Source: Antedon bifida (lineage: Eukaryota > Echinodermata > Crinoidea > Comatulida > Antedonidae). Taken from it: DNA of 64,000 nucleotides. Location of the stretch: the NCBI GenBank assembly GCA_963402885.1, contig OY727102.1, forward strand, positions 18,476,001-18,540,000, read 5' to 3'. This document shows, piece after piece, positions 1 to 64,000 of the stretch; the stretch's first letter is position 1; the number at the start of each line of letters is the position of its first letter. A program made the translations under genes and the position numbers. The notes below the pieces were generated by a model. The model ran no database searches. It was not told the origin of the DNA and saw nothing but the letters and a program-made list of their open reading frames with translations.

Positions 1-34
1 TTGTCACATAAAGTTTGTAGTGTAGACAGAGCTT
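1..34 (+). mobile_element. MITE family A, right end cut by window edge
   Basis: Ends with GTGTAGACAGAGCTT followed by AAG, the right terminal repeat of the most abundant MITE family in this window. The left part lies outside. Confidence 0.6.
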
Positions 35-64
35 AAGTCTGCTGAAATTGAAACGTGTACCTAC

Positions 65-3000
65 CGTCTGTATCAGAATCTAGATATCCATATACACCAT
101 GATATTTACTTAATCTTTGAAACTCAGAATTTGAAAAATGTTTATCCCAGATGAGGACCGGCATATCAGCAATGTACCTAGACTGCATTTCAGGCATTGT
201 CATCATTTTGCGTCTTACACTCGTTGGACAACTCTATATAAAGCACAAATTAACATTTTTGTAATGTACAGAAGAAAAGTTTATTTTGTTTATTTCCAAC
301 GAACAGTAAACTTAAGGTTCACCACTCACAGGAGGAAACAATGAATATCTACGAAACAAAAAATAATAACGCAACCAATCAGAGCTCAGAAAATGAGTTG
401 TAATCTGTTCATGATCACTCATGCGAATCGAAAAGCGCAGCAAACACGCAATGGATATGAAAATCGCAGGTATTCACTCTTGTGCTTATTTTATATCCCA
501 TTCCAGTATCATTTTTTATTGTATTTACTTTGATTAATGGAATAAAAATGTCGATGATTGATAAAAAAAAATTTACCTAGTGGAAAATATGCTTTAAGAG
601 GACACCTTCGGAGCTATTTTCGCTTTAAATAACTTTTACAAAATAATTCTGTGTTGAATCAATAAAAGTATTTTGACTTCATAATATCTAAAACACTGAA
701 TAAACACTGCTAATTTATGTAAAATATGACACAGAGTGCAGAACTTAAATTAATCAATAAGTAGCTACAAAAAATCTATTATTTTATAGACTATTACATC
801 GCAGCTGTTGACGCTATTAAGAGGACAAATATTGACACATATGGCATAACAGACAATAACAAACAATTTAATTAAGTTAAAAACATCAAAGATTTACAAT
901 CCAACTCAAATTAATTAGAAATTGGTAAAGCAATTGTTGGTGTAGTTTATGCATATCATGTTTATAATTAATACTAATAAATATATTAAAATTTAAGCTT
1001 GTTAAGCTCTGGTTTTCCATTAAGCAAATTTGTTTGTGTGAATTGAATTAAAAACGTTAGTTTATTAATATTACATAGCCTATGTAAATACGTGAACGTG
1101 ATTGGTTGAAACTGCATCACATGACTACCGCTGCGAGGATCGTAAATCGTATATATCCTCGATATCGTCAAACTACTAATTTAAATGAAGCGAAAATAAC
1201 TCAAAAGAGGTTGAATTCGCAGTCGTAATTATTCTTTTATCTTCCAAATCTCTTTCTGCAACAAATTCTAACTCTTTGAGTTTTTTTTGCTTCATTGAAA
1301 TTAGTAGTTTGAAGAATTAGTACTTTTTGCGACCAATCAGAACTCGGAAATTCGAAAAGCTCAGCAGACACGATATGGAATTGAAAATTGAAGCTATTCC
1401 CTCTTGTAGTGGAAAACACTACCACCATTTTTTTCTAATTAAATTAGCCTAGTGGAAACCAGGCTTTAAAAATAAATTAAAATGGGCTTGGTTTTTTGTT
1501 ATTAAAGTGTTTACATTTAAACATGAATCAATTTGTTTAATCTGACTAAAACCATAAATAATTAATATGTAATAAAATCATAAACATAATTTTATTGTGA
1601 TCCAAATGAATTAAGTTATGAATAAATTTCTTTTTTGTTGATCCAATACAGATAAGTAGAGTATTTGTGAAATGCAGTAAGTACTACTATATTTTTAATT
1701 TTTTTATTTTCTTGTATTTCTTAATCTACAAAAAGAAATTAATAAATTATAATTATCACTTGCGAATATTTGTTTTTAAAACACTAAAAAAAGTTAAATA
1801 ATAATAATGTTTAATATATATACAGTAGTGCAGGGCGCCTCTAAGCGGTGAATAATCAACAGAAGAAAAAAAAAAAAAGTTTTTGCAGATGTTTGCTGTT
1901 TTATAACATTCAATGTTTTGCTGAATTTTTGATATTATCAACATAATTTATTCATTTATTCACATTTTTTCTTATAGTATCGATTATGGCTGCGTGAGAA
2001 AATTATAAATGCGGAATTTTTTGGGGCGGGGGATGCAGCACACTTGCAACTCAATAGCCCATGCTCTCTGGGTGGAAAAACATGTATTGTTATATCATTA
2101 ACAAAAATATAAAAATAAAATAACATATTGATTTTGTATTGACATTTCACATTATAATCTGCAAATTTCTTAAATATTATTAGCGTACATATTTCCATAT
2201 TTCTTTTGGTTTTATGAATACAGTACTTATTAGATAATGATAATGTTCAGTGGTGTTTTGCTGTGGGCTTTCACAATTTAAGATAATCATACAAAGAATT
2301 TTTTTTAATGTTTTACACAATGCTTTATTTATAATTTTATAATTTATTTTATTGATGAATGATTATCGAACAGTTTAAAACAAATTCACCATATGACGAA
2401 TGAAGAAAGTGAGTCTATAGATGTTTAGGTTTGTGGCTACGTAAGGGATGTTGCATTAATGCATTATTAATATCCAATTAATTTATTGTACGAAGTAATT
2501 AGCGAGTACGATATTTATTATGAATGTTTAATTAAGCTACTACATAATTAATTGTAGTTTGGTGGTTGACATGCTTTCCTACCAATCCCAGGGTGTTGGT
2601 TCAACTCCTTCCTTGCACTTTCACACTTTTAATTACTTTAATCCATGAGTACAACATTTATGTATGTTTAATTAAGCTACTAGCTACATTATTAATTGTA
2701 ACTTGGTGGTTGACATGCTTACCTACCAATCCCAGGGTGTTGGTTCAACTCCTTCCTTGCACTTTCACACTTTTAATTACTGTAATCCATGAGTACCACA
2801 TTTATTATGTATGTTTAATTAAGCTACTACATAATTAATTGTTGCTTGGTGGTTGACATGCTTGTCTACCAATCCCAGGGTGTTGGTTCAACTCCTTCCT
2901 TGCACTTTTACACTTTTAATTACTGTAATCCGTGAGTACAACATTTATTATGTATGTTTAATTAAGCTACTACATTATTAATTGTAGTTTGGTTGTTGAC

Positions 3001-6000
3001 ATGCTTGTCTACCAATCCCAGGGTTACTGTACATTTTTTAAGGATGTGTATATCACACTACCAAAACCTCCATTCAGGCGAATCAAATGTATTGTAGTAC
3101 CTATCTTTCTTCTAAATTCTTTTCTGTGAAAAATTCTGGTTCCTTAGGAGTTTTCGCTTAATGAAATTAGTACTTATATTAGTTATTACATTTTATACTT
3201 TATCCCGGAAGAAAATATGTTCAACCAATCAGAGCTCAGGAAATGAGTTATCATGTGTTCATGAGCACATGCAAATTGAACTGCTTAGACAAAAGAAAGT
3301 AGAAAACAGAGAAGCTCAAAATTTTCTTTACAAAATTGTTGCATTGTCATAAATAAATTTGCATACAGTAGTGGAAAACAGGGCTACAGTCAGAAAGCCT
3401 TGACTTATTTTCCTTCATATAACAATACAGTCAATAAGCCAATTGTTTTGGTAAAAAAATTATCCAACAAGTTCCACCAATGGCATGATAAGAGAGTAAA
3501 ATGATTTGCTGTACCATACGGTAAAAGATACACAAACCAACAGTGGTGTTGGTAGTCTATTTGTACCTAGATTACTTGCATAAAGGCCAATTTACACAGA
3601 CAAGCGGTAACGGTAACAGGAAATCCGCGTAGCTTGTCTCACGTAGAATCTGTATCTATCCTGAGCGGAAACCATTGTGTAAATGGTAATAAGGAATAAC
3701 ATAGTTTCTATATTTTTATTACTGTTACCGCTCATCTGTGTAAATTGGCCTTTAGCCAGCAATTGCCCTCTCTCTGTCCGAAGAAAAAACGTTACAAGTA
3801 TGAAAATGCTGTTGAGCACCCTTATAAGTATCTTCCGCGATCATCAGGGAAGTGGTGGGGTTAATTAATTGATTCTGCACTGTTCAAAATATTAAAAAGC
3901 AATTATTTAATAACTTACCAGATACTGTAAATATTGGTTATCATGGTAATATATCTTCTCACTACCATATTCATCATTAGGCTCAGGTTCTTTATTGATA
4001 AGCAACTCCGGTATAAAATCAGGAATGGGTCGTTCCGTTGCTACCTTACGTGGAACCGGTGTGGCTGTAAAGTTTATATTTTGAGCAAGTGCTCGGATAC
4101 CATCTGATATTTTTGGTTCTAACTTCTTATCATGTCTTGAGTCTGGATATTTAAACGTTGTGTCCATTAATTTGTTAAATTGATTAATTGTTCCATTTGC
4201 AAATTTTGATAAACTGAAAACATAAAAAAGATCAGAAAAATATTTAAATAATAGTTGACTATACTGTACCCCATTGATGAGTAATCAATATAAAATTGTG
4301 AACAGTGAAAATAACCTTATTAGGTACACTTCCCAGTATCTCTTTGAAGGTTTTAAAATCAGGTTTTTTAGCATTGCTATTTTTTTAATATGGAATTACT
4401 CTATTGTTAAATCTGAAATTGTATGATTTTTATTATTATTATTTTATTATTTTCTGGAGTACAAATGTATACAGTTATTTATTCATTTTTTTATTAAAAA
4501 AAAAAAATTCTGCAGGAAAAATGTATATTTATTTGTTGTTGTTTGTTATCATTTTATAAACAGACCTTGCAGGGTTGGTAAAATGTATATGCTTGCTATA
4601 AACTCAGGGCTATTACAGTACAATCCAAAGGTAACTAGCCCAAAAGTCAAGGAAAAGATATATATTGATACAACTCCTAACCAAAATGAATTTCATTGAT
4701 CCAGAATACCAGCTGTTGGCTTGCCAACGTGCAAAATACAATGATATTATTATTAGTACTATAATATGTAAGTATTTCCGTTTAAAAATTGTATGCATTT
4801 AGATAGGAGATTTTTTTTTATTGTAAGGTATTTCTCTTGGCCTAAGTGTGAATGGTGAATACGGCCACAGTACTCAAAGGTGTTACGGAAAAAATGAGGG
4901 GGTGGGATTATACTGGGATTGCATTAGTAATGGATTTACCAAAGTAATTATGTCTAAATTTACCCTGGGATTATATTCGAGCATGCCTGCTCATATGGGA
5001 TATTCTGTCATTGTACGGGTTACCTGAAACCTGAAATGTGAACACAATCAATATAATTTATAGTTAACATAATTATTTATTACCGTTATCAAATACTTTC
5101 TAAAATATTATTATAATAAATCAAAAAACCTAAAAAAATATCCTATAAAAATGTTTACCTTTTTTGCAATTTGGTGTGAACATTTACCGGAATTGTAGAG
5201 TAGCCCGTTTCAGACACACTCATCACAATAAATGAAATGCTTATCACAACCAGTATGCCAAACATGAATATACATCTTTTCAGACTACAAATAAAAGAAA
5301 TAATCATATTATTTAAATTTATTTTTTCATTTTTTTTCTTTAGATAAGTACAAGTCCTAATGATAGAATCACTGTTAAAATAGAAAAATGAAATATAATT
5401 GTAAGTAACAATATAATTAATAATAAAATACAATAAAATTCAAAGACTGATTTATGCACTTGTCAATTGTATGACCCGTCATGGGTGCGTCATTTACAAA
5501 TAATTACTGACGCAGGGGTGCGTCAAAAAACCTAGATGGTACGTCAAATCAATGACCAATGGTGTGTCAATGTCCGTCACTTTACCACCCAAAATATCAT
5601 TAAAAAAATGGTCAAAAATGGGTGCATCATGGTCACGTAAAGCATAAAGGTAAATCACATTATTGATGCATGGGTACGTCATGGTATTCATAAGGTATGA
5701 CGCACATCGGACAAATGATGCACCTCTCCCGGGGGTTGTATAGTGGGTCCTACAATTGACAAGTACATTAGGCCTATTTCATTTGTGAACCGTTGTGGCC
5801 AGTTACCTTTGATGTTTTATTACATTTTTAAAAAGTATTATTTCTGCAATATTAAATACATTACTACAAATTTATTTTCTTACTTGATATTGTGTTTCAA
5901 TGGCCTAAGTGCTTGTTTTTAAACCGGGAAAACAGATGTTTGAACAAGAAATCATATTCATAGCTATCACATTAGTCTAGCTAACAAGAAAGAAGTGATT

Positions 6001-6211
6001 TTTATAGGCAACAGTAAGTATAGAGTAGGCCTCGCCGTGATAGGCCCTATTATGGCCTAAGTATATAGGCCTAGTCCTACTATTAAATTATAAAAAAAAG
6101 TCAAAAAAGAAGATTTAGAATAGGCCTAGAAGGTTATTATTATTAAAAATTCAAGAAAATGTTAAAGGCTTACCTTAAAGAACCACGGCTACCAAGCTCC
6201 GAGCTTATCAT
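65..6211 (-). CDS. ST6GALNAC-type sialyltransferase, 5' part (4 exons, runs off window)
   Basis: Coding exons in transcript order are 6211-6174, 5284-5159, 4213-3919 and 233-65, all with GT-AG borders and matching phases. The model gives 209 residues and continues beyond the left edge. Residues 1-15 are a short cytoplasmic tail, about 18-34 (FMFGILVVISISFIVMS) are a signal-anchor helix, and a stem follows: the layout of a type II Golgi glycosyltransferase. The fourth exon starts SCPTSVRRK and contains PVLIWDKHFSNSEFQRLS and then YHGVYGY. This resembles the region before the sialylmotifs in ST6GALNAC1/2, which transfer sialic acid in alpha-2,6 linkage to O-linked GalNAc. The sialylmotifs themselves are not in the window, so the catalytic class is inferred from this stretch alone. 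Introns 1 and 3 carry several MITEs. A single-pass membrane protein is certain; the exact family is likely. Confidence 0.7.
350..3390. repeat. Degenerate dispersed repeat copies at about 350-590, 1196-1466 and 3090-3390
   Basis: Three segments share the block CAACCAATCAGAGCTCAG (or close variants, including ACCAATCAGAACTCGG) followed by a stretch rich in AAATGAGTT/GAAAAGC. They end with a TAGTGGAAAAC-type motif then GGGCT or AGGCTTT. The end resembles the terminal repeat of MITE family B (TAGTGGGAACCAAGCTT), so they may be old relatives. All lie inside intron 3 of the sialyltransferase gene. The remainder of this 3.7-kb intron shows only AT-rich sequence plus the array at 2545-3030 and the MITE at 3582-3757. 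Confidence 0.45.
2545..3030 (+). repeat. Tandem array of ~143-bp SINE-like monomers
   Basis: The motif TTGGTGGTTGACATGC starts at 2559, 2703 and 2846, and a TTGGTTGTTGAC variant starts at 2989, giving spacings of 144, 143 and 143 bp. The last copy is incomplete. Each full monomer carries a tRNA-like B box (GGTTCAACTCC) about 45 bp after the TGGTGGTT block and ends with AAGCTACTACATAATTAA. The head looks like a tRNA-derived SINE that has been amplified in tandem. Confidence 0.7.
3582..3757. mobile_element. MITE family C
   Basis: Inverted termini: AAGGCCAATTTACACAGAC at the left and CTGTGTAAATTGGCCTTT at the right. Both continue inward into a GCGGTAACGGTAA / TTACCGCT-type stretch. No coding capacity. 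Related copies lie at 13917-14315, and a half copy at 25914-25977. Confidence 0.7.
5458..5764. mobile_element. MITE with TGACG-rich interior
   Basis: The 20-bp terminal inverted repeats ACTTGTCAATTGTATGACCC (5458-5477) and the complement of GGGTCCTACAATTGACAAGT (5745-5764) differ at one base. The interior repeats short units such as GGTGCGTCA, GGTACGTCA and GGTGTGTCA in varying spacing. It sits in intron 1 of the sialyltransferase gene. No clear target duplication was found. Confidence 0.65.
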
Positions 6212-7000
6212 GTTTCTCACAAAATGAAGCAATCAATGAAAATGCTGTAAAAATGCTAGGCCGATTCTGCTAGACTTAGGCTACGCTGAAACTCGGTAAA
6301 CGACTTAAAAACAATCTTAGCGCTAAACCGATCGATGCCGAGACGTTCGGTCTTCCTTCACCGAAGCCTAGCTAAATTGAGGAAACACGACTCATTAAAG
6401 TAAGTTTGGCAATTACTATGCGTTACGTTTATGTAGCACATGTGTTTATACTGTCATAAAACATTGACTAACAATGACAGAGAAACATGTTGGCGCACAT
6501 GTTGGTATAAATTACAAATATAACTCACTGCTGCCGTAATTTTCTCTCCTTTCTCTTTTTTGGTCGTTTGAGACGACGATTGTGAATTGTGATCGTGTTT
6601 TTGCTGCAAAAGCATGCAAAGTTCATTTTAAACAGCGCCACCGTTTGTTGAAAAAGTTTTGACGCTGAACAACATTGTTTTTCTTTATTCTATACTTTAT
6701 TATTGATAAAATGGTTTTAACGTACAGAATTGTATACAGATATAGAATGGAATACATTAACAAAATCTTCAAGATGTTCTTATTCATTGGAACTAATTTA
6801 AATAAGCCCTACTAGTAGCCTACCTACATTAGCAGAAAAAAAGTTCGGGTATCAAAACTGGATCTTTGTATTAAAAGCTTTTTAGATTTGTTCACAACAA
6901 ACTTTGACCATCATTACTTTTTTGTTTTCCAAATCAATTGCAAAGAATTTCCCCGTATGGCCCTAGAATAGTACTATAGCCATGTCCGTTTTAGATCAAG

Positions 7001-7075
7001 TTCCTACCACTAGAGGGACGCAACGCAAGGACTTAAGCGCAACGCAAGTAATTTGACCAATCACGATATGGGATT
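7001..7075. mobile_element. MITE family B fragment
   Basis: Contains CCACTAGAGGGACGCAACG and GCGCAACGCAAGTAATTTGACCAATC, the left half of family B (compare 8262-8580). The right end is not recognisable. Confidence 0.5.
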
Positions 7076-7462
7076 TAGAAGATGATCCATCGCGCGGTAA
7101 TTGTCCTGTGGAGCAAGCTTTAGCATTAGCGAATTTTATTAAATAATACAAACATTTAGGCTTCATCGTGCCCTTTGCCGTATATTAATAAATGTCGTGT
7201 GATTACATTAATAGGAAATATTCTGTTGTGTATTTCCTGTACGATTATGTAAATTGATTTTTCTTTGAAGATCAAATACGTGAGGCGTGTTTAGTCATGC
7301 ATGGTTGTAACAATTGAAATGAATTTAATCTTTGTAATCCACACGGAAGAGGCGCGGTTAATGGCTATATGATAGGCTGACGGTGTAGAAACAGGAAGGT
7401 ATTCCAGTGTTTCAGTTATGAGATGTTCATGAGATAGTAGACGAAACGAAACACCGACAGAA

Positions 7463-10274
7463 ATGGACTACGAAGCCGAAGCTGAGCGTTGCTACGGTGT
7501 GGTAACAGACCTTCTTGGTGAGGAAAAAGACTGGGGACCAGTTTTTAAAAGTTCGGTATGTTAACTTGCTCCTTTAACTAGGTTTAAGAAACTATCACTG
7601 GTGACCAGACGTATATCCGGGTTAACTTGTAAGTGCGCGTCTGACAGTGTTTGTCTACAAAAATATAGGCCTATATTACATGTAACTGCAAGGCCTACGA
7701 TACGTTTAATAAGTGTCGTTTGCATTAGAAAATTATTTGTTATTTATTGCAGAAAGATCACGTGGTACATCGAAAGGAATCCGAACACTTCAGTGGCTAC
7801 ATGTAAGTTGTATTCATTATACTAAAGCTCTGTCTATATTTGGGCATATTACTACCATATTTTGGCATATCACTACCATATTTGGGCACATCACACCCTA
7901 GTTTGATAGTGTAGACAGAGCTTAAGAGGCCCATCATACTAAATTATCCCGATTGTTCATGACTATTTATTAGTGGATTACAATAAACGATCGGTAACGA
8001 AGTAGGAACGAACGATCGAACGGAAAGTGTTGGTCACTTGGTAAATCAATTACGGTAATCGATCGAATGTATTCATTCATGAATCGATCGGTCCGCCGGG
8101 TGAGCTTTGCCAGATATCATTGTAGTGGCACTGTGGCTTGTTTATTTACATTTTGGTTCAATTTCTGTCACACATTTTTACACATTGATATTTAAAACAG
8201 CACTAATAATTTCCTTATATTGTGAGAAAAAATGACGTGAGAGCATTGTTTGTATCCTTAATAATTGGTTCCCACTAGGACGTAACGCAAGGACGTAAGC
8301 GCAACGTAAAGCTTGGTTCCCACTAGAGACACAACACAACGACGTAACGCAATGAGATTTGATCAATCACAAGCGACGGATTTATTCGACTGTCGCTTGT
8401 CATTGGTCAACTTGTTTGCGTTGCGTCTACGTCATTGCGTTGCGTCCTAGTGGGAAACAAGCTTAAGCAATTTGACCAATGACAAGCGATGGATTATTTT
8501 GAACTATCAGTGTCATTTGGTCAACTCGCTTGCGTTGCTCTTACGTCCTTGCGTTGCGTCATAGTGGGAACCAAGCAAGACACTGTACTTTTGTTTGTCT
8601 CCCCACCCATGTAGGTTGCAAATGAGTACCTACATTTGCCTCTCTCCATCCAGGTATATAAATAGGTACCTGGTAAGGTCAAAGCACAAATTGAGCTGAT
8701 TATTAGCTGTAACATGTTTCGGTATACGTTTGATAAAAAATAAAAAACTTAAAATCTTGAGCATTAAGCGCTATAAAAGAGGCTATAGTTTTAATATGAA
8801 TGACGTATATTATGAGATTTGGTTGATAAGGCATGGGATTCCATTCTGTAATTGACGAGTCGTGGATGATGTGAATATTTTTTTAGAAAATGTGAAAATA
8901 AAATAATCAATTTTTTAGGTACAAATGTGCATACACTGTGGACATATCTCTTGACGACATTCTCGCCCTGACGCTGCCCAAATGTATGGGAGGCCATATA
9001 GAAGATGTTGATTCGATGGTAAAGGAAATCCAGTGCCTTGAACAAGTATCTGATGTAAGTACCAATTTCAAATTGGTCGTTTCGTCTCATACTTGAAAAC
9101 ATAAACAATGGCTGCTATTTTGTTTCATTATATTTTTATTTGGATGCAATATAACATTGGTAGTGATATGACATCATCATGTCCATTATGGGCACATCAC
9201 TTTTTATCGTCACCAAGTTTGATAGTGTAGACAGAGCTTTATATTATCATCAAATTTTTGTTACAGCAAATTAGTATAATCAGAGGTGTATCGAATCCAG
9301 TTGTCATGGGAATAATATCAAGCAGAGAATTCATAGATATATGTTACGTTAAACGATTTGAAGAAAACGACAATAAAGTTGCAGTTATAACGTCAGGCGT
9401 AGAATACGACGTTCCTCTTACGCCGAAATTAGTTCGTGCTAAACGATATCCAAGCGGGTTCATTGTCAATGTTGTTGAGCAAGGGTGAGTAGGCCTAATT
9501 GTACAAATTACAATAGCTGTACCGTATCTTGGGTTGGGTTGATAAGCCTAGCCATTATCAGATAGGCCTATTACACATTAATAAGAAAACAAATTAATTG
9601 CAAACGTGAAAATACAACATTAGATGCATAGGACATAATTGTAGGCTTGTTATAGATCCCGTTAGCAGCGGCAACTCGCCACTCCTCCTTCAATAAGTTC
9701 GTCTCTGCTCATAGGTCTACAGTTAAACAAGAATCTCCATATAAGGCTTGGTTCACCCGATTCTGTAGCTGTCAATAGACTCTCTGTGGAAGACAGTTGC
9801 CAGTCAAACAGATACCTATCTTCCACAGAGAGTCTATTGACAGCTACAGAATCGGGTATTGGTTTCCACTTGGACGCAATGCAGTGATGATGTTGGCAAA
9901 AACCAAGTGGGTTGACCAATCACAGCCGGAAGTGATGAACCATTGTGTTATGATTGGTCAACTAACTTGCGTTGCGCCTCGTCGTTGCGTAGGAACCTAG
10001 CGTTATAAAAGCGACACCTTTGGAACCCGACAAAGTGTCTTCTTATTAACAGGGGATTCACTGAATCACAGTATTATCATTACATTATCGTATACTGATC
10101 TTGTTTTCTTTTAGTGATAAACAAGTTCTTGAAATAAAACAAATTGAACAGAGAGATTTCAGCGGCAGTGTACCGTCTTCTGTGGTTGAAAAGTTCATTA
10201 CCAGCGAGCTATGCAATCAGGCAACTACATACAAGAAAAGCCTCAAGAAATTAGAAAAAATCCGCAATAAATAA
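7463..10274 (+). CDS. START-domain lipid transfer protein, copy 1 (STARD4/5/6-like)
   Basis: Five exons: 7463-7555, 7753-7802, 8919-9054, 9267-9484 and 10115-10274. They encode 218 residues, close to the 205-220 of the vertebrate STARD4/5/6 group, which consist of a lone START domain. Recognisable features are the LPKCMGGHIEDVDS segment, the hallmark central stretch VVMGIISSREFIDICYVKRF (residues about 119-138), and the C-terminal helix after the DFSGSVPSSVVEKF motif. These proteins bind a sterol or bile-acid-like lipid in a helix-grip cavity and carry it between membranes in the cytosol; the ligand cannot be told from sequence. There is no signal peptide or membrane segment. An AATAAA lies at 10274-10279. 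The gene has a tandem paralogue at 13787-16906. Confidence 0.9.
7824..7924. mobile_element. MITE family A copy, internally shortened
   Basis: Begins AAGCTCTGTCTA, contains repeated CACTACCATATTTGGGCA blocks, and ends GATAGTGTAGACAGAGCTT. It is flanked by TAA on both sides, consistent with a TAA target duplication. It lies in intron 2 of START gene 1, just downstream of exon 2. Confidence 0.75.
8310..8463. mobile_element. MITE family B, complete, nested inside a second copy
   Basis: The element runs from AGCTTGGTTCCCACTAG to CTAGTGGGAAACAAGCT. It is bordered by TAA at 8307-8309 and at 8464-8466. The flanks (8262-8309 and 8464-8577) are the two halves of another family B copy, ending in TAGTGGGAACCAAGC. 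The older copy therefore shows the empty site, which fixes both the element ends and a 3-bp TAA target duplication. The interior carries GACGTAACGCAA-type repeats and CAAGCGACGG and its complement. Confidence 0.85.
8593..8785 (+). mobile_element. SINE 3' part
   Basis: Shares with 23205-23495 the block around GGTATATAAATAGGTACCTGG, then GCTGATTATTAGCTG and AACATGTTTC, and ends near TTAAGCGCTATAAAAG. That tail (GCGCTATA) is common to a SINE class with tRNA heads. The tRNA-like head is not recognisable here. Confidence 0.5.
9158..9241. mobile_element. MITE family A, right half
   Basis: Contains GGTAGTGATATGACATCATC and ends GTTTGATAGTGTAGACAGAG then CTTTA. It lies 25 bp upstream of START gene 1 exon 4. 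Confidence 0.65.
9860..9995. mobile_element. MITE family B-like copy
   Basis: Has GGTTTCCACTTGGACGCAATG near the left end, GACCAATCACAGCCGG and TGATTGGTCAACTAACTTGC as inner inverted pieces, then GCGTTGCGCCTCGTCGTTGC and GGAACC. The preceding 130 bp contain a shorter inverted repeat around CTCTCTGTGGAAGACAG / CTTCCACAGAGAG (about 9775-9845). Confidence 0.5.
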
Positions 10275-10879
10275 ATAAAGCATTATATCATTAGTTTGTG
10301 TTTATAGGCCTACAGTGCCACACGACAATTTTGATGAAATACATTTAAACCGACTAACCAAGATTTGTTCACTACTGAAGCCAGTTCGTGACACTTTAGA
10401 TAACGGCTCTTAAAATATAATTAACTAGTGACGCGAATGGGCTTCCGTAGTTCACGCATTATACACATTGTTTATCTGTATTTTTGAAAATGCTTTATAA
10501 TTAGAAAAGAACTGAGAAAACATAGTGTCGAGGTACGTACGAAGAAGTAGCAAGAAGCCAATTGTAAAGCCAAAAACGGTATTGTTTACAAGTAGTGTAG
10601 TATTTCATTAAATAATGCTTCAGTTTAACTTTATTTTTGCTTGTGTATGTTTATCTAGTACAGTAGTATGCCTACGTACCGTATAGGATAATACTCTCGT
10701 AACACGGTGTGAACGACGATTCATAAAAATATTCGATATTTGTAAAACAACTTCTGAAGTTTGAATCAAATAATGTGGAAATCCTCGAGGGGCGTGTTTA
10801 TTTTCTTCTTTTCTTTTTAAATGTTGTATTGCACGTGGACCAAAGTAGGTTTTTAGGCATAGGCCTATAGGTATAGACC

Positions 10880-12650
10880 TACGGTGGCCCACAACTATCA
10901 CGCACACTATAACACAGAATCACACAATTAAAGAAGGAATTACACAATTAAAGAAGGAATCACACAATTAAAGAAGAAATCGCATATAAACAAAAGAAAG
11001 CATGAAAATATAAAACGAAATGCACAAATAAAGAAGAAATGCACAAATAAAGAAGAAACGCACAATTAAAGAAGAGCTAAGCACAATTAAAGAAGTCCGC
11101 AACAAATTCGAAAGCTCCTCGCACAATTAAAGAAGTCCGCAACAAATTCGAAAGTACCTCGCACAATTAAAGAAGTCCGCAACAAATTCGAAAGCTCCTC
11201 GCACAATTAAAGAAGTCCGCAACAAATTCGAAAGTGCCTCACACACAATTAAAGTACAGTAGTCCGTATGGAACGCCATTGCTGCCTCCAGCAGCAAACT
11301 TTAATTCTATTCGGCTCTTTTACCATTACGTTTGGCTCTTTTACCATTCGGCGCATTTCTATTCGGCGCATTTACCATTACGTTCGGCTCTTTCAGCATT
11401 CGGCGCATTTCTATTTGGCCCATTTACCATTACGTTCGGCTCTTTCAGCATTCGGATCTTTTTTATTCGGCCCATTTACCATTACGTTCGGCTCTTTTTA
11501 ATTCGGCCCTTTTTTATTCGGCTCTTTCTGCATTATGTTCGGCTCTTTTTGATTTGGCCCTTTTTTATACGGCGCAATTAAATTCTAACCTTTTACATGG
11601 GGTCAAATGGAAGAAAATCAACGGCTGGAAATGAGTCTATGAAAAGTTTACAAAACATATAGATGCAGCATGTAAAGTGTTTGGTTGGTTGAATTAAATG
11701 AATTTGAAGGCTATTTCAATTTATTGACATGATTAATGTGTTAGCTAGAGAACTTGCAATTGTCCCACCTTATTGACCATTTTGAGAGAGAAAAGGTTTG
11801 ATTTATGGCCTAGGCTAGCTAGGCCTAGCCTGTGTCAGCCTAACATTTAATAATAATAATTTACCCTTTCTCTCTCAAAATTTGTTAAAAGATGAATTAA
11901 TTTTAGGTTATTCAACACATCTTTAATCGGTTGGCTACTCATGGTTGGCGCCATGATGATGAAATGTTTGTAAACTTTTCATAGACTCATTTCCAGTCGT
12001 TGATTTTCTTCCATTTGACCCCATGTCAAAGGTTAGATTTTAATTGCGCCATATAAAAAAATGCCGATTTAAAAAGAGCAGAAAGAGCCGAATAAAAAAG
12101 GGCCGAATCAAAAAGAGCCGAACGTAATGTTAAATGGGCCGAATAAAAAAGAGCCGAATGCTGAAAGAGCCGAACGTAATGGTAAATGGGCCAAAAAGAA
12201 ATGCGCCGAATGCTGAAAGAGCCGAAGGTAATGGTAAAAAGGCCGAATAGAAATACGCCGAATGGTAAAAGAGCCGAAGTAATGGTAAAAGAGCCGAATA
12301 TAATTAAAGTTTGCTGCCGGAGGCAGCAATGGCGTTCCATACGGACTACTGTACTTTAATTGTGCGAGGTACTTTCGAATTTGTTGCGAACTTCTTTAAT
12401 TGTGCGAGGAGCTTTCGAATTTGTTGCGAACTTCTTTAATTGTGCGAGGTACTTTCAAATTTTTTGCGGACTTCTTTAATTGTGCTTAGCTCTTCTTTAT
12501 TTGTGCATTTCGTTTTATATTTTCATGCTTTCTTTTGTTTATATGCGATTCCTTCTTTAATTGTGTGATTTCTTCTTTAATTGTGTGATTCCTTCTTTAA
12601 TTGTGTGAATATGATTTATATAGTGTGCGTGACAGTTGTGGGCCACCGTA
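10880..12650. mobile_element. 1.77-kb foldback DNA element with minisatellite arms
   Basis: Both ends read TACGGTGGCCCACAACT inward (10880 rightwards; 12650 leftwards), and TAGACC flanks both sides (10874-10879 and 12651-12656), a good target duplication. The arms are about 700-780 bp. Each holds CACAATTAAAGAAG-type units, then a 40-bp tandem unit (four copies at 11081-11240 in the left arm, three at about 12357-12476 in the right), then a GC-richer block of 15-21-bp units around TTCGGCTCTTT and CGGCGCATTT. The palindrome continues to AGTCTATGAAAAGTTTAC at about 11634 and its complement near 11968. The spacer shows no transposase. The long reading frames inside the arms are repeat artefacts. 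The superfamily is not recognised. Confidence 0.85.
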
Positions 12651-13020
12651 TAGACCAAATTCTGCGTCCACGGTCTTAGGGGAGAGAGATACAGAGGAAA
12701 GCAAACAATCCAATCCGTTAACTTATAAATATTAAATCATTTCTGTCAATATCTTTGAACACCGTGTCTCTTGCCGCGGCCCTCTATATGACTTATTTCT
12801 CAGGGAAAAATGTATCGTGCACGAGCAGTCTGATCGCGCATGAGCAGTCTGATCGCGAATGACCAGTCTGATCGTGCTCATACGTCTAGAATTAATAAAA
12901 TATGTTTTGAGCAATCTGTTATTGATTATCATCAAAAACCACGGAAAGTAAATTGTCTTACGATCGTAAGTTTGAAGTATTTGAGAGTTATTAAAATATG
13001 TAATCTTATATGAATTCAGG

Positions 13021-13786
13021 CACGTAAATTAGCAATTTTATGGAGGGGTTCGATTAGAATTTGAAAAAATTTGGAGGATTTGATAGACCACCAATTAGGC
13101 TTACGATTGTATTAAAAGTTCTTAAAATAACACTGGACGGGCGATTTTAGCATTTTTCGAAAAATTCCCTGTACTACCGGTATAGTACAGGTCTTCACCC
13201 CTCAGCCTCACCATGGTTGGGTGCTATGGTAAGAAAATTTTGAAAGAACCTATTTTGTCGAGTAAACCGGAGCAAACAAACGGCGGTAGTTGTTAGATCT
13301 CCTGACCACTCCAGACTAACGGCCTGTGAATGATTATTTAGCTACGTTAATCAATAACTTTGTTAATATAGGCTATGGTTGTCATGGAATTATTACGCAG
13401 TTACGGCAGCTTAATTACAAAATGTGACGTAACAGATACGGAAAGATTTAAATATCAATGGAGGAAAGAAGTATTAGTTGTATCACCCCCCCCCCCCCCC
13501 CCCCTCGCCCACACACACCGATATCCAAAACCAAGGTAATTAATTCAGGCTAAAAAAACATGCTAATTGTTAATAAACAGAAGCATTCGAAGAAGCCGGT
13601 CAAGGTGAATATTAATATAGTTTAAATACGCCTTTTGGACTTTGTATTCAATGTCACAAGCAGTGTTCACTCCCCCACACGTGACACTAAACTCCTCACT
13701 ATATCTTGGTTTAAGTTTTCGTCGACTTAACCAGTCTATTAAGCAAGTGGTCAGTTCGAGCTTAGAAAAAACCGACGGACGTCAAT
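13021..13786. other. Intergenic region upstream of START gene 2
   Basis: No exon is seen. It contains an unbroken run of 18 C at about 13487-13504. It presumably holds the promoter of the downstream START gene, but no TATA box or other element could be picked with confidence. Confidence 0.4.
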
Positions 13787-16700
13787 ATGGACTACAAGGC
13801 CGAAGCTGAGAAGGCATATGAGGCACTTGTGCGATTGATAGAGAGTGATGACTGGGGCAAGGAAATTAAGAGTTCGGTAAGTGTGTAAATTAAACGTAAA
13901 GATGTATTATTAATTAAGACCAATTTACACAGCTCATGCGAGCGGTAACGGTAAGCGGAAAACCGTGTAGCTTGTCCCACGTAGAATCTGTATCTATCCT
14001 GAACGGACACCGCCCGTCCCTCCAAGTTGTGTGTAAAAACCCTTTTTTGAGCGGAAACCGTGATGGTCTGGATAGATAGAACGTACGGTCCTACGTAATA
14101 CTCCGTGTCCCATCATACAACATCAGGCGTAAGGTCAATTTACACAGACGAGCGGTAACGGTAATAAACATATAAAATCTATGTTTCCTTATGACCATTT
14201 ACACACAAAACGCGGAGCGGACGGGCGGTTTCCGCTCAAAGATACAGATTCTACGTGGGACAACCTACGCGGTTTCCGCTTACCGTTACCGCTCGTCTGT
14301 GTAAATTTACCTTTATTCCAAAAACAGTAGTAGTAGTGTAGTATTATAAATGGTGTGTTAATGAGTGTCAATACTAACATACTGTTTTTTCGTCTATATG
14401 CCAACGTTTTCACGAGCGAACTAATATTTTTTTTATATAATTTGCAGAAAGACCACAAAGTTTATCGCAAGAAATCCGAACACTTCGCTGGTTCTGCGTA
14501 AGTTATATTTGTATCTTAAATAATCTTTTGAAGTAGATGAGCATGCAGTATAGACAGTCGCGTTCATCGGCAACTCCCGCCATTGCACGCACGTCACGAC
14601 TCCCGCTCACTGATTAATCAGTTTAAAAGCGCCGCGCCACATTATTTCGCGCCGCAGAATGTACCGGGAGCAGGGTAGTTTCCCTTGGACATTTCCCCCC
14701 GGAAAAAATAGACTTTTTGAATAAAATGTCCAAGGGGAAAATACCGGACGAGGTAAATGTCCGGGGGGAAATGTCCAGGGGGCATCCAGCCTAGAACCGA
14801 ATGTACCACGTCATTTCTGAAATTATATTAACGCTGCGGCACTAATAATCTAATCCATCATATCCACGGTAATGTATGTTTAACTAAACGTTGAAAGTCC
14901 AACACAAACGAAAACAGATGATAAATGTATTTACCTTGAAACTAATTTAGAATGATTATATTAATATTTAAACAGATAGCCTATTTTTTGTATAGACATC
15001 TGCCAAATATAGACAGTGAATAAAACATTTATGATAAATCATATATTATCTTGACAGTTCACTAAAATAAAACATCATTACATTGTTCAAAAACTTGTAG
15101 TACAATTTTTATCAGCTATGAATGTGAAGACACCACTATAGATAATAAGACACCAGCCCACACCACAACTCCCATTTTCCAACGCGTAGATAAACTTGCA
15201 TTTCTAGATATCCGACAGGTATACTACGCAACGCAGCGACGCAAAGCAAAGTGCTGTATTGCGTAATCACAAGTGGGAACCGACGACGCAACAGTGCTGA
15301 AAACATAGCAGGTTTGATTTCACGCAGGCGGGGGCAAACACAATTATTAGAAGGGCATTTGCTTACGTTGCGTAGATTGCGTTACGTTGCGTCAACCTTT
15401 AACGCAATTTTATCACTTGTTCAATTATTTTAGTAGAATCTGACTTATTTGTATATGTATGTTACAGCTATAAATGTGTATACACGGTTGATCTTCCTCT
15501 GGAGGATTTAATTGTCATGTCGCTGCCTAAGTGTTTGGGAGGACATATCGAAGATATTGATAGTTTAGTTAAAGAAATGGAATGTCTCGAAGAAGTGTCT
15601 GACGTAAGTGGAAACCAGTTACATAAGCTTGGTTCCCACTAGAACGCAACGCAACGTAACACAGCGACGTATCGACGCAAAGTGATGTATTGCGTAATCA
15701 CAAGTGAGAACCGACGACGCAATAGTGATGCAAACATCGTATGTTTGATTTCACGCAGGCGGGGGAAAACACAATGATTGGAAGGGCATTTTGTTACGTT
15801 GTGTCGTTTGCGTTACGTTGCGTCGCTAGTGGGAACCACGCTTTACTGGGTTTAAAAAAGAATTGTTTTCATTGTATTTGGATCGTTCCCGTTGTTTAAG
15901 TGTTGAGGGCCTCATGCATGTCAGCCTCGGCTCTTTTGCGTCACCCTCATTAAACAAAGTTTTAAAACAAATCGTCTTGTTATTATCTTTGTGCGGTAGT
16001 ACATTAACACCACGTTGAGAATTCCTGAAGCTCTGTCTACACTATCAAACTAGTTTGACAAAAAAGGTGTGATGTGCCGAAATATTTAAATCATCATGTC
16101 TATATATCGGCACATCACATTTTTTTGTCACATAAAGTTTGATTAAAGCTTAAAGCGTTTCGTTTCTGGCCAAGAAAGTATTCGCAAGTGCTATTTTGGA
16201 AAAAGTGTAGCCTACCACGAACATTTCCACAATTCATTCCTCCGTGTTTCCCATTCTAACTCTCTACACACTTCTGTTCTGTAGGATGTGAAGGTAGTAA
16301 GGACCGTGACAACTTCCATGGCCATGGGGCTCATATCAAGCAGGGAGTTAATAGATCTTGTCTACATTAAAAGGTTCCCAGACAACGATAAAAAGGCTGC
16401 CGTTATTGCGAAAGGGATAGACCATGATTTGCCAGTTGCACCAAAACTAGTTCGTGGAAAACACTTCGTTACTGGACTAATCATGGAGGTGGTTAAATTG
16501 GGGTAAGTTTATTGACCACCAGTCAATAAGTCACGATGATGTTAAACTCTGTCTACACTATCAAACTAGCTTGACAAATATGGCAGTGATATTCCCAAAT
16601 ATGGTAGTGATATGACATCATCATGTCCATATATAGGCACATCACATGTTTTTGTCACATCAAGTTTGATAGTGTAGACAACAGAGCTTTAATATCGATG

Positions 16701-16906
16701 GGACGTTTGATAACAACTTGTAATCAATGTTTTCTTTTTTATCTAGAGACAAAGATGTCCTTGAAATCAAACACATTGAGGAGCTGGACTTCAGCGGCAA
16801 TGTACCGTCGAAAGTGATAGAGAGCTTTATTCCAAGCGAGCTAATTGGACGCGGCTCCACACTCAGGAAGAATCACAAGAAACTCGAAAAAATCCGTGCC
16901 AAATAA
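13787..16906 (+). CDS. START-domain lipid transfer protein, copy 2 (STARD4/5/6-like)
   Basis: Five exons: 13787-13876, 14448-14497, 15468-15603, 16285-16502 and 16747-16906, encoding 217 residues. Exons 2-5 are 50, 136, 218 and 160 nt, exactly as in the gene at 7463-10274, and the phases match, so the two arose by tandem duplication. The START signature reads AMGLISSRELIDLVYIKRF, and the C-terminal helix follows DFSGNVPSKVIESF. Compared with copy 1 the body is clearly diverged (for example KAAVIAKGIDHDLP against KVAVITSGVEYDVP), so the duplication is not recent and ligand preference may differ. It is cytosolic, with no signal or membrane segment. A poly(A) signal AATAAA lies at 17041-17046. 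Confidence 0.9.
13917..14315. mobile_element. MITE family C, two adjacent copies
   Basis: A diverged copy begins near AAGACCAATTTACACAGC (13917). A better preserved one spans about 14129-14315, from GGTCAATTTACACAGACGAG to CTCGTCTGTGTAAATTTACC. Inner blocks such as CACGTAGAATCTGTATCT are shared with the copy at 3582-3757. They lie in intron 1 of START gene 2. Confidence 0.65.
14650..14795. repeat. Short inverted/direct repeat block (TGTCC / GGGGGAAA)
   Basis: Variants of GGACATTTCCCCCCGG, ATGTCCAAGGGGAAA and AAATGTCCGGGGGGAAATG recur in both orientations within 146 bp, so the segment can fold on itself. It lies in intron 2 of START gene 2. Its nature is unknown. Confidence 0.4.
15215..15405. 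mobile_element. MITE family B, diverged
   Basis: Contains ACGCAACGCAGCGACGCAAAG and, 110 bp later, GCTTACGTTGCGTAGATTGC and GTTACGTTGCGTC. It shares the interior ATTGCGTAATCACAAGTG with the copy at 15628-15843. The outer CCCACTAG ends are lost. Confidence 0.5.
15628..15843. mobile_element. MITE family B, 0.2-kb variant
   Basis: Left end AAGCTTGGTTCCCACTAG, right end CTAGTGGGAACCACGCTTTA. The interior is longer than in the 8310 copy and includes TCACAAGTGAGAACCGACG. It begins about 25 bp after the exon 3 donor of START gene 2. Confidence 0.75.
16028..16152. mobile_element. MITE family A copy
   Basis: Begins AAGCTCTGTCTACACTATC and ends in a decayed terminal repeat (AAGTTTGATTAAAGCTTA). The interior has GTGTGATGTGCC and its complement GGCACATCACA. 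Confidence 0.7.
16543..16691. mobile_element. MITE family A copy in intron 4 of START gene 2
   Basis: Begins AAACTCTGTCTACACTATC, carries ATGGTAGTGATATGACATC, and ends TTTGATAGTGTAGACAACAG then AGCTTTA, with a small duplication in the right terminal repeat. Confidence 0.75.
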
Positions 16907-18109
16907 ATCGACAATATTTCCTGTAGGCGGCCTATTTGGGGCTACACTTATAGCTTAATTAATCAGTGATATCAATGAATGATTTAATACCAAATAATAA
17001 CAACTTCTCTTTCTCGGAAGTCTTAACCTAATATTGTGACAATAAATTTCATTTAATTGCTGGCCATTTCAAATGCTATACATTTTTCAAATGTATTAAC
17101 AATATCACAATAATTTGTGTTTCCTGATATATAAATCAAAAGATCAAAATTACTGAAAGATAAAGGTTGTACGAAATCAGCGCACTAAGTATATATGATA
17201 ACTCAAGAAAGTTAGGCACAGCAGCGAGCCGGAATAAATAAGGTCGATATTAATTGAATTACAGTAGACTGCCTTTGTTCTATTATTACATAAACTGTTA
17301 GTTAAACTTGTTTATTTGTTTGCATTTTAGTTTTGTGTGTGTGATATTACACTGAATAAAAAAGGCACAAATGCATAGCAAACTGCCATGATAAATAGGA
17401 TATTGTCAGCTTTTCAGTCATGTACTTTATTGTATACTCTGTTTTGAGTGCTCTCAGTTCTAGTTTAGGTTCGATCTCTACGGATTTTTTTGTCTGTTTT
17501 TTTTAATTAAAAAAAGAGAGATAGCCTATTTAGAGGGTTAGGTTAATTTAGGATCTTTGCGATTTCTATCGTCAATAGGCCTATAGTGAACTGTCATAAT
17601 CACTAACTATTTACAGTAATCGCTAGGCACCTTGCCACCCACGGCCTGTTTCCAGCCGCCTTATGTCACATCAAAAACTTACAAAATAGACTGAAATCGG
17701 TATGGGGTTCATTTCAGCCAATAGGCATTTTGACATATTTTCTTGAAAGAAAAAAAATATATAAAAATGCACAAATTAGCCTCAAATCGTAGAAAAACAA
17801 ATCACAGTAGGTTAAAACGAAAGCTTCATATTACGTCATTCTAATCGTAACGTCATAAAAATGCCTGTTCATGAACGTAATTTTGAGGGAACGAAACTAG
17901 TAAACAAGATGAGCTCAGTCGACTGATTCATTATTGTAATTGTTTTATGAATTGTAAAAATATTAAATAGCTTTTGTGTGTGGCTCGCGCTGTATTCTTT
18001 ATTTTGTTCTGATGCTGAATTAACGTCATGGCGCGCATGATGATATACATGAATTGCATGCCTCGCTGGCTCGCACTCCACATTTTTTGTTTCCATTCAC
18101 AAATTCAAG
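16907..18109. other. START gene 2 3' UTR and MRPS27 upstream region
   Basis: AATAAA at 17041-17046 probably ends the START transcript. The rest is AT-rich with no exon or clear repeat. The final 250 bp are somewhat richer in GC and should hold the MRPS27 promoter; no specific element is evident. Confidence 0.45.
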
Positions 18110-21100
18110 ATGGCGACTTGCATGTTTCGCACGCTGTCAACTCGTCATGTAATCCAGCGGTTGCTAGATAACGCAAGGACATCTACCGTAGGTAAGAAGC
18201 GTATTTTATATTTAGTATGAACTAGAAGAAGTATCTTGTTCAGTTTAAATGACAAATATATTATTTATTTCAATACAATACCTATCTGAAAAGCTAGGCC
18301 TAGGATACTCCATCCATCATCTACTGTGTATCTGGTGCGTCCGCCGTGCCGGGGCCCATATAGGGCTAGGCCTAGACGCTGTTCTGTTTGTTACGTATGG
18401 TCACACACTAGTAGGCCTGGATAGGGATGACTAGACCTAGGCCTAAACTAAGAAAAACAAATTTAACAGCTTTACTGACCTATTATTTTATTATCTAATT
18501 TAAAATATCATCTATCATTCATAATCATGCATGGCATATTATAATAAAATAATATCATTATTGCATGCATGATTGATAATGATACAAAATACCTGGCTAC
18601 TAGGGATGCTACTAGGTAGTACTACCAATACTTAGGCCTACTACTGCCAGTGCCCTGAGGCTGATGGTGTCCCAACTGTGACTGCAAAAAAGCCGGATCC
18701 CTGGTGCAGCCATGCCTAGCCTATGCCCAAGAGCATTTTATATATAATAATAATAAATATAAATAATAATTATAATTTTATTTATAGGAAGAAGAACTCT
18801 ACTCTCAGAGGCTTATTATGGAAATGAAGTTTGGCAGAAACGAAAAAGGCTAGCTATGGACATGGGTAATATTAATATTTTGTAGATACAATGTTCTAAA
18901 AAAGAATTCCATTGTCAACCATCATTTGTTAACAGTTGGAATATTTTATTATATTATTTCTATTTGAAATTTAGTTGAACTACAATTGAAATTAGATCGA
19001 GACTTTGTAGATTTGAAAAAGCCTGTTCCATCAATTGAACTACATATAGTAAGTGTAATTTAAACCAATTATTAATTATTATAACATAATTTTCAAATGT
19101 AAATTTGATTGCTGGTACATATGTGTCACAGCTATAAGAACGATTAAATTATTTATTTGTGTTTTTTCCCTCTAGTTTGTTGATAATATCATGACAACAG
19201 CTCAACTCCAGACAGGAGAACAATACTTAGACTGGTAGGGAAACTGGTTATTGAAAGGGTTTTGGGCAAATAGGCATATATATTTGGGAGAAAACATAAT
19301 GAAACATCATTATTAAATTAAAATGTCTCTATTCTGCATAACTACATAAGGTTTCTGCAGAGATCTACCTACAGTACAATAAATTTTTTTTTTTTAATTC
19401 TTCTTAATTAATGTTTTTATATTAATAAAATTAATGTTAAATATTGTTTTGTCTCCAGTCATCGGCACTCCATTGTTGCCAGACATTTGCGAAAGGCAAC
19501 AATTCATGCATGGTTCAGGGCGTGTATACGGTTGAATGAGCCTGAACGCGCTTACAAGACACTTCTAAACAAGGTACAGTAAATCAATGTTTTAATGGTT
19601 AAACTATGCATCATTTGTTTCAGCAACTCAACTCGCCCAATACCGGACATCTTTGGGCTGGCAAAATGTGTCTGGTTTTCTGGAAAGTCTGGTATTCAGA
19701 ATGTGTGTTTAGTGGTAAAGAGGAATTTGGGACCTTTTACACTTTGAGAATAGTATGGTTTTGGGAGAGTTCCGGTTTTCAGAGAGTCCGGAATTGGAAG
19801 AGTAATAACATTTTGTTACTAACACTAGCAGTGTGGAGTTAACTGACATTGTAGCTATGATAAATAACAGGGCAGTAACCATTAAATTTGAAAAATAAAC
19901 CAAATATAATCACTCACTTATCTGTAGATCAACTATGGCTTGTTTCCGGACATGATGATTTTCAACATTCTTCTTGATATGTTCTTGAAAAACGAAGATT
20001 ATGCAAGTGAGTTTGTTTTGAGTTGACCCAACTATCATAGGTGTTTAGTAGCTGTTTGGTGTGACCTTGCCTTTTATATTTATTTCTTTTATTTTGAAGA
20101 AATTTGAATAAATAAAATACAAATATTAAAAAAGCAAAGCGCATTTTAATTTTTGTATAATTGTTCCATTATTTAACAAAAACAGAGATGTCTTCTGTTC
20201 TGTAATAAATGGACCAATTTGATGTCATTTGTTATGTTTACAGATGCAGCAATGGTTGCTATGGAGATGATGCACACAGAGGTTTTAGACAATACAGCAC
20301 CTTTATCGCAGCACCTAGCCTTGTATGCCTGTCTAAAGTATTTATTAAGTGGAACCGAAATCGAAGTACGTTTATATATTTTATATATAAATCCAAAGGC
20401 AAATTACTAAAAATAATGGCAATGCTGTGGGTATCAGTGGCTGGATCTCAAAATACAGAATAGATACAAAATAAAATAAGCAAAACGATAAAGCCAGAAA
20501 AATTAGCAGAGCTTTTGGGGCAACACTAGCCCTTCATCAATGCAATATGTTTTATATATATAAATGGTACAACTTAAATGATATGATATACGAATTTGGT
20601 ACATTATTATTGATTAATATTTTATCTGCAGGATCATCATCTACCCCATTTGGGAATGACCTTAGCAGATGCAACTAGAGGTCAATCTAGTCTCTTTTCC
20701 AGAAGTTATCATGTAATTGGCTACAGTATGGTACCTACAAGACTAGACCAAGGTGTGAAAGCTCTACAGAAAATTGCTGAATTGGCAGAAAAGGATTGTA
20801 TTTTACAAGATGCGGTGAGTTTTTTCATTTAATATATCTATGGTCCTTTCATCACTTTGTGGTCATCCTTTTTATGTTGTCTCTCTATAAACTCAAATTT
20901 ACACTTTGTTTGGACGACCTCCCAGAGGGCCCAGTTATGATCAGTGACTGTAATGTACTAGTACACCGGGGTAACCCCCTACTCGTCTCGAAAGATGTAC
21001 TAGGTTAGTAAAGTGCACATGAGCTAGATGTGTACACTGGACCTACGGTTTATAGTCCTTATCCGAGAAGACTTGTTCTACCACCAGAACCATGGAACGA

Positions 21101-22049
21101 GTGAGTCTCTAACCCTTGCCAATGTTATGGCTACGTAATTACGGTTCCACTGTCTTAACTGCTCGGCCACTCACACTACTTTTGTTTCTTTTTTTTTTAA
21201 ATTCAATTAAATTATATTAATACATTTGTTTAGGTCTCCAAGTTACACAGTGCTGTTGAAAATTCAGATAATGAACAATTACAAGCATCACTCCAGGCAA
21301 GTACCAGCAATTTATTTAATTTTTGGCTAATAATTATTATTTAACAACACAGTATTCACATTTAATTGTTTTAATTAATATTTAACAACAGGTTTAAAAA
21401 AAAATGTTATCTATGTATTCTTTAAGTTAAATTGTTTAATGTTCATCTTCTAAGTTGTAATTGTAATTAAAAAAAATGTTAATAATATAGGGGAAAATCC
21501 AGAATGTTGAAAAGTCTGGGCCAAACATAAGGGGTCCTCTCCTAAAATGATCAAGACCAATTTTATTTAGAAATTTGCTGAATAAAATAAGTTCTTAAAT
21601 TAATTTTCAATGAATCAAACTTGGTTGAATGATGTCAAAAATGATTAACGTTTCTTTAATTCATCTTCTAGGAAACTGTCAATAAACTTAACGAAAATAA
21701 TTCAATAATTGATAAACCAGTTGACGATCTTCTTCAAGATTTAGTTGAAAATATTCCAAACTTGGAAACAAAAGACATTGAACAATATCCAACAACATTA
21801 TTAGAATGGCATGAATCCAACGTACACGCAGTGCAAAGACAGCGCGAGGCTAAAGAAGCCTTCATTCGATCACTAAAAGAGGCTAGGTTGGAGAAGCTAT
21901 TGCAGGAAACGGGAGGCATCAAGTACTGGTTGAACAAACGTGAGCAAGGGAATACACAAACTGAAGAAAAGAAGGATTCATTTGAGGATGTAGAATATAT
22001 AGATAAGGAACAACTTGCTGAAGAGATTGAAAATACCACCAGGTTGTAA
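18110..22049 (+). CDS. MRPS27: Mitochondrial ribosomal small-subunit protein mS27
   Basis: Ten exons: 18110-18191, 18788-18865, 18975-19048, 19176-19234, 19459-19573, 19928-20006, 20244-20365, 20632-20814, 21234-21296 and 21672-22049. They encode 410 residues, against about 414 in vertebrates. The first 30 residues lack acidic residues apart from one Asp and are rich in Arg, Ser and Thr, as in a mitochondrial targeting peptide. The best family marker is INYGLFPDMMIFNILLDMF (exon 6), the conserved pentatricopeptide-like helical repeat of mS27; HAWFRACIRLNEPERAYKTL (exon 5) belongs to the same repeat. The C-terminus is a charged helix (QRQREAKEAFIRSLKEARLE). mS27 sits in the mitoribosomal small subunit and is needed for mitochondrial translation. 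The intron after exon 9 starts GC (CAG then GCAAGT). Poly(A) signals AATAAA occur at 22416 and 22426. Confidence 0.92.
19622..19806. mobile_element. MITE family E (CCAATACCGGAC ends)
   Basis: The left end has CAACTCGCCCAATACCGGAC and the right end GGGAGAGTTCCGG and GAGAGTCCGGA. A related copy at 38340-38508 has CCCAATACCGGAC on one side and GTCCGGTATTGGGAGAGC on the other. It lies in intron 5 of MRPS27. Confidence 0.5.
20915..21180 (-). mobile_element. tRNA-derived SINE, minus orientation
   Basis: On the minus strand the head reads GTGGCCGAGCAGTTAAGACA (a Leu/Ser-tRNA-like A box), followed some 50 nt later by GGGTTAGAGACTCACTCG (a degenerate B box) and CCATGGTTCTGG. The body includes CCTACGGTTTATAGTCC read on the plus strand. 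Related fragments occur at 28605-28750 and 39240-39420. It lies in intron 8 of MRPS27. Confidence 0.65.
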
Positions 22050-22508
22050 AGTTATCTTGAACTGTGGTTTACTATTAAATAATGTCAATGCCTTTTCAGA
22101 GAGTATTCTGTGCCGCCATGGTCTACACACTTAGGGCCTTACAAAATACTAGTGTTGACACCTGTGTGTTTAAGAATTAATTACCATTTATTGGGTAGTG
22201 TTCCATTAATAGGGGTGTTCTACGGTATTACTAATTATGGTCGTGCGGTATGGAAGGCAAAAAGTGTTAAAAACACATGATTTAATGGCCGACATGAACT
22301 TGGCATGCAATGATTTTGAAAATCATAATCATACATTGTACTGTATGATTTTTGTAAGCATTAAAGTTTATTTTACATCTAAATTCTGTGTAATGCACTA
22401 AACCAATGTTTGCTAAATAAACAACAATAAATACAGTACTGTAATGTGGTATCAATTTATTTGAATTCAGTCAACATTTCAACTACAGTAGGTCCTCTTT
22501 GCAGCATG
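22050..22508. other. Convergent 3' ends of MRPS27 and SKIC3
   Basis: MRPS27 poly(A) signals (AATAAA) are at 22416-22421 and 22426-22431 on the plus strand. On the minus strand a single AATAAA (TTTATT at 22457-22462) lies just beyond the minisatellite and is the likely SKIC3 poly(A) signal. The two transcripts would end within a few tens of bases of each other. Confidence 0.6.
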
Positions 22509-23070
22509 ACTAGTCTAGCTGATCCAGTAATTGACTTAGTGAATCAAGCACTACATAACTAGTCTAGCTGATCCAGTAATTGATTTAGTAAATCAAGCAC
22601 TACATGACTAGTCTAGCTGATCCAGTAATTTACTTAGTAAATCAAGCACTACATGACTAGTCTAGCTGATCCAGTAATTGACTTAGTAAATCAAACACTA
22701 CATGACTAGTCTAGCTGATCCAGTAATTTACTTAGTAAATCAAGCACTACATGACTAGTCTAGCTGATCCAGTAATTTACTTAGTAAATCAAGCACTACA
22801 TGACTAGTCTAGCTGATCCAGTAATTTACTTAGTAAATCAAGCACTACATGACCAGTCTAGCTGATCCAGTAATTTACTTACATGACTAGTCTAGCTGAT
22901 CCAGTAATTTACTTAGTAAATCAAGCACTACACGACTAGTCTAGCTGATCCAGTAATTGACTTAGTAAATCAAGCACTACATGATTAGTCTAGCTGATCC
23001 AGTAATTTACTTAGTAAATCAAGCACTACATGACTAGTCTAGCTGATCCAGTAATTTACTTAGTAAATCA
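22509..23070 (-). repeat. 49-bp minisatellite derived from the SKIC3 stop-codon region
   Basis: ACTAGTCTAGCTGATCCAGT recurs at 22509, 22558, 22607 and 22656 and onwards, an exact 49-bp period, with about 11-12 copies up to 23033. One copy near 22855-22885 lacks about 20 bp. The last copy (23033-23070) is part of the terminal exon of SKIC3: on the minus strand every unit repeats the codons for [11 protein letters not shown] and the TAG stop, and then adds about 11 bp of spacer (TCATGTAGTGC). The array is thus the 3' UTR of SKIC3. Variation between units is slight (TTGACTTAG, TTTACTTAG and TTGATTTAG). Confidence 0.92.
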
Positions 23071-26000
23071 ACCGTGTTATCTCCTTGAATCCTCGCCTCT
23101 TCCACTATAGCCTGACAAAATGGATTTAATGGATAGAAATTAGCCAAGTCAATGTTTATATTATTTCCTTTATAATTAAAATACTCTAATATCATGAAAC
23201 ACTGGGACTTGGTGGTGGTGTACAGGAACTAGGTCAAGGTCAGTATGTTGGACATTTCGACTACTGATGGTGAGATCGAGGTTCAAATCCAACTCTCGCC
23301 GCATTGCTTGTATCCTTAGGTGTATAAATGGGAACCCGGTTAGATCAAGACACAACTTTACGCTGATTACTAGCTGCATTATTAGAGCATGTTTCCATAC
23401 GTGTTTGATCAGGAAAAAATGACTGGGGTAATAATGTTCAGCGCTTAGAGGTTTCACAACATTAGGCGCTATATAAATCCAGGATATTATTATTATTAGC
23501 CTTCTCTTTGACCCATCTCAAGGAGGTCAACATTAGCCTTCTGTTTGACCCGTGTCAAGGAGGTCAACATTAGCCTTCTGTTTGACCCGTGTCAAGGAGG
23601 TCAACATTAGCCTTCTGTTTGACCCGTGTCAAGGAGGTCAACATTAGCCTTCTGTTTGACCTGCACAACTGTGCTGGTGATTAGGTACTTACCTTTGCAG
23701 CTTCTTTATTGCCTTTAGCAATAAGTAGCTTGGCTGTGTAGAAACGTGCAAGTTTAGCCTCTAATGAAGCCTTGTCGTCTGCACACTCTATGGCTTGTTG
23801 GAAACACCATTTTGCTTGCCTATTAATACAAACAAAACATCTTCTAGGTTTAATAATGAGTACATATTGCCATTATTTATTTATCATAGTAACATCCTTA
23901 ATAATGGGCTATATGAATTATGTGAATTTAGTGTGTTATATATACACAGTATTTCATTTTACCTGGGTTCATCGTTGTAAAAATGTAGGCCCTGAATTAG
24001 CCAGGCAACTGAGCATTCCTTATCAATCTTCAACGCCTCCGATGTGCTCTCTAGCAGCAGGTTATTCCAGTGCTCACTGTTCTCCTCTCTATTCTGTAGG
24101 GCTAGCAATGCTAGCCTCATTAAGGACACTGCTTTATCAACTGAGCTGCATTGGAGAGCCTGTCTGTAACAAGACTCAGCTCCATCTGTGATGCATTGTT
24201 CTTCAAAATACTGGCCCAGAACCTATAACCGAAAATCATATTATACTGATTTAATATCATAATAATTTATGAAACATAATTTCGATGCATATTTTATATG
24301 CAAATGACAATAAATGGAAGTAATTTTACACTGATGAATGAATGATTACAGTACATATAAATTCGTCTTGAAATATTGTATATGCCACAAACCAATGTAT
24401 CATAGCCAAATACAAGTGTACCATGGCCAAATGTTACACAATATAGCCAAAAAACACAATACAAATGTTTCCTTCTCCTAGTTGTTGCTAATCAATGAAA
24501 ATGTTCCCTGTATGCAAAATGTAATTAATTAAATGAAAGCACTTAGAAACTGAGTGAAGTTCTTGGCAAGATATTGCCACAGAGGCCACGTTGATATTTC
24601 AGTTAAGAAGAATACACATTTTTCCTTTTTTTTTATTTCTGAATTTATTAATGAACCAATTTTCTTGAATAAGTATATACTACCTATTTACACTGAAATA
24701 TTCAGAATGATAACTTGAAAATTGTATGTGCTATTGTGCTAACAAACAAAGCAAGTAAAAATTGTTTATATTTGTGTTTTACCTGCCATGGCAACGACTG
24801 GTTTTCATCATCCAGTGTGCATTTCTTGAGCCATCCAACGTCCGTTTCAGAGATTTCTTGTCGAGGTTTGCTTATCAAAACAGCTTGAGCTTTTAAACGG
24901 TTCAAGATATTTGTAATGGCTGGTTCAGTTATAAATTCTTGGGCCTTAAGAAAAAGAAAATATTATTTGAATTATGAAATACAAAAGGGTAAAGTACTGA
25001 GGCATACAATTGTCATAGGACATTTACACAATGGGATTACATGACACTAATTGCAATGGTTAAAAAACCTCTACTTGCTTTAAATTACATTTTTTTCAGG
25101 TAAATAACTTTTTTTTCGATCCAGTTTTTGGTAAGTGAATAACTATTATGTGACATTAAAATGGCCTATTCTATATTATATTCTATATTTTTTTAGAGGG
25201 ACAATATATCTTTAATGTATTACTTACGTTAATACAGAATGACTGTGCTTGTTCATATTTGCCATCTTGTATAAGAGTGGCTGCCAAGTGAAGTGCACCC
25301 CATTGCTGAAGGGAAGTATTGGATTCAGACTCAGCTGAAATAAAAATTGCACATGGTTAAGTGTAGTAATACTACTTTCTCTATATACATTCTTTCTAGA
25401 CACCACACTAAATAACAATAAAATAAACAATAAAACACATTAATGTGAAATGACCGAACCAAAAAATTGAGCCTTCTGAAAAGGTTAGTAATCTTACCAA
25501 GTTGCAGGATGAACTGTGCTAAGTTTGATGTTTCAGATATTCTGCCATGGAGGACCGCCTCAGCTAGGTAGCTTGTTGATAGTGTAGTCCAAGCCGCTGT
25601 ACTGTCTTAAGATACAGAAAAGAAACAGATAATGTTATATCTTATAACTTGAAAAAGATGCACTTCTACAATTTTCAGATACCACACAATGTTATACTAT
25701 TTTCTGTACAACTTACCCTTTTCTACTAATTCTTCCCAGATTGAAGCTACATTTACACTTGCTATGGTGCAGTTCAATTGCACCAAAAGTTTGATATGCC
25801 CAAATATGGTAGTGATATGCTCAAATATGGTAGTGATATGACATCATCATCACCATATATGGGCACATCACATTTTTGTTCACATAATATTTGATAGTGT
25901 AGACAGAGATTTAGGAATAACATAGATTTTATATTTCTATTACTGTTACCGCTCGTCTGTGTAAATTGGTCTTAACAATGCACTTTTAAAGTCTATTAAA

Positions 26001-29000
26001 TCGACTAATGGAGTCCTTTTTTGGGAATACTTACCTGGATAAAGGTGAACGCTTCTCTGAGCTGAAATCAAACAGTTTCTGCCTGCCTTCTTCACATGCT
26101 GACCACTAAACAACTCAGCTACAGCCATGTTCACAAATATGTCCTACAAAAGAAAATAAACACAATCATAAAGCTGTCTACACTATAAAACTTTATGTGA
26201 TGTGCCCACCATATATGGACATGATGATGTCATATCACTACCATATTTGGGCATACCACTAACATATTTGGGCACATCACACTTCTTTTGTAAAACTAGA
26301 TAGTGTAGACATAGCTTTACAATGATAGTTATAATACAGATAAAAGAAATATATGTAATTGTTGATACAGTAGTTCTAAGTTTAATATACTATGGAAACT
26401 TGGATTAAGCAGGACAGGGAGACAGTGTTTTTTTCAGCCTTTAAAACAGCTGACAACTTCTAATATAATAAGTAATAGAATATTATGCACCTGTAGGTTT
26501 TGAACATATGCCTTCTCATTTACCAGTCCTTAAATACATCTCATAAGTACAATACAATAGTCCATTTAATTTAATATTTCTGATCAGAAGTTAATTTCAT
26601 ACTTTTTGGCCGATATTACAAATATTTAGTAAGCTTACCTTTGAGGATTTAATTCCAAGATTAGAAGCAATCTTGCTACATCTTGCAGCTGCCTGGAAAA
26701 ATAAGAAGATTTTTATTTTTTGTTTTATTTATTTATTTCAACAATATTTTACGAGTGTGGTCCATCCAGCCAAAGCTGAGCATTAGGGACCCTCACAAAA
26801 ATGGGGGGTTCGTTTTCATGGCCTATCTAAAATGTTATGTTATCTAAAATGTTAAATAATGTCCCCCTCTGTTTTAAGAAGTTCTGAATCGATATTCATC
26901 ATTATTTTTTCATAAACAATCAGTTCTCAACAAAGATATTTGAAGATTAGATGTATTGTAATTATAACTTGATATAAAATAAAATGAGATAGATAAAAAA
27001 GAGATGCTAGTTAACTTAATCCCCTACGATAATTCTTAATAACTTTAAATCCAACAGTAAAAAATCATTTATAGAACCATAATCGGTTTATCTACCTTGG
27101 CTTTTTCAGGAGACAACTGTAGCAGAAAGTGAGACAATTTATTCCACAGCCTAGCATTGCTTGGATGTCTACAGAAAATGTGCAAAAATATATGTAAAGT
27201 ATACAAAACAGCATTTTATTGAAATACAAATTATTCATTCATTATATAATTACTAAAAAATACGTTATATTACTACATTATATTTTGAAAAACATAAGCT
27301 AATTGGATAAAACTAAATCTTATATTTCCTTGTCATGTTGTTTCTAGTTGCTTTCTTGGGGTTGAGTAATAATGAATTCATTTGGTATCTTTTCTATTTC
27401 CAAAATATTAAAATACAATGGCAGCCAAAAGTTGAAATGAAGCATTTGTTAACAATTTAACTACACTAGTATAAAAATATCAATATATATGTAATAAAAT
27501 ATTTACAATTTATAAATTAAAAATGGATAACGTTATAATTATTACTCTTTTCATTTATTATTATTTATTATAAATAATATAGGCCTACAGTATATTGCAT
27601 TCATTTACCTGTGAACAGCCTTTGAAATTTGCTGATAAGCTAATTTTCCTTCTCCCTTTTACAAAAAAGAAAAACAATTGATTAAAAATGAGTTTTCAAG
27701 TTAATTATTAGTTCAGATCTCATTTACATTGTAAAGTAAAAGTAAGAAGTCAAAAGAATATGGCTTCATTCAACACCTGGGAAATTAACTTAAAATAGTA
27801 ACGAGGTAGTGAAGAACTATTAGGAGATCCGTGAATAAGCGCATTTTGTAGGATTGTTGTAGGTAATAAATAAATCATTTTTCAAAGCTAAAGAATGTGA
27901 GTAATTTCTTTTGGATTTGTCAAACAAAATGATTTATTTATTAACTATTAGGAGATTCATATCAATATGTGGATTGGAATGAAATAATACAAATTATAAC
28001 TAAATAGCCATATTATATGCCATAAGGGAACAAAATACTATTTGACTACTGCATGATGTGGTAACAGAGATTAAAAAGCAATATATGTAATTGAGAAGGC
28101 TTTGTCATAGCATATTTAGAAATTGGGGTAGTCGCAAAATCTATCACAATGTACAGTGGTTTATAAAGACTATTCGTTCTGCTCTAATGTAGCATTTGAT
28201 GTCGAATAGTGCACTTGTAAAAAGACACTAATAATTACCTGTAAGGCAGAAACACACGCTGCCATAAAACACACATCCTCCAACATCATTGGATCATTAG
28301 CAAATTTGAACAGCTCTGTGAGGGCAGCAGATGCTAACTGAAGATCGTTATGCGTGATAGCTAGTGCACATAAGGCCAGAAGACCGTCTACCGAGGGTGG
28401 AGAAAGTTGAGAACACTGGAATAGAACAGTCTTAGCCTGGTCTGGATCTTGTGTCACCATACCCATAGCAGACAGTACATGTCCTTTGTCTTCCATACTG
28501 TCGGTCAATTCAAATGCTTGTTCATATGCTGGAAAACACAAAATACCATTGTTCTTTATTGAATAAAACTTGTTTTTATTAGTTATCCAAGCCGCACAGT
28601 AGTTGTTTGTGATGTGATAGTGGCTGTGTGTGTTTATAGTCCTTATCCTAGAATACTTGGTCTACCACCAGAACCATGGAGCGAGTGAGACTTGAACCCT
28701 TGCCGATGTTATGGCTATGGATTACGGTTCCACTGTCTTGGGCCACATCTTGTAAAGCGCAAGAGCTAAGGCGCACACATTTTCAACTGAGTTACCTATA
28801 TGTACTTACCCTGGTAGCTTTCAGTGTATTTTCCTATCTTGAAGAGTGCTAGAGCTAAGCCACACACATCCTCAAATATTATTAATGGGCTAATCCTCTG
28901 ATATTCTTCTACTGCTTCTGTGTATTTTTTATTCAGGCTAAAAAAGTAGAAACCAAAACTTTCATAAACCTTCCCATATATTAAAAAAAATTAAATAGAA

Positions 29001-32000
29001 TAGAATAATAAGAATATTATTTAATGTTTAATACTTTAGAAATAAGCATACATTCATTATAACTTAAGTAAGTTAACAGAAGTCTTAAGCTTTGTCTACA
29101 CTATCAAACTTGTTTGACAAAAAAAGTGTGATGTGCCCAAATATGGTAGTGATATTACATCATCATGTCCATATATGAGCACATCACATTTTTTGATAGT
29201 GCAGACAGAGCTTTATACAGTTATATTATTGTTTACTATAGATATTTAGAATAGAATATAGAATATAAAATATTTAAATGGTAAAAAAAATATTTTTATT
29301 ACCACAGAGATCGTGCATAATTTGATCTTGCTTTATTTATCACGTCACATGACTCTCCTTCATCAAGTAAATCAATTGCTCTGTAAGATTAAAAAGAACT
29401 TGTTATATTTATTATCATTTTATTTCTTCAGAATTAAGCTTCAAATAATCAAAATCAATAATGTACCTTTTGAAAGCCTTCATTGCATGCTGATGCAGCC
29501 CTTCTCTCTCCATCAACAGTCCTAACATGTTGTAGCAACATGCGTTAGTGTGGACACGATCTATAAATAATAATTCAAAACTGAATATGAAAATATATAA
29601 TTTGCGTAAGTGCCAGGGTGTTTACAAAATTGGCAATTTTAATGATTATTTTTTATATTAGAAATATTGCTATTTTTAGAGTGATATAAATAAAGAAAAC
29701 AAATTCAAAATAAGGCTCATTTAGGCATACTCTTATGTTGAAATCCAAATCTTAGTCTCATAATTCACACTGCATATTCATATACTGACCTGTGAACTTT
29801 GACATAGCCAATGCTGAAGTTGACACAGCGTTCATTTGATCAATGCTATATTTATAGTGTTCAGAGGTCACATCAACATTAGTATCTAGCAGTGTCTTGC
29901 AAACCCAGTGACTATAACCGATTGTTCCCTCAACCTAAACAGAAAGGGTTGTAAATCAAATACACTTTGAAAACTATTGCAATCTATCTGCAGTGGCGTA
30001 ATGCAAAGCCCAGAGGCCCTTAGTTTAGGAACCCTAAGTAGCCCTCCAATGCTGAAGGCCTTTTTTAGCCTTTTTCGACATATTTTAATGCCTGTTTTTC
30101 TCTGGGCACTGCTCAGGGCCCTCATAAGCTCAGAGGCCCATGGGTTTAGCCAGTGAGTGCTCATAGCTGTTACGCCACTGTCTATCCATAGTCAAAATTA
30201 ACAAACATTAACAAAAATAGTTCCGACTTACATGAGTGCCCAGTTCACATGTGTGACGAAACAAGTCCATAGTCTCAGCATCATGAATGCTCTCTGCTAT
30301 GTGAGCCTATAAAAAGTGATGAAAAGAATTACAATTCATAAGATATTTTATGGGTTAATATTGATAAATCAGAGTTAGTTATTGTCCTGTAATTTAAAAT
30401 GTACATCCAGTCCATATATGGGAATACCATATTTGGGAATATCACTACCATATTTGGGCATATGTGAACCAAATTAGGAAGGTTCATACCTGTCCAATCC
30501 AGCACTGCATGTAGTCTGGGTTGACGGATTGTGCTTTCTTAAACGCTTCATGCGCTAATTTAATATCACCGTGTTTAAGATAAAGTGTTCCTAGATTGGT
30601 CCATGTAACCACATCCTGAAACAAAACAATATCAAATTAATATAGTTCAAATAGACCTGATCATAATAAGGCTCATACTATCAAACTTTATGTGACAAAA
30701 AAATGTGATGTGCCCATATAGGAATATGATGATGTCATATCACTACCATATTTGCATATCACTAGCATTGGGCACATCACACTTTTTTGGTCAAACTAGC
30801 TTACTTACATCATTGAGTATCTATATTAATTTTTACACCTTTCATTCGTCCCTCTATCTAGTGATGATTGGGGCTTTCAGGTATTGTAACCTGTCATCAT
30901 GATTAGATATTATAGAAAAACTTACATTTTCGTCAATTTGAATGGCCTTGATAAAAGCATGTTGAGCAAGTTTTGGCAAATTTACTTCTGTAAAATAACA
31001 CACATTTAGAAATACTGTTATTATATGAATATTATAATATTTTTATTTATTTATTTTTTTTTTCAGTTGTTTCACTTTGTTATATCATTAACATATTGTC
31101 ATTATTTGGAATTGCCACATGCAGGATGAGTAAAGAATTTGAATTACGAGTTATCCTTACCTTTAGATGCCCAGATTGTACCCAACGTATTCCAGTGTGC
31201 ATGGTTATTACTGTCTATAGACACAGCCTTCTTTAAACACTGTTAATAATATAACAAAAGAAAACAAATATTATAATAATATTTCAATATATTCACATTT
31301 TTAACAGCATATCTACAGTAGTTATACATTTGGCATTCAACCACGTAACAATGTAGATGTATTGTTCCCCAAAAATATGAAAAGAAGATTAATTAAATCA
31401 GATTTTAAATAAGCCATTTTGCAGTTTTTTAATCAAATTATTCACTTCTGTAAAAAAAACCCAAAAAAACAAAGATATTTCAATTATAAAAAGACAAAAG
31501 AAACATTTAATTTTAACCAAAAACCATTTTCTGACAGTATTTATTGCTTTAAATTACATTTTTTTCAGGTAAATAATTTTTTTTTTGATCCAGTTTTTGT
31601 CAAAGTGAAGAAGTATTATGTGACATTAAAATTGCATATTTAAAAAAAAATATTTGTTAGGGGGACAATATATCTTTAAGTAAATCAAGTAAATGATAGA
31701 TTGTTCATAGATTTAGTTACCAGACTCAATAGTTAATATAAAACTGACCTGTACAGCCTTGTTGGCCAATTCTATCTGCTCTGCATACTGAGCTTGTCTA
31801 AAGTAGTTTATCCCCAGGTCATGCCAAAGGCTGGCACAGTCTGGTAGTAACTGCAGTGCCTTCCCATAGCATCTATTGAAATAAATAATATAGAATTCTT
31901 AGGATTAGATTAAAAAAATAAATATGATTATATTAAGCTCTGTCTACACTATCAATCTTTATGTGACAAAAAACTGTGATGTGCCCATATATGGACATGA

Positions 32001-35000
32001 TGATGTCATATCACTACCATATTATTTAATCATATCACTACCATATTTGGGCACATCACACTTTTTTGTCACATAAAGTATGATAGTGTAGACAGAGCCT
32101 AAAAAGGGAAAAATAACTCTTGCCACTTATATTTACCATGGTAACAAGCAGTTTAAGAAATTAAAAAACATAGAGCTTAAAGAGCTTTCACAATTTTACC
32201 TTGACCCGATGGCTAAAAGTGCAAATTTCCCAACATCCACAAGATTTGATGAATCAGAAGTGGTATTTGTGAGGACTGCAGGTATTTTGATGCTGTTCAA
32301 CAAGAAATCGAAAAAACAAACAATTAATTAAAATCAACAATCACGCACGAGAGTATATTAAAATGTATAAACTTCAATTTGAGTATTTTGCCTCCTCTGT
32401 GTCAACTTTGTATTGCTTATACACAATACGAAATATTACTTAAACTACATATGATATTCTGATGTGACATACAGTAAGCTCTGTCTACACTATCAAACTT
32501 TATGTGATCAACATAATATTATCAATATAATGGACATGATAATGTCATATCACTACCATATTTGGGCACGTAACACTTTTTTGTCAAACTAGTTTGATAG
32601 TGTAGACAGAGCTTTATGGTCCCACATTCACATATTTTGATACAAATGAAATTAATATTTTAGATAAAATAGCTTGGAATATAGTAGTAGCATAATACAC
32701 ATACTTTTATATATCTATTTCATAAATCATATTTTAACACTAAAATTACTAAATATGATACTGTAATATTATTATTATATTATGTTAATGATCACACACC
32801 TTACTAGATCCAGGACATGTAGAATAGTGCATGCATCACCTAGTAATTTCCACAGGCAACTCAAATCGGGACGTAGCATAATAGCACTGTGAGATGAAAA
32901 GAAATCACATTATTTTTTTAGTTTAAAAACTAAAAACGTAAACATTGTGTAATAACCGATTTCAAAAATTCAATTGATGAGTGATTTGAAGCTGGGACAC
33001 TATTTGACTAAAAGCCAGTACTGTTTGGTTTTTGGATAATTTTGAAAAATTACCTAATGTAATTTTCACCTCTTCGAAAAGACAGTAATTACACTGCATT
33101 CTATTCTAACAAATAATATTTTATTCAATAACAAATAAATAAATTGTACACTCTTTCAGTCTCTGATAGTATACAAATAATGAATAATTACGAATGGAAT
33201 GGTGCAAATAATTTTATATGGTTAAAGATGAAATTCTATTTAAATAGTACGTATTATTTCACACCATGTGACCCACAATCGTCCAATCAAATGAGGAATT
33301 TATTTAGGCATTATATAATGTAACAAGTTAGACTCACTTGTGTAAGGCTGTGATTGACTTAGCAACGTAGTCTACTGCTTTTAGATTCAGAAACTCAACC
33401 AGTGCATCTTTGGCAAGGAGAAGGTAAGTTTCACCAAGACCTTGAAAAAACACAAATTAAGGAATAATATAATTTTTTATTTTATTTTATTTTTAAAACC
33501 AGAAACAACAGCAAAAAACAAATCCGCCACTTACAGCTTGGTTTAACAGATACAAAGACAATTACAACAACTCAGAAACACTTAAATTACGACGAAACAG
33601 ATAAAGATTGGAATTAAAAATGTCGATATGGGGATGGGCCTGGACAAAACTATTATAAGATAAACTTAATCTACTGATGTAACCATTTTTAATAATAATA
33701 AATAATGAATTCAGTGTACTTTTGATTATCATGCATTTCACAATGTACAGTGGAAGCATAAGAAAACAGGACGTGAACATTAGAAAAAAGTACAAAATTA
33801 TACAAAAGAGAATATCTATATTTAAAAGCGCATTGGGGCTATTGCATAATGTGTTATATAAGCCAGAATTATTATTATTTATATCAATTGAAAATGTATT
33901 TTTGAAAACAGACATTTTGAGCCAGCGCCAAGGCAATTTGTTTTAGGTGAGTGAATTACCTTTAAGGGCAGGCACATATCCTTCTTGTCTGGTTAGCACT
34001 AACTTGTAATCACTTACAGCATCACTGTACTGTCCTACTGTCTGTTTAATAGCTGAAATCCTGTAATATTGAGAAAATATCCATTCAAACACTAATGTAA
34101 GCATTCATTTTGTTTGATTATCTTAATTAGAAAAAGGCATCTTTTTATTTAAAACAAATATGTATATAAATCTTACCTGTCTTATATATATATATCTGTA
34201 TTACTGATATTTTTGACAGTAGTAAATGTATTTGTATTATTGTGAAAATAATGAAAACGTTAATTATTTTACCACTAGTCACTAGTGTTTACAATTTGAA
34301 TTAAAATTTTAGTGCCATGAACTAAGGGGAGGAAAATTCATATTTTAGGCCTAAATTTCAATATTTGTTATCAACATTAATAATTAATATCAAAATAAAC
34401 TTACTGATACTGAGAATATATAGAAGACTCATCCAGCTGAAAAAAAAAACAAACAAAAACATTAATTCAATTCATAAGTAACTGTAGTAAATTTAAAAAC
34501 AGTTGGAAAATGGTATATAACCAAATTCAGAACTGTGTATATGGCATAATCACGTTCTTGTATTTACATAGGCTATGTATTATATAAGTCAGGGGTATAA
34601 ATCAGACAATTTCAAAATGTCCATAAAATCGTCATAATGTACCTCAAGACTTCGTGTGAATGCTTTCAAAGCTGCTGTATAGCTCCCTCTACTGAGGTAT
34701 GCTTCTCCCATACACTCCCAACATCGACTGAAAGCAACAAAAAAAACAAATCATGTGATTAGTAAAGTTGGAATTTTGCCAGAGGGGAACCAAATGTGAT
34801 TGTTATTTTTGTAGAATAATTTCTGAATATTTTTTTTGATTTTCATAGTGGGAAGATTTTTACAAAAATTAATTTTAAACATCCAAATTAATTATTAGTA
34901 AACACATGTATTCAGTGCATGTGGCATTTAATGTGTATAATATTATTTCTTTTTATGATTTTCAATAATATTCATTATAAATTTTTAAAATTCATATAAT

Positions 35001-38000
35001 TACCTGTCTTTGGTATCTGCTCTAAGTGCTGCCTGAAAACTTTAAATACATACAAACAAAAATGTTATTAAAAGTTGGTTAAAGTTGAGTAACAAATACT
35101 ATATTATAAGTATAATAAAGCTCTGTCTACACTATCAAACTTTATGTGACAAGAAAATGTGACCATATATGGACATGATGATGTCATATCACTACCATAT
35201 TTAAGCATATCACTACCATATTTGGGTACATCACACTTTTTTGTCCCATAAAGTTTGATAGTGTAGACAGAGCTTTACAAGTATGTTTTGAATGTTTTAT
35301 ATCAATATATTTTTAGGATATTTGTATTTTCCTTGTAAAAGAATAATAAATAAATTATGTATAGTAAAACCTTGTAACAGCTTTTCCTGCATCATTGTGT
35401 TTGAGTTGATAAAGACCGAGCCTTAGCCACGCCCATTTGGCCGTACCAGCAGCAGCTTGGGAGGTCACTGTCTGCAACATAGACAACGCTGAGTCCTACA
35501 AAAAACCATTGTAGCATTGAAAATAAAAGACTTTTTTACATAGCATTATATAGATTATTATTATTGAAGAAATAAAATATAGCTATATATCAAAATGGAT
35601 CTATTAATACAGATATATACCAAAATGGATCTATTAATATAGATATATATCAAAATGGATCCTTTAATTTACCTCATCTTCTGTTTTGATACAGAGATCA
35701 GCAAAGGCAGTACCTGATGCTGTATTATCAGGGTTCAAATCGAAGGACTTCTTAAAGCAACTCTTTGCTCTCCTGGAGAATTGGAGTAAAAATATTATCA
35801 AATCTTACTAAATGATTTAAGTTCTAAAGACTCACGATTAGTACAAGGCACGAGCAGAAGTAATATAACGTTTGTGTTTAATATACCAATATTACCATAT
35901 AATAATACAATATTGTATATATAATACATATTGTAGTTGAGCTGTAGCTTGGTGGTTAAGGTGCTTGCCTTCGAATCCCAAGGTCCGGGGTTCAATCCTG
36001 ACCTAGTGCCAGGGTTGTAACTCACAACTCTTTCAACTCCACTCCCTAAGCCTCAAATGAGACTTAGTTTATAAGCACGATAAATTATAAAAATAGTTTA
36101 TCCATCCTGTAATTGACGAGTTTGTGCTCGCTGTTGGATGCGTATGAAATCAATAAAATATAATTTTATAAAGGTCACAGACTAGCAATGCTAGACAAGG
36201 CCATATCAATAATGTAATAAATAAGAAAAAAAAACCTGATGCATACTTAATATCTTGTGCAACCTGATGATAATAATATCCAAGATGTTGGAATACTTCT
36301 GAGTTATAAGGATCAAGTTTTGCTGCCTTCAACAAAAATAAAATGCAATTTAAATAAAACTTTAAAATTGATAGATTCACATTATTGAGTTTGATTTTAC
36401 AAAATTTATAAATAAAAACTGTTAATCTTCATTATGATGCAGAATTTTAAAAAAACTTAAAGATGTATTGTCGCCTTGAAAAATAATTTTTACAATTTCT
36501 TTTCCGGAAGTGACTAACTTTATTAAAACTACAAAATAACCTATTCAAAGTCTGATTTAATTAATATTCATATTTCATGTTTTTGGGGGACAATACATCT
36601 TTAATACGTCCATAGTTTGTTTACCTTCATAAAATTACTAAGACACATCGACCGGTTTTTTCTAGCCTCTTCTCCAGATTTCCACTGTATTTTTCCAAGC
36701 CATAACAAAAACTTTGCGTTATCTGGTTTGTGTGCAATTGCTTTGGATAGTCTGGTAAAAAAAATATACATATTATAAACTATCTAAAGCTCTGTCTACA
36801 CTAAACTAGTTTGACACAAGAGGTGTGATGTGCCCAAATATGGTAGTGATATGCACAAACATGGTAGTGATATGACATTATCAATCACATTTTTTTATCA
36901 CATAAAGTTTGAGAGTGTAGACAGAGCCTAAAACAATGCTTTTTTTGTTTGTTAGTGATAAAAATAGTTAATCATGCATTATACCTTTCTTCTGCTTCAT
37001 CATATTTTTCTTGTAGTCCTGAGATCCAGCCAATCAGAGCTTCTGTTACAAAATTGTCTGAATCCAACGATAATAGTTCTGTACAATGCTTGAATATATA
37101 AAAAAATAGTTTGATAATATCAAATGATTTAAATACAACTACAGTATTGATTAACTTTAAATGAAGCTTAGATCAATTAATTATTGAAAATAGTAAAACT
37201 ATTATACCTTTGCCTGTAAACTTACATAGTATGTCTCTGAGACTCAGCTTTTGAATTTATTACAATTATAATGGTCATGTTCCACAGTACTATGTAAAAG
37301 AATGAAAAAAAGTTTGCAGAAGAAAAAAATAAAATGTGAGATACTGACCTTGTTAGCTTCTTCTAGTTTGTCCAGAAAGCAGCAACATTCCACCAACAAC
37401 TGTGTACATTCTATTTTTAAAATCTTGGAGCTTTGCAACTGCAACAATAAATATTTTAAAGTCTAATTAAAATATTCTATATGTACGAATGAGCTCCTCA
37501 TTAAAATAACATCAAGTGTCATGTTTTTATTACATAACATTTAAGGTTTTACAAAAAAAGATTTGCAGCAGTAGGTAAAATACCTAGTTTGCTTTATACT
37601 TTCTGAATCAGTCTAAAGCTCTGTGTACACTATCAAACTTTATGTGATATGTGCCCATATATGGACATATCACTACCATATTTGGGAATATCACTACCAT
37701 ATTTGGGCATATCACACCTTTTTTGTCAAACTAGTTTGATAGTGTAGACAGAGCTTAAATAGTAATTTTTACAGAAAAAATGTGTTTTACATTTACATAC
37801 AGTATATCTTTATAGTGTAGACAGAGCTTTATACTTACATCATTGAGTATATCTATAGCTATTTCTACACCTGCATGCGTCCCTCTATCTAGTGACGATT
37901 TAGCCTTCAGAAACAAAAATTGTTCTTTCAAATCTTGCCATCTTGTAATGCGCTTTAATAGTCTCAATCCTTAAATAAAAGAAATGTTATTTGATAATAT

Positions 38001-41000
38001 AAATAATGAGTATAGTACTACACATGTTTAATGTTTAATAACACAGATATAATTTTCATAGAAATGTTATAAGACTAGACAATTAACTCCAACACAATTA
38101 CGGCTTGAAAAGCATTCTACCACGGAGAAAGACCGCCTAATATGGATGCACCAATCAGTGTACAGTATGTGTAACGCAGCTAGCCTACCTTTTTGTGCTG
38201 CTTGTTCAACTCTGACATTATCATGAACGGCTATGCTTGCTCTACTAACATACAACCAACCATGCACGTTAGTTGGCTCTACTTTTAACCCTAGAAAAAA
38301 AAAGAGACAGTACAAACGATGCTTTAAATAAATTTAAAAAAAAAAGACAACTGTCCCAATACCGGACCTTCTGAAAATAACTTTTCTTGAGATACAAAAA
38401 GTTCCAAATTAATTGTTATCATTAAAACACTTTCAAATACCAGACTTCCCGGAAAACCAGACATTTTAGGCCAGCCCAAAGGTGTCCGGTATTGGGAGAG
38501 CTGACTGTACAACAACAATTATTAGATTGGTTGATTTTATAATCTGTTATATTTATGTAGTTTTGACATAATAAAAATAAATAATTTTTATACCCTCTTC
38601 CAATAATGATTTTGCTTCAATGTAATTCTCTTCTTCTAGTTTTATTTTACCAAGACATAGGCTTGCTAATCCAGACTTTTCATCAATGTTCTGCAGTCTC
38701 TGAATAGCTGTTATAGCCTCTGCAGTACAGACTGTGCATTAAAACAAAGTTTCATTATTATTTCTATGAAAATCTAACCAATGTGTTACTTAATAATTAG
38801 TAAAATAAAATGCTACATTATAAGCAAACAAGTAAATATGAAGAGACAAACAACAAATGAACTTACCATTTTGAGTGAGATAGACCTGAACCATTGACTT
38901 CAGTGGTTGAGTGGATGAGGGCAGTTTAGTGTGCATCTTCTGACTTACTTCAAGAATCTGTTGATCACTGTCATCTTTCTGATTATATTTTAAAAAAAAA
39001 CATTTTTAAAAGCAATAAAAAATATGTATGGTTGACATCAAATTGTTTACATATGTATACTTTATTATTACCATTTTCAACAAATCCACAAATTTGACAA
39101 AATTGTCTTCCAATGCTGTGACATCTTCAGTTAAGCCAAGTATGTTTGTGTAAGCAATTTCAAGCTAGAATTATAAAAACAATTTATTTTTGGTCATCAA
39201 TGAATAATGAGTGAGTATGTTAAATCCATTTTTATTTTATTTCACCTTATTTATGACTATGCTGACAATCAAGGGGCCCTCTTGTGAAAAAGTGTCTGTG
39301 TGTGACAGTGCCTGTGTGTATACTAGTACACCAGGGTAACCCCCTACTTGTCTCGAAAGATGTACTAGGTTCACATGAGCCAGATGTGTACACTGGATCT
39401 ACGGTTTATAGTCCTTACTACCCATAAACAAACCAAAAGGCATTAGATACAACACAATAGCAATAAAATTAAATAGATACAAAATACAATTGATAAAGTA
39501 CAGTAAAGTAAACAACAAAATCCGCTCCACATATCTTGTACTAATAAATTTTAAAACTGTAGTATCTTTAATTACTAACCAATGCATTATCCTCTGTTGA
39601 TAATGTTTTATCATTTGTCAAATTTGAAGCGAGCTTTGACCACCACATCAACTTGACTGAATTATCATCTACCACGTCCGCATTTAAAATGTCCAAGATA
39701 ACCATGATAGACTAAGATATAAAGACATAACAAACATTGGTTAATTGGTCAATGTTTGGTCTAAAAATCAAGTAAGCCGAATTCAGAGAAATGACTCCTA
39801 TTTGGTGAGAACTTGTTAAAAAAACATGTCAACCCTGGCTTAGCTAGGCCCCCTACTGTCCAAATGTCAGAATTATAAACTGGGACTTTCCCTGGGGAAA
39901 TACTTGTATATGAAGGTGATCATGAAGGCAGGGGTGGGATTATAGCAAAGATGGGACTATAGCCAAGGTGGGACTATAACCGAGGTGGGACTATAACCAA
40001 GGAACTAACCGAGTATATATAAATAAAGTGAAGCAACACCTTACTTACAATTATGATAAACATTATATACATAAAAGAAAACAGTAATAATAAACTGTTT
40101 ATGTTGTCAATAATTACACGTACCTTCTTTGATTCATTGAGTGTTTCGTATAGCTTGACTTGTTTCTCAGCAACAGTCAGCCATTTTGATTTGTCAGTAT
40201 TGGTTAGAAGACTTGCCATTTGTTTGTATGCCTCAATCAGTGTGTCTTGGTTTTGTTCAGTTTGGTTTCTCTCGCACAAATCACACAAACCCTGTCGAGA
40301 GAAGTACAAGTTACAAATTATTTAAATATACAGCTATTCAACTAAAAAAACATAAATAATCGTTAGTAAATCGACAAATAAACACACAATTTAATTATAC
40401 AAAAAATATATATAAATTTTATTCCAATGTATTTTTCAATTTCAACAAATGTTTTTAATTATTTAGAACCATTTTAAATATTATAAATGTATATTATTTC
40501 TAACTTTAAATTAAAATGTCCCATGCTACCATACATAAATGTACACTGTTAAACATTATTCACAAGATATTATATAAAAAACTATTACAATAAACTCGAA
40601 GTTATTTGTTTAACAGTGTAATAAAATAAATACCTAAATACCTTACAACAACTTATGTATGTAGGAAAATTATACTGTAGGTATGCACAATTAGAGTACC
40701 CTCTAAATTACGAACATTAAGACCTTAATTGAACATTTATTAATTTCAATAATGGAAAATAACAATACATTATTACCACTACTACTATTATCTGTTTAGT
40801 TTCTGTTTTGTTTATTGCTCCATTTTTTAGGCTTTTTTGAATAAATTTAAATCGTAAGTTGAAAATGTAATGAATACTAAATTACGGCACCTGCCAGGCA
40901 AGTAACTGATTTGGATCATATTCCGTGGCCTTCTTATATGCCATTCTAGCCTGCTCCAATTGCTCCATTTCTGTGGCTGCTTTACCAATGAATACAAATG

Positions 41001-41728
41001 CATTGTAATTCGTTTTATCAAGTTTTAGAACAGCCTAACATAAATAAAAAAGTATTAAAAACATTAGTTACTGGGAACTGAACTCAACATATCTTGTAAA
41101 ATCGAGTATTCACTGCAATATTAAATATAAAATTGAAGAAATAAACCTCTGTCTACACTATCAAACTTTATCCGACAAAAAAACAAAAATGTGTTGTGCC
41201 CATAATGGATATGATGATGTCATATCACTACCGTATTTGGGCATATCACTACCATATTTGGGCACATCACACTTTTTTTTCTCAAACTAGTTAGTGTAGA
41301 CAGAATAACTCCAGACAAGGGGATACCATCTTAACGAATGTGGGTTTTTCTTTATTTGTAAGCCCAATAGTTGAATGATTTTGGCCTCCAGACTTTGGTT
41401 TGACACAATGTAGATTCTTTACCCCAGGAACCTTTAACCTGACTACCTTAATGTGTGTCATGCTCAGTGGCAGATCCAGAGGTTGTTGTATGAATTAGTA
41501 TGAAAGGGCAGGGGGGGGGGGGGGTGTAGGGGATTGGGACATGTCATAGGATACAACATCTATGATTTTGGATGGAATATTCATAGCATGCATAATATTA
41601 TACAGTTCAACATGTGATAAATAAAGCACCTTGCATTGTTTTAATGCATCTTTAAATTCTTTATTCTTGATACACTCCCTGGCATTTTTTAATAATGTTT
41701 TTATTTCCTTGCTTGAACCACTTGCCAT
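23034..41728 (-). CDS. SKIC3: SKI complex TPR scaffold subunit (TTC37)
   Basis: 42 coding exons, all phases consistent, 1535 residues (human about 1564). Exons: 41728-41630, 41034-40891, 40291-40124, 39711-39580, 39164-39072, 38978-38867, 38731-38594, 38290-38189, 37969-37839, 37438-37349, 37088-36985, 36751-36625, 36326-36247, 35772-35673, 35495-35371, 35039-35004, 34727-34643, 34436-34405, 34060-33960, 33440-33338, 32886-32800, 32292-32200, 31872-31749, 31239-31161, 30987-30926, 30615-30490, 30306-30232, 29934-29790, 29560-29467, 29380-29303, 28937-28810, 28528-28239, 27655-27609, 27168-27096, 26692-26639, 26143-26035, 25605-25498, 25334-25228, 24944-24783, 24222-23963, 23819-23693 and 23111-23034. 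The N-terminus [19 protein letters not shown] and blocks such as [33 protein letters not shown] and ETMDLFRHT match the family. TPR repeats run through nearly the whole protein, which scaffolds the cytoplasmic SKI helicase complex that feeds mRNA to the exosome. The start has a likely 5' UTR exon near 43046. Confidence 0.95.
23205..23495 (+). mobile_element. tRNA-derived SINE in last SKIC3 intron
   Basis: A B-box-like GAGGTTCAAATCC lies at about 23277-23289. The body has GTATAAATGGGAACCCGG and GCTGATTACTAGCTGC. The 3' end GGCGCTATATAAATCCAGG is followed by a TTATTATT tail. The body and tail match the fragment at 8593-8785. Confidence 0.65.
23495..23665. repeat. 37-bp tandem repeat, about 4 copies
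   Basis: AAGGAGGTCAACATTAGCC starts at 23520 and recurs at 23557, 23594 and 23631, a period of 37 bp. Each unit also contains TTCTGTTTGACCCGTGTC. It lies in the last SKIC3 intron, directly between the SINE and the penultimate exon. Confidence 0.85.
25075..25216. mobile_element. MITE family D, right part
   Basis: Contains CATTTTTTTCAGGTAAATAA, ATCCAGTTTTTGGTAAGTG and the right end AGGGACAATATATCTTTAA, as in the fuller copy at 31351-31680. It borders SKIC3 exon 25334-25228. Confidence 0.6.
25744..25977. mobile_element. MITE family A copy followed by half a family C copy
   Basis: The left terminal repeat of family A is decayed; ATATGGTAGTGATATG occurs twice; the right end is TTTGATAGTGTAGACAGAGA. 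From 25914 onward comes the right half of family C (TTACTGTTACCGCTCGTCTG then TGTAAATTGGTCTTA). Confidence 0.6.
26170..26319. mobile_element. MITE family A copy
   Basis: Left AAAGCTGTCTACACTATAAA, interior GGACATGATGATGTCATATC, right AGATAGTGTAGACATAGCTT. It lies in a SKIC3 intron. Confidence 0.75.
28605..28750 (-). mobile_element. SINE fragment (same family as 20915-21180)
   Basis: Shares GTTTATAGTCCTTATCC, TGGTCTACCACCAGAACCAT and GGATTACGGTTCCACTGTCT with the copy in MRPS27. On the minus strand this places a tRNA-like head at the right. Confidence 0.6.
29087..29214. mobile_element. MITE family A copy with TTA flanks
   Basis: Begins AAGCTTTGTCTACACTATC after TTA and ends TTGATAGTGCAGACAGAGCT before TTA. 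Interior GTGTGATGTGCCCAAATATG. Confidence 0.75.
30408..30472. mobile_element. MITE family A internal fragment
   Basis: GTCCATATATGGGAATACC followed by ATATCACTACCATATTTGGG only; no terminal repeats remain. Confidence 0.5.
30668..30804. mobile_element. MITE family A copy joined to an exon fragment
   Basis: Left end decayed (AAGGCTCATACTATCAAAC), interior ATGATGATGTCATATCACTA, right end truncated at GTCAAACTAGCTTA. It directly abuts the duplicated SKIC3 exon piece at 30805-30883. Confidence 0.7.
30805..30883 (-). pseudogene. Partial duplicate of SKIC3 exon 9 inside a later intron
   Basis: The plus strand ACATCATTGAGTATCTATAT, then CGTCCCTCTATCTAGTGATG and GGGGCTTTCAG, parallels 37831-37910 (ACATCATTGAGTATATCTAT, then CGTCCCTCTATCTAGTGACG and TAGCCTTCAG), which is the 3' half of exon 37969-37839 with its GTAAGT donor. 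The copy has several substitutions, lacks the upstream half of the exon and has no acceptor, so it is not a usable exon. It is located between coding exons 30987-30926 and 30615-30490. Confidence 0.8.
31351..31680. mobile_element. MITE family D, near full length (~0.33 kb)
   Basis: Left GATGTATTGTTCCCCAAAAA then GAAGATTAATTAAATCAGA; right GGGGGACAATATATCTTTAA. Ends are inverted (GATGTATTGTCCCC type). An inner block CATTTTTTTCAGGTAAATAA is shared with 25075, 46060 and 48620. Confidence 0.7.
31935..32100. mobile_element. MITE family A, full length
   Basis: AAGCTCTGTCTACACTATCA at left, GATAGTGTAGACAGAGCC at right. The interior contains both CCCATATATGGACATGATG and ACCATATTTGGGCACATCAC blocks. 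About 166 bp, close to the family consensus. Confidence 0.85.
32476..32615. mobile_element. MITE family A copy
   Basis: Intact terminal repeats AAGCTCTGTCTACACTATCA and TTTGATAGTGTAGACAGAGC, with an internally altered centre (CATAATATTATCAATATAAT). Confidence 0.85.
35118..35275. mobile_element. MITE family A, full length
   Basis: AAGCTCTGTCTACACTATCA to TTTGATAGTGTAGACAGAGC. Flanks are TAA at left and TTA at right, so the target duplication is uncertain here. SKIC3 intron. Confidence 0.85.
35936..36168 (+). mobile_element. tRNA-derived SINE in SKIC3 intron
   Basis: The head GTAGCTTGGTGGTTAAGGTG resembles an A box. It is followed by the B box GGGGTTCAATCCTGACC about 45 nt on. The body ends with GTAATTGACGAGTTTGTGC and an AT-rich tail (TCAATAAAATATAA). 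It is in the opposite orientation to SKIC3. Confidence 0.7.
36457..36604. mobile_element. MITE family D, internally deleted
   Basis: Left TTAAAGATGTATTGTCGCC, right GGGGGACAATACATCTTTAA. Only about 148 bp, so the middle is missing relative to 31351-31680. Confidence 0.75.
36787..36929. mobile_element. MITE family A copy
   Basis: AAGCTCTGTCTACACTAAAC to GTTTGAGAGTGTAGACAGAG. TAA precedes the left end and follows the right end. Confidence 0.8.
37616..37830. mobile_element. MITE family A copy plus a second right-end fragment
   Basis: A full copy at 37616-37755 (AAGCTCTGTGTACACTATCA to TTTGATAGTGTAGACAGAGC) is flanked by TAA on both sides. A second piece, ATAGTGTAGACAGAGCTTTA (about 37812-37831), touches the donor site of SKIC3 exon 37969-37839. 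Confidence 0.85.
38340..38508. mobile_element. MITE family E copy
   Basis: CAACTGTCCCAATACCGGAC at left. The right end reads GGTGTCCGGTATTGGGAGAG then CTGACTG. Related to 19622-19806. Confidence 0.6.
39240..39420 (-). mobile_element. SINE fragment (family of 20915-21180)
   Basis: ACTAGTACACCAGGGTAACC, CTCGAAAGATGTACTAGG and GTGTACACTGGATCTACGG match the copy in MRPS27. The tRNA-like part is missing. Confidence 0.55.
39925..40006. repeat. ~19-bp tandem repeat, about 4 copies
   Basis: Variants of GGTGGGACTATAACCAA follow each other (GGTGGGATTATAGCAAAG, ATGGGACTATAGCCAAG, GGTGGGACTATAACCGAG, GGTGGGACTATAACCAAG). SKIC3 intron. Confidence 0.8.
41144..41306. mobile_element. MITE family A copy
   Basis: Left AACCTCTGTCTACACTATCA, right truncated at TTAGTGTAGACAGAATAA. 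The interior repeats CACTACCATATTTGGGCA. SKIC3 intron 1 of the coding part. Confidence 0.75.
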
Positions 41729-42119
41729 TGTACTAGAATCGCAACTGAAAAACAAAAACATTTCTGCATTATTATTAATGTTTTTTTTTGCACAACACCT
41801 GTAGTAATTGTAAGTAAGGAATGTTGGTGGAGGTAATAGTGGGTGAAACGGCCATGATCCAGGTCTTTTATTAAAGATAAATTGATAATCAATAATAATT
41901 GTATATATTTAATACAATACATTTATTTGCACAAGGATTATTGAATCGCATATTTGAATTAGAAAACAGTTATGTGCCCATACTCTGAAAAATAGGCCAA
42001 AATTACAAAAAGGTATGTGTAGACCACATGGAGGTTTAATAATACCTCCACTCCACTCCATAATTACCTATCCTCCATCATGAATGTCTAAAAAATAGTA
42101 GTAGTAACTGTAGATGGGA

Positions 42120-42935
42120 TTTAGACATTTATGTAGTATTTAGGCTAGCCTAGGCCTACTACTACTAGGCCTACTAGTCTAGGCCTTCTCTAGTAGGCCT
42201 ACTCTACTAGGCTAGCTAGCCTAACTAGCTAGGCCTACCCTGGCCTAGCCGGATGCTAGTCAAGTCGCCCCATCGCAAAGTCGCCCCATACAAAGTCGCC
42301 CCTTACACAGTCGCCCCATCGCAAAGTCGCCCCAAAACAAAGTCGCCCCGACACAGTCGCCCCATCGCAAAGTCGCCCCAACGCAAAGTCGCCCCATCGC
42401 AAAGTCGCCCTATCGCAAAGTCGCCCTATCGCAAAGTCGCCCTATCGCAAAGTCGCCCCAAAACGTTAACAAATAGTTTACAAGTGCGTAAAATGTCGCA
42501 ATGATACACAAAATAACACGGGACGTGTAGGCATAAAAGGGGAAGCCCCGCCATAAACATTATAATGTATACGACATTTAGCGCGACCAAAGTAACAACG
42601 CAATCGATATCAAACGCAACCATATGATTAAAACAGTGGGCGACTTTGCGATGGGGCGACTTTGCGTTGGGGCGACTTTGCGATGGGGCGAATTTGCGAT
42701 GGGGCGACTTTGTAATGGGGCGACTTTGCGATGGGGCGACTGTGCCGGGGCGACTTTGTTTTGGGGCGACTTTGCGATGGGGCGACTTTGTATTGGGCGA
42801 CTTTGTATGGGGCGACTTTGCGATGGGGCGACTTGACTGGATCCCGCCTAGCCTAGCAGTAGCTAGCCTAGCCTAGTTAAGTTAGGCTAGGCCTAGGCCT
42901 AGTCTCCTCCCCTAAAACTAGCTAGGCCTAGCCCT
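42120..42935. repeat. AGGCCTAG-rich low-complexity flanks
   Basis: Palindromic CTAGGCCTAG and GCTAGCCTAG words are densely repeated on both sides of the foldback element (42140-42245 and 42845-42935). The same word type is common elsewhere in the window (for example 54120-54180 and 54790-54910). Confidence 0.6.
42258..42838. mobile_element. 0.58-kb foldback element built of CAAAGTCGCCCC repeats
   Basis: The left arm (42258-42462) is a tandem series of about 15-17-bp units of the form CAAAGTCGCCCCATCG. The right arm (about 42645-42838) is the same in inverse orientation (GGGGCGACTTTGCGAT). Both ends read AGTCAAGTCGCCCCATCG inward. The spacer of about 180 bp has no coding potential. It lies in the presumed 5' UTR intron of SKIC3. 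The four bases GGAT lie at 42251-42254 and again at 42839-42842, but a clean target duplication is not proven. Open frames inside are repeat artefacts. Confidence 0.8.
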
Positions 42936-43045
42936 TATTTACACGATCTTTGTTATTAGTACAAATAAACTGCTACGAGGCTTATATAGAATAATAGAGA
43001 GAGTCAAATTTAGCGTAGGCCTAGCCTACTCATATAGGAACCTAC

Positions 43046-43200
43046 CGCAATATCCACCACACCAGGAACGTGCTTTTTGGTAAACAGTCTGTAAACCAAA
43101 GATACTATAGCGTGGTAAAGTATACGTATGAAACGCCATATGTGACAAAATATTTATTTTTTTACTAATTAAGTTAGGAACCCAGACTATGCCAATCCGA
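43046..43200 (-). other. SKIC3: Probable SKIC3 5' UTR exon and promoter area
   Basis: On the minus strand GATATTGCG is followed by GTAGGTTCC, a usable donor at 43046. The first coding exon is preceded by a clear acceptor (GTTTTTCAG at 41745-41753) 16 nt before the ATG, so an upstream untranslated exon must exist and this is the best candidate. Its 5' end is not determined; 43200 is a rough limit. Confidence 0.45.
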
Positions 43201-43860
43201 ACGCCGATTCTTTTTCTACCTAGTATCCAATCGACTTCGCTGTGTTAAGTTCAATCAAACAGTTAATCTTTCAACTCATCCATTATCCTGATTCAACTCA
43301 TGACATTGATTATTGTATACGCATTAACTGAGATATAATAACCCTATACATACAATACATTAAATCACATGATTGATTTTAAAAGCTATATAGAACGATC
43401 AGATTTCCAATATTACTATTATAATTAATGTATATTGTTATCGACTTCTTGTCATGCAGCATTTAGTAAACTTTTAGCCAAGTTATAATTGTGGCTAATG
43501 GTCCCATATCGTATTATAAAATACCGCAAATCGATCTTCATGCTTACAAAATTATTGGTGAATTACTTGTTATTTACACTTATTGACAATTGACATTTAA
43601 AGTAATTTTGAAATGTTACACTCGTATAGAATGTATGTACACAAATAACCGTAATATTGTTATTGTGTGCGTTAACAATTGGTTGTGACCAGAGGTAACT
43701 CTTCCCTGGTTGTGACAATCATACAATATAATTATTTTCCTTATATTTATAAATTTGATTATCACTATATCTATATATTGATATTGGTTTACGTTAGTCA
43801 CCATCTGCTCTTTCGGAGTAACGATTCGTTTATTGCGTATGGTTGTTGTTATCAATAAAT

Positions 43861-46800
43861 ATGAATATTTTCTGTCCATTTTGTATTTGTTTGTATATAA
43901 TGATGATCCTGGTCGACTGTTGTAGTGGTAAGTTTTCTTTTATTGTTTTATAAGATTCATTTTCGCGAGGAAAAAAAAATTAAACATTGAACGTCTGAAT
44001 GCTTTTTTTTCATAGGGGCGTGTTTACCTCGCGCTCTTGGAGTGGAGTCGGGAGAGATTCTAGATGAACAAATGCATGCATCAAGCATCAACGGCAATAA
44101 CTATAATTGGGCTGGTCCACCACGGGCAAGGCTCAATTCTGTTGCCAATCGTCTACATGCCGGTGGATGGGGTCCTCATTACAATACAAACCAGTGGATT
44201 TGTGTCGATTTTGGAGAAAAGAAGAGAGTTACTGGAGTCATAACACAAGGAAGATATAGTTCGCCTGACTTTCCAACTCATCCTGAATGGGTCACTTCTT
44301 TCTTGTTCTGTTATAAGGTCGCAGCTTCTAATTCTTATACAATTAATTTTCAAGAAGATTGCTATAACAATGTAAGTAAACAATTTCTAAATTAAGTTTT
44401 TATTCCAAAAGGAAATAAGAGGCATATACGTTCCATAAAAAGATACCAGACATTTACTTGCATTGCAGGTGCAATCGGAAAGTCACTAAGTGACTGAAAC
44501 GGCGACGATATTGAGTAATTACCATTTTTATTTATGTATGTGGTTTTTCTAGACATTTACTGGTAACACGGACAATAATAGTCCGGTTGTGAACATGTTG
44601 CCATATGAAATCGAAGTCCATGTCGCCTTTATCGTACCACAATCATGGACAAAATGGCCCGTCATGCGATTTGAAATTCTAGGCTGTTTAGGTATGTGAA
44701 TATTTGAAACAAAATGTACCGTATCATTTCAATAGTGATGTTAAAATAAGTTTTACAATTGTCGTTTATTCCACAGAGATATAGCTCAATGTTTATTCAA
44801 TTTCATTTGAAGAACATTTATTAATTTCAATAATTGGGTATCCTGTATTAGAAGAAAATAAGTTTCTTGTCACATGCAAAGAAAAGATAACAACAAAAAA
44901 ATTTTCAGAAAATGTGCTTATAACTTATTTTAAATTAATAATAATAATAAAAATTAATTAATTGAGTTTTTAGTAATTTTTTTTGAAAGATAAATATTGA
45001 TTTAGCGTTTTTTAAACTTTCATCAAGTTTATTGCATGTTTGTGGACCTGTAACAGTTAAAACGTTATTGTTACAGTTACTCTTAATCTACGAAATGGTA
45101 TTTTAAGATAGCAAACTTTATTCGAGGACCATAAATTTGTGTTGTATCAATCCTTATAAAACAACGTCATATGTGTTGGCCTACGGCTCTTAATTTGATA
45201 TTTTGATATAGTGATTATTTCTGTTCTAGAAAATCCTGATGACTATATTGAAGATAGTTCTATTCAATCAACAATAAACTACATTGATAATGTTAATGAG
45301 GTGACACGTTTACAGCTTAGTGAAATGGATAAACAAGGCGGCGAAAAGCGTTTTACTGAACCAGGTAAGACGAAGTGCTGTAGGCCTAAACATACGGAAA
45401 AGAAAGTCACGCGCATTCCGAAACAGTTACCATTGATATCGTTTTGTCGAAAGAAAATCTTGTTATAGACCTCATTTTATTCAGTAATTTGCCTTTTATT
45501 TGGAATATTATTATTGATATTATTCACAGTCGAAGGAGTCTTGTTATGGACACCCAACACTGATGAGGGAATCGTTTCAGTGGATATCAGCGAAACGGCA
45601 ATACAGCTCGTCCCTTCTTCTAATTCAGACGCCCGTTCAGACGGTAACGACAATTAAACAGTACAGCTAATAATATTCTTTTCGTCAATGCTTTAGTCTC
45701 AATCAGTTCATTTGATGTTATTCGCTCGCTGATGTAACAACTTTATTACTAAAAACATTCTATATTTAATGCAATGCTACATACCGTGTAGATTTTCATA
45801 CACGACAGCAACACTTTCCAAGCAAAAGTTCAATAAAGTTACACAGATACACAATGAACTTAATGCTTAAAGATGTTTTGTCCCCCCAAAAGATGAAAAA
45901 TGAAGATTAATTAAATCAGACTTTGAATATCTTAGTTTGTAGTTTTAATAAGGTCTGTCACTTTTGTAGAAAAAAAAATGTTTTCACTGTACTTAGGCCT
46001 ATAAAATGACAAAATAGATGGTTAAATTCAACCAAAAATCCATTGGCTGGCAGCCAATTTTACCATTTTTTCAGGGAAATACATTTTTTTTCGATCCAAT
46101 TTTTTGTCAAAGTGGATAACTATTATGTTATATTACAATGGCATATTCAACAAAAATTGTGTTCAGAATTATTTTTTCAGGTGGACAATACATCTTTAAG
46201 CAAAATTTAGGCATATACTATTTGTATCATTTATACATGGTTGCGTTTAATATATTCATGCATTTGTGATTTAAATAATTAATGATTACCTTTTTAACTT
46301 AATTTCAGAATATCTTGGTATGGCAATCTTTGTAGTTAACTCCAATGAAAGCGAGGCAGTACATAACTTGTACGATTTACAACCAATTTACTAAATAAAT
46401 ATAATCTAATAGACCAGTAAACGTAGTAGGCCTAGACGTCGTCATAATTCGATATAGAATACTCAATGATCAATAGTTTCTAATGACCGCTTACTTGCAT
46501 ACTGTAGACTGTCTGCCAACATTTTAGACAAGTTCTACAACATTAATGGTAGAAGTTCAATTAAGAAAATCAGCAGTTTTAGAGATCTGAAATTATTGCT
46601 GTTTATAGAGAAAATTAAAATGTCTTCTGTCTTTGTAATTTTACTGTAAAAGTTGTAAGAATTTGACTGACAATGTATTTTATTATTAGAAGACGATTTT
46701 ATAATAAAGATACCAAGGGTTTAAATAAACTTAAAGGATACTATTAAGCTATAAAGCCTTGTCTATACTATCAAACTTTATGTGACAAAAAATGTGATGT

Positions 46801-49800
46801 GCCCATATATGGAGATGATGATGTAATACCACTACCATATTAAGGCATATCACTACCATATTTAGGCAAATCACACTGTAGACAAAGCTTAAAACAATAA
46901 AGATATAATTTTTTTTTCAATTCAAGATATCAATTTATATTTCCACAATAGGCCTAATAATATTTTGAGATAAGATAAGAGATCCAGAAAATTTATTCCA
47001 CGCTGTCTAAAAGAAATATAATTTTATCAACAGATCTGGCATTCCGATGACACTAATCAGCGATATCATATCTATAAATGTATATGACGTAAATTTAGAT
47101 GAAGTAACGGATGTGAACATCAACATAACATTGCCGCCAGTAAGTCATCAGGCATTGTCCCCCGAAAAAATGATTTATTAACATTTTTCCGGACCCCTCA
47201 TCCTTAAACTTTTTGGAGGTTCAATATATTTAATCGTGTGTATATAGTTAATCACTTTGACCAAAATTAGATCCAACACAATTTATTTACCTGTAATATT
47301 CTATTATTTAAACTGTTGTCCAATAATTATATATATTACATATTGTTATGGTGATTATAGGCCTAATGATGTATAATATGTTTTACTTTTAGCATGCTAA
47401 CAATATTCAAGAAAATCGAAAGCTAACGTGCTGTTTTTTGGATGGAACAACATCAGATATACCGTAAGTTCAATCAATGAGGGATTGGTCTACTCATAGT
47501 ATCACATAAATAAACAAACAAAAAAACACATTACTATGAAATTATTATTGTTTCTTTGTAAGATTTTGGTCAACAGAAGGTTGTTCAATTGAAACGGATA
47601 ACAACCAAGCGGCAAGTGTCACGTGCGTGTGCAACCATTTGACTTCTTTTGCGATTCTTATGCAAGTAGAGAGCAGTAGCAGTGAGGTATTCGTTTCTAA
47701 AAGCAAATTTGATTAACCACAGTAATTTGCATGACTTTAACCATCAAATTGCCTATAACCAATTTGTTTTTGTTCCCACTTGTACGTAGTGTAGCGACTT
47801 AGGTGCAACGCAATTGCTTTGATCAAATTGCCTGTGGTGCGCTTGTGTTCTTGCGCAAGTTTATGTAACTTTCACAATACATGCCTACATTATTTATCAT
47901 GAATTCTTTGCTTCCGTAAAATCTTCATTTTTATCCCACACATACTTTTATCTTCTAAATTGTCTTCGATTTGGCAGTTCTAAGTATTAGTAGCTTTGAC
48001 AATACATTCCTATAAATATTCTCTTATTTATCATGAATTCTTTGCTTCCTTAAAATCTTCATTTTTATCCCACACAACTTTTATCTTCTAATTTTCATCG
48101 ACTTGATAGTTCTAAGTATTAGTAGTTTTGACAATACATTCCTAAATGTTTTCTTATTTATCATGAATTCTTTGCTTCCGTAACTGTCATCTTCATTTTT
48201 ATCCCACACCTACTTTTATCTTTTTTTTTTATCGATTTGGCAGTTTATTTATTATACAATTATTACATAAACTAAAAATATAACATTAACGGCATAATAT
48301 GTTCGACGCATCTTATTATTGTTTCTGATAATAAATTGACTGTGCGTTTTTAGGTACTAGACGAAGTGAAGGAACTGATAACAAGCGTACTGACGTTGAT
48401 CGGTATTTCAATTTCAACCATATTTCTAGTTTCAATCATAATCATCATATACATGATACCGTGAGTTTGTTCTTTTACATCACTTTTAGTAACAAGAGCT
48501 TACAGATATATTGTCTCCTTAACAAACATTTTTTTTCCCAATTTTTTTAAAATATTCCATTTTAATGTCACATATTAGTTATTCACTTTGACCAAAAACT
48601 GAATCGAACAAAAATGATTTACCTGAAAAAAAAATGTAATTTAAAGCAAAAATACTTAAATTGTCTGTCAGACAATGATTTTTTGTTAAAATTAACCGTT
48701 TATTTTGTCTTTAAAGTTATTACAGAAGTAAATAACTTGATTAAAACAGCAATATTGCCTATTTAAAGTCTGATTTTATTAATCTTCATTTTTCATGTTT
48801 TGAGGGACAATATATCTTTAAAGTAACGTTTAGTTTGTCACTCGAGCAAACCCTTGAGTTTGGCAAAAAATGATAGTATAGAGACCAGATGATAAACTTC
48901 GGCAGGATTCATTTGCAGAAGGTAGGTCGTGTCTAGAGAAACTATTTGCTCATGCTGAGGTTTGTAAATTCACCGAATCGAATGACAGATAAATGCTTTG
49001 CAATCCTCTCTCATGAAAGCGCAATAAAGTATAGGCTTATTTGATTTCAACAACAACAAAACTAAAAGCAACACGATTCAAGTAAAAACTATTCAAGTGG
49101 TCACTGTACTTATCTCCGTGGCGTCTAATTTAAGCTTGGTTCCCACTAGGACGCAACGCAAGACGTAAACGCAACGCAAACGAGGTGACCAATGACTGAT
49201 TAGTCAAATCCCTTACGTTGCGGTACGTCGTTGTGTTGCGTCTCTAGTGGGAACCAAGCATAAATAATACGCTGCGTTAGACTAAACGCGTGTGTGAATA
49301 TAATACAAGTAACCACGGTCAAACTATTGCAATTGTATTACAGAGAATTGCGTAAGAATGAACGCTTTGTTATTTTGCGGCACCTTGTGATTTCTCTTCT
49401 CTGCATAAACACATCATTCACATGTCTGACACTGAACATTAAACAACGTGTAAGTAATTTTTTGTTCTTAATTGCAAAAATTAATTTGGATTGTGTAGAT
49501 TCACGACCCAAAGGAAATCACGCGTCCTTATTTGCATATTCAAAGTTGCGGTCCCATGATGAATATGTCCTATATCTCTAATAAAGTGATTTAATTTATG
49601 TTCTAAAACGGTGTGAAATTTTGAATATTCAAGTTAGCTTGGCACATTATAGATAATTCCAGTGTTTGACACAGTATTAAGCTCCCAGAAGCCAAAATAT
49701 CTGCGCAATCGCATAATTATGTATAAACACTTTCGATCGTGAGAATATGAATCCGCTCGCGATTCTGGAAATTCTACAAGGTCTACATGGACATATTGAA

Positions 49801-51635
49801 GAGTCCATGGGATACTAAAATGTTTAGTTTTTCCTGATAGTGTAAAACAGACTTTTTAGATCTATTTTAGGTTATTTGCACTATTGTAGCTGCAAGCCTT
49901 CATTATAGTCTGCTCGTATCCTTCTTGTGGATGATTCTCTGGTGTACAGAACTGTACTGCAAGATCAGACATCCGTTTGCAGATCACCAGAAACGTTTTA
50001 AATACTTTCGAGTGATTGGTTGGATGCTGCCTCTTGTAGGTGTAGCAACGGTAGTTGGTGTTACGAGAGAGGAATACGCATCGTCCAGGTAAAAATTATT
50101 TACTAAGTATAGTATATTAAGACGATATAAATATTAACATTTTCAGAGGGCTTCCTTCCAAAACATCGGGAATAAACAGAAACATGCATCCAATGTTGAC
50201 TGACTTCGAAACTTTCCTAGAACCGGTAGTATGTATAGGAGAACAACTTCCTATCAAATTACTTTTTATAAGAGAATTGATGATACATTTTAGAATCTTT
50301 GTCATTTCAGTTGCTGGTTGAATACAAGTAATCGAGTGATCTTGACGTTCATTGTACCAGTTGCTTCAACTATTCTGGTAATATTCTCCAATTGATATGT
50401 CTATATTGAACACTGCAGCTGCTGGTGTGCATGTTCGTTTTATGTTCATCAAACCTGTAGTGGTGGTTTTTATCGCTGTTGGTTTCAATTAAATTTTGAA
50501 ATAAAATAGTATGACATCCACAAATAGTACCGTAATATGTTATTTTAAATATTGAATACAAAAAAATGTGCAGTATTGCAAAAACATCAAGTGCAATATA
50601 TTGTGGTAAACTTGATTCTTTTCACGACTAAGCTGCACCTTTTCCGGATCCACTAATATTTCATTTTAACTTCAATTGTATTCTCCACAGATTGTATCAG
50701 TTCAATTAATCGTTGTATTTTATGAAGTATATAAAAAATCAACATCAATGCCTACCAGCGAACATGATGAACATCTGAAGTTGAAGAAACTAAGGTAAAG
50801 CTCTGTCTACACTTTATGTGACAAAAAAATGTGATGTGCCCATATATGGACATGATGATGTCATATTACTACCATATTTGTGCATATTTGGGTATATCAT
50901 ACATTTTTTGTCAAACTAGTTTGATAGTGTAGACTGAGTTAAAGATAGTTCAGAAGGCATTTGTCTCTTTTACGGCTAATTTGTATAAGATGCAACATAT
51001 TTATGGACTTTTTTTCCATTATTAATTATCGCTATCTTCATTGTTGTAGATCAATGTCATACAGGGTGTTGCTGTTAGCCCCAGTGGTTGGATTGCCGTG
51101 GGTGACGGGCTTCTTCGTCATTCTTAATGATTCAATGTATACTCAGTTTATTTTCATCGTTTCTGCTGCATTTCAGGGGTTGTGGATCTGGATCTCACAG
51201 TTTTGCCTAAGTCAAGAGGTAGGTAGCCATATCGTACTTTTTTTGTCAAACTAGTTTGATAGTGTAGACAGAGCTTTAAAATTCTGGATTTGATATTACA
51301 ATTTAATCCAATTATTGCCAATAGCACCACTTGCTTTCCGGTGGCAATTAAGTTTACTAGGAATTAATCGATAGTTAGTTAAAAACATTTGATTCATTTT
51401 CAGGTTCGATATGCCTTCAGGAAACACTTTCAATGTTTTAACAACCAGATATCGTCGAGAAAAACCACCACTACAATTACGAGGGTAAACAGTATATATT
51501 GCTATTTATTTTAAAACGGCATTAATTCATTAAAACGTGAAAAATATTCACCAACTTCTGAAATACTATATTTATTATTAATTATCAATTATATCTTTAT
51601 TCTTTCAGACTGACCTCCAGACTTATTTTACCTGA
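43861..51635 (+). CDS. Adhesion GPCR with N-terminal discoidin (F5/8 C) domain
   Basis: 17 exons: 43861-43927, 44016-44371, 44553-44691, 45230-45364, 45530-45643, 46309-46369, 47034-47139, 47393-47463, 47563-47686, 48354-48460, 49344-49449, 49871-50088, 50311-50377, 50691-50794, 51050-51218, 51404-51484 and 51609-51635; 683 residues. Order: signal peptide (about 1-21); discoidin domain (about 24-187) with LGVESGEILDEQMHASS, WICVDFGEKKRVTGV and the closing MRFEILGC; an acidic linker; a short GAIN region; a GPS motif (CCFLDGTTSDIPFWSTEGC, then CVCNHLTSFAIL) keeping the HLT autocleavage triad; then TM1 (STIFLVSIIIIIYMI) to TM7, with the family-B2 TM6-7 stretch GLPWVTGFFVIL and FQGLWIWISQFCLSQE, and a 35-residue tail. 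It should be a surface receptor whose tethered agonist starts at TSFAILMQ. The ligand is unknown; discoidin domains bind glycans, phospholipids or collagen. The exon 6 donor (TT then GTACGA) is the weakest call. AATAAA at 51932. Confidence 0.9.
45867..46199. mobile_element. MITE family D, full length
   Basis: TTAAAGATGTTTTGTCCCCC at left, GTGGACAATACATCTTTAA at right. Interior GAAGATTAATTAAATCAGAC is shared with 31351-31680. It lies in intron 5 of the adhesion GPCR. Confidence 0.75.
46753..46890. mobile_element. MITE family A copy, diverged
   Basis: Left AAAGCCTTGTCTATACTATC, interior GGAGATGATGATGTAATACC, right CACTGTAGACAAAGCTTAAA. Intron 6 of the adhesion GPCR. Confidence 0.7.
47891..48240. 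repeat. ~132-bp tandem triplication in GPCR intron
   Basis: TATTTATCATGAATTCTTTG begins at 47891, 48025 and 48155 (spacing 134 and 130). Each copy goes on with CTTCATTTTTATCCCACAC and ACTTTTATCTT; the third is incomplete. It lies between the GPS exon and the first transmembrane exon. Confidence 0.85.
48504..48823. mobile_element. MITE family D copy
   Basis: Left AGATATATTGTCTCC, right GAGGGACAATATATCTTTAA. Interior TTTGACCAAAAACTGAATCG and TTACCTGAAAAAAAAATG are the complement of the usual inner block, so the copy is inverted relative to 31351-31680. Another short decayed fragment sits at 47150-47240. Confidence 0.65.
49132..49262. mobile_element. MITE family B, complete
   Basis: TAAGCTTGGTTCCCACTAGG at left, CTAGTGGGAACCAAGCATAA at right, with GACGCAACGCAAGACGTAAA and its inverted partner inside. 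It is next to exon 11 of the adhesion GPCR. Confidence 0.8.
50797..50940. mobile_element. MITE family A abutting an exon donor
   Basis: Starts AAAGCTCTGTCTACACTTTA only two bases after the last base of adhesion-GPCR exon 14 (50794), so its first bases form part of the GTAAAG donor context. Right end TTTGATAGTGTAGACTGAGT. Confidence 0.8.
51230..51276. mobile_element. MITE family A right-end fragment
   Basis: TTTTTTTGTCAAACTAGTTT then GATAGTGTAGACAGAGCTTT. It starts about 12 bp after the exon 15 donor. Confidence 0.75.
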
Positions 51636-51674
51636 AGTTGTTTACCATACTGCATAAAATAATGTACTGTGTAA

Positions 51675-51773
51675 AGGGTCTTTCACACCTGTTCGTGAAG
51701 ACGAAAAGAAAACGAAACATTGATGTTCGATTCGCCGGACCGGAACAGTGCCGGAAGAGGTGTGAAAGACCCT
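51675..51773. mobile_element. MITE family F, 99 bp, with TAA target duplication
   Basis: AGGGTCTTTCACACCTGTTC at left; AGAGGTGTGAAAGACCCT at right. TAA occurs at 51672-51674 and at 51774-51776. It lies in the 3' UTR of the adhesion GPCR, 40 bp after the stop codon. Confidence 0.8.
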
Positions 51774-51948
51774 TAACTTGGCTTTGTACAAAACAAAAAT
51801 ATCTATTTCGCTCTTGAACATTTTATTTAAGATCTCAAATTATTTTTTTGCTGGGCGATTTAAACTTTTATCAACACTTTTGTAAATGTTAAGAGTTATG
51901 TGATATTGTTGTGTGTTAGATTTGTCATTTGAATAAAAACATTACTTG

Positions 51949-52102
51949 TTTGAAGTTGAAGAAACTGAGGTAAAGCTCTGTATACACTATCACAATTTAT
52001 GTGATGTGCCCACAATGGACATGATGATGTCATATCACTACCATATTTGGGTACAACACACTTTTTTTTGTCCAAATAGTTTGATAGTGTAGACAGAGCT
52101 TT
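51949..52102. mobile_element. MITE family A copy carrying a duplicated GPCR exon 14 end
   Basis: 51973-52102 is a family A copy (AAGCTCTGTATACACTATCA to TTTGATAGTGTAGACAGAGC). Directly before it, TTGAAGTTGAAGAAACTGAG then GTAA repeats, with few mismatches, the last codons and donor of GPCR exon 14 (TGAAGTTGAAGAAACTAAG then GTAA, ending at 50794). See the finding on exon fragments. Confidence 0.8.
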
Positions 52103-52280
52103 ATACAGCACACTATTGAATAGAATGTTATTTCTAATGAGACAGGAGTTTGTACCAGAAAGCCAACTCTATCAAAACAAATAATAATAGTGTCTCGGCT
52201 TAATAGTTGTAAAAAAGAAACAATATGGAATTTGTTGATTCCCAATACTTTTGTTTAGTGCTCTAGACAATCTAAATGTT

Positions 52281-53711
52281 CTAATCAGTTGACTTTGGTA
52301 CTCTTTTCCTTCTTTGCCTTCCTTTTCTTTTGCTTCCCTCACTTCCCGATTTATTTACAATATTTCCTTCACTTCGTTTCTTTTTCTTTTTAACCGACAA
52401 TGGGTTTGGTCCTTTAGGTTTTTTCTTTTTAAAACGAACTCTCTCAGCTTGCGGCAAGAATCTTTGTTTTAATTTCTTAAGAGTGTCTTTTTCCTCCGTT
52501 GAAGGTGCCAAATTATTGCTTATTTTACTGTCTGCAGTTTTTTGGGACACAACTGACGGTTTTTCTAATACAATGGCGTTGAAGTTTATATACAGCAAAG
52601 GTGCGGCTGGAACTTTTCTCAATTGGTTTGATAAATCTGGATCCTATTGAGTTCAAGAAACAATTTGGTTAAGTTTGAACTACTGTACTATACTATCACA
52701 ATGTATTCTCAAATGGACATAAAATCTATGATTGAAGGCTTATTTTTTGGAATTTTATTTATGTTACACAATCTTGTTGAAAATAATATAGGTAATATAA
52801 CTTGAATTTTAAGTTTCTGGTATTTTTATTCAACTTCGGATTTTTATTTTCGTGCTACAGCAAAAATTATCCACCGTATACCCACCATCTTTTTTTCACT
52901 TGCTAGGGAATCACCAGACATGTTATTACATTAGGTTAATCACATGATCAGTGGAAAATCAATTAAACCAACGACTTTAGCCTACCTGAGTTGCAATAAA
53001 GTAATGATGCTGGTTACCATCCACTAGCATACTCAATAGACACTCTGACGCACCGACAGGTTTACCGTGATGTGCACATTTACGCACTTTAAACCGTTTT
53101 AAGATTGACATGGCACCATACAATTTACTCCCAAGGTTTTCCATTTCCGATATTGCGCAATTGGTAGTGAGAAGCTTTTTAAAAAAATAAATTATCATGT
53201 TAAGATATCTCAAGATTTGGTTTCAGTAAATACAGTAGGTACCTGTGTATGGAGTTCACTCAATGGAAGATAGGTAGCTTTCTATTCAATCTGTGAATGA
53301 TATGATGCGTATTATAAGCACAGAATACTGTATTGTGTTTAATTTTCAGTCTATACAAAATCTAGGAAGCTAGCCATCAATTGTGTTGACATGTCTTTAA
53401 ATCAAAATGCATTTTAGCAGCTAAGACTGAAAGCGCATTCTACTCCCCTGTTGCGGTCTGTTAACTCTCTCGATTTTGTCTCGAAAAATCTAAAGCTTTA
53501 AAATGGTGTAAATCATGAAAATGCAGTGCTTAAGTACCTGTACTTCTTCTCCAATATATTTTGGTATCTGTTCCTTGAGATTGATTTTGTATTGCAGAGC
53601 CATGTTGGTGAATGTACCATCAATGAGAATCTGGTACGGTGCTCGAAACTGGTAGTTGTTTTTATAAAATGACAAAAAGCGCCTTGCATGTTTGTATCGC
53701 CTCACCTTCAT
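52281..53711 (-). CDS. UTP23: rRNA-processing protein UTP23 (PIN domain)
   Basis: Three coding exons: 53711-53538, 53174-52986 and 52643-52281; 241 residues (human 249). The N-terminus MKVRRYKHARRFLSFYKNNY and the block PYQILIDGTFTNMALQ are the PIN-like fold start of the family. The zinc-binding pattern appears as a Cys at residue 64, then RKCAHH, then ASECLL; NQHHYFIATQ follows. The tail (residues about 170-241) is basic, with runs such as RFKKKKPKGPNPLS and RKGRQRRKR, typical for nucleolar proteins. UTP23 belongs to the small-subunit processome acting on 18S rRNA maturation at the early cleavage sites; the PIN site is thought not to be catalytic. A good acceptor lies 10 nt upstream of the ATG (CTCTCCCAG at 53722-53730), so a non-coding first exon is expected upstream, toward EIF3H. 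Confidence 0.94.
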
Positions 53712-53721
53712 TTCGTTGCTA

Positions 53722-54556
53722 CTGGGAGAGAAAATGGGAGAGGGAAAAATATTTGTTTTAGAAAATGTTAATAAACTGGTTAGCTTTTGGAAAAATATCT
53801 ACTTTGCCCACCAAAACATAATTTACAGTTATAGCCTTAGCCTACATACTGAGTGATTTACATAATGATTTAATTACAACATTATTAATAAATATTAATT
53901 ATAAAATTAACCACTTTTTTGGTGTAACCCACACCATAGTTACTAAAGTAAAACCATGCCTTTTTAGGCCTAGCTAGAGCAAGACTTTTGCGGGTACAGT
54001 AGTACTGCACAATCCTTTGCACAGAGAACACCCTACTAACTAGGCCGAGGACCCACAGCACTACCTAGCCTAGGCAGCCCGGCCCGAAAAGACTGTTCGT
54101 TATGGCTAGCTAGTACTCTAGTAAGTAGGCTAATAATACGTTTGGCCTAGCTAGGCCTAAGCTAGCTTATTTAGAGGCCTAGGTAGTTATATATGGCTAT
54201 TAATAGGTGTCTCTACATGTATTAAACAATGAACACATCAATAATTGCAATACAAATATAAAGTCAACAAAAAGAATCAAATTAATAACCAAAAATAGAG
54301 ATCGACGTCGGCGAAACACAAAAACAAACAGCAAGAAGAAAGCACATGTGTTTGACATTTAACCTTTTAAAAGTTTAAAAAACTAATTAAAAAAATAGTT
54401 CAGCTGAATTATAGCGGAAGAAATTAAACAAAATTATTTCATAATTTAAAAAATATTAAATACTATACAAATTGACTTGTATATGTATAAAATCAACTTT
54501 TTGGAATATTATAAACTATTTTAAATGTGGGAAGAGGATGTCGAAGAAGTGAAAAA
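53722..54556. promoter_or_regulatory. Shared upstream region between UTP23 and EIF3H
   Basis: The two start codons are 845 bp apart and point away from each other. The segment must contain both transcription starts and the untranslated first exon of UTP23. It is mixed: AT-rich near 54360-54500 and AGGCCTAG-rich near 53960-54180. No TATA box is assigned. A bidirectional promoter is an inference from layout. Confidence 0.5.
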
Positions 54557-57500
54557 ATGGCAGCCGTCGTGAGCACGTTGGACCAGCCTGTATCTCAAGT
54601 ACAGATTGATGGCTTAGTATGTCGTTTTTTAGTGTATTTAGGAATGGAAAGTTAACTTAATAGTTTAATAAACTCGTGTATAGGTTGTAGAGATGAGTCG
54701 TATAGCTGTTCAATGCGCAAAATATGATGGTAGGCTAGGCATATTAATCCTGGCTAAAAAGCGGAAACAAAAGCGCGATGGAGGCGCGCAGAGAAGAAGA
54801 GGCCTACTACGCTAGACAAGTAGTAGTAGGCCTAGCTAGTAGTAGTACTAGCCTAAGCTAGGCCTAGTCTAGTAGGCTTAGCTAGAGTGTAGATTCATGA
54901 TTGGTTTCCCCGCTGCTGGATGTATTAAAAAATACAGAAACAGAATTTGAACAATTAAATGTGTGTTAAAAAAAAGATGTTTTTAAGATTTTTATCTAGA
55001 CTAGGCCTAGTAGCCTAGCTAGGCTAGAACCAAAATTTCTGGAGATTTTGTTAATTAAAATTCGGTAGATTGGAGGCTTCTGGAGAAATTGGGCAGGTTG
55101 GAATGTTTGCTGTGTGTGGTAACAGTTCCGACGGCGCTGCCCTGGCTGGCATACAGCAGATCATCACTATATACACTGCCAAGGACAAGTACAGAGAGTG
55201 TTAATTTATATTTAAATCTTGTTCATACTGTAGGTTGCCCTCAAGATTGTCAAGCATTGTGAAGAAGAAGGAGGATGCACCGGTGAACTTGTACAAGGAG
55301 TGCTGCTTGGTCTTGTTGCCAAGGATACTCTTGAAATAACAAATTGTTTCCCCTTCCCGAAGCACACCGACGATGAAGACTTTGATGAAGGTGACGATGA
55401 CTTATTAATTGTAAAATAATATAGTAAAGAATGAAAATATTTATCCCAAGTACATAACGACAACAATCTGTTTCATAAATCATAAGTCCGAAAAAAATGT
55501 AGACTTGCCTTCTTCTAGATTGCACCTACAGTACCTAAAGCCTGTAAACTATATATAAATTTTCTTTATAGCTCTGTCTACATTATCAAACTTTATGTGA
55601 CAAAAAAAATGTCATATCCCTACCATATTTGGGCATATCACCACCATATTTGTCTTATTTTAGTTCAATACCAGATGGAGATGATGAGAAACCTACGACA
55701 TGTGAATATTGACCATCTACATGTAGGCTGGTACCAGTCCACTCACTACGGAACGTTTCTAAACAAGGAGTTGTTAGACTCACAATTTAATTACCAACAT
55801 TCTATAGAAGAATCTGTTGTCCTCATTTATGGTAAGAATTGGGTCCACACAGTTAATAATAACATATTCGAGCACTGAATGCTTGTCAGTATACCGTACG
55901 AGAGTGATGTGACACTTTGTAATTGTTTTTGTTAGTTTTTTATTTATCTGTTTTTCTCAGAGCAAACATAATTTCTATGTATATTTTATATGCAAATCAC
56001 AATAAATGGAAGTAATTTTGCACTGATGAATGTATATAATGTAACACATTTGTTAGGTGTTGGTTTATCATAAATGTGTGAGGCTCTATTGTCTTTTTTT
56101 ATACCTTATGAGTTTCTTGAAGGAGAAATAATGTTCTTGAGAATCTTGCATGGATAAAAGCAAAGTGTGAAAATGGATTAAACTTTACTGTGAACTTTAA
56201 AAATTAATTTTTCTTTATGGATGCAAATGCAATGTTTAGTTTTTAATTTCTTTTTTCCCTTTAGATCCAATAAAGACAGCAAAAGGAAGCCTTAGCCTAA
56301 AAGCTTACCGATTAACACCTCAAGCAATGGAAACATACAGAGAACAAGACTTTTCACCTGAATGGTAATTAATAGCTCAAGTAAAGCTTTGCCAGTACAG
56401 GCAATAATCTTGGACATATAGCCATAGTTATGTCATAACTTTGTATAAACAAGATTGATGAAAATAATAAAAGAAAAATATTATTGATTACTATTTTTTT
56501 TTTCATTAGTAATTTTTATTTTGTTTATTATAGTACCAAAAAGAATGGTCTTACTTATGAGAAACTGTTTGAAGAGATACCGGTGAACATCCGTAATTCG
56601 CATCTCATTAACATAATGCTGTGTGAATTGGAGGAGAAATCACCACCTTGTGGAGACACATTCCTCAACTTGGCCACTGGGTAAGATTGTTATTATAAAT
56701 CCAGAAAATATATTTGTATTAGATTGTAAGATCTATATAACACACCTGATGGTATTCTTACTGTCCGATTGGTTAATTTTGTGTCACATGACATTCAGTC
56801 TTAGTTCTACTGCAAGGGGAAAAAAACCCAAGAAAACTATTTAATGATCCTATTGCACATTCCACTGTTTGTAAACATTCTAAAAATGTTCTGCAACGAG
56901 ATGCAAGTGTCATGTATGTTGTCTGTAACTAGAATAATATTCGGCTAAATTCCAAGAGCTGCCTTTTTTAATGGCCTAACCTTTGATATAGATTAAAGAG
57001 GAAAGCAGTGGATTATTGAGAAGTAGTAGTAGTTATTAACAGTAGGTGTGTTATAATATAAAATGATGATTATATGGGAGAATGTTTTCAGTCATTTTAA
57101 GCCTGGCTATTGAGCCCAGTTCTGCCTCGTTAAATTGAAAAGTCCATTTGAACTCATGAAATATTCTCCCCATTTTAACTCAAAACATTCATTGTATAGC
57201 AGCTCAGATCATCAATACAATACAAACAAATCATGTAGATATTGTATCATTTTGGATATTGATGCTACTACTAATGAATTGTTCTTTCAGCAATGTTTTG
57301 GAAAAGAACATGGAATTGTTGATGGATTGCCTAGATGACATTAACCAAGAAACAATGAAGTTTTTAAACTATCAACGAACGCTATACAAGATAAATGCCA
57401 ATAAGCATCAACAGATGTACAAAAGGGTATGTTGTTTATGTATTACATAGCCTTACAAATATATGGACATATGATATGACCATATATGTTCCTTCTTACC

Positions 57501-58034
57501 TGGTCAATATAACATGTTATATTTCCTAGGTAGGGAAATCTTACTTTAGCAGAATGTGCCATGCCTAGATTAGCTATTCCACCATGGTCAAAATTAAATG
57601 TCTCTATTTTTTAGGTCCAAAGCTCTGTCTACACTATCAAACTAGTTTGACAAAAAAAGTGTGATGTGCCCAAATAATGGTAGTGAAATTCCCAAATATG
57701 GTAGTGATATGACATCATGTCCATATATGGGCACATCACATTTTTTTTGTCACATAATAGTTGAGAGAATATTGTTGCATACTGAGATTATTTCAAACCA
57801 AATTTGATTAAACTTGCATCTTAGAAACAAGAAAACGAGGCTAGAGCAGCAAAGGGTCTTCCTCCACTACCAGAAGAAGACTTAAGTAAGCAGAAGGGAC
57901 CAGTTGTACCATCGCGCTTAGACAGCCTTCTCATATCAGGACAGATGAAGAAGCATTGTGATGAGATCAGCAGATTTGCTACACAAAGCTTTGGCAAGTT
58001 ATTCATGGCAGAAGCCCTCCAACCAAAAGAATGA
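54557..58034 (+). CDS. EIF3H: Translation initiation factor eIF3 subunit h
   Basis: Seven exons: 54557-54616, 55234-55390, 55664-55831, 56265-56364, 56534-56680, 57291-57426 and 57825-58034; 325 residues (human about 352, with a longer N-terminus). The MPN domain starts at [20 protein letters not shown] and includes [25 protein letters not shown] and [12 protein letters not shown]. The metal-binding HxH of active JAMM enzymes is absent there (WYQSTHYG), as expected for a structural MPN subunit. The C-terminal half contains [12 protein letters not shown] and the helix [19 protein letters not shown], and it ends near [16 protein letters not shown]. eIF3h is part of the eIF3 complex on the 40S ribosome. 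The ATG sits in AAAAAATGG, a good initiation context. A candidate AATAAA lies at 58979-58984. Confidence 0.95.
55568..55655. mobile_element. MITE family A left half next to EIF3H exon 3
   Basis: AGCTCTGTCTACATTATCAA, ATGTGACAAAAAAAATGTC and CCACCATATTTG remain. The right terminal repeat is gone and the EIF3H exon 3 acceptor (TCTTATTTTAG, ending 55663) follows at once, so the remnant forms the upstream edge of the splice site. Confidence 0.75.
57619..57768. mobile_element. MITE family A copy in EIF3H intron 6
   Basis: AAGCTCTGTCTACACTATCA at left, GTCACATAATAGTTGAGAG at right (right end decayed). Interior GTGTGATGTGCCCAAATAAT and CATATATGGGCACATCAC. Confidence 0.75.
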
Positions 58035-60671
58035 AAAATCAGATAAGACAAGAAAAATTAATTATAAACTAAAACTCACCCAATCTAACACTAGTTGTTT
58101 ATTATATCATGGTATATGGTATACTAAAGAGTAAACACTTGCAAAACTCCATAATCTTGGTTTCGTCCAAAATGACATGAAAGTCGATATGGCTAAAATC
58201 TGAGATTGTAGTTTTATCAAGGCCCTACAGTAAAAATATGGCCGATTCTCAGTGCAGTATTTACACAATATCTAATACAGCATGTGTATCACCATGTTCT
58301 GCTGTATCATGTAAGGTTTTAGGTTAAAGGTTAGGCTATTGTCTATGATACTAGGCGATATATGTAATGTTGTATTACAGAATTATCATATGGATATCTA
58401 TACCGTACTGATAATCTGGTGAAAATGAAGGTTCTAATGTTTTAAAAATAGCACTTTAATAGTACTAAGCTATTTAAAGAAATGCCCAGACCAGTACATT
58501 CAACTAGAAAAATGTAACCATTATTTCAACAGATGCTGAAGATATAAAATTTAAATCAGTTTAAATGATGCCCATGCAGTACATTCAAAAGCGAAAAACA
58601 TAAATTTAACTATTACTTCAACAGATGCTGTAGATATATAATTTAAATAAAACCATCGTCTGTTAATTTAAAAATTCATATTCTGTTTGACATTATTGTC
58701 ATAATAATTTTAATTCAAATTTTGTGTGCGGTAATTTAAATAATCCAAAATGATAAAAATACAAATACTGTAGTCACAGACCATTTATTACTAGTACATA
58801 GTGTACTTTCAAATGAATTACTGTAATTACGGCCACATTGCATTGCCATATTTGCATCGTCATATCAATTAAATTCATCTAAGTGGATTTTGCTTCACTG
58901 TGTTGCAACTTTATTGTTAATGATACTGTACTGTTGTGTGTTATTAACTCGGCATCAAAGACTTTTTTCTGTACAGGAAATAAAATTAATATATAATATC
59001 GGATATTTGATTTTACAGCCTTAGAAAGGTGCACAAATATTACCACCTGCCAATCAAAGCACTGTTAAACTCGGTTAATTATAGTAAAATGTATCATGAT
59101 TTAGTGTACGCCGCGGACATTTCAAGTATTCAACAGTTAAATTCGTCACATGATATATTAATGTATATAACCATCCATGGTTGAAAATCTAAAGCTACAA
59201 TTTCTCCAGATTGTTGGTATAAAAAGAAAACATTTTGCACAATGCAAATAGCCACTTGTTTACTATACAAAAGATGCTGATTGATTTGATAGCACTCTCT
59301 ACAGTTTGGTCACACTTGAATAAACTCTCCCATATTTCTTTTAGGAACTCTGAAAATGCCATACTATATTAAATATAAACAAAACACAAATACAGTGACT
59401 AAAGCATATTTAATAACAATTACGATTCCAGGTGGCATTTACAAAGAATTGGAAAATCCAATGGTGGAACTATATTTTTTATTTATTTTTTTACTAATAT
59501 GAAAAGTGGCAATTGTCTATGCAATCAAAACAACAGTTATACATATGGTTGGTATGTTGCTACTTAACATACCTACGTAATGCATACATTTATTGCACAC
59601 ACACTCAGTACTATTGTAATATGTACACAAGTTTAGTACATTTCCTATCTTGGACAACATTTACTATTGGATTTCTCAACTTAATTACTATGCTATTATT
59701 AATCAACAACACAAATATGAAAAAAATATCAATCAGAATGGGTTTCAATATCTCTACATATCCATTGCACTTGTATGGTGAACAATATAGAATAAAAACC
59801 ATTCTTTTTTTCACTACACAATGATAGTAAAACACGATCTAATTTGGACAATAACAGTACCCATGTTAAACTACCAGTATTGCTGATTTTAGAATCTACC
59901 AAAAAGAAGAGAATTTCTATTGTTGCAAAATAAATAAATACTTTCAAAGTATGCAAGTGTATTAACAAACAAAAAAGGTTATTTAGTTTGACTACTATTA
60001 ATACCATGTTGTCAGTATAACCAGTGTAGTTTTACCCTGTTTCCCGAAGTCTATTTAGAAAACGGTTAATGAGGCCAAAAAGGGGGTTACCATAAAGGCT
60101 ACTATTGGATAATGGGACATTTTTTTTTTTTACAATTCTTAAAAAGTGAACACTACTGTAGCCATATCAACAATTTAGTGAAGCCCCTGCTATCCTTTTA
60201 AATTATTTTCCTAAAAAATATGAATGGTAAATTTATTATTAACAAAAAATATGGTGAACACATCAACACAATTTTTTTTAGGCCCGATGGAACGGTAATT
60301 TTTGTTTTGTGACCAACTATAATTACTGATACAAATTATACAAAACTCCAAAATCGTATGTAAATTAATGTGAGCTTTTGATTTTGCTACCACCTACTTT
60401 AGGACTTGACTATGAAGTTATGTGTAGGTACTCTTCATATGTTTAGTTTGATTGTCAATTTTTGTCGTCTGAGTCTGATTTAATTTGGTCAATACTGGGT
60501 TCAGATGACCTTTGACATTCACAGAATGTGCATTTTAATCTTTTTTGGGTGTACAGTCGACAACAAACGCATAAACAAATGCATAATTAAGTCCTACAGT
60601 ACAATATGTCATCGCCAATCAAAAGCTTCCTAATAAGTGGTTATGTCACCGTTGCAGATCATCAGCAGGTT
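58035..60671. other. Convergent 3' regions of EIF3H and the SPSB3-like gene
   Basis: About 2.6 kb, AT-rich, without exons on either strand. Two related blocks near 58490-58530 and 58560-58640 (AATGCCCAGACCAGTACATTC and GATGCCCATGCAGTACATTC, each followed by TTTCAACAGATGCTG or a close variant) look like an old ~110-bp duplication. Long frames at 59513-60007 run over AT-rich sequence on both strands and have no family resemblance. Confidence 0.5.
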
Positions 60672-61490
60672 TTACGACTGTTCTCTCAAACAGACACCAG
60701 AATTATAATGGTCAGGAACATATCCTATTTTAATTTTATTTAAATCGCACAAATAGGCTTTCAAGCTTCTCGGTAAGTTTAGATTTTCTACGTCTTGTGA
60801 AGATCCTTTTAAATTTCTCATGAGAACCATTCGACATCGATCCTGCAATGTGGTCATTTCACGCCACGCTGATGCTAGAGTCATGATCGTCTTTGCTGCC
60901 GTCGAAGAAATCATTGGATATATTTCCTCCGTCACTGCGTCTAAGCCATCAAAAGCAACACCAATAAACACACCATCTTGATAATAGCTTAGTGTTCCCT
61001 GCATACCGTCGAAGTAAACGCCAATCGTCGTACTTTTGTTTTCGGTAAACGGTTTAGTGTATATCTGTGACGTACCATTATGCCAAATCAGTCCTTTGTG
61101 GGACAAACCCCAACTCATATTGTTTTCACCAAGAAGATTAACAAAGGCATCAACATGCGTCCTTGCTTGTTTTGTTCCGATACCAACCATCATACTCGTT
61201 CCGAAAACACGACTGTTTATGTAAATTTCCCAATAATAACGTCCTCCGTTGAGGGCCTTGGTGCCACGGACGCCGGCCGTACCATTTGACCAATTAGGAT
61301 GAAAGAAACTCTTGCGAAAGGCAACACCTTCCAATCGGCACTCGTGTGACTTGGTTTCTAGATCCCAAGTCCAGTTGTCTGGACAAAAGTTTCGTACTGG
61401 AGGCTCGTCAATATAATTGCAACTAAAATTGTAACTCATTTTACTGAATTGTTGAGTTAATAATTCTACAAATGATACACCTGATTCCAC
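60672..61490 (-). CDS. SPRY and SOCS-box protein, SPSB3-like
   Basis: A single coding exon of 272 residues. After WTWDLETKSHECRL comes the SPRY domain (about residues 40-215) with the SPSB3-type run FFHPNWSNGTAGVRGTKALN, GGRYYWEI, RVFGTSMMVGIGTKQAR, VDAFVNLLGENNMSWGLSHK and TTIGVYFDGMQGTLSYYQDG. The C-terminal SOCS box has LQDRCRMVLMRN and LPRSLKAYL, the elongin-binding and cullin-contacting segments. Such proteins act as substrate receptors of a Cullin-RING ubiquitin ligase. The first in-frame ATG is at 61490; Met-18 at 61439 is an alternative. An acceptor after a long pyrimidine tract (TTTTTTTTTTACAG, ending 61640) implies a non-coding first exon, probably ending at 62474 (AAGAC then GTAAGTATG). 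Confidence 0.92.
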   Translation of the reverse strand: MESGVSFVELLTQQFSKMSYNFSCNYIDEPPVRNFCPDNWTWDLETKSHECRLEGVAFRKSFFHPNWSNGTAGVRGTKALNGGRYYWEIYINSRVFGTSMMVGIGTKQARTHVDAFVNLLGENNMSWGLSHKGLIWHNGTSQIYTKPFTENKSTTIGVYFDGMQGTLSYYQDGVFIGVAFDGLDAVTEEIYPMISSTAAKTIMTLASAWREMTTLQDRCRMVLMRNLKGSSQDVENLNLPRSLKAYLCDLNKIKIGYVPDHYNSGVCLREQS

Positions 61491-62473
61491 AGATTCAAGA
61501 GTGTCAACTATACAATGTGTCTACTGAAACATGATTAAATTATCACTGTGATAAAATTGTTTCTCAGTTTCTATGACAGACCATGAATTTGCCAGGAGCT
61601 TGAAAGGTCATTATCAATCACACATTAAAAGTACAAAATCTGTAAAAAAAAAACAAAAAGACAATTACATCTTTAAAACACAGATAGGCTTCATATAATT
61701 CAAAAGAACATGTCATGTAGAGGAATTATTTAATATTGTGTCGTCGGTATGTGCAGGTACATGTATCAGTAATAGGGAGATTCATTTCAGGCTAATGTTA
61801 TTGTATTTACTCATAAATAATTATTTGAGAATTATCACTCGATGGATTACTGTTTCTCTTTCACACATTAAAATTGATATCACCTTTATGAGATGCACAT
61901 GAGTTTCTTTCGTAATGTGAAAATGATAACATAAAAATAAGACCAAAAAAATAGGCCTCAAATCGAGGAATCAAGGAATTTTTCTTTCATCCGAAAAAAA
62001 GTAAGTTAAAAACAGGACTGCATCCAACCCAGTTTCATCAAATTATTTGAATTTATAATGCAAAAGATAAAACATTGAGCTGCTCAACACTTCATTTCAC
62101 CATTTTTATACACCTCATAATATACATGAGTATTGATTTATTGTACTAGCTTAGATCTTGCATTGTGTGCTTCTTTCTTGTCACAGGGAAATAAGGAATA
62201 ATATGAGAGTGCATCTTTCTTATTGTAATTAGTAAAAACAGCAGGAAATTATAATAGAGACAGTTTCAATCTTGGTCTCAGAAATTAGGTCCATTGTCAG
62301 TTCTCCATCACGCTAAGCTTCGAAATGTCTCGTTGCTGTTCAGACCATAACATACAGTTAGATGAGAAAGCCCAATCTAATCATTACATAGCGTATAGTG
62401 ACTCGAGTCTTTCTTGTAGGTTACTCAATGGTTAGGCCCAAGCAAAACGCAATAGGTTTAGTAGCATACTTAC

Positions 62474-62560
62474 GTCTTGATCACGGAAATAAAATGGCTC
62501 TCGTGGTACTGGCTGGTTGCATGAACCACGGATAAAAGAACCTAGGTACTGAAATGTGTT
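62474..62560 (-). other. Probable 5' UTR exon of the SPSB3-like gene
   Basis: A strong minus-strand donor (GTAAGTATG) lies at 62473-62465. Together with the acceptor at 61640 it would remove an intron of about 0.8 kb. The 5' limit is a guess. Confidence 0.4.
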
Positions 62561-62599
62561 AATTCAGCTGCCGCCTTTTTACAAAAACAATGATACCAC

Positions 62600-64000
62600 A
62601 AAACAAACCTCTTTATCCAACCTCAATCGGCATCGCTCAGTAACAAAAATCATAACAATACCCTTTGTCCTTGATATATAGTGCGCAAACTCAGAGCCAC
62701 TCAAGCATGCAGGAATGCGGTCGAAGTTGACTATAATACACTGACAACAATCCACATCCCGAGACAAATAGATAAAGAAAGCGTGCACAGTATTAATTGT
62801 TGTCTCGGTTAGGCCTAATATAATATTATACCTTATCATGAAATTTATTTCTTATCAAACGTCAATAAAATCAGAAATAAACATTGCAATTACAAGGGCC
62901 TACTAAATAAATATTACTACTGTATCAATGAGTCATATCACAGACATGTCGGTATTAAATTCTTTGTTGTTTAATGTAAGTGTTTACACTAATTCTCTTT
63001 CGCGAAAACAATCCCGCAAATATTGTACTTCATTGTGTTCTTGAATAAATATTATGAAAACTGTATTATGAGGCCAAATTTGCTTGAATGTATATATGCA
63101 TATTGTATTTGGCATTTGTTTGTTTTCTTTTAACTGAGTCACAATGCAATTTTATGAGATACATTAGGCCTTAACCAGATTTATTTTATGTACGTGCAGT
63201 TCGCGGAGGTATTTTCAGCAATATATAGCAGACACATGGCTTGGAATCAAGATCCGATGCGACATGTGATTGGTCGAAAGTACTCAGTGTTGTAACCGAT
63301 GAAACAATATTGAAAGGTTGCGCCTCACGTGCATGGTTATCGACATCATGTGCTATGAAACCATGGGTTTAGATAACCTAGGCCTAAAATAACAAAACGA
63401 TAAAAATTGATATTAATTTTAATTAAAAAAATCGATTGGATTGAACAAGTACAGTACAATTAAAATGTTTTAAACTAAAAATGTTGAGAAATATTTACAA
63501 TGAGGATAATAATATTAATTATAAAACACTGACAAAAATTAACAATTTAAAACCAGAAACGAACAAATTAAACTTATAGTAAAATGAAATAATTAAACAT
63601 ATCAAATCAAAAATACAACTTTTATAGAAAGTTAATAAAATAGCTCGAAGAACAAATTAAAAATTAACATGTAGGCACTACTTCATTTAAAACGTTCCAT
63701 AAGTTTGCTTTGAATCGTGTTAAGCCTAATAAAAGTTAATTAAAATGTAATATTTTTTCCTTACGCAATGGAAATACTTTTTATATTTTTTGTGTTAAGA
63801 TACAGATAAATTTATTGTGTTGGATTTATTAAAAGATGTCATTTATAACGTTTATTTTTCTTTTTAATTAAAAATTTTTTTACAGTATCTATCTAGACCT
63901 AGGGGCCTATACTTTATTGATACATAGTCCATATACTGTACCTTAGTTGATGCATGGAGGTATTACAATTAAATTGTCTGTTCATAGTTCGCAGATTCAC
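62600..64000. other. Upstream flank, no gene seen
   Basis: Very AT-rich beyond 63370. A short GC-richer block with GTGATTGGTCGAAAG and CTCACGTGCATGG lies at about 63265-63335. No exon with family resemblance was found on either strand. Confidence 0.4.

Follow-up and report, generated by a model that had tools for sequence, protein, structure and literature searches.

Does a single gene in the window, the analyzed stretch of 64,000 nucleotides of Antedon bifida DNA, encode an adhesion GPCR whose extracellular head is a discoidin (F5/8 C) domain, and how did such a head come to sit on a receptor of this family? The ligands that pull on adhesion GPCRs are an open problem, and a compact protein of 683 residues, with one recognizable ligand domain beside a minimal GAIN region and a canonical tethered agonist, would provide a convenient test case.

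Gene model and domain organization

The gene (window positions 43861-51635, forward strand) possesses 17 exons separated by 16 GT-AG introns, and its 2052 bases run in frame to specify a product of 683 residues (Table 1). Three Pfam domains score above their cut-offs in this product: the discoidin domain (F5_F8_type_C, residues 43-183, 53.0 bits, cut-off 28.2, profile positions 3-127 of 127), the GPS (PF01825, residues 338-382, 36.8 bits, cut-off 22.5) and the 7TM region (7tm_2, PF00002, residues 402-638, 118.2 bits, cut-off 20.6). The preliminary description had proposed a discoidin-headed adhesion GPCR with just this number of exons and residues, contained in one gene, and had pointed to a discoidin domain closing in ILGC, to a GPS that is intact and to a tethered-agonist sequence; the model and its domains bear this out, and all three features are present. 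The end cysteines of the discoidin domain (C25 and C186), which are predicted to pair, are found in the model and are kept in a paralogue.

The product carries the hallmarks of class B2: a 7TM region of the secretin/adhesion type (PF00002, together with adhesion GPCRs among the PDB matches), a GPS of the CxCxHL|T/S type directly ahead of TM1 (CVCNHL|TSF), and an N-terminal hydropathy peak followed by the discoidin domain as signal peptide and adhesion-type ectodomain. The signal peptide is predicted from hydropathy, which rises to a single N-terminal peak (2.38 at residues 3-21, within the exon 1 product) and to further peaks across the 7TM region. Taken together, these data make it very likely, as judged from sequence, that the locus is one adhesion GPCR gene in which a discoidin head is joined to a self-cleaving-type GPS and a 7TM region. 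Rfam yielded no match in the window at gathering thresholds.

Table 1. Features of the discoidin-headed receptor gene (window positions; identities are to the paralogue)
Feature	Position	Strand	Content	Evidence
Exon 1	43861..43927	+	Start codon and predicted signal peptide (MNIFCPFCICLYIMMILVDCCSG)	GT donor; paralogue candidate is one among several open stretches there
Exon 2	44016..44371	+	First part of discoidin domain	Pfam F5_F8_type_C, 53 bits over exons 2+3; genome-level match C15:18520075-18520314, 40.3 bits
Exon 3	44553..44691	+	Last discoidin strands, end ...RFEILGC	Pfam; paralogue exon of equal length (139 b), 73% identical (tblastn)
Exon 4	45230..45364	+	Linker, with what is probably the final helix of a shortened GAIN subdomain A	70% identical, omega 0.51
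Exon 5	45530..45643	+	Linker / GAIN subdomain B start	75% identical, omega 0.19; paralogue donor picked so that the frame holds
Exon 6	46309..46369	+	GAIN subdomain B	Donor GTACGA; amino acid identity only 0.30
Exon 7	47034..47139	+	GAIN subdomain B	86% identical (tblastn); alignment to ADGRG6 begins at residue 296
Exon 8	47393..47463	+	GAIN subdomain B / GPS motif start (CCFLD)	Gene model, Pfam
Exon 9	47563..47686	+	GPS motif and tethered agonist (W..GC...CVCNHL|TSFAILMQV)	Pfam GPS 36.8 bits; genome-level match C15:18523567-18523659; 90% identical, omega 0.225
Predicted self-cleavage site	47639..47644	+	Codons L376, T377	
Exon 10	48354..48460	+	TM1	7tm_2 (118 bits, exons 10-15); hydropathy peak 405-423
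Exon 11	49344..49449	+	TM2	Gene model, Pfam, hydropathy
Exon 12	49871..50088	+	TM3-TM4	93% identical (tblastn); hydropathy
Exon 13	50311..50377	+	C536 ahead of TM5, TM5 start	Pfam, paralogue, hydropathy
Exon 14	50691..50794	+	TM5 end and third intracellular loop	Pfam, paralogue
Exon 15	51050..51218	+	TM6-TM7	Pfam, paralogue, hydropathy
Exon 16	51404..51484	+	Cytoplasmic tail	Paralogue candidate VRYAFRKH..., tblastn E 9e-10
Exon 17	51609..51635	+	Tail end TDLQTYFT and stop codon	Paralogue candidate TDLQPSFT and stop; E 1.7, length too small for significance

Conservation in a paralogue and the short GAIN region

A paralogue is located about 250 kb from the window gene (C15:18769400-18781399, reverse strand). 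It keeps exons 2-15 in matching phases, the linker and the small exon 6 included, provides candidates for exons 1, 16 and 17, and carries the same three Pfam domains. Since the two copies are conserved exon by exon across the discoidin/GPCR junction, it is most improbable that the fusion is artefactual, and the discoidin exons appear to belong with the GPS/7TM exons, as had been supposed. Exon 6, the weakest exon of the model, gains support because its counterpart matches it in length (61 b), phase and donor. The omega values of the two copies (0.18 in the 7TM region, 0.225 in the GPS, 0.29 in the linker and 0.60 in the discoidin part) demonstrate, at the level of sequence, that linker and 7TM region are constrained and the engine is under purifying selection, with the discoidin part evolving faster; an omega of 0.18 in the 7TM region also rules out a pseudogene. 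As dS is lower in the 7TM region (0.29) than in the discoidin part (0.55), gene conversion could inflate this contrast. The motifs HL|T and TSFAIL are present in both copies. Within the discoidin domain, the distal loops change most: they keep 15 of 42 positions identical, and the remainder of the domain keeps 73 of 116 (Fisher p 0.0035), a comparison in which the three loops were delimited after the alignment had been seen and which concerns a type of region that varies in most domains.

The GPS motif CNHL|TSFAIL predicts cleavage after L376. This residue lies 190 residues beyond C186, the final cysteine of the discoidin domain, so that the earlier figure of 130-150 for the GAIN region with its linker has to be corrected. 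When the linker-GAIN stretch alone (204 residues) was searched with phmmer, known GAIN chains did not match until about query residue 109, and alignment of the subdomain B exons to ADGRG6 and others starts near residue 296; subdomain A is probably reduced or absent. According to PMC13197933, the number of helices in subdomain A ranges from 2 to 6, and autoproteolysis persists in receptors where it is short (G1, G3, E5); a short GAIN region is thus not odd, since a short subdomain A is compatible with cleavage. Two explanations had been offered for it, a missing subdomain A and an overlooked cassette exon. A missed cassette exon that would complete subdomain A is unlikely: in the interval from exon 3 to exon 9, blastn finds colinear similarity to the paralogue at exons 4-9 and otherwise in a single block of intron 6, which lies inside a repeat. 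GAIN exons 6-8 evolve fast (omega 0.80; exon 6 alone 1.27 over 20 codons), and the folding of this part is therefore less sure.

Discoidin-GPS-7TM loci in the genome and the origin of the heads

The best genome matches reveal at least eight loci with discoidin, GPS and 7TM in this order; the match lists score the best candidates only, so that the counts are lower bounds, and the profiles used were built from these same loci, which makes their E-values flattering. Independent Pfam support among the matches listed extends to the discoidin domain at 8/8 loci, to the GPS at 7/8 (the exception is C12:11.95) and to 7tm_2 at 6/8; at the two remaining loci, C11:27.86 and C7:35.58, the 7TM region was found by tblastn (E 5.8e-5 and 1.1e-4, respectively). 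Of the 122 GPS matches listed, 8 have a same-strand discoidin match upstream at a distance of 20 kb or less; none of the 122 has one downstream, and none has one on the opposite strand, within 20 kb. Within 15 kb, seven GPS matches possess an upstream discoidin match, against an average of 0.16 and never more than 4 in 20,000 control rotations; the lengths of some contigs in this control were estimated from the last match. This proximity count used 115 discoidin rows of 159 matches, second-exon pieces (profile position >=76) having been left out by hand. A GPS at C9:6.05M has a discoidin match about 18 kb upstream and was left out of the eight loci. We also considered a discoidin exon at C15:18.90M as part of a further receptor and rejected it, as tblastn found no other match to the window protein in the 20 kb examined.

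To trace the relationships of these receptors, we built 7TM trees from a pair of exon blocks (124 of 125 columns retained; C12_12.83 with one block only) of 22 genes, a sample of near 7TM matches or discoidin carriers and no census, in 12 of which the upstream DNA was read. The window gene and its paralogue fall into a 15-row 7TM clade (100/100), apart from the other six discoidin rows. A single discoidin clade is rejected with three row sets (AU p 5.2e-6, 7.6e-7 and 1.2e-4), and on the trees the discoidin label has to change at least 3, 3 and 2 times, respectively; the tree tool warns of long branches meeting. The label is clustered, with 3 changes versus a shuffled mean of 6.8; of 500 shuffles, 3 gave so low a value. 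In the four relatives of the same clade whose upstream DNA was examined, no discoidin match was found at distances of up to about 7-13 kb from the GPS. Upstream of the C16:1.70 pair we found HYR pieces (Pfam was run on one of the two), and upstream of C14:1.07 an LDLa piece with a matching piece in C13:15.01. The nearest genes by tree path, C1:6.21 and C12:5.64, have no discoidin, HYR or LDLa nearby among the matches listed, the HYR and LDLa lists holding the best 150 of 1376 and the best 150 of 974 candidates. A tree of the discoidin domain itself (81 columns, 16 rows) contains one starred branch, that of the window gene and its paralogue, and since there is only this one the tree speaks neither for nor against independent capture.

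It is very improbable that the model joined two neighbouring genes, one for a small discoidin protein that is secreted and one for an adhesion GPCR that lacks a head. Exon 3 read into its intron does hit a stop at once (GCLGM-stop), and a soluble isoform could arise by intron retention; against two genes stand the paralogue, where the phases agree from the discoidin part through linker exons 4-5 and the GAIN region to the 7TM region, the constrained coding sequence of exons 4-5, which is sensible only as a bridge, the repetition of the order at eight loci, and the lack of any downstream or opposite-strand case within 20 kb among the 122 GPS matches listed. A single ancestral discoidin adhesion GPCR, whose head was lost or replaced in most descendants, deserves more weight, even if we hold it to be unlikely. 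Loss is easy, the listing of discoidin for amphioxus adhesion GPCRs in a figure legend (PMC2246102) would allow an old origin, and both the clustering of the label and its 3, 3 and 2 changes also fit one gain with later losses. The 7TM trees, however, reject one clade of discoidin rows, and the clade relatives examined upstream carry HYR or LDLa pieces instead of a discoidin head. Our preferred reading is repeated capture: discoidin heads were probably added repeatedly to a conserved self-cleaving engine, in the clade of the window gene separately from the others. We give an even chance to the wider proposal of modular families with one GPS-7TM engine and swapped heads (discoidin, HYR, LDLa), in which discoidin was captured independently at least twice and the quickly diverging heads and distal loops serve as variable contact sensors. 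Repeated capture, if true, would suggest that the fold suits force- or contact-driven activation, and relatives within one genome that resemble each other in the engine but differ in the head would allow heads to be exchanged on a constant engine.

Putative working of the receptor and known counterparts

The receptor would consist of a signal peptide, a single F5/8 C domain, a linker with a reduced GAIN subdomain A, subdomain B with the GPS, and a class B2 7TM region. The protein is predicted to cleave itself at L376|T377, and its discoidin domain may hold a ligand that the matrix or an adjacent cell presents. Engagement of this ligand, or tension, would free the N-terminal fragment and expose the tethered agonist TSFAILMQV, which in turn would activate the 7TM region and then a G protein. 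Alternatively, the discoidin domain might be an anchor or brake on the cell's own membrane lipids or matrix, with cleavage-independent or constitutive signalling and no variable ligand sensor, a reading we regard as doubtful. Factor V/VIII- and lactadherin-type domains, which are lipid binders, do occur among the PDB matches of the discoidin domain; its best sequence match, however, and the closest solved sequence, is neuropilin-1 (E 1.3e-22), a single-pass co-receptor that is not known as a lipid binder, and the quick divergence of the distal loops between the two copies likewise speaks against an anchor.

Among whole-protein PDB matches, ADGRL3 and ADGRD1 are best (E 5.5e-34 and 4.4e-33); the alignments take in GPS, HL|T and 7TM (residues 326-671) and thus cover the C-terminal half only, a likeness from which we claim no orthology. 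DDR1 and DDR2 also carry a discoidin head on a signalling receptor; they are tyrosine kinases with one membrane pass, whereas the window gene encodes a 7TM protein, with 7tm_2 and no kinase among the 7 Pfam families listed for its product. ADGRG1, ADGRG3 and ADGRE5 have extracellular heads that differ from the discoidin head. Their subdomain A is reduced, as it probably is in the product of the window gene, and they can nevertheless cleave (PMC13197933).

The combination of discoidin with an adhesion GPCR is already known in kind from amphioxus, where the legend of Figure 2 in Nordstrom et al. (2008; PMC2246102) lists discoidin (DS) among the domains of adhesion GPCRs, along with many other shuffled domains including LDLa. 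The legend speaks of domains 'unique for amphioxus' and places those of two marked cases at the C-terminus; discoidin is not named in the body text of the first part of the Results. These receptors belong to another phylum, and the likeness concerns the listing in the legend, not gene number, domain order or orthology (PMC2246102). The suggestion that the receptor is lineage-specific was thus too strong, given the amphioxus listing and the several such genes in this genome; that no human adhesion GPCR is known to carry an F5/8 C domain agrees with the same legend and with 300,000 of the 412,533 characters of the 2026 review PMC13197933, in which discoidin has no match. New here are eight loci with the discoidin-GPS-7TM order in one genome, which do not form one 7TM clade. 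GPS and F5_F8 also meet in one protein in the polycystin-like Nv1874 of Nematostella, annotated as a PKD channel with REJ and PLAT in PMC4877951; the 7 Pfam families listed for the product of the window gene include no REJ, PLAT or polycystin channel, and this product is a GPCR.

Architecture of the receptor gene and its paralogue

The preliminary description had joined a discoidin domain, a GPS and seven membrane helices (7TM) in one 17-exon gene, and this model held up: 43861-51635 yields a single frame of 2052 bases, interrupted by 16 GT-AG introns and encoding 683 residues, with Pfam matches for all three parts over curated cut-offs. In phmmer searches against the PDB, the C-terminal part resembles ADGRL3 (E 5.5e-34) and ADGRD1 (4.4e-33), and the closest solved sequence to the N-terminal discoidin head is neuropilin-1, both with the whole protein as query (1.5e-20) and with the discoidin domain alone (1.3e-22). 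Hydropathy analysis displayed one signal-peptide peak and peaks across the 7TM region.

The window occupies C15:18476001-18540000 in a 315.6-Mb assembly (27 contigs). We searched this assembly separately with the 7TM and the discoidin parts, and their top non-self matches coincide at C15:18771954-18780281 (-). The lengths of exons 2-15 of this paralogue match those of the window gene modulo 3, the donor of exon 5 having been picked so as to preserve the frame. A candidate exon 1 encodes a signal-like peptide, and candidate exons 16 (E 9e-10) and 17 (E 1.7) lie farther 3'. Between the two genes, identity and omega are 0.55 and 0.60 in the discoidin part, 0.73 and 0.29 in linker exons 4-5, 0.63 and 0.80 in GAIN exons 6-8, 0.90 and 0.225 in the GPS, and 0.90 and 0.18 in the 7TM part. 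In-frame conservation of the linker exons would make no sense unless they bridge the discoidin and GPS-7TM halves. Even exon 6, the shakiest part of the model, has a counterpart of equal length, phase and donor, with an identity of only 0.30 and an omega of 1.27 over 20 codons.

The dS of the pair is uneven (0.29 in 7TM exons 10-15, 0.55 in discoidin exons 2-3), which may reflect gene conversion of the 3' half. Beyond the last exon of the paralogue (within C15:18769400-18781399, -), window exon 1 and its preceding DNA recur in decayed form, at 92% identity across 134 bases and with stops breaking the frame. Pieces similar to window intron 3 come next, and the whole looks like the remnant of a third gene copy.

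Positions of the receptor domains, related loci and other features of the window
Feature	Position	Strand	Basis or remark
F5/8 C domain	residues 43-183		Pfam, over curated cut-off
GPS motif	residues 338-382		Pfam, over curated cut-off
7tm_2	residues 402-638		Pfam, over curated cut-off
Predicted cleavage motif CVCNHL/TSFAILMQV	L376/T377 at 47639-47644		motif reading
Minisatellite arrays	42262-42460 and 42638-42834		AAGTCGCCCCATCGCA and its reverse complement
Tandem arrays (nested, inverted pair)	10918-12627		AATTAAAGAAG + TTCGGCTCTTTT units, then reverse complements
21-base unit	7836, 25792, 26231, 35188, 36825, 37655, 41221, 46826, 55613, 57661		CATATCACTACCATATTTGGG or reverse complement, with variants
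UTP23-like gene	52281-53222	-	UTP23_sensor + Fcf1 matches; downstream of receptor
282-residue open frame	60672-61520	-	likeness to SPRY/SOCS-box protein, by eye
Ordered discoidin-GPS-7TM loci (contig:Mb)	window, C15:18.77, C13:15.32, C12:12.86, C12:12.83, C12:11.95, C11:27.86, C7:35.58
HYR before GPS	C9:29695012 before C9:29690096	-
HYR before GPS	C8:12070176 before C8:12064575	-

Discoidin and other heads in the genome

Of the 122 GPS matches listed, 8 have a same-strand discoidin match no more than 20 kb upstream, and none has one downstream or on the opposite strand within that distance. Within 15 kb upstream there are seven, whereas 20,000 control rotations gave 0.16 on average and never more than 4. 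By tblastn and profile searches of their DNA, eight loci have the order discoidin-GPS-7TM, and independent Pfam matches were obtained at 8/8 for discoidin, 7/8 for GPS and 6/8 for 7tm_2; C12:12.86, C12:11.95 and C11:27.86 possess two discoidin first-part exons apiece. Since gene models were built for the two C15 genes only, and since the discoidin-to-GPS gap reaches 10.7 kb in the wider loci (C12:12.86), the other six are candidates.

The genome is probably that of an echinoderm. On its mitochondrial contig, C27, the ND1 frame beside COX1 gives ETNRTPFDL when AAA is translated as asparagine (NCBI table 9), and ETKRTPFDL under those other tables that leave the frame open. Asparagine is the residue expected at this position, and table 9 is used by echinoderms and flatworms; the large sets of discoidin domains and adhesion GPCRs point the same way.

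In a tree of 22 genes built from two 7TM blocks, the window gene and its paralogue fall inside a 15-row clade (100/100), and the other six discoidin carriers all fall outside. Instead of several captures, one gain followed by repeated loss of the discoidin head may account for this distribution: the discoidin label is clustered on the tree (3 changes, compared to a shuffled mean of 6.8), and three changes are possibly one gain and two losses. A forced single discoidin clade, however, was rejected at p 1.2e-4 or lower in three row sets (5.2e-6 with all 22 rows; 7.6e-7 with 20, the two longest branches removed; 1.2e-4 with 17, five long rows removed), a rejection weakened by the long branches flagged by the tree tool. 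Also speaking against a single gain, discoidin is found upstream of the GPS in none of the four same-clade relatives whose upstream DNA was searched. The tree of the discoidin domains themselves is too weak to bear on the number of origins.

Since HYR or LDL-receptor class A (LDLa) pieces, not discoidin, were found in clade relatives, related engines (GPS plus 7TM) seem to bear differing heads. These are separate pieces upstream of the GPS, not joined gene models. One of the two C16:1.70 genes has three HYR pieces (23.9-43.8 bits; cut-off 21.7), to which the second gene has repeated matches; C14:1.07 has two LDLa pieces (33.4 and 26.3 bits; cut-off 24.1), matched by a piece at C13:15.01. The genome LDLa matches listed include C14:1066130, upstream of the C14:1.07 GPS, and C14:3007908 and 3012167 (-), which precede the GPS of a fifth clade member, C14:3.00, by 3.4 and 7.7 kb. 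Near C1:6.21 and C12:5.64, the nearest relatives of the window pair by tree path, there is no discoidin, HYR or LDLa among the matches listed. At several further places, the HYR matches listed also precede a GPS on the same strand by a few kb, and adhesion GPCRs with HYR heads may thus be frequent in the genome.

The short GAIN region and a possible mode of activation

The stretch from C186 to L376 spans 190 residues. Because phmmer alignments with known GAIN chains were limited to its second half, subdomain A of the window gene stays putative. As far as the searched text of a review states, this subdomain has two to six helices in some adhesion GPCR subfamilies, and ADGRG1, ADGRG3 and ADGRE5 retain cleavage with a short one (PMC13197933); the length of our stretch is compatible with theirs.

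The discoidin domain diverges faster, most of all in three distal loops, where 15/42 aligned residues are identical as compared to 73/116 elsewhere (Fisher p 0.0035, the loops having been delimited after seeing the alignment). In discoidin domains, the distal loops make up the contact surface. The receptor is predicted to cleave itself at L376/T377; contact of the discoidin head with a putative ligand would then release the N-terminal fragment, or put it under tension, and expose TSFAILMQV as a tethered agonist that would trigger G-protein signaling. Neuropilin-1 being the closest solved sequence, a protein ligand may be mildly favored over a lipid.

Relation to known proteins, and neighboring features

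Combining discoidin with an adhesion GPCR is of a known kind, since DS (discoidin) is one of the domains that Nordstrom et al. (2008; PMC2246102) call 'unique for amphioxus' relative to human adhesion GPCRs in the legend to their Figure 2; because the legend marks two cases with C-terminal domains, the position of DS is uncertain from it. As in the window gene, GPS and F5_F8 occur together in a polycystin-like protein (PMC4877951, in part), and the portion of PMC2394772 consulted counts GPS and F5_F8_type_C as hub domains, naming no combination of them. Discoidin is absent from the searched text of a choanoflagellate (PMC12716839) and a sponge GPCR paper (PMC4302439) and of the 2026 review (PMC13197933), and discoidin adhesion GPCRs from that of PMC4890752. 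The titles and abstract openings searched, which cover subscription journals poorly, include no such echinoderm receptor; we do not claim a first description.

Some 1 kb 5' of the receptor gene, a 16/46-base minisatellite forms two arrays that face each other. The nested array pair flanks a spacer of about 500 bases and resembles, at a guess, a foldback element whose arms are repetitive. The 21-base unit occurs in short arrays with two to three copies apiece, and one array (46826-46874) sits within the receptor gene's intron 6; again at a guess, the unit resembles the core of a short palindromic element. The 282-residue frame encodes a putative SPRY/SOCS-box protein.
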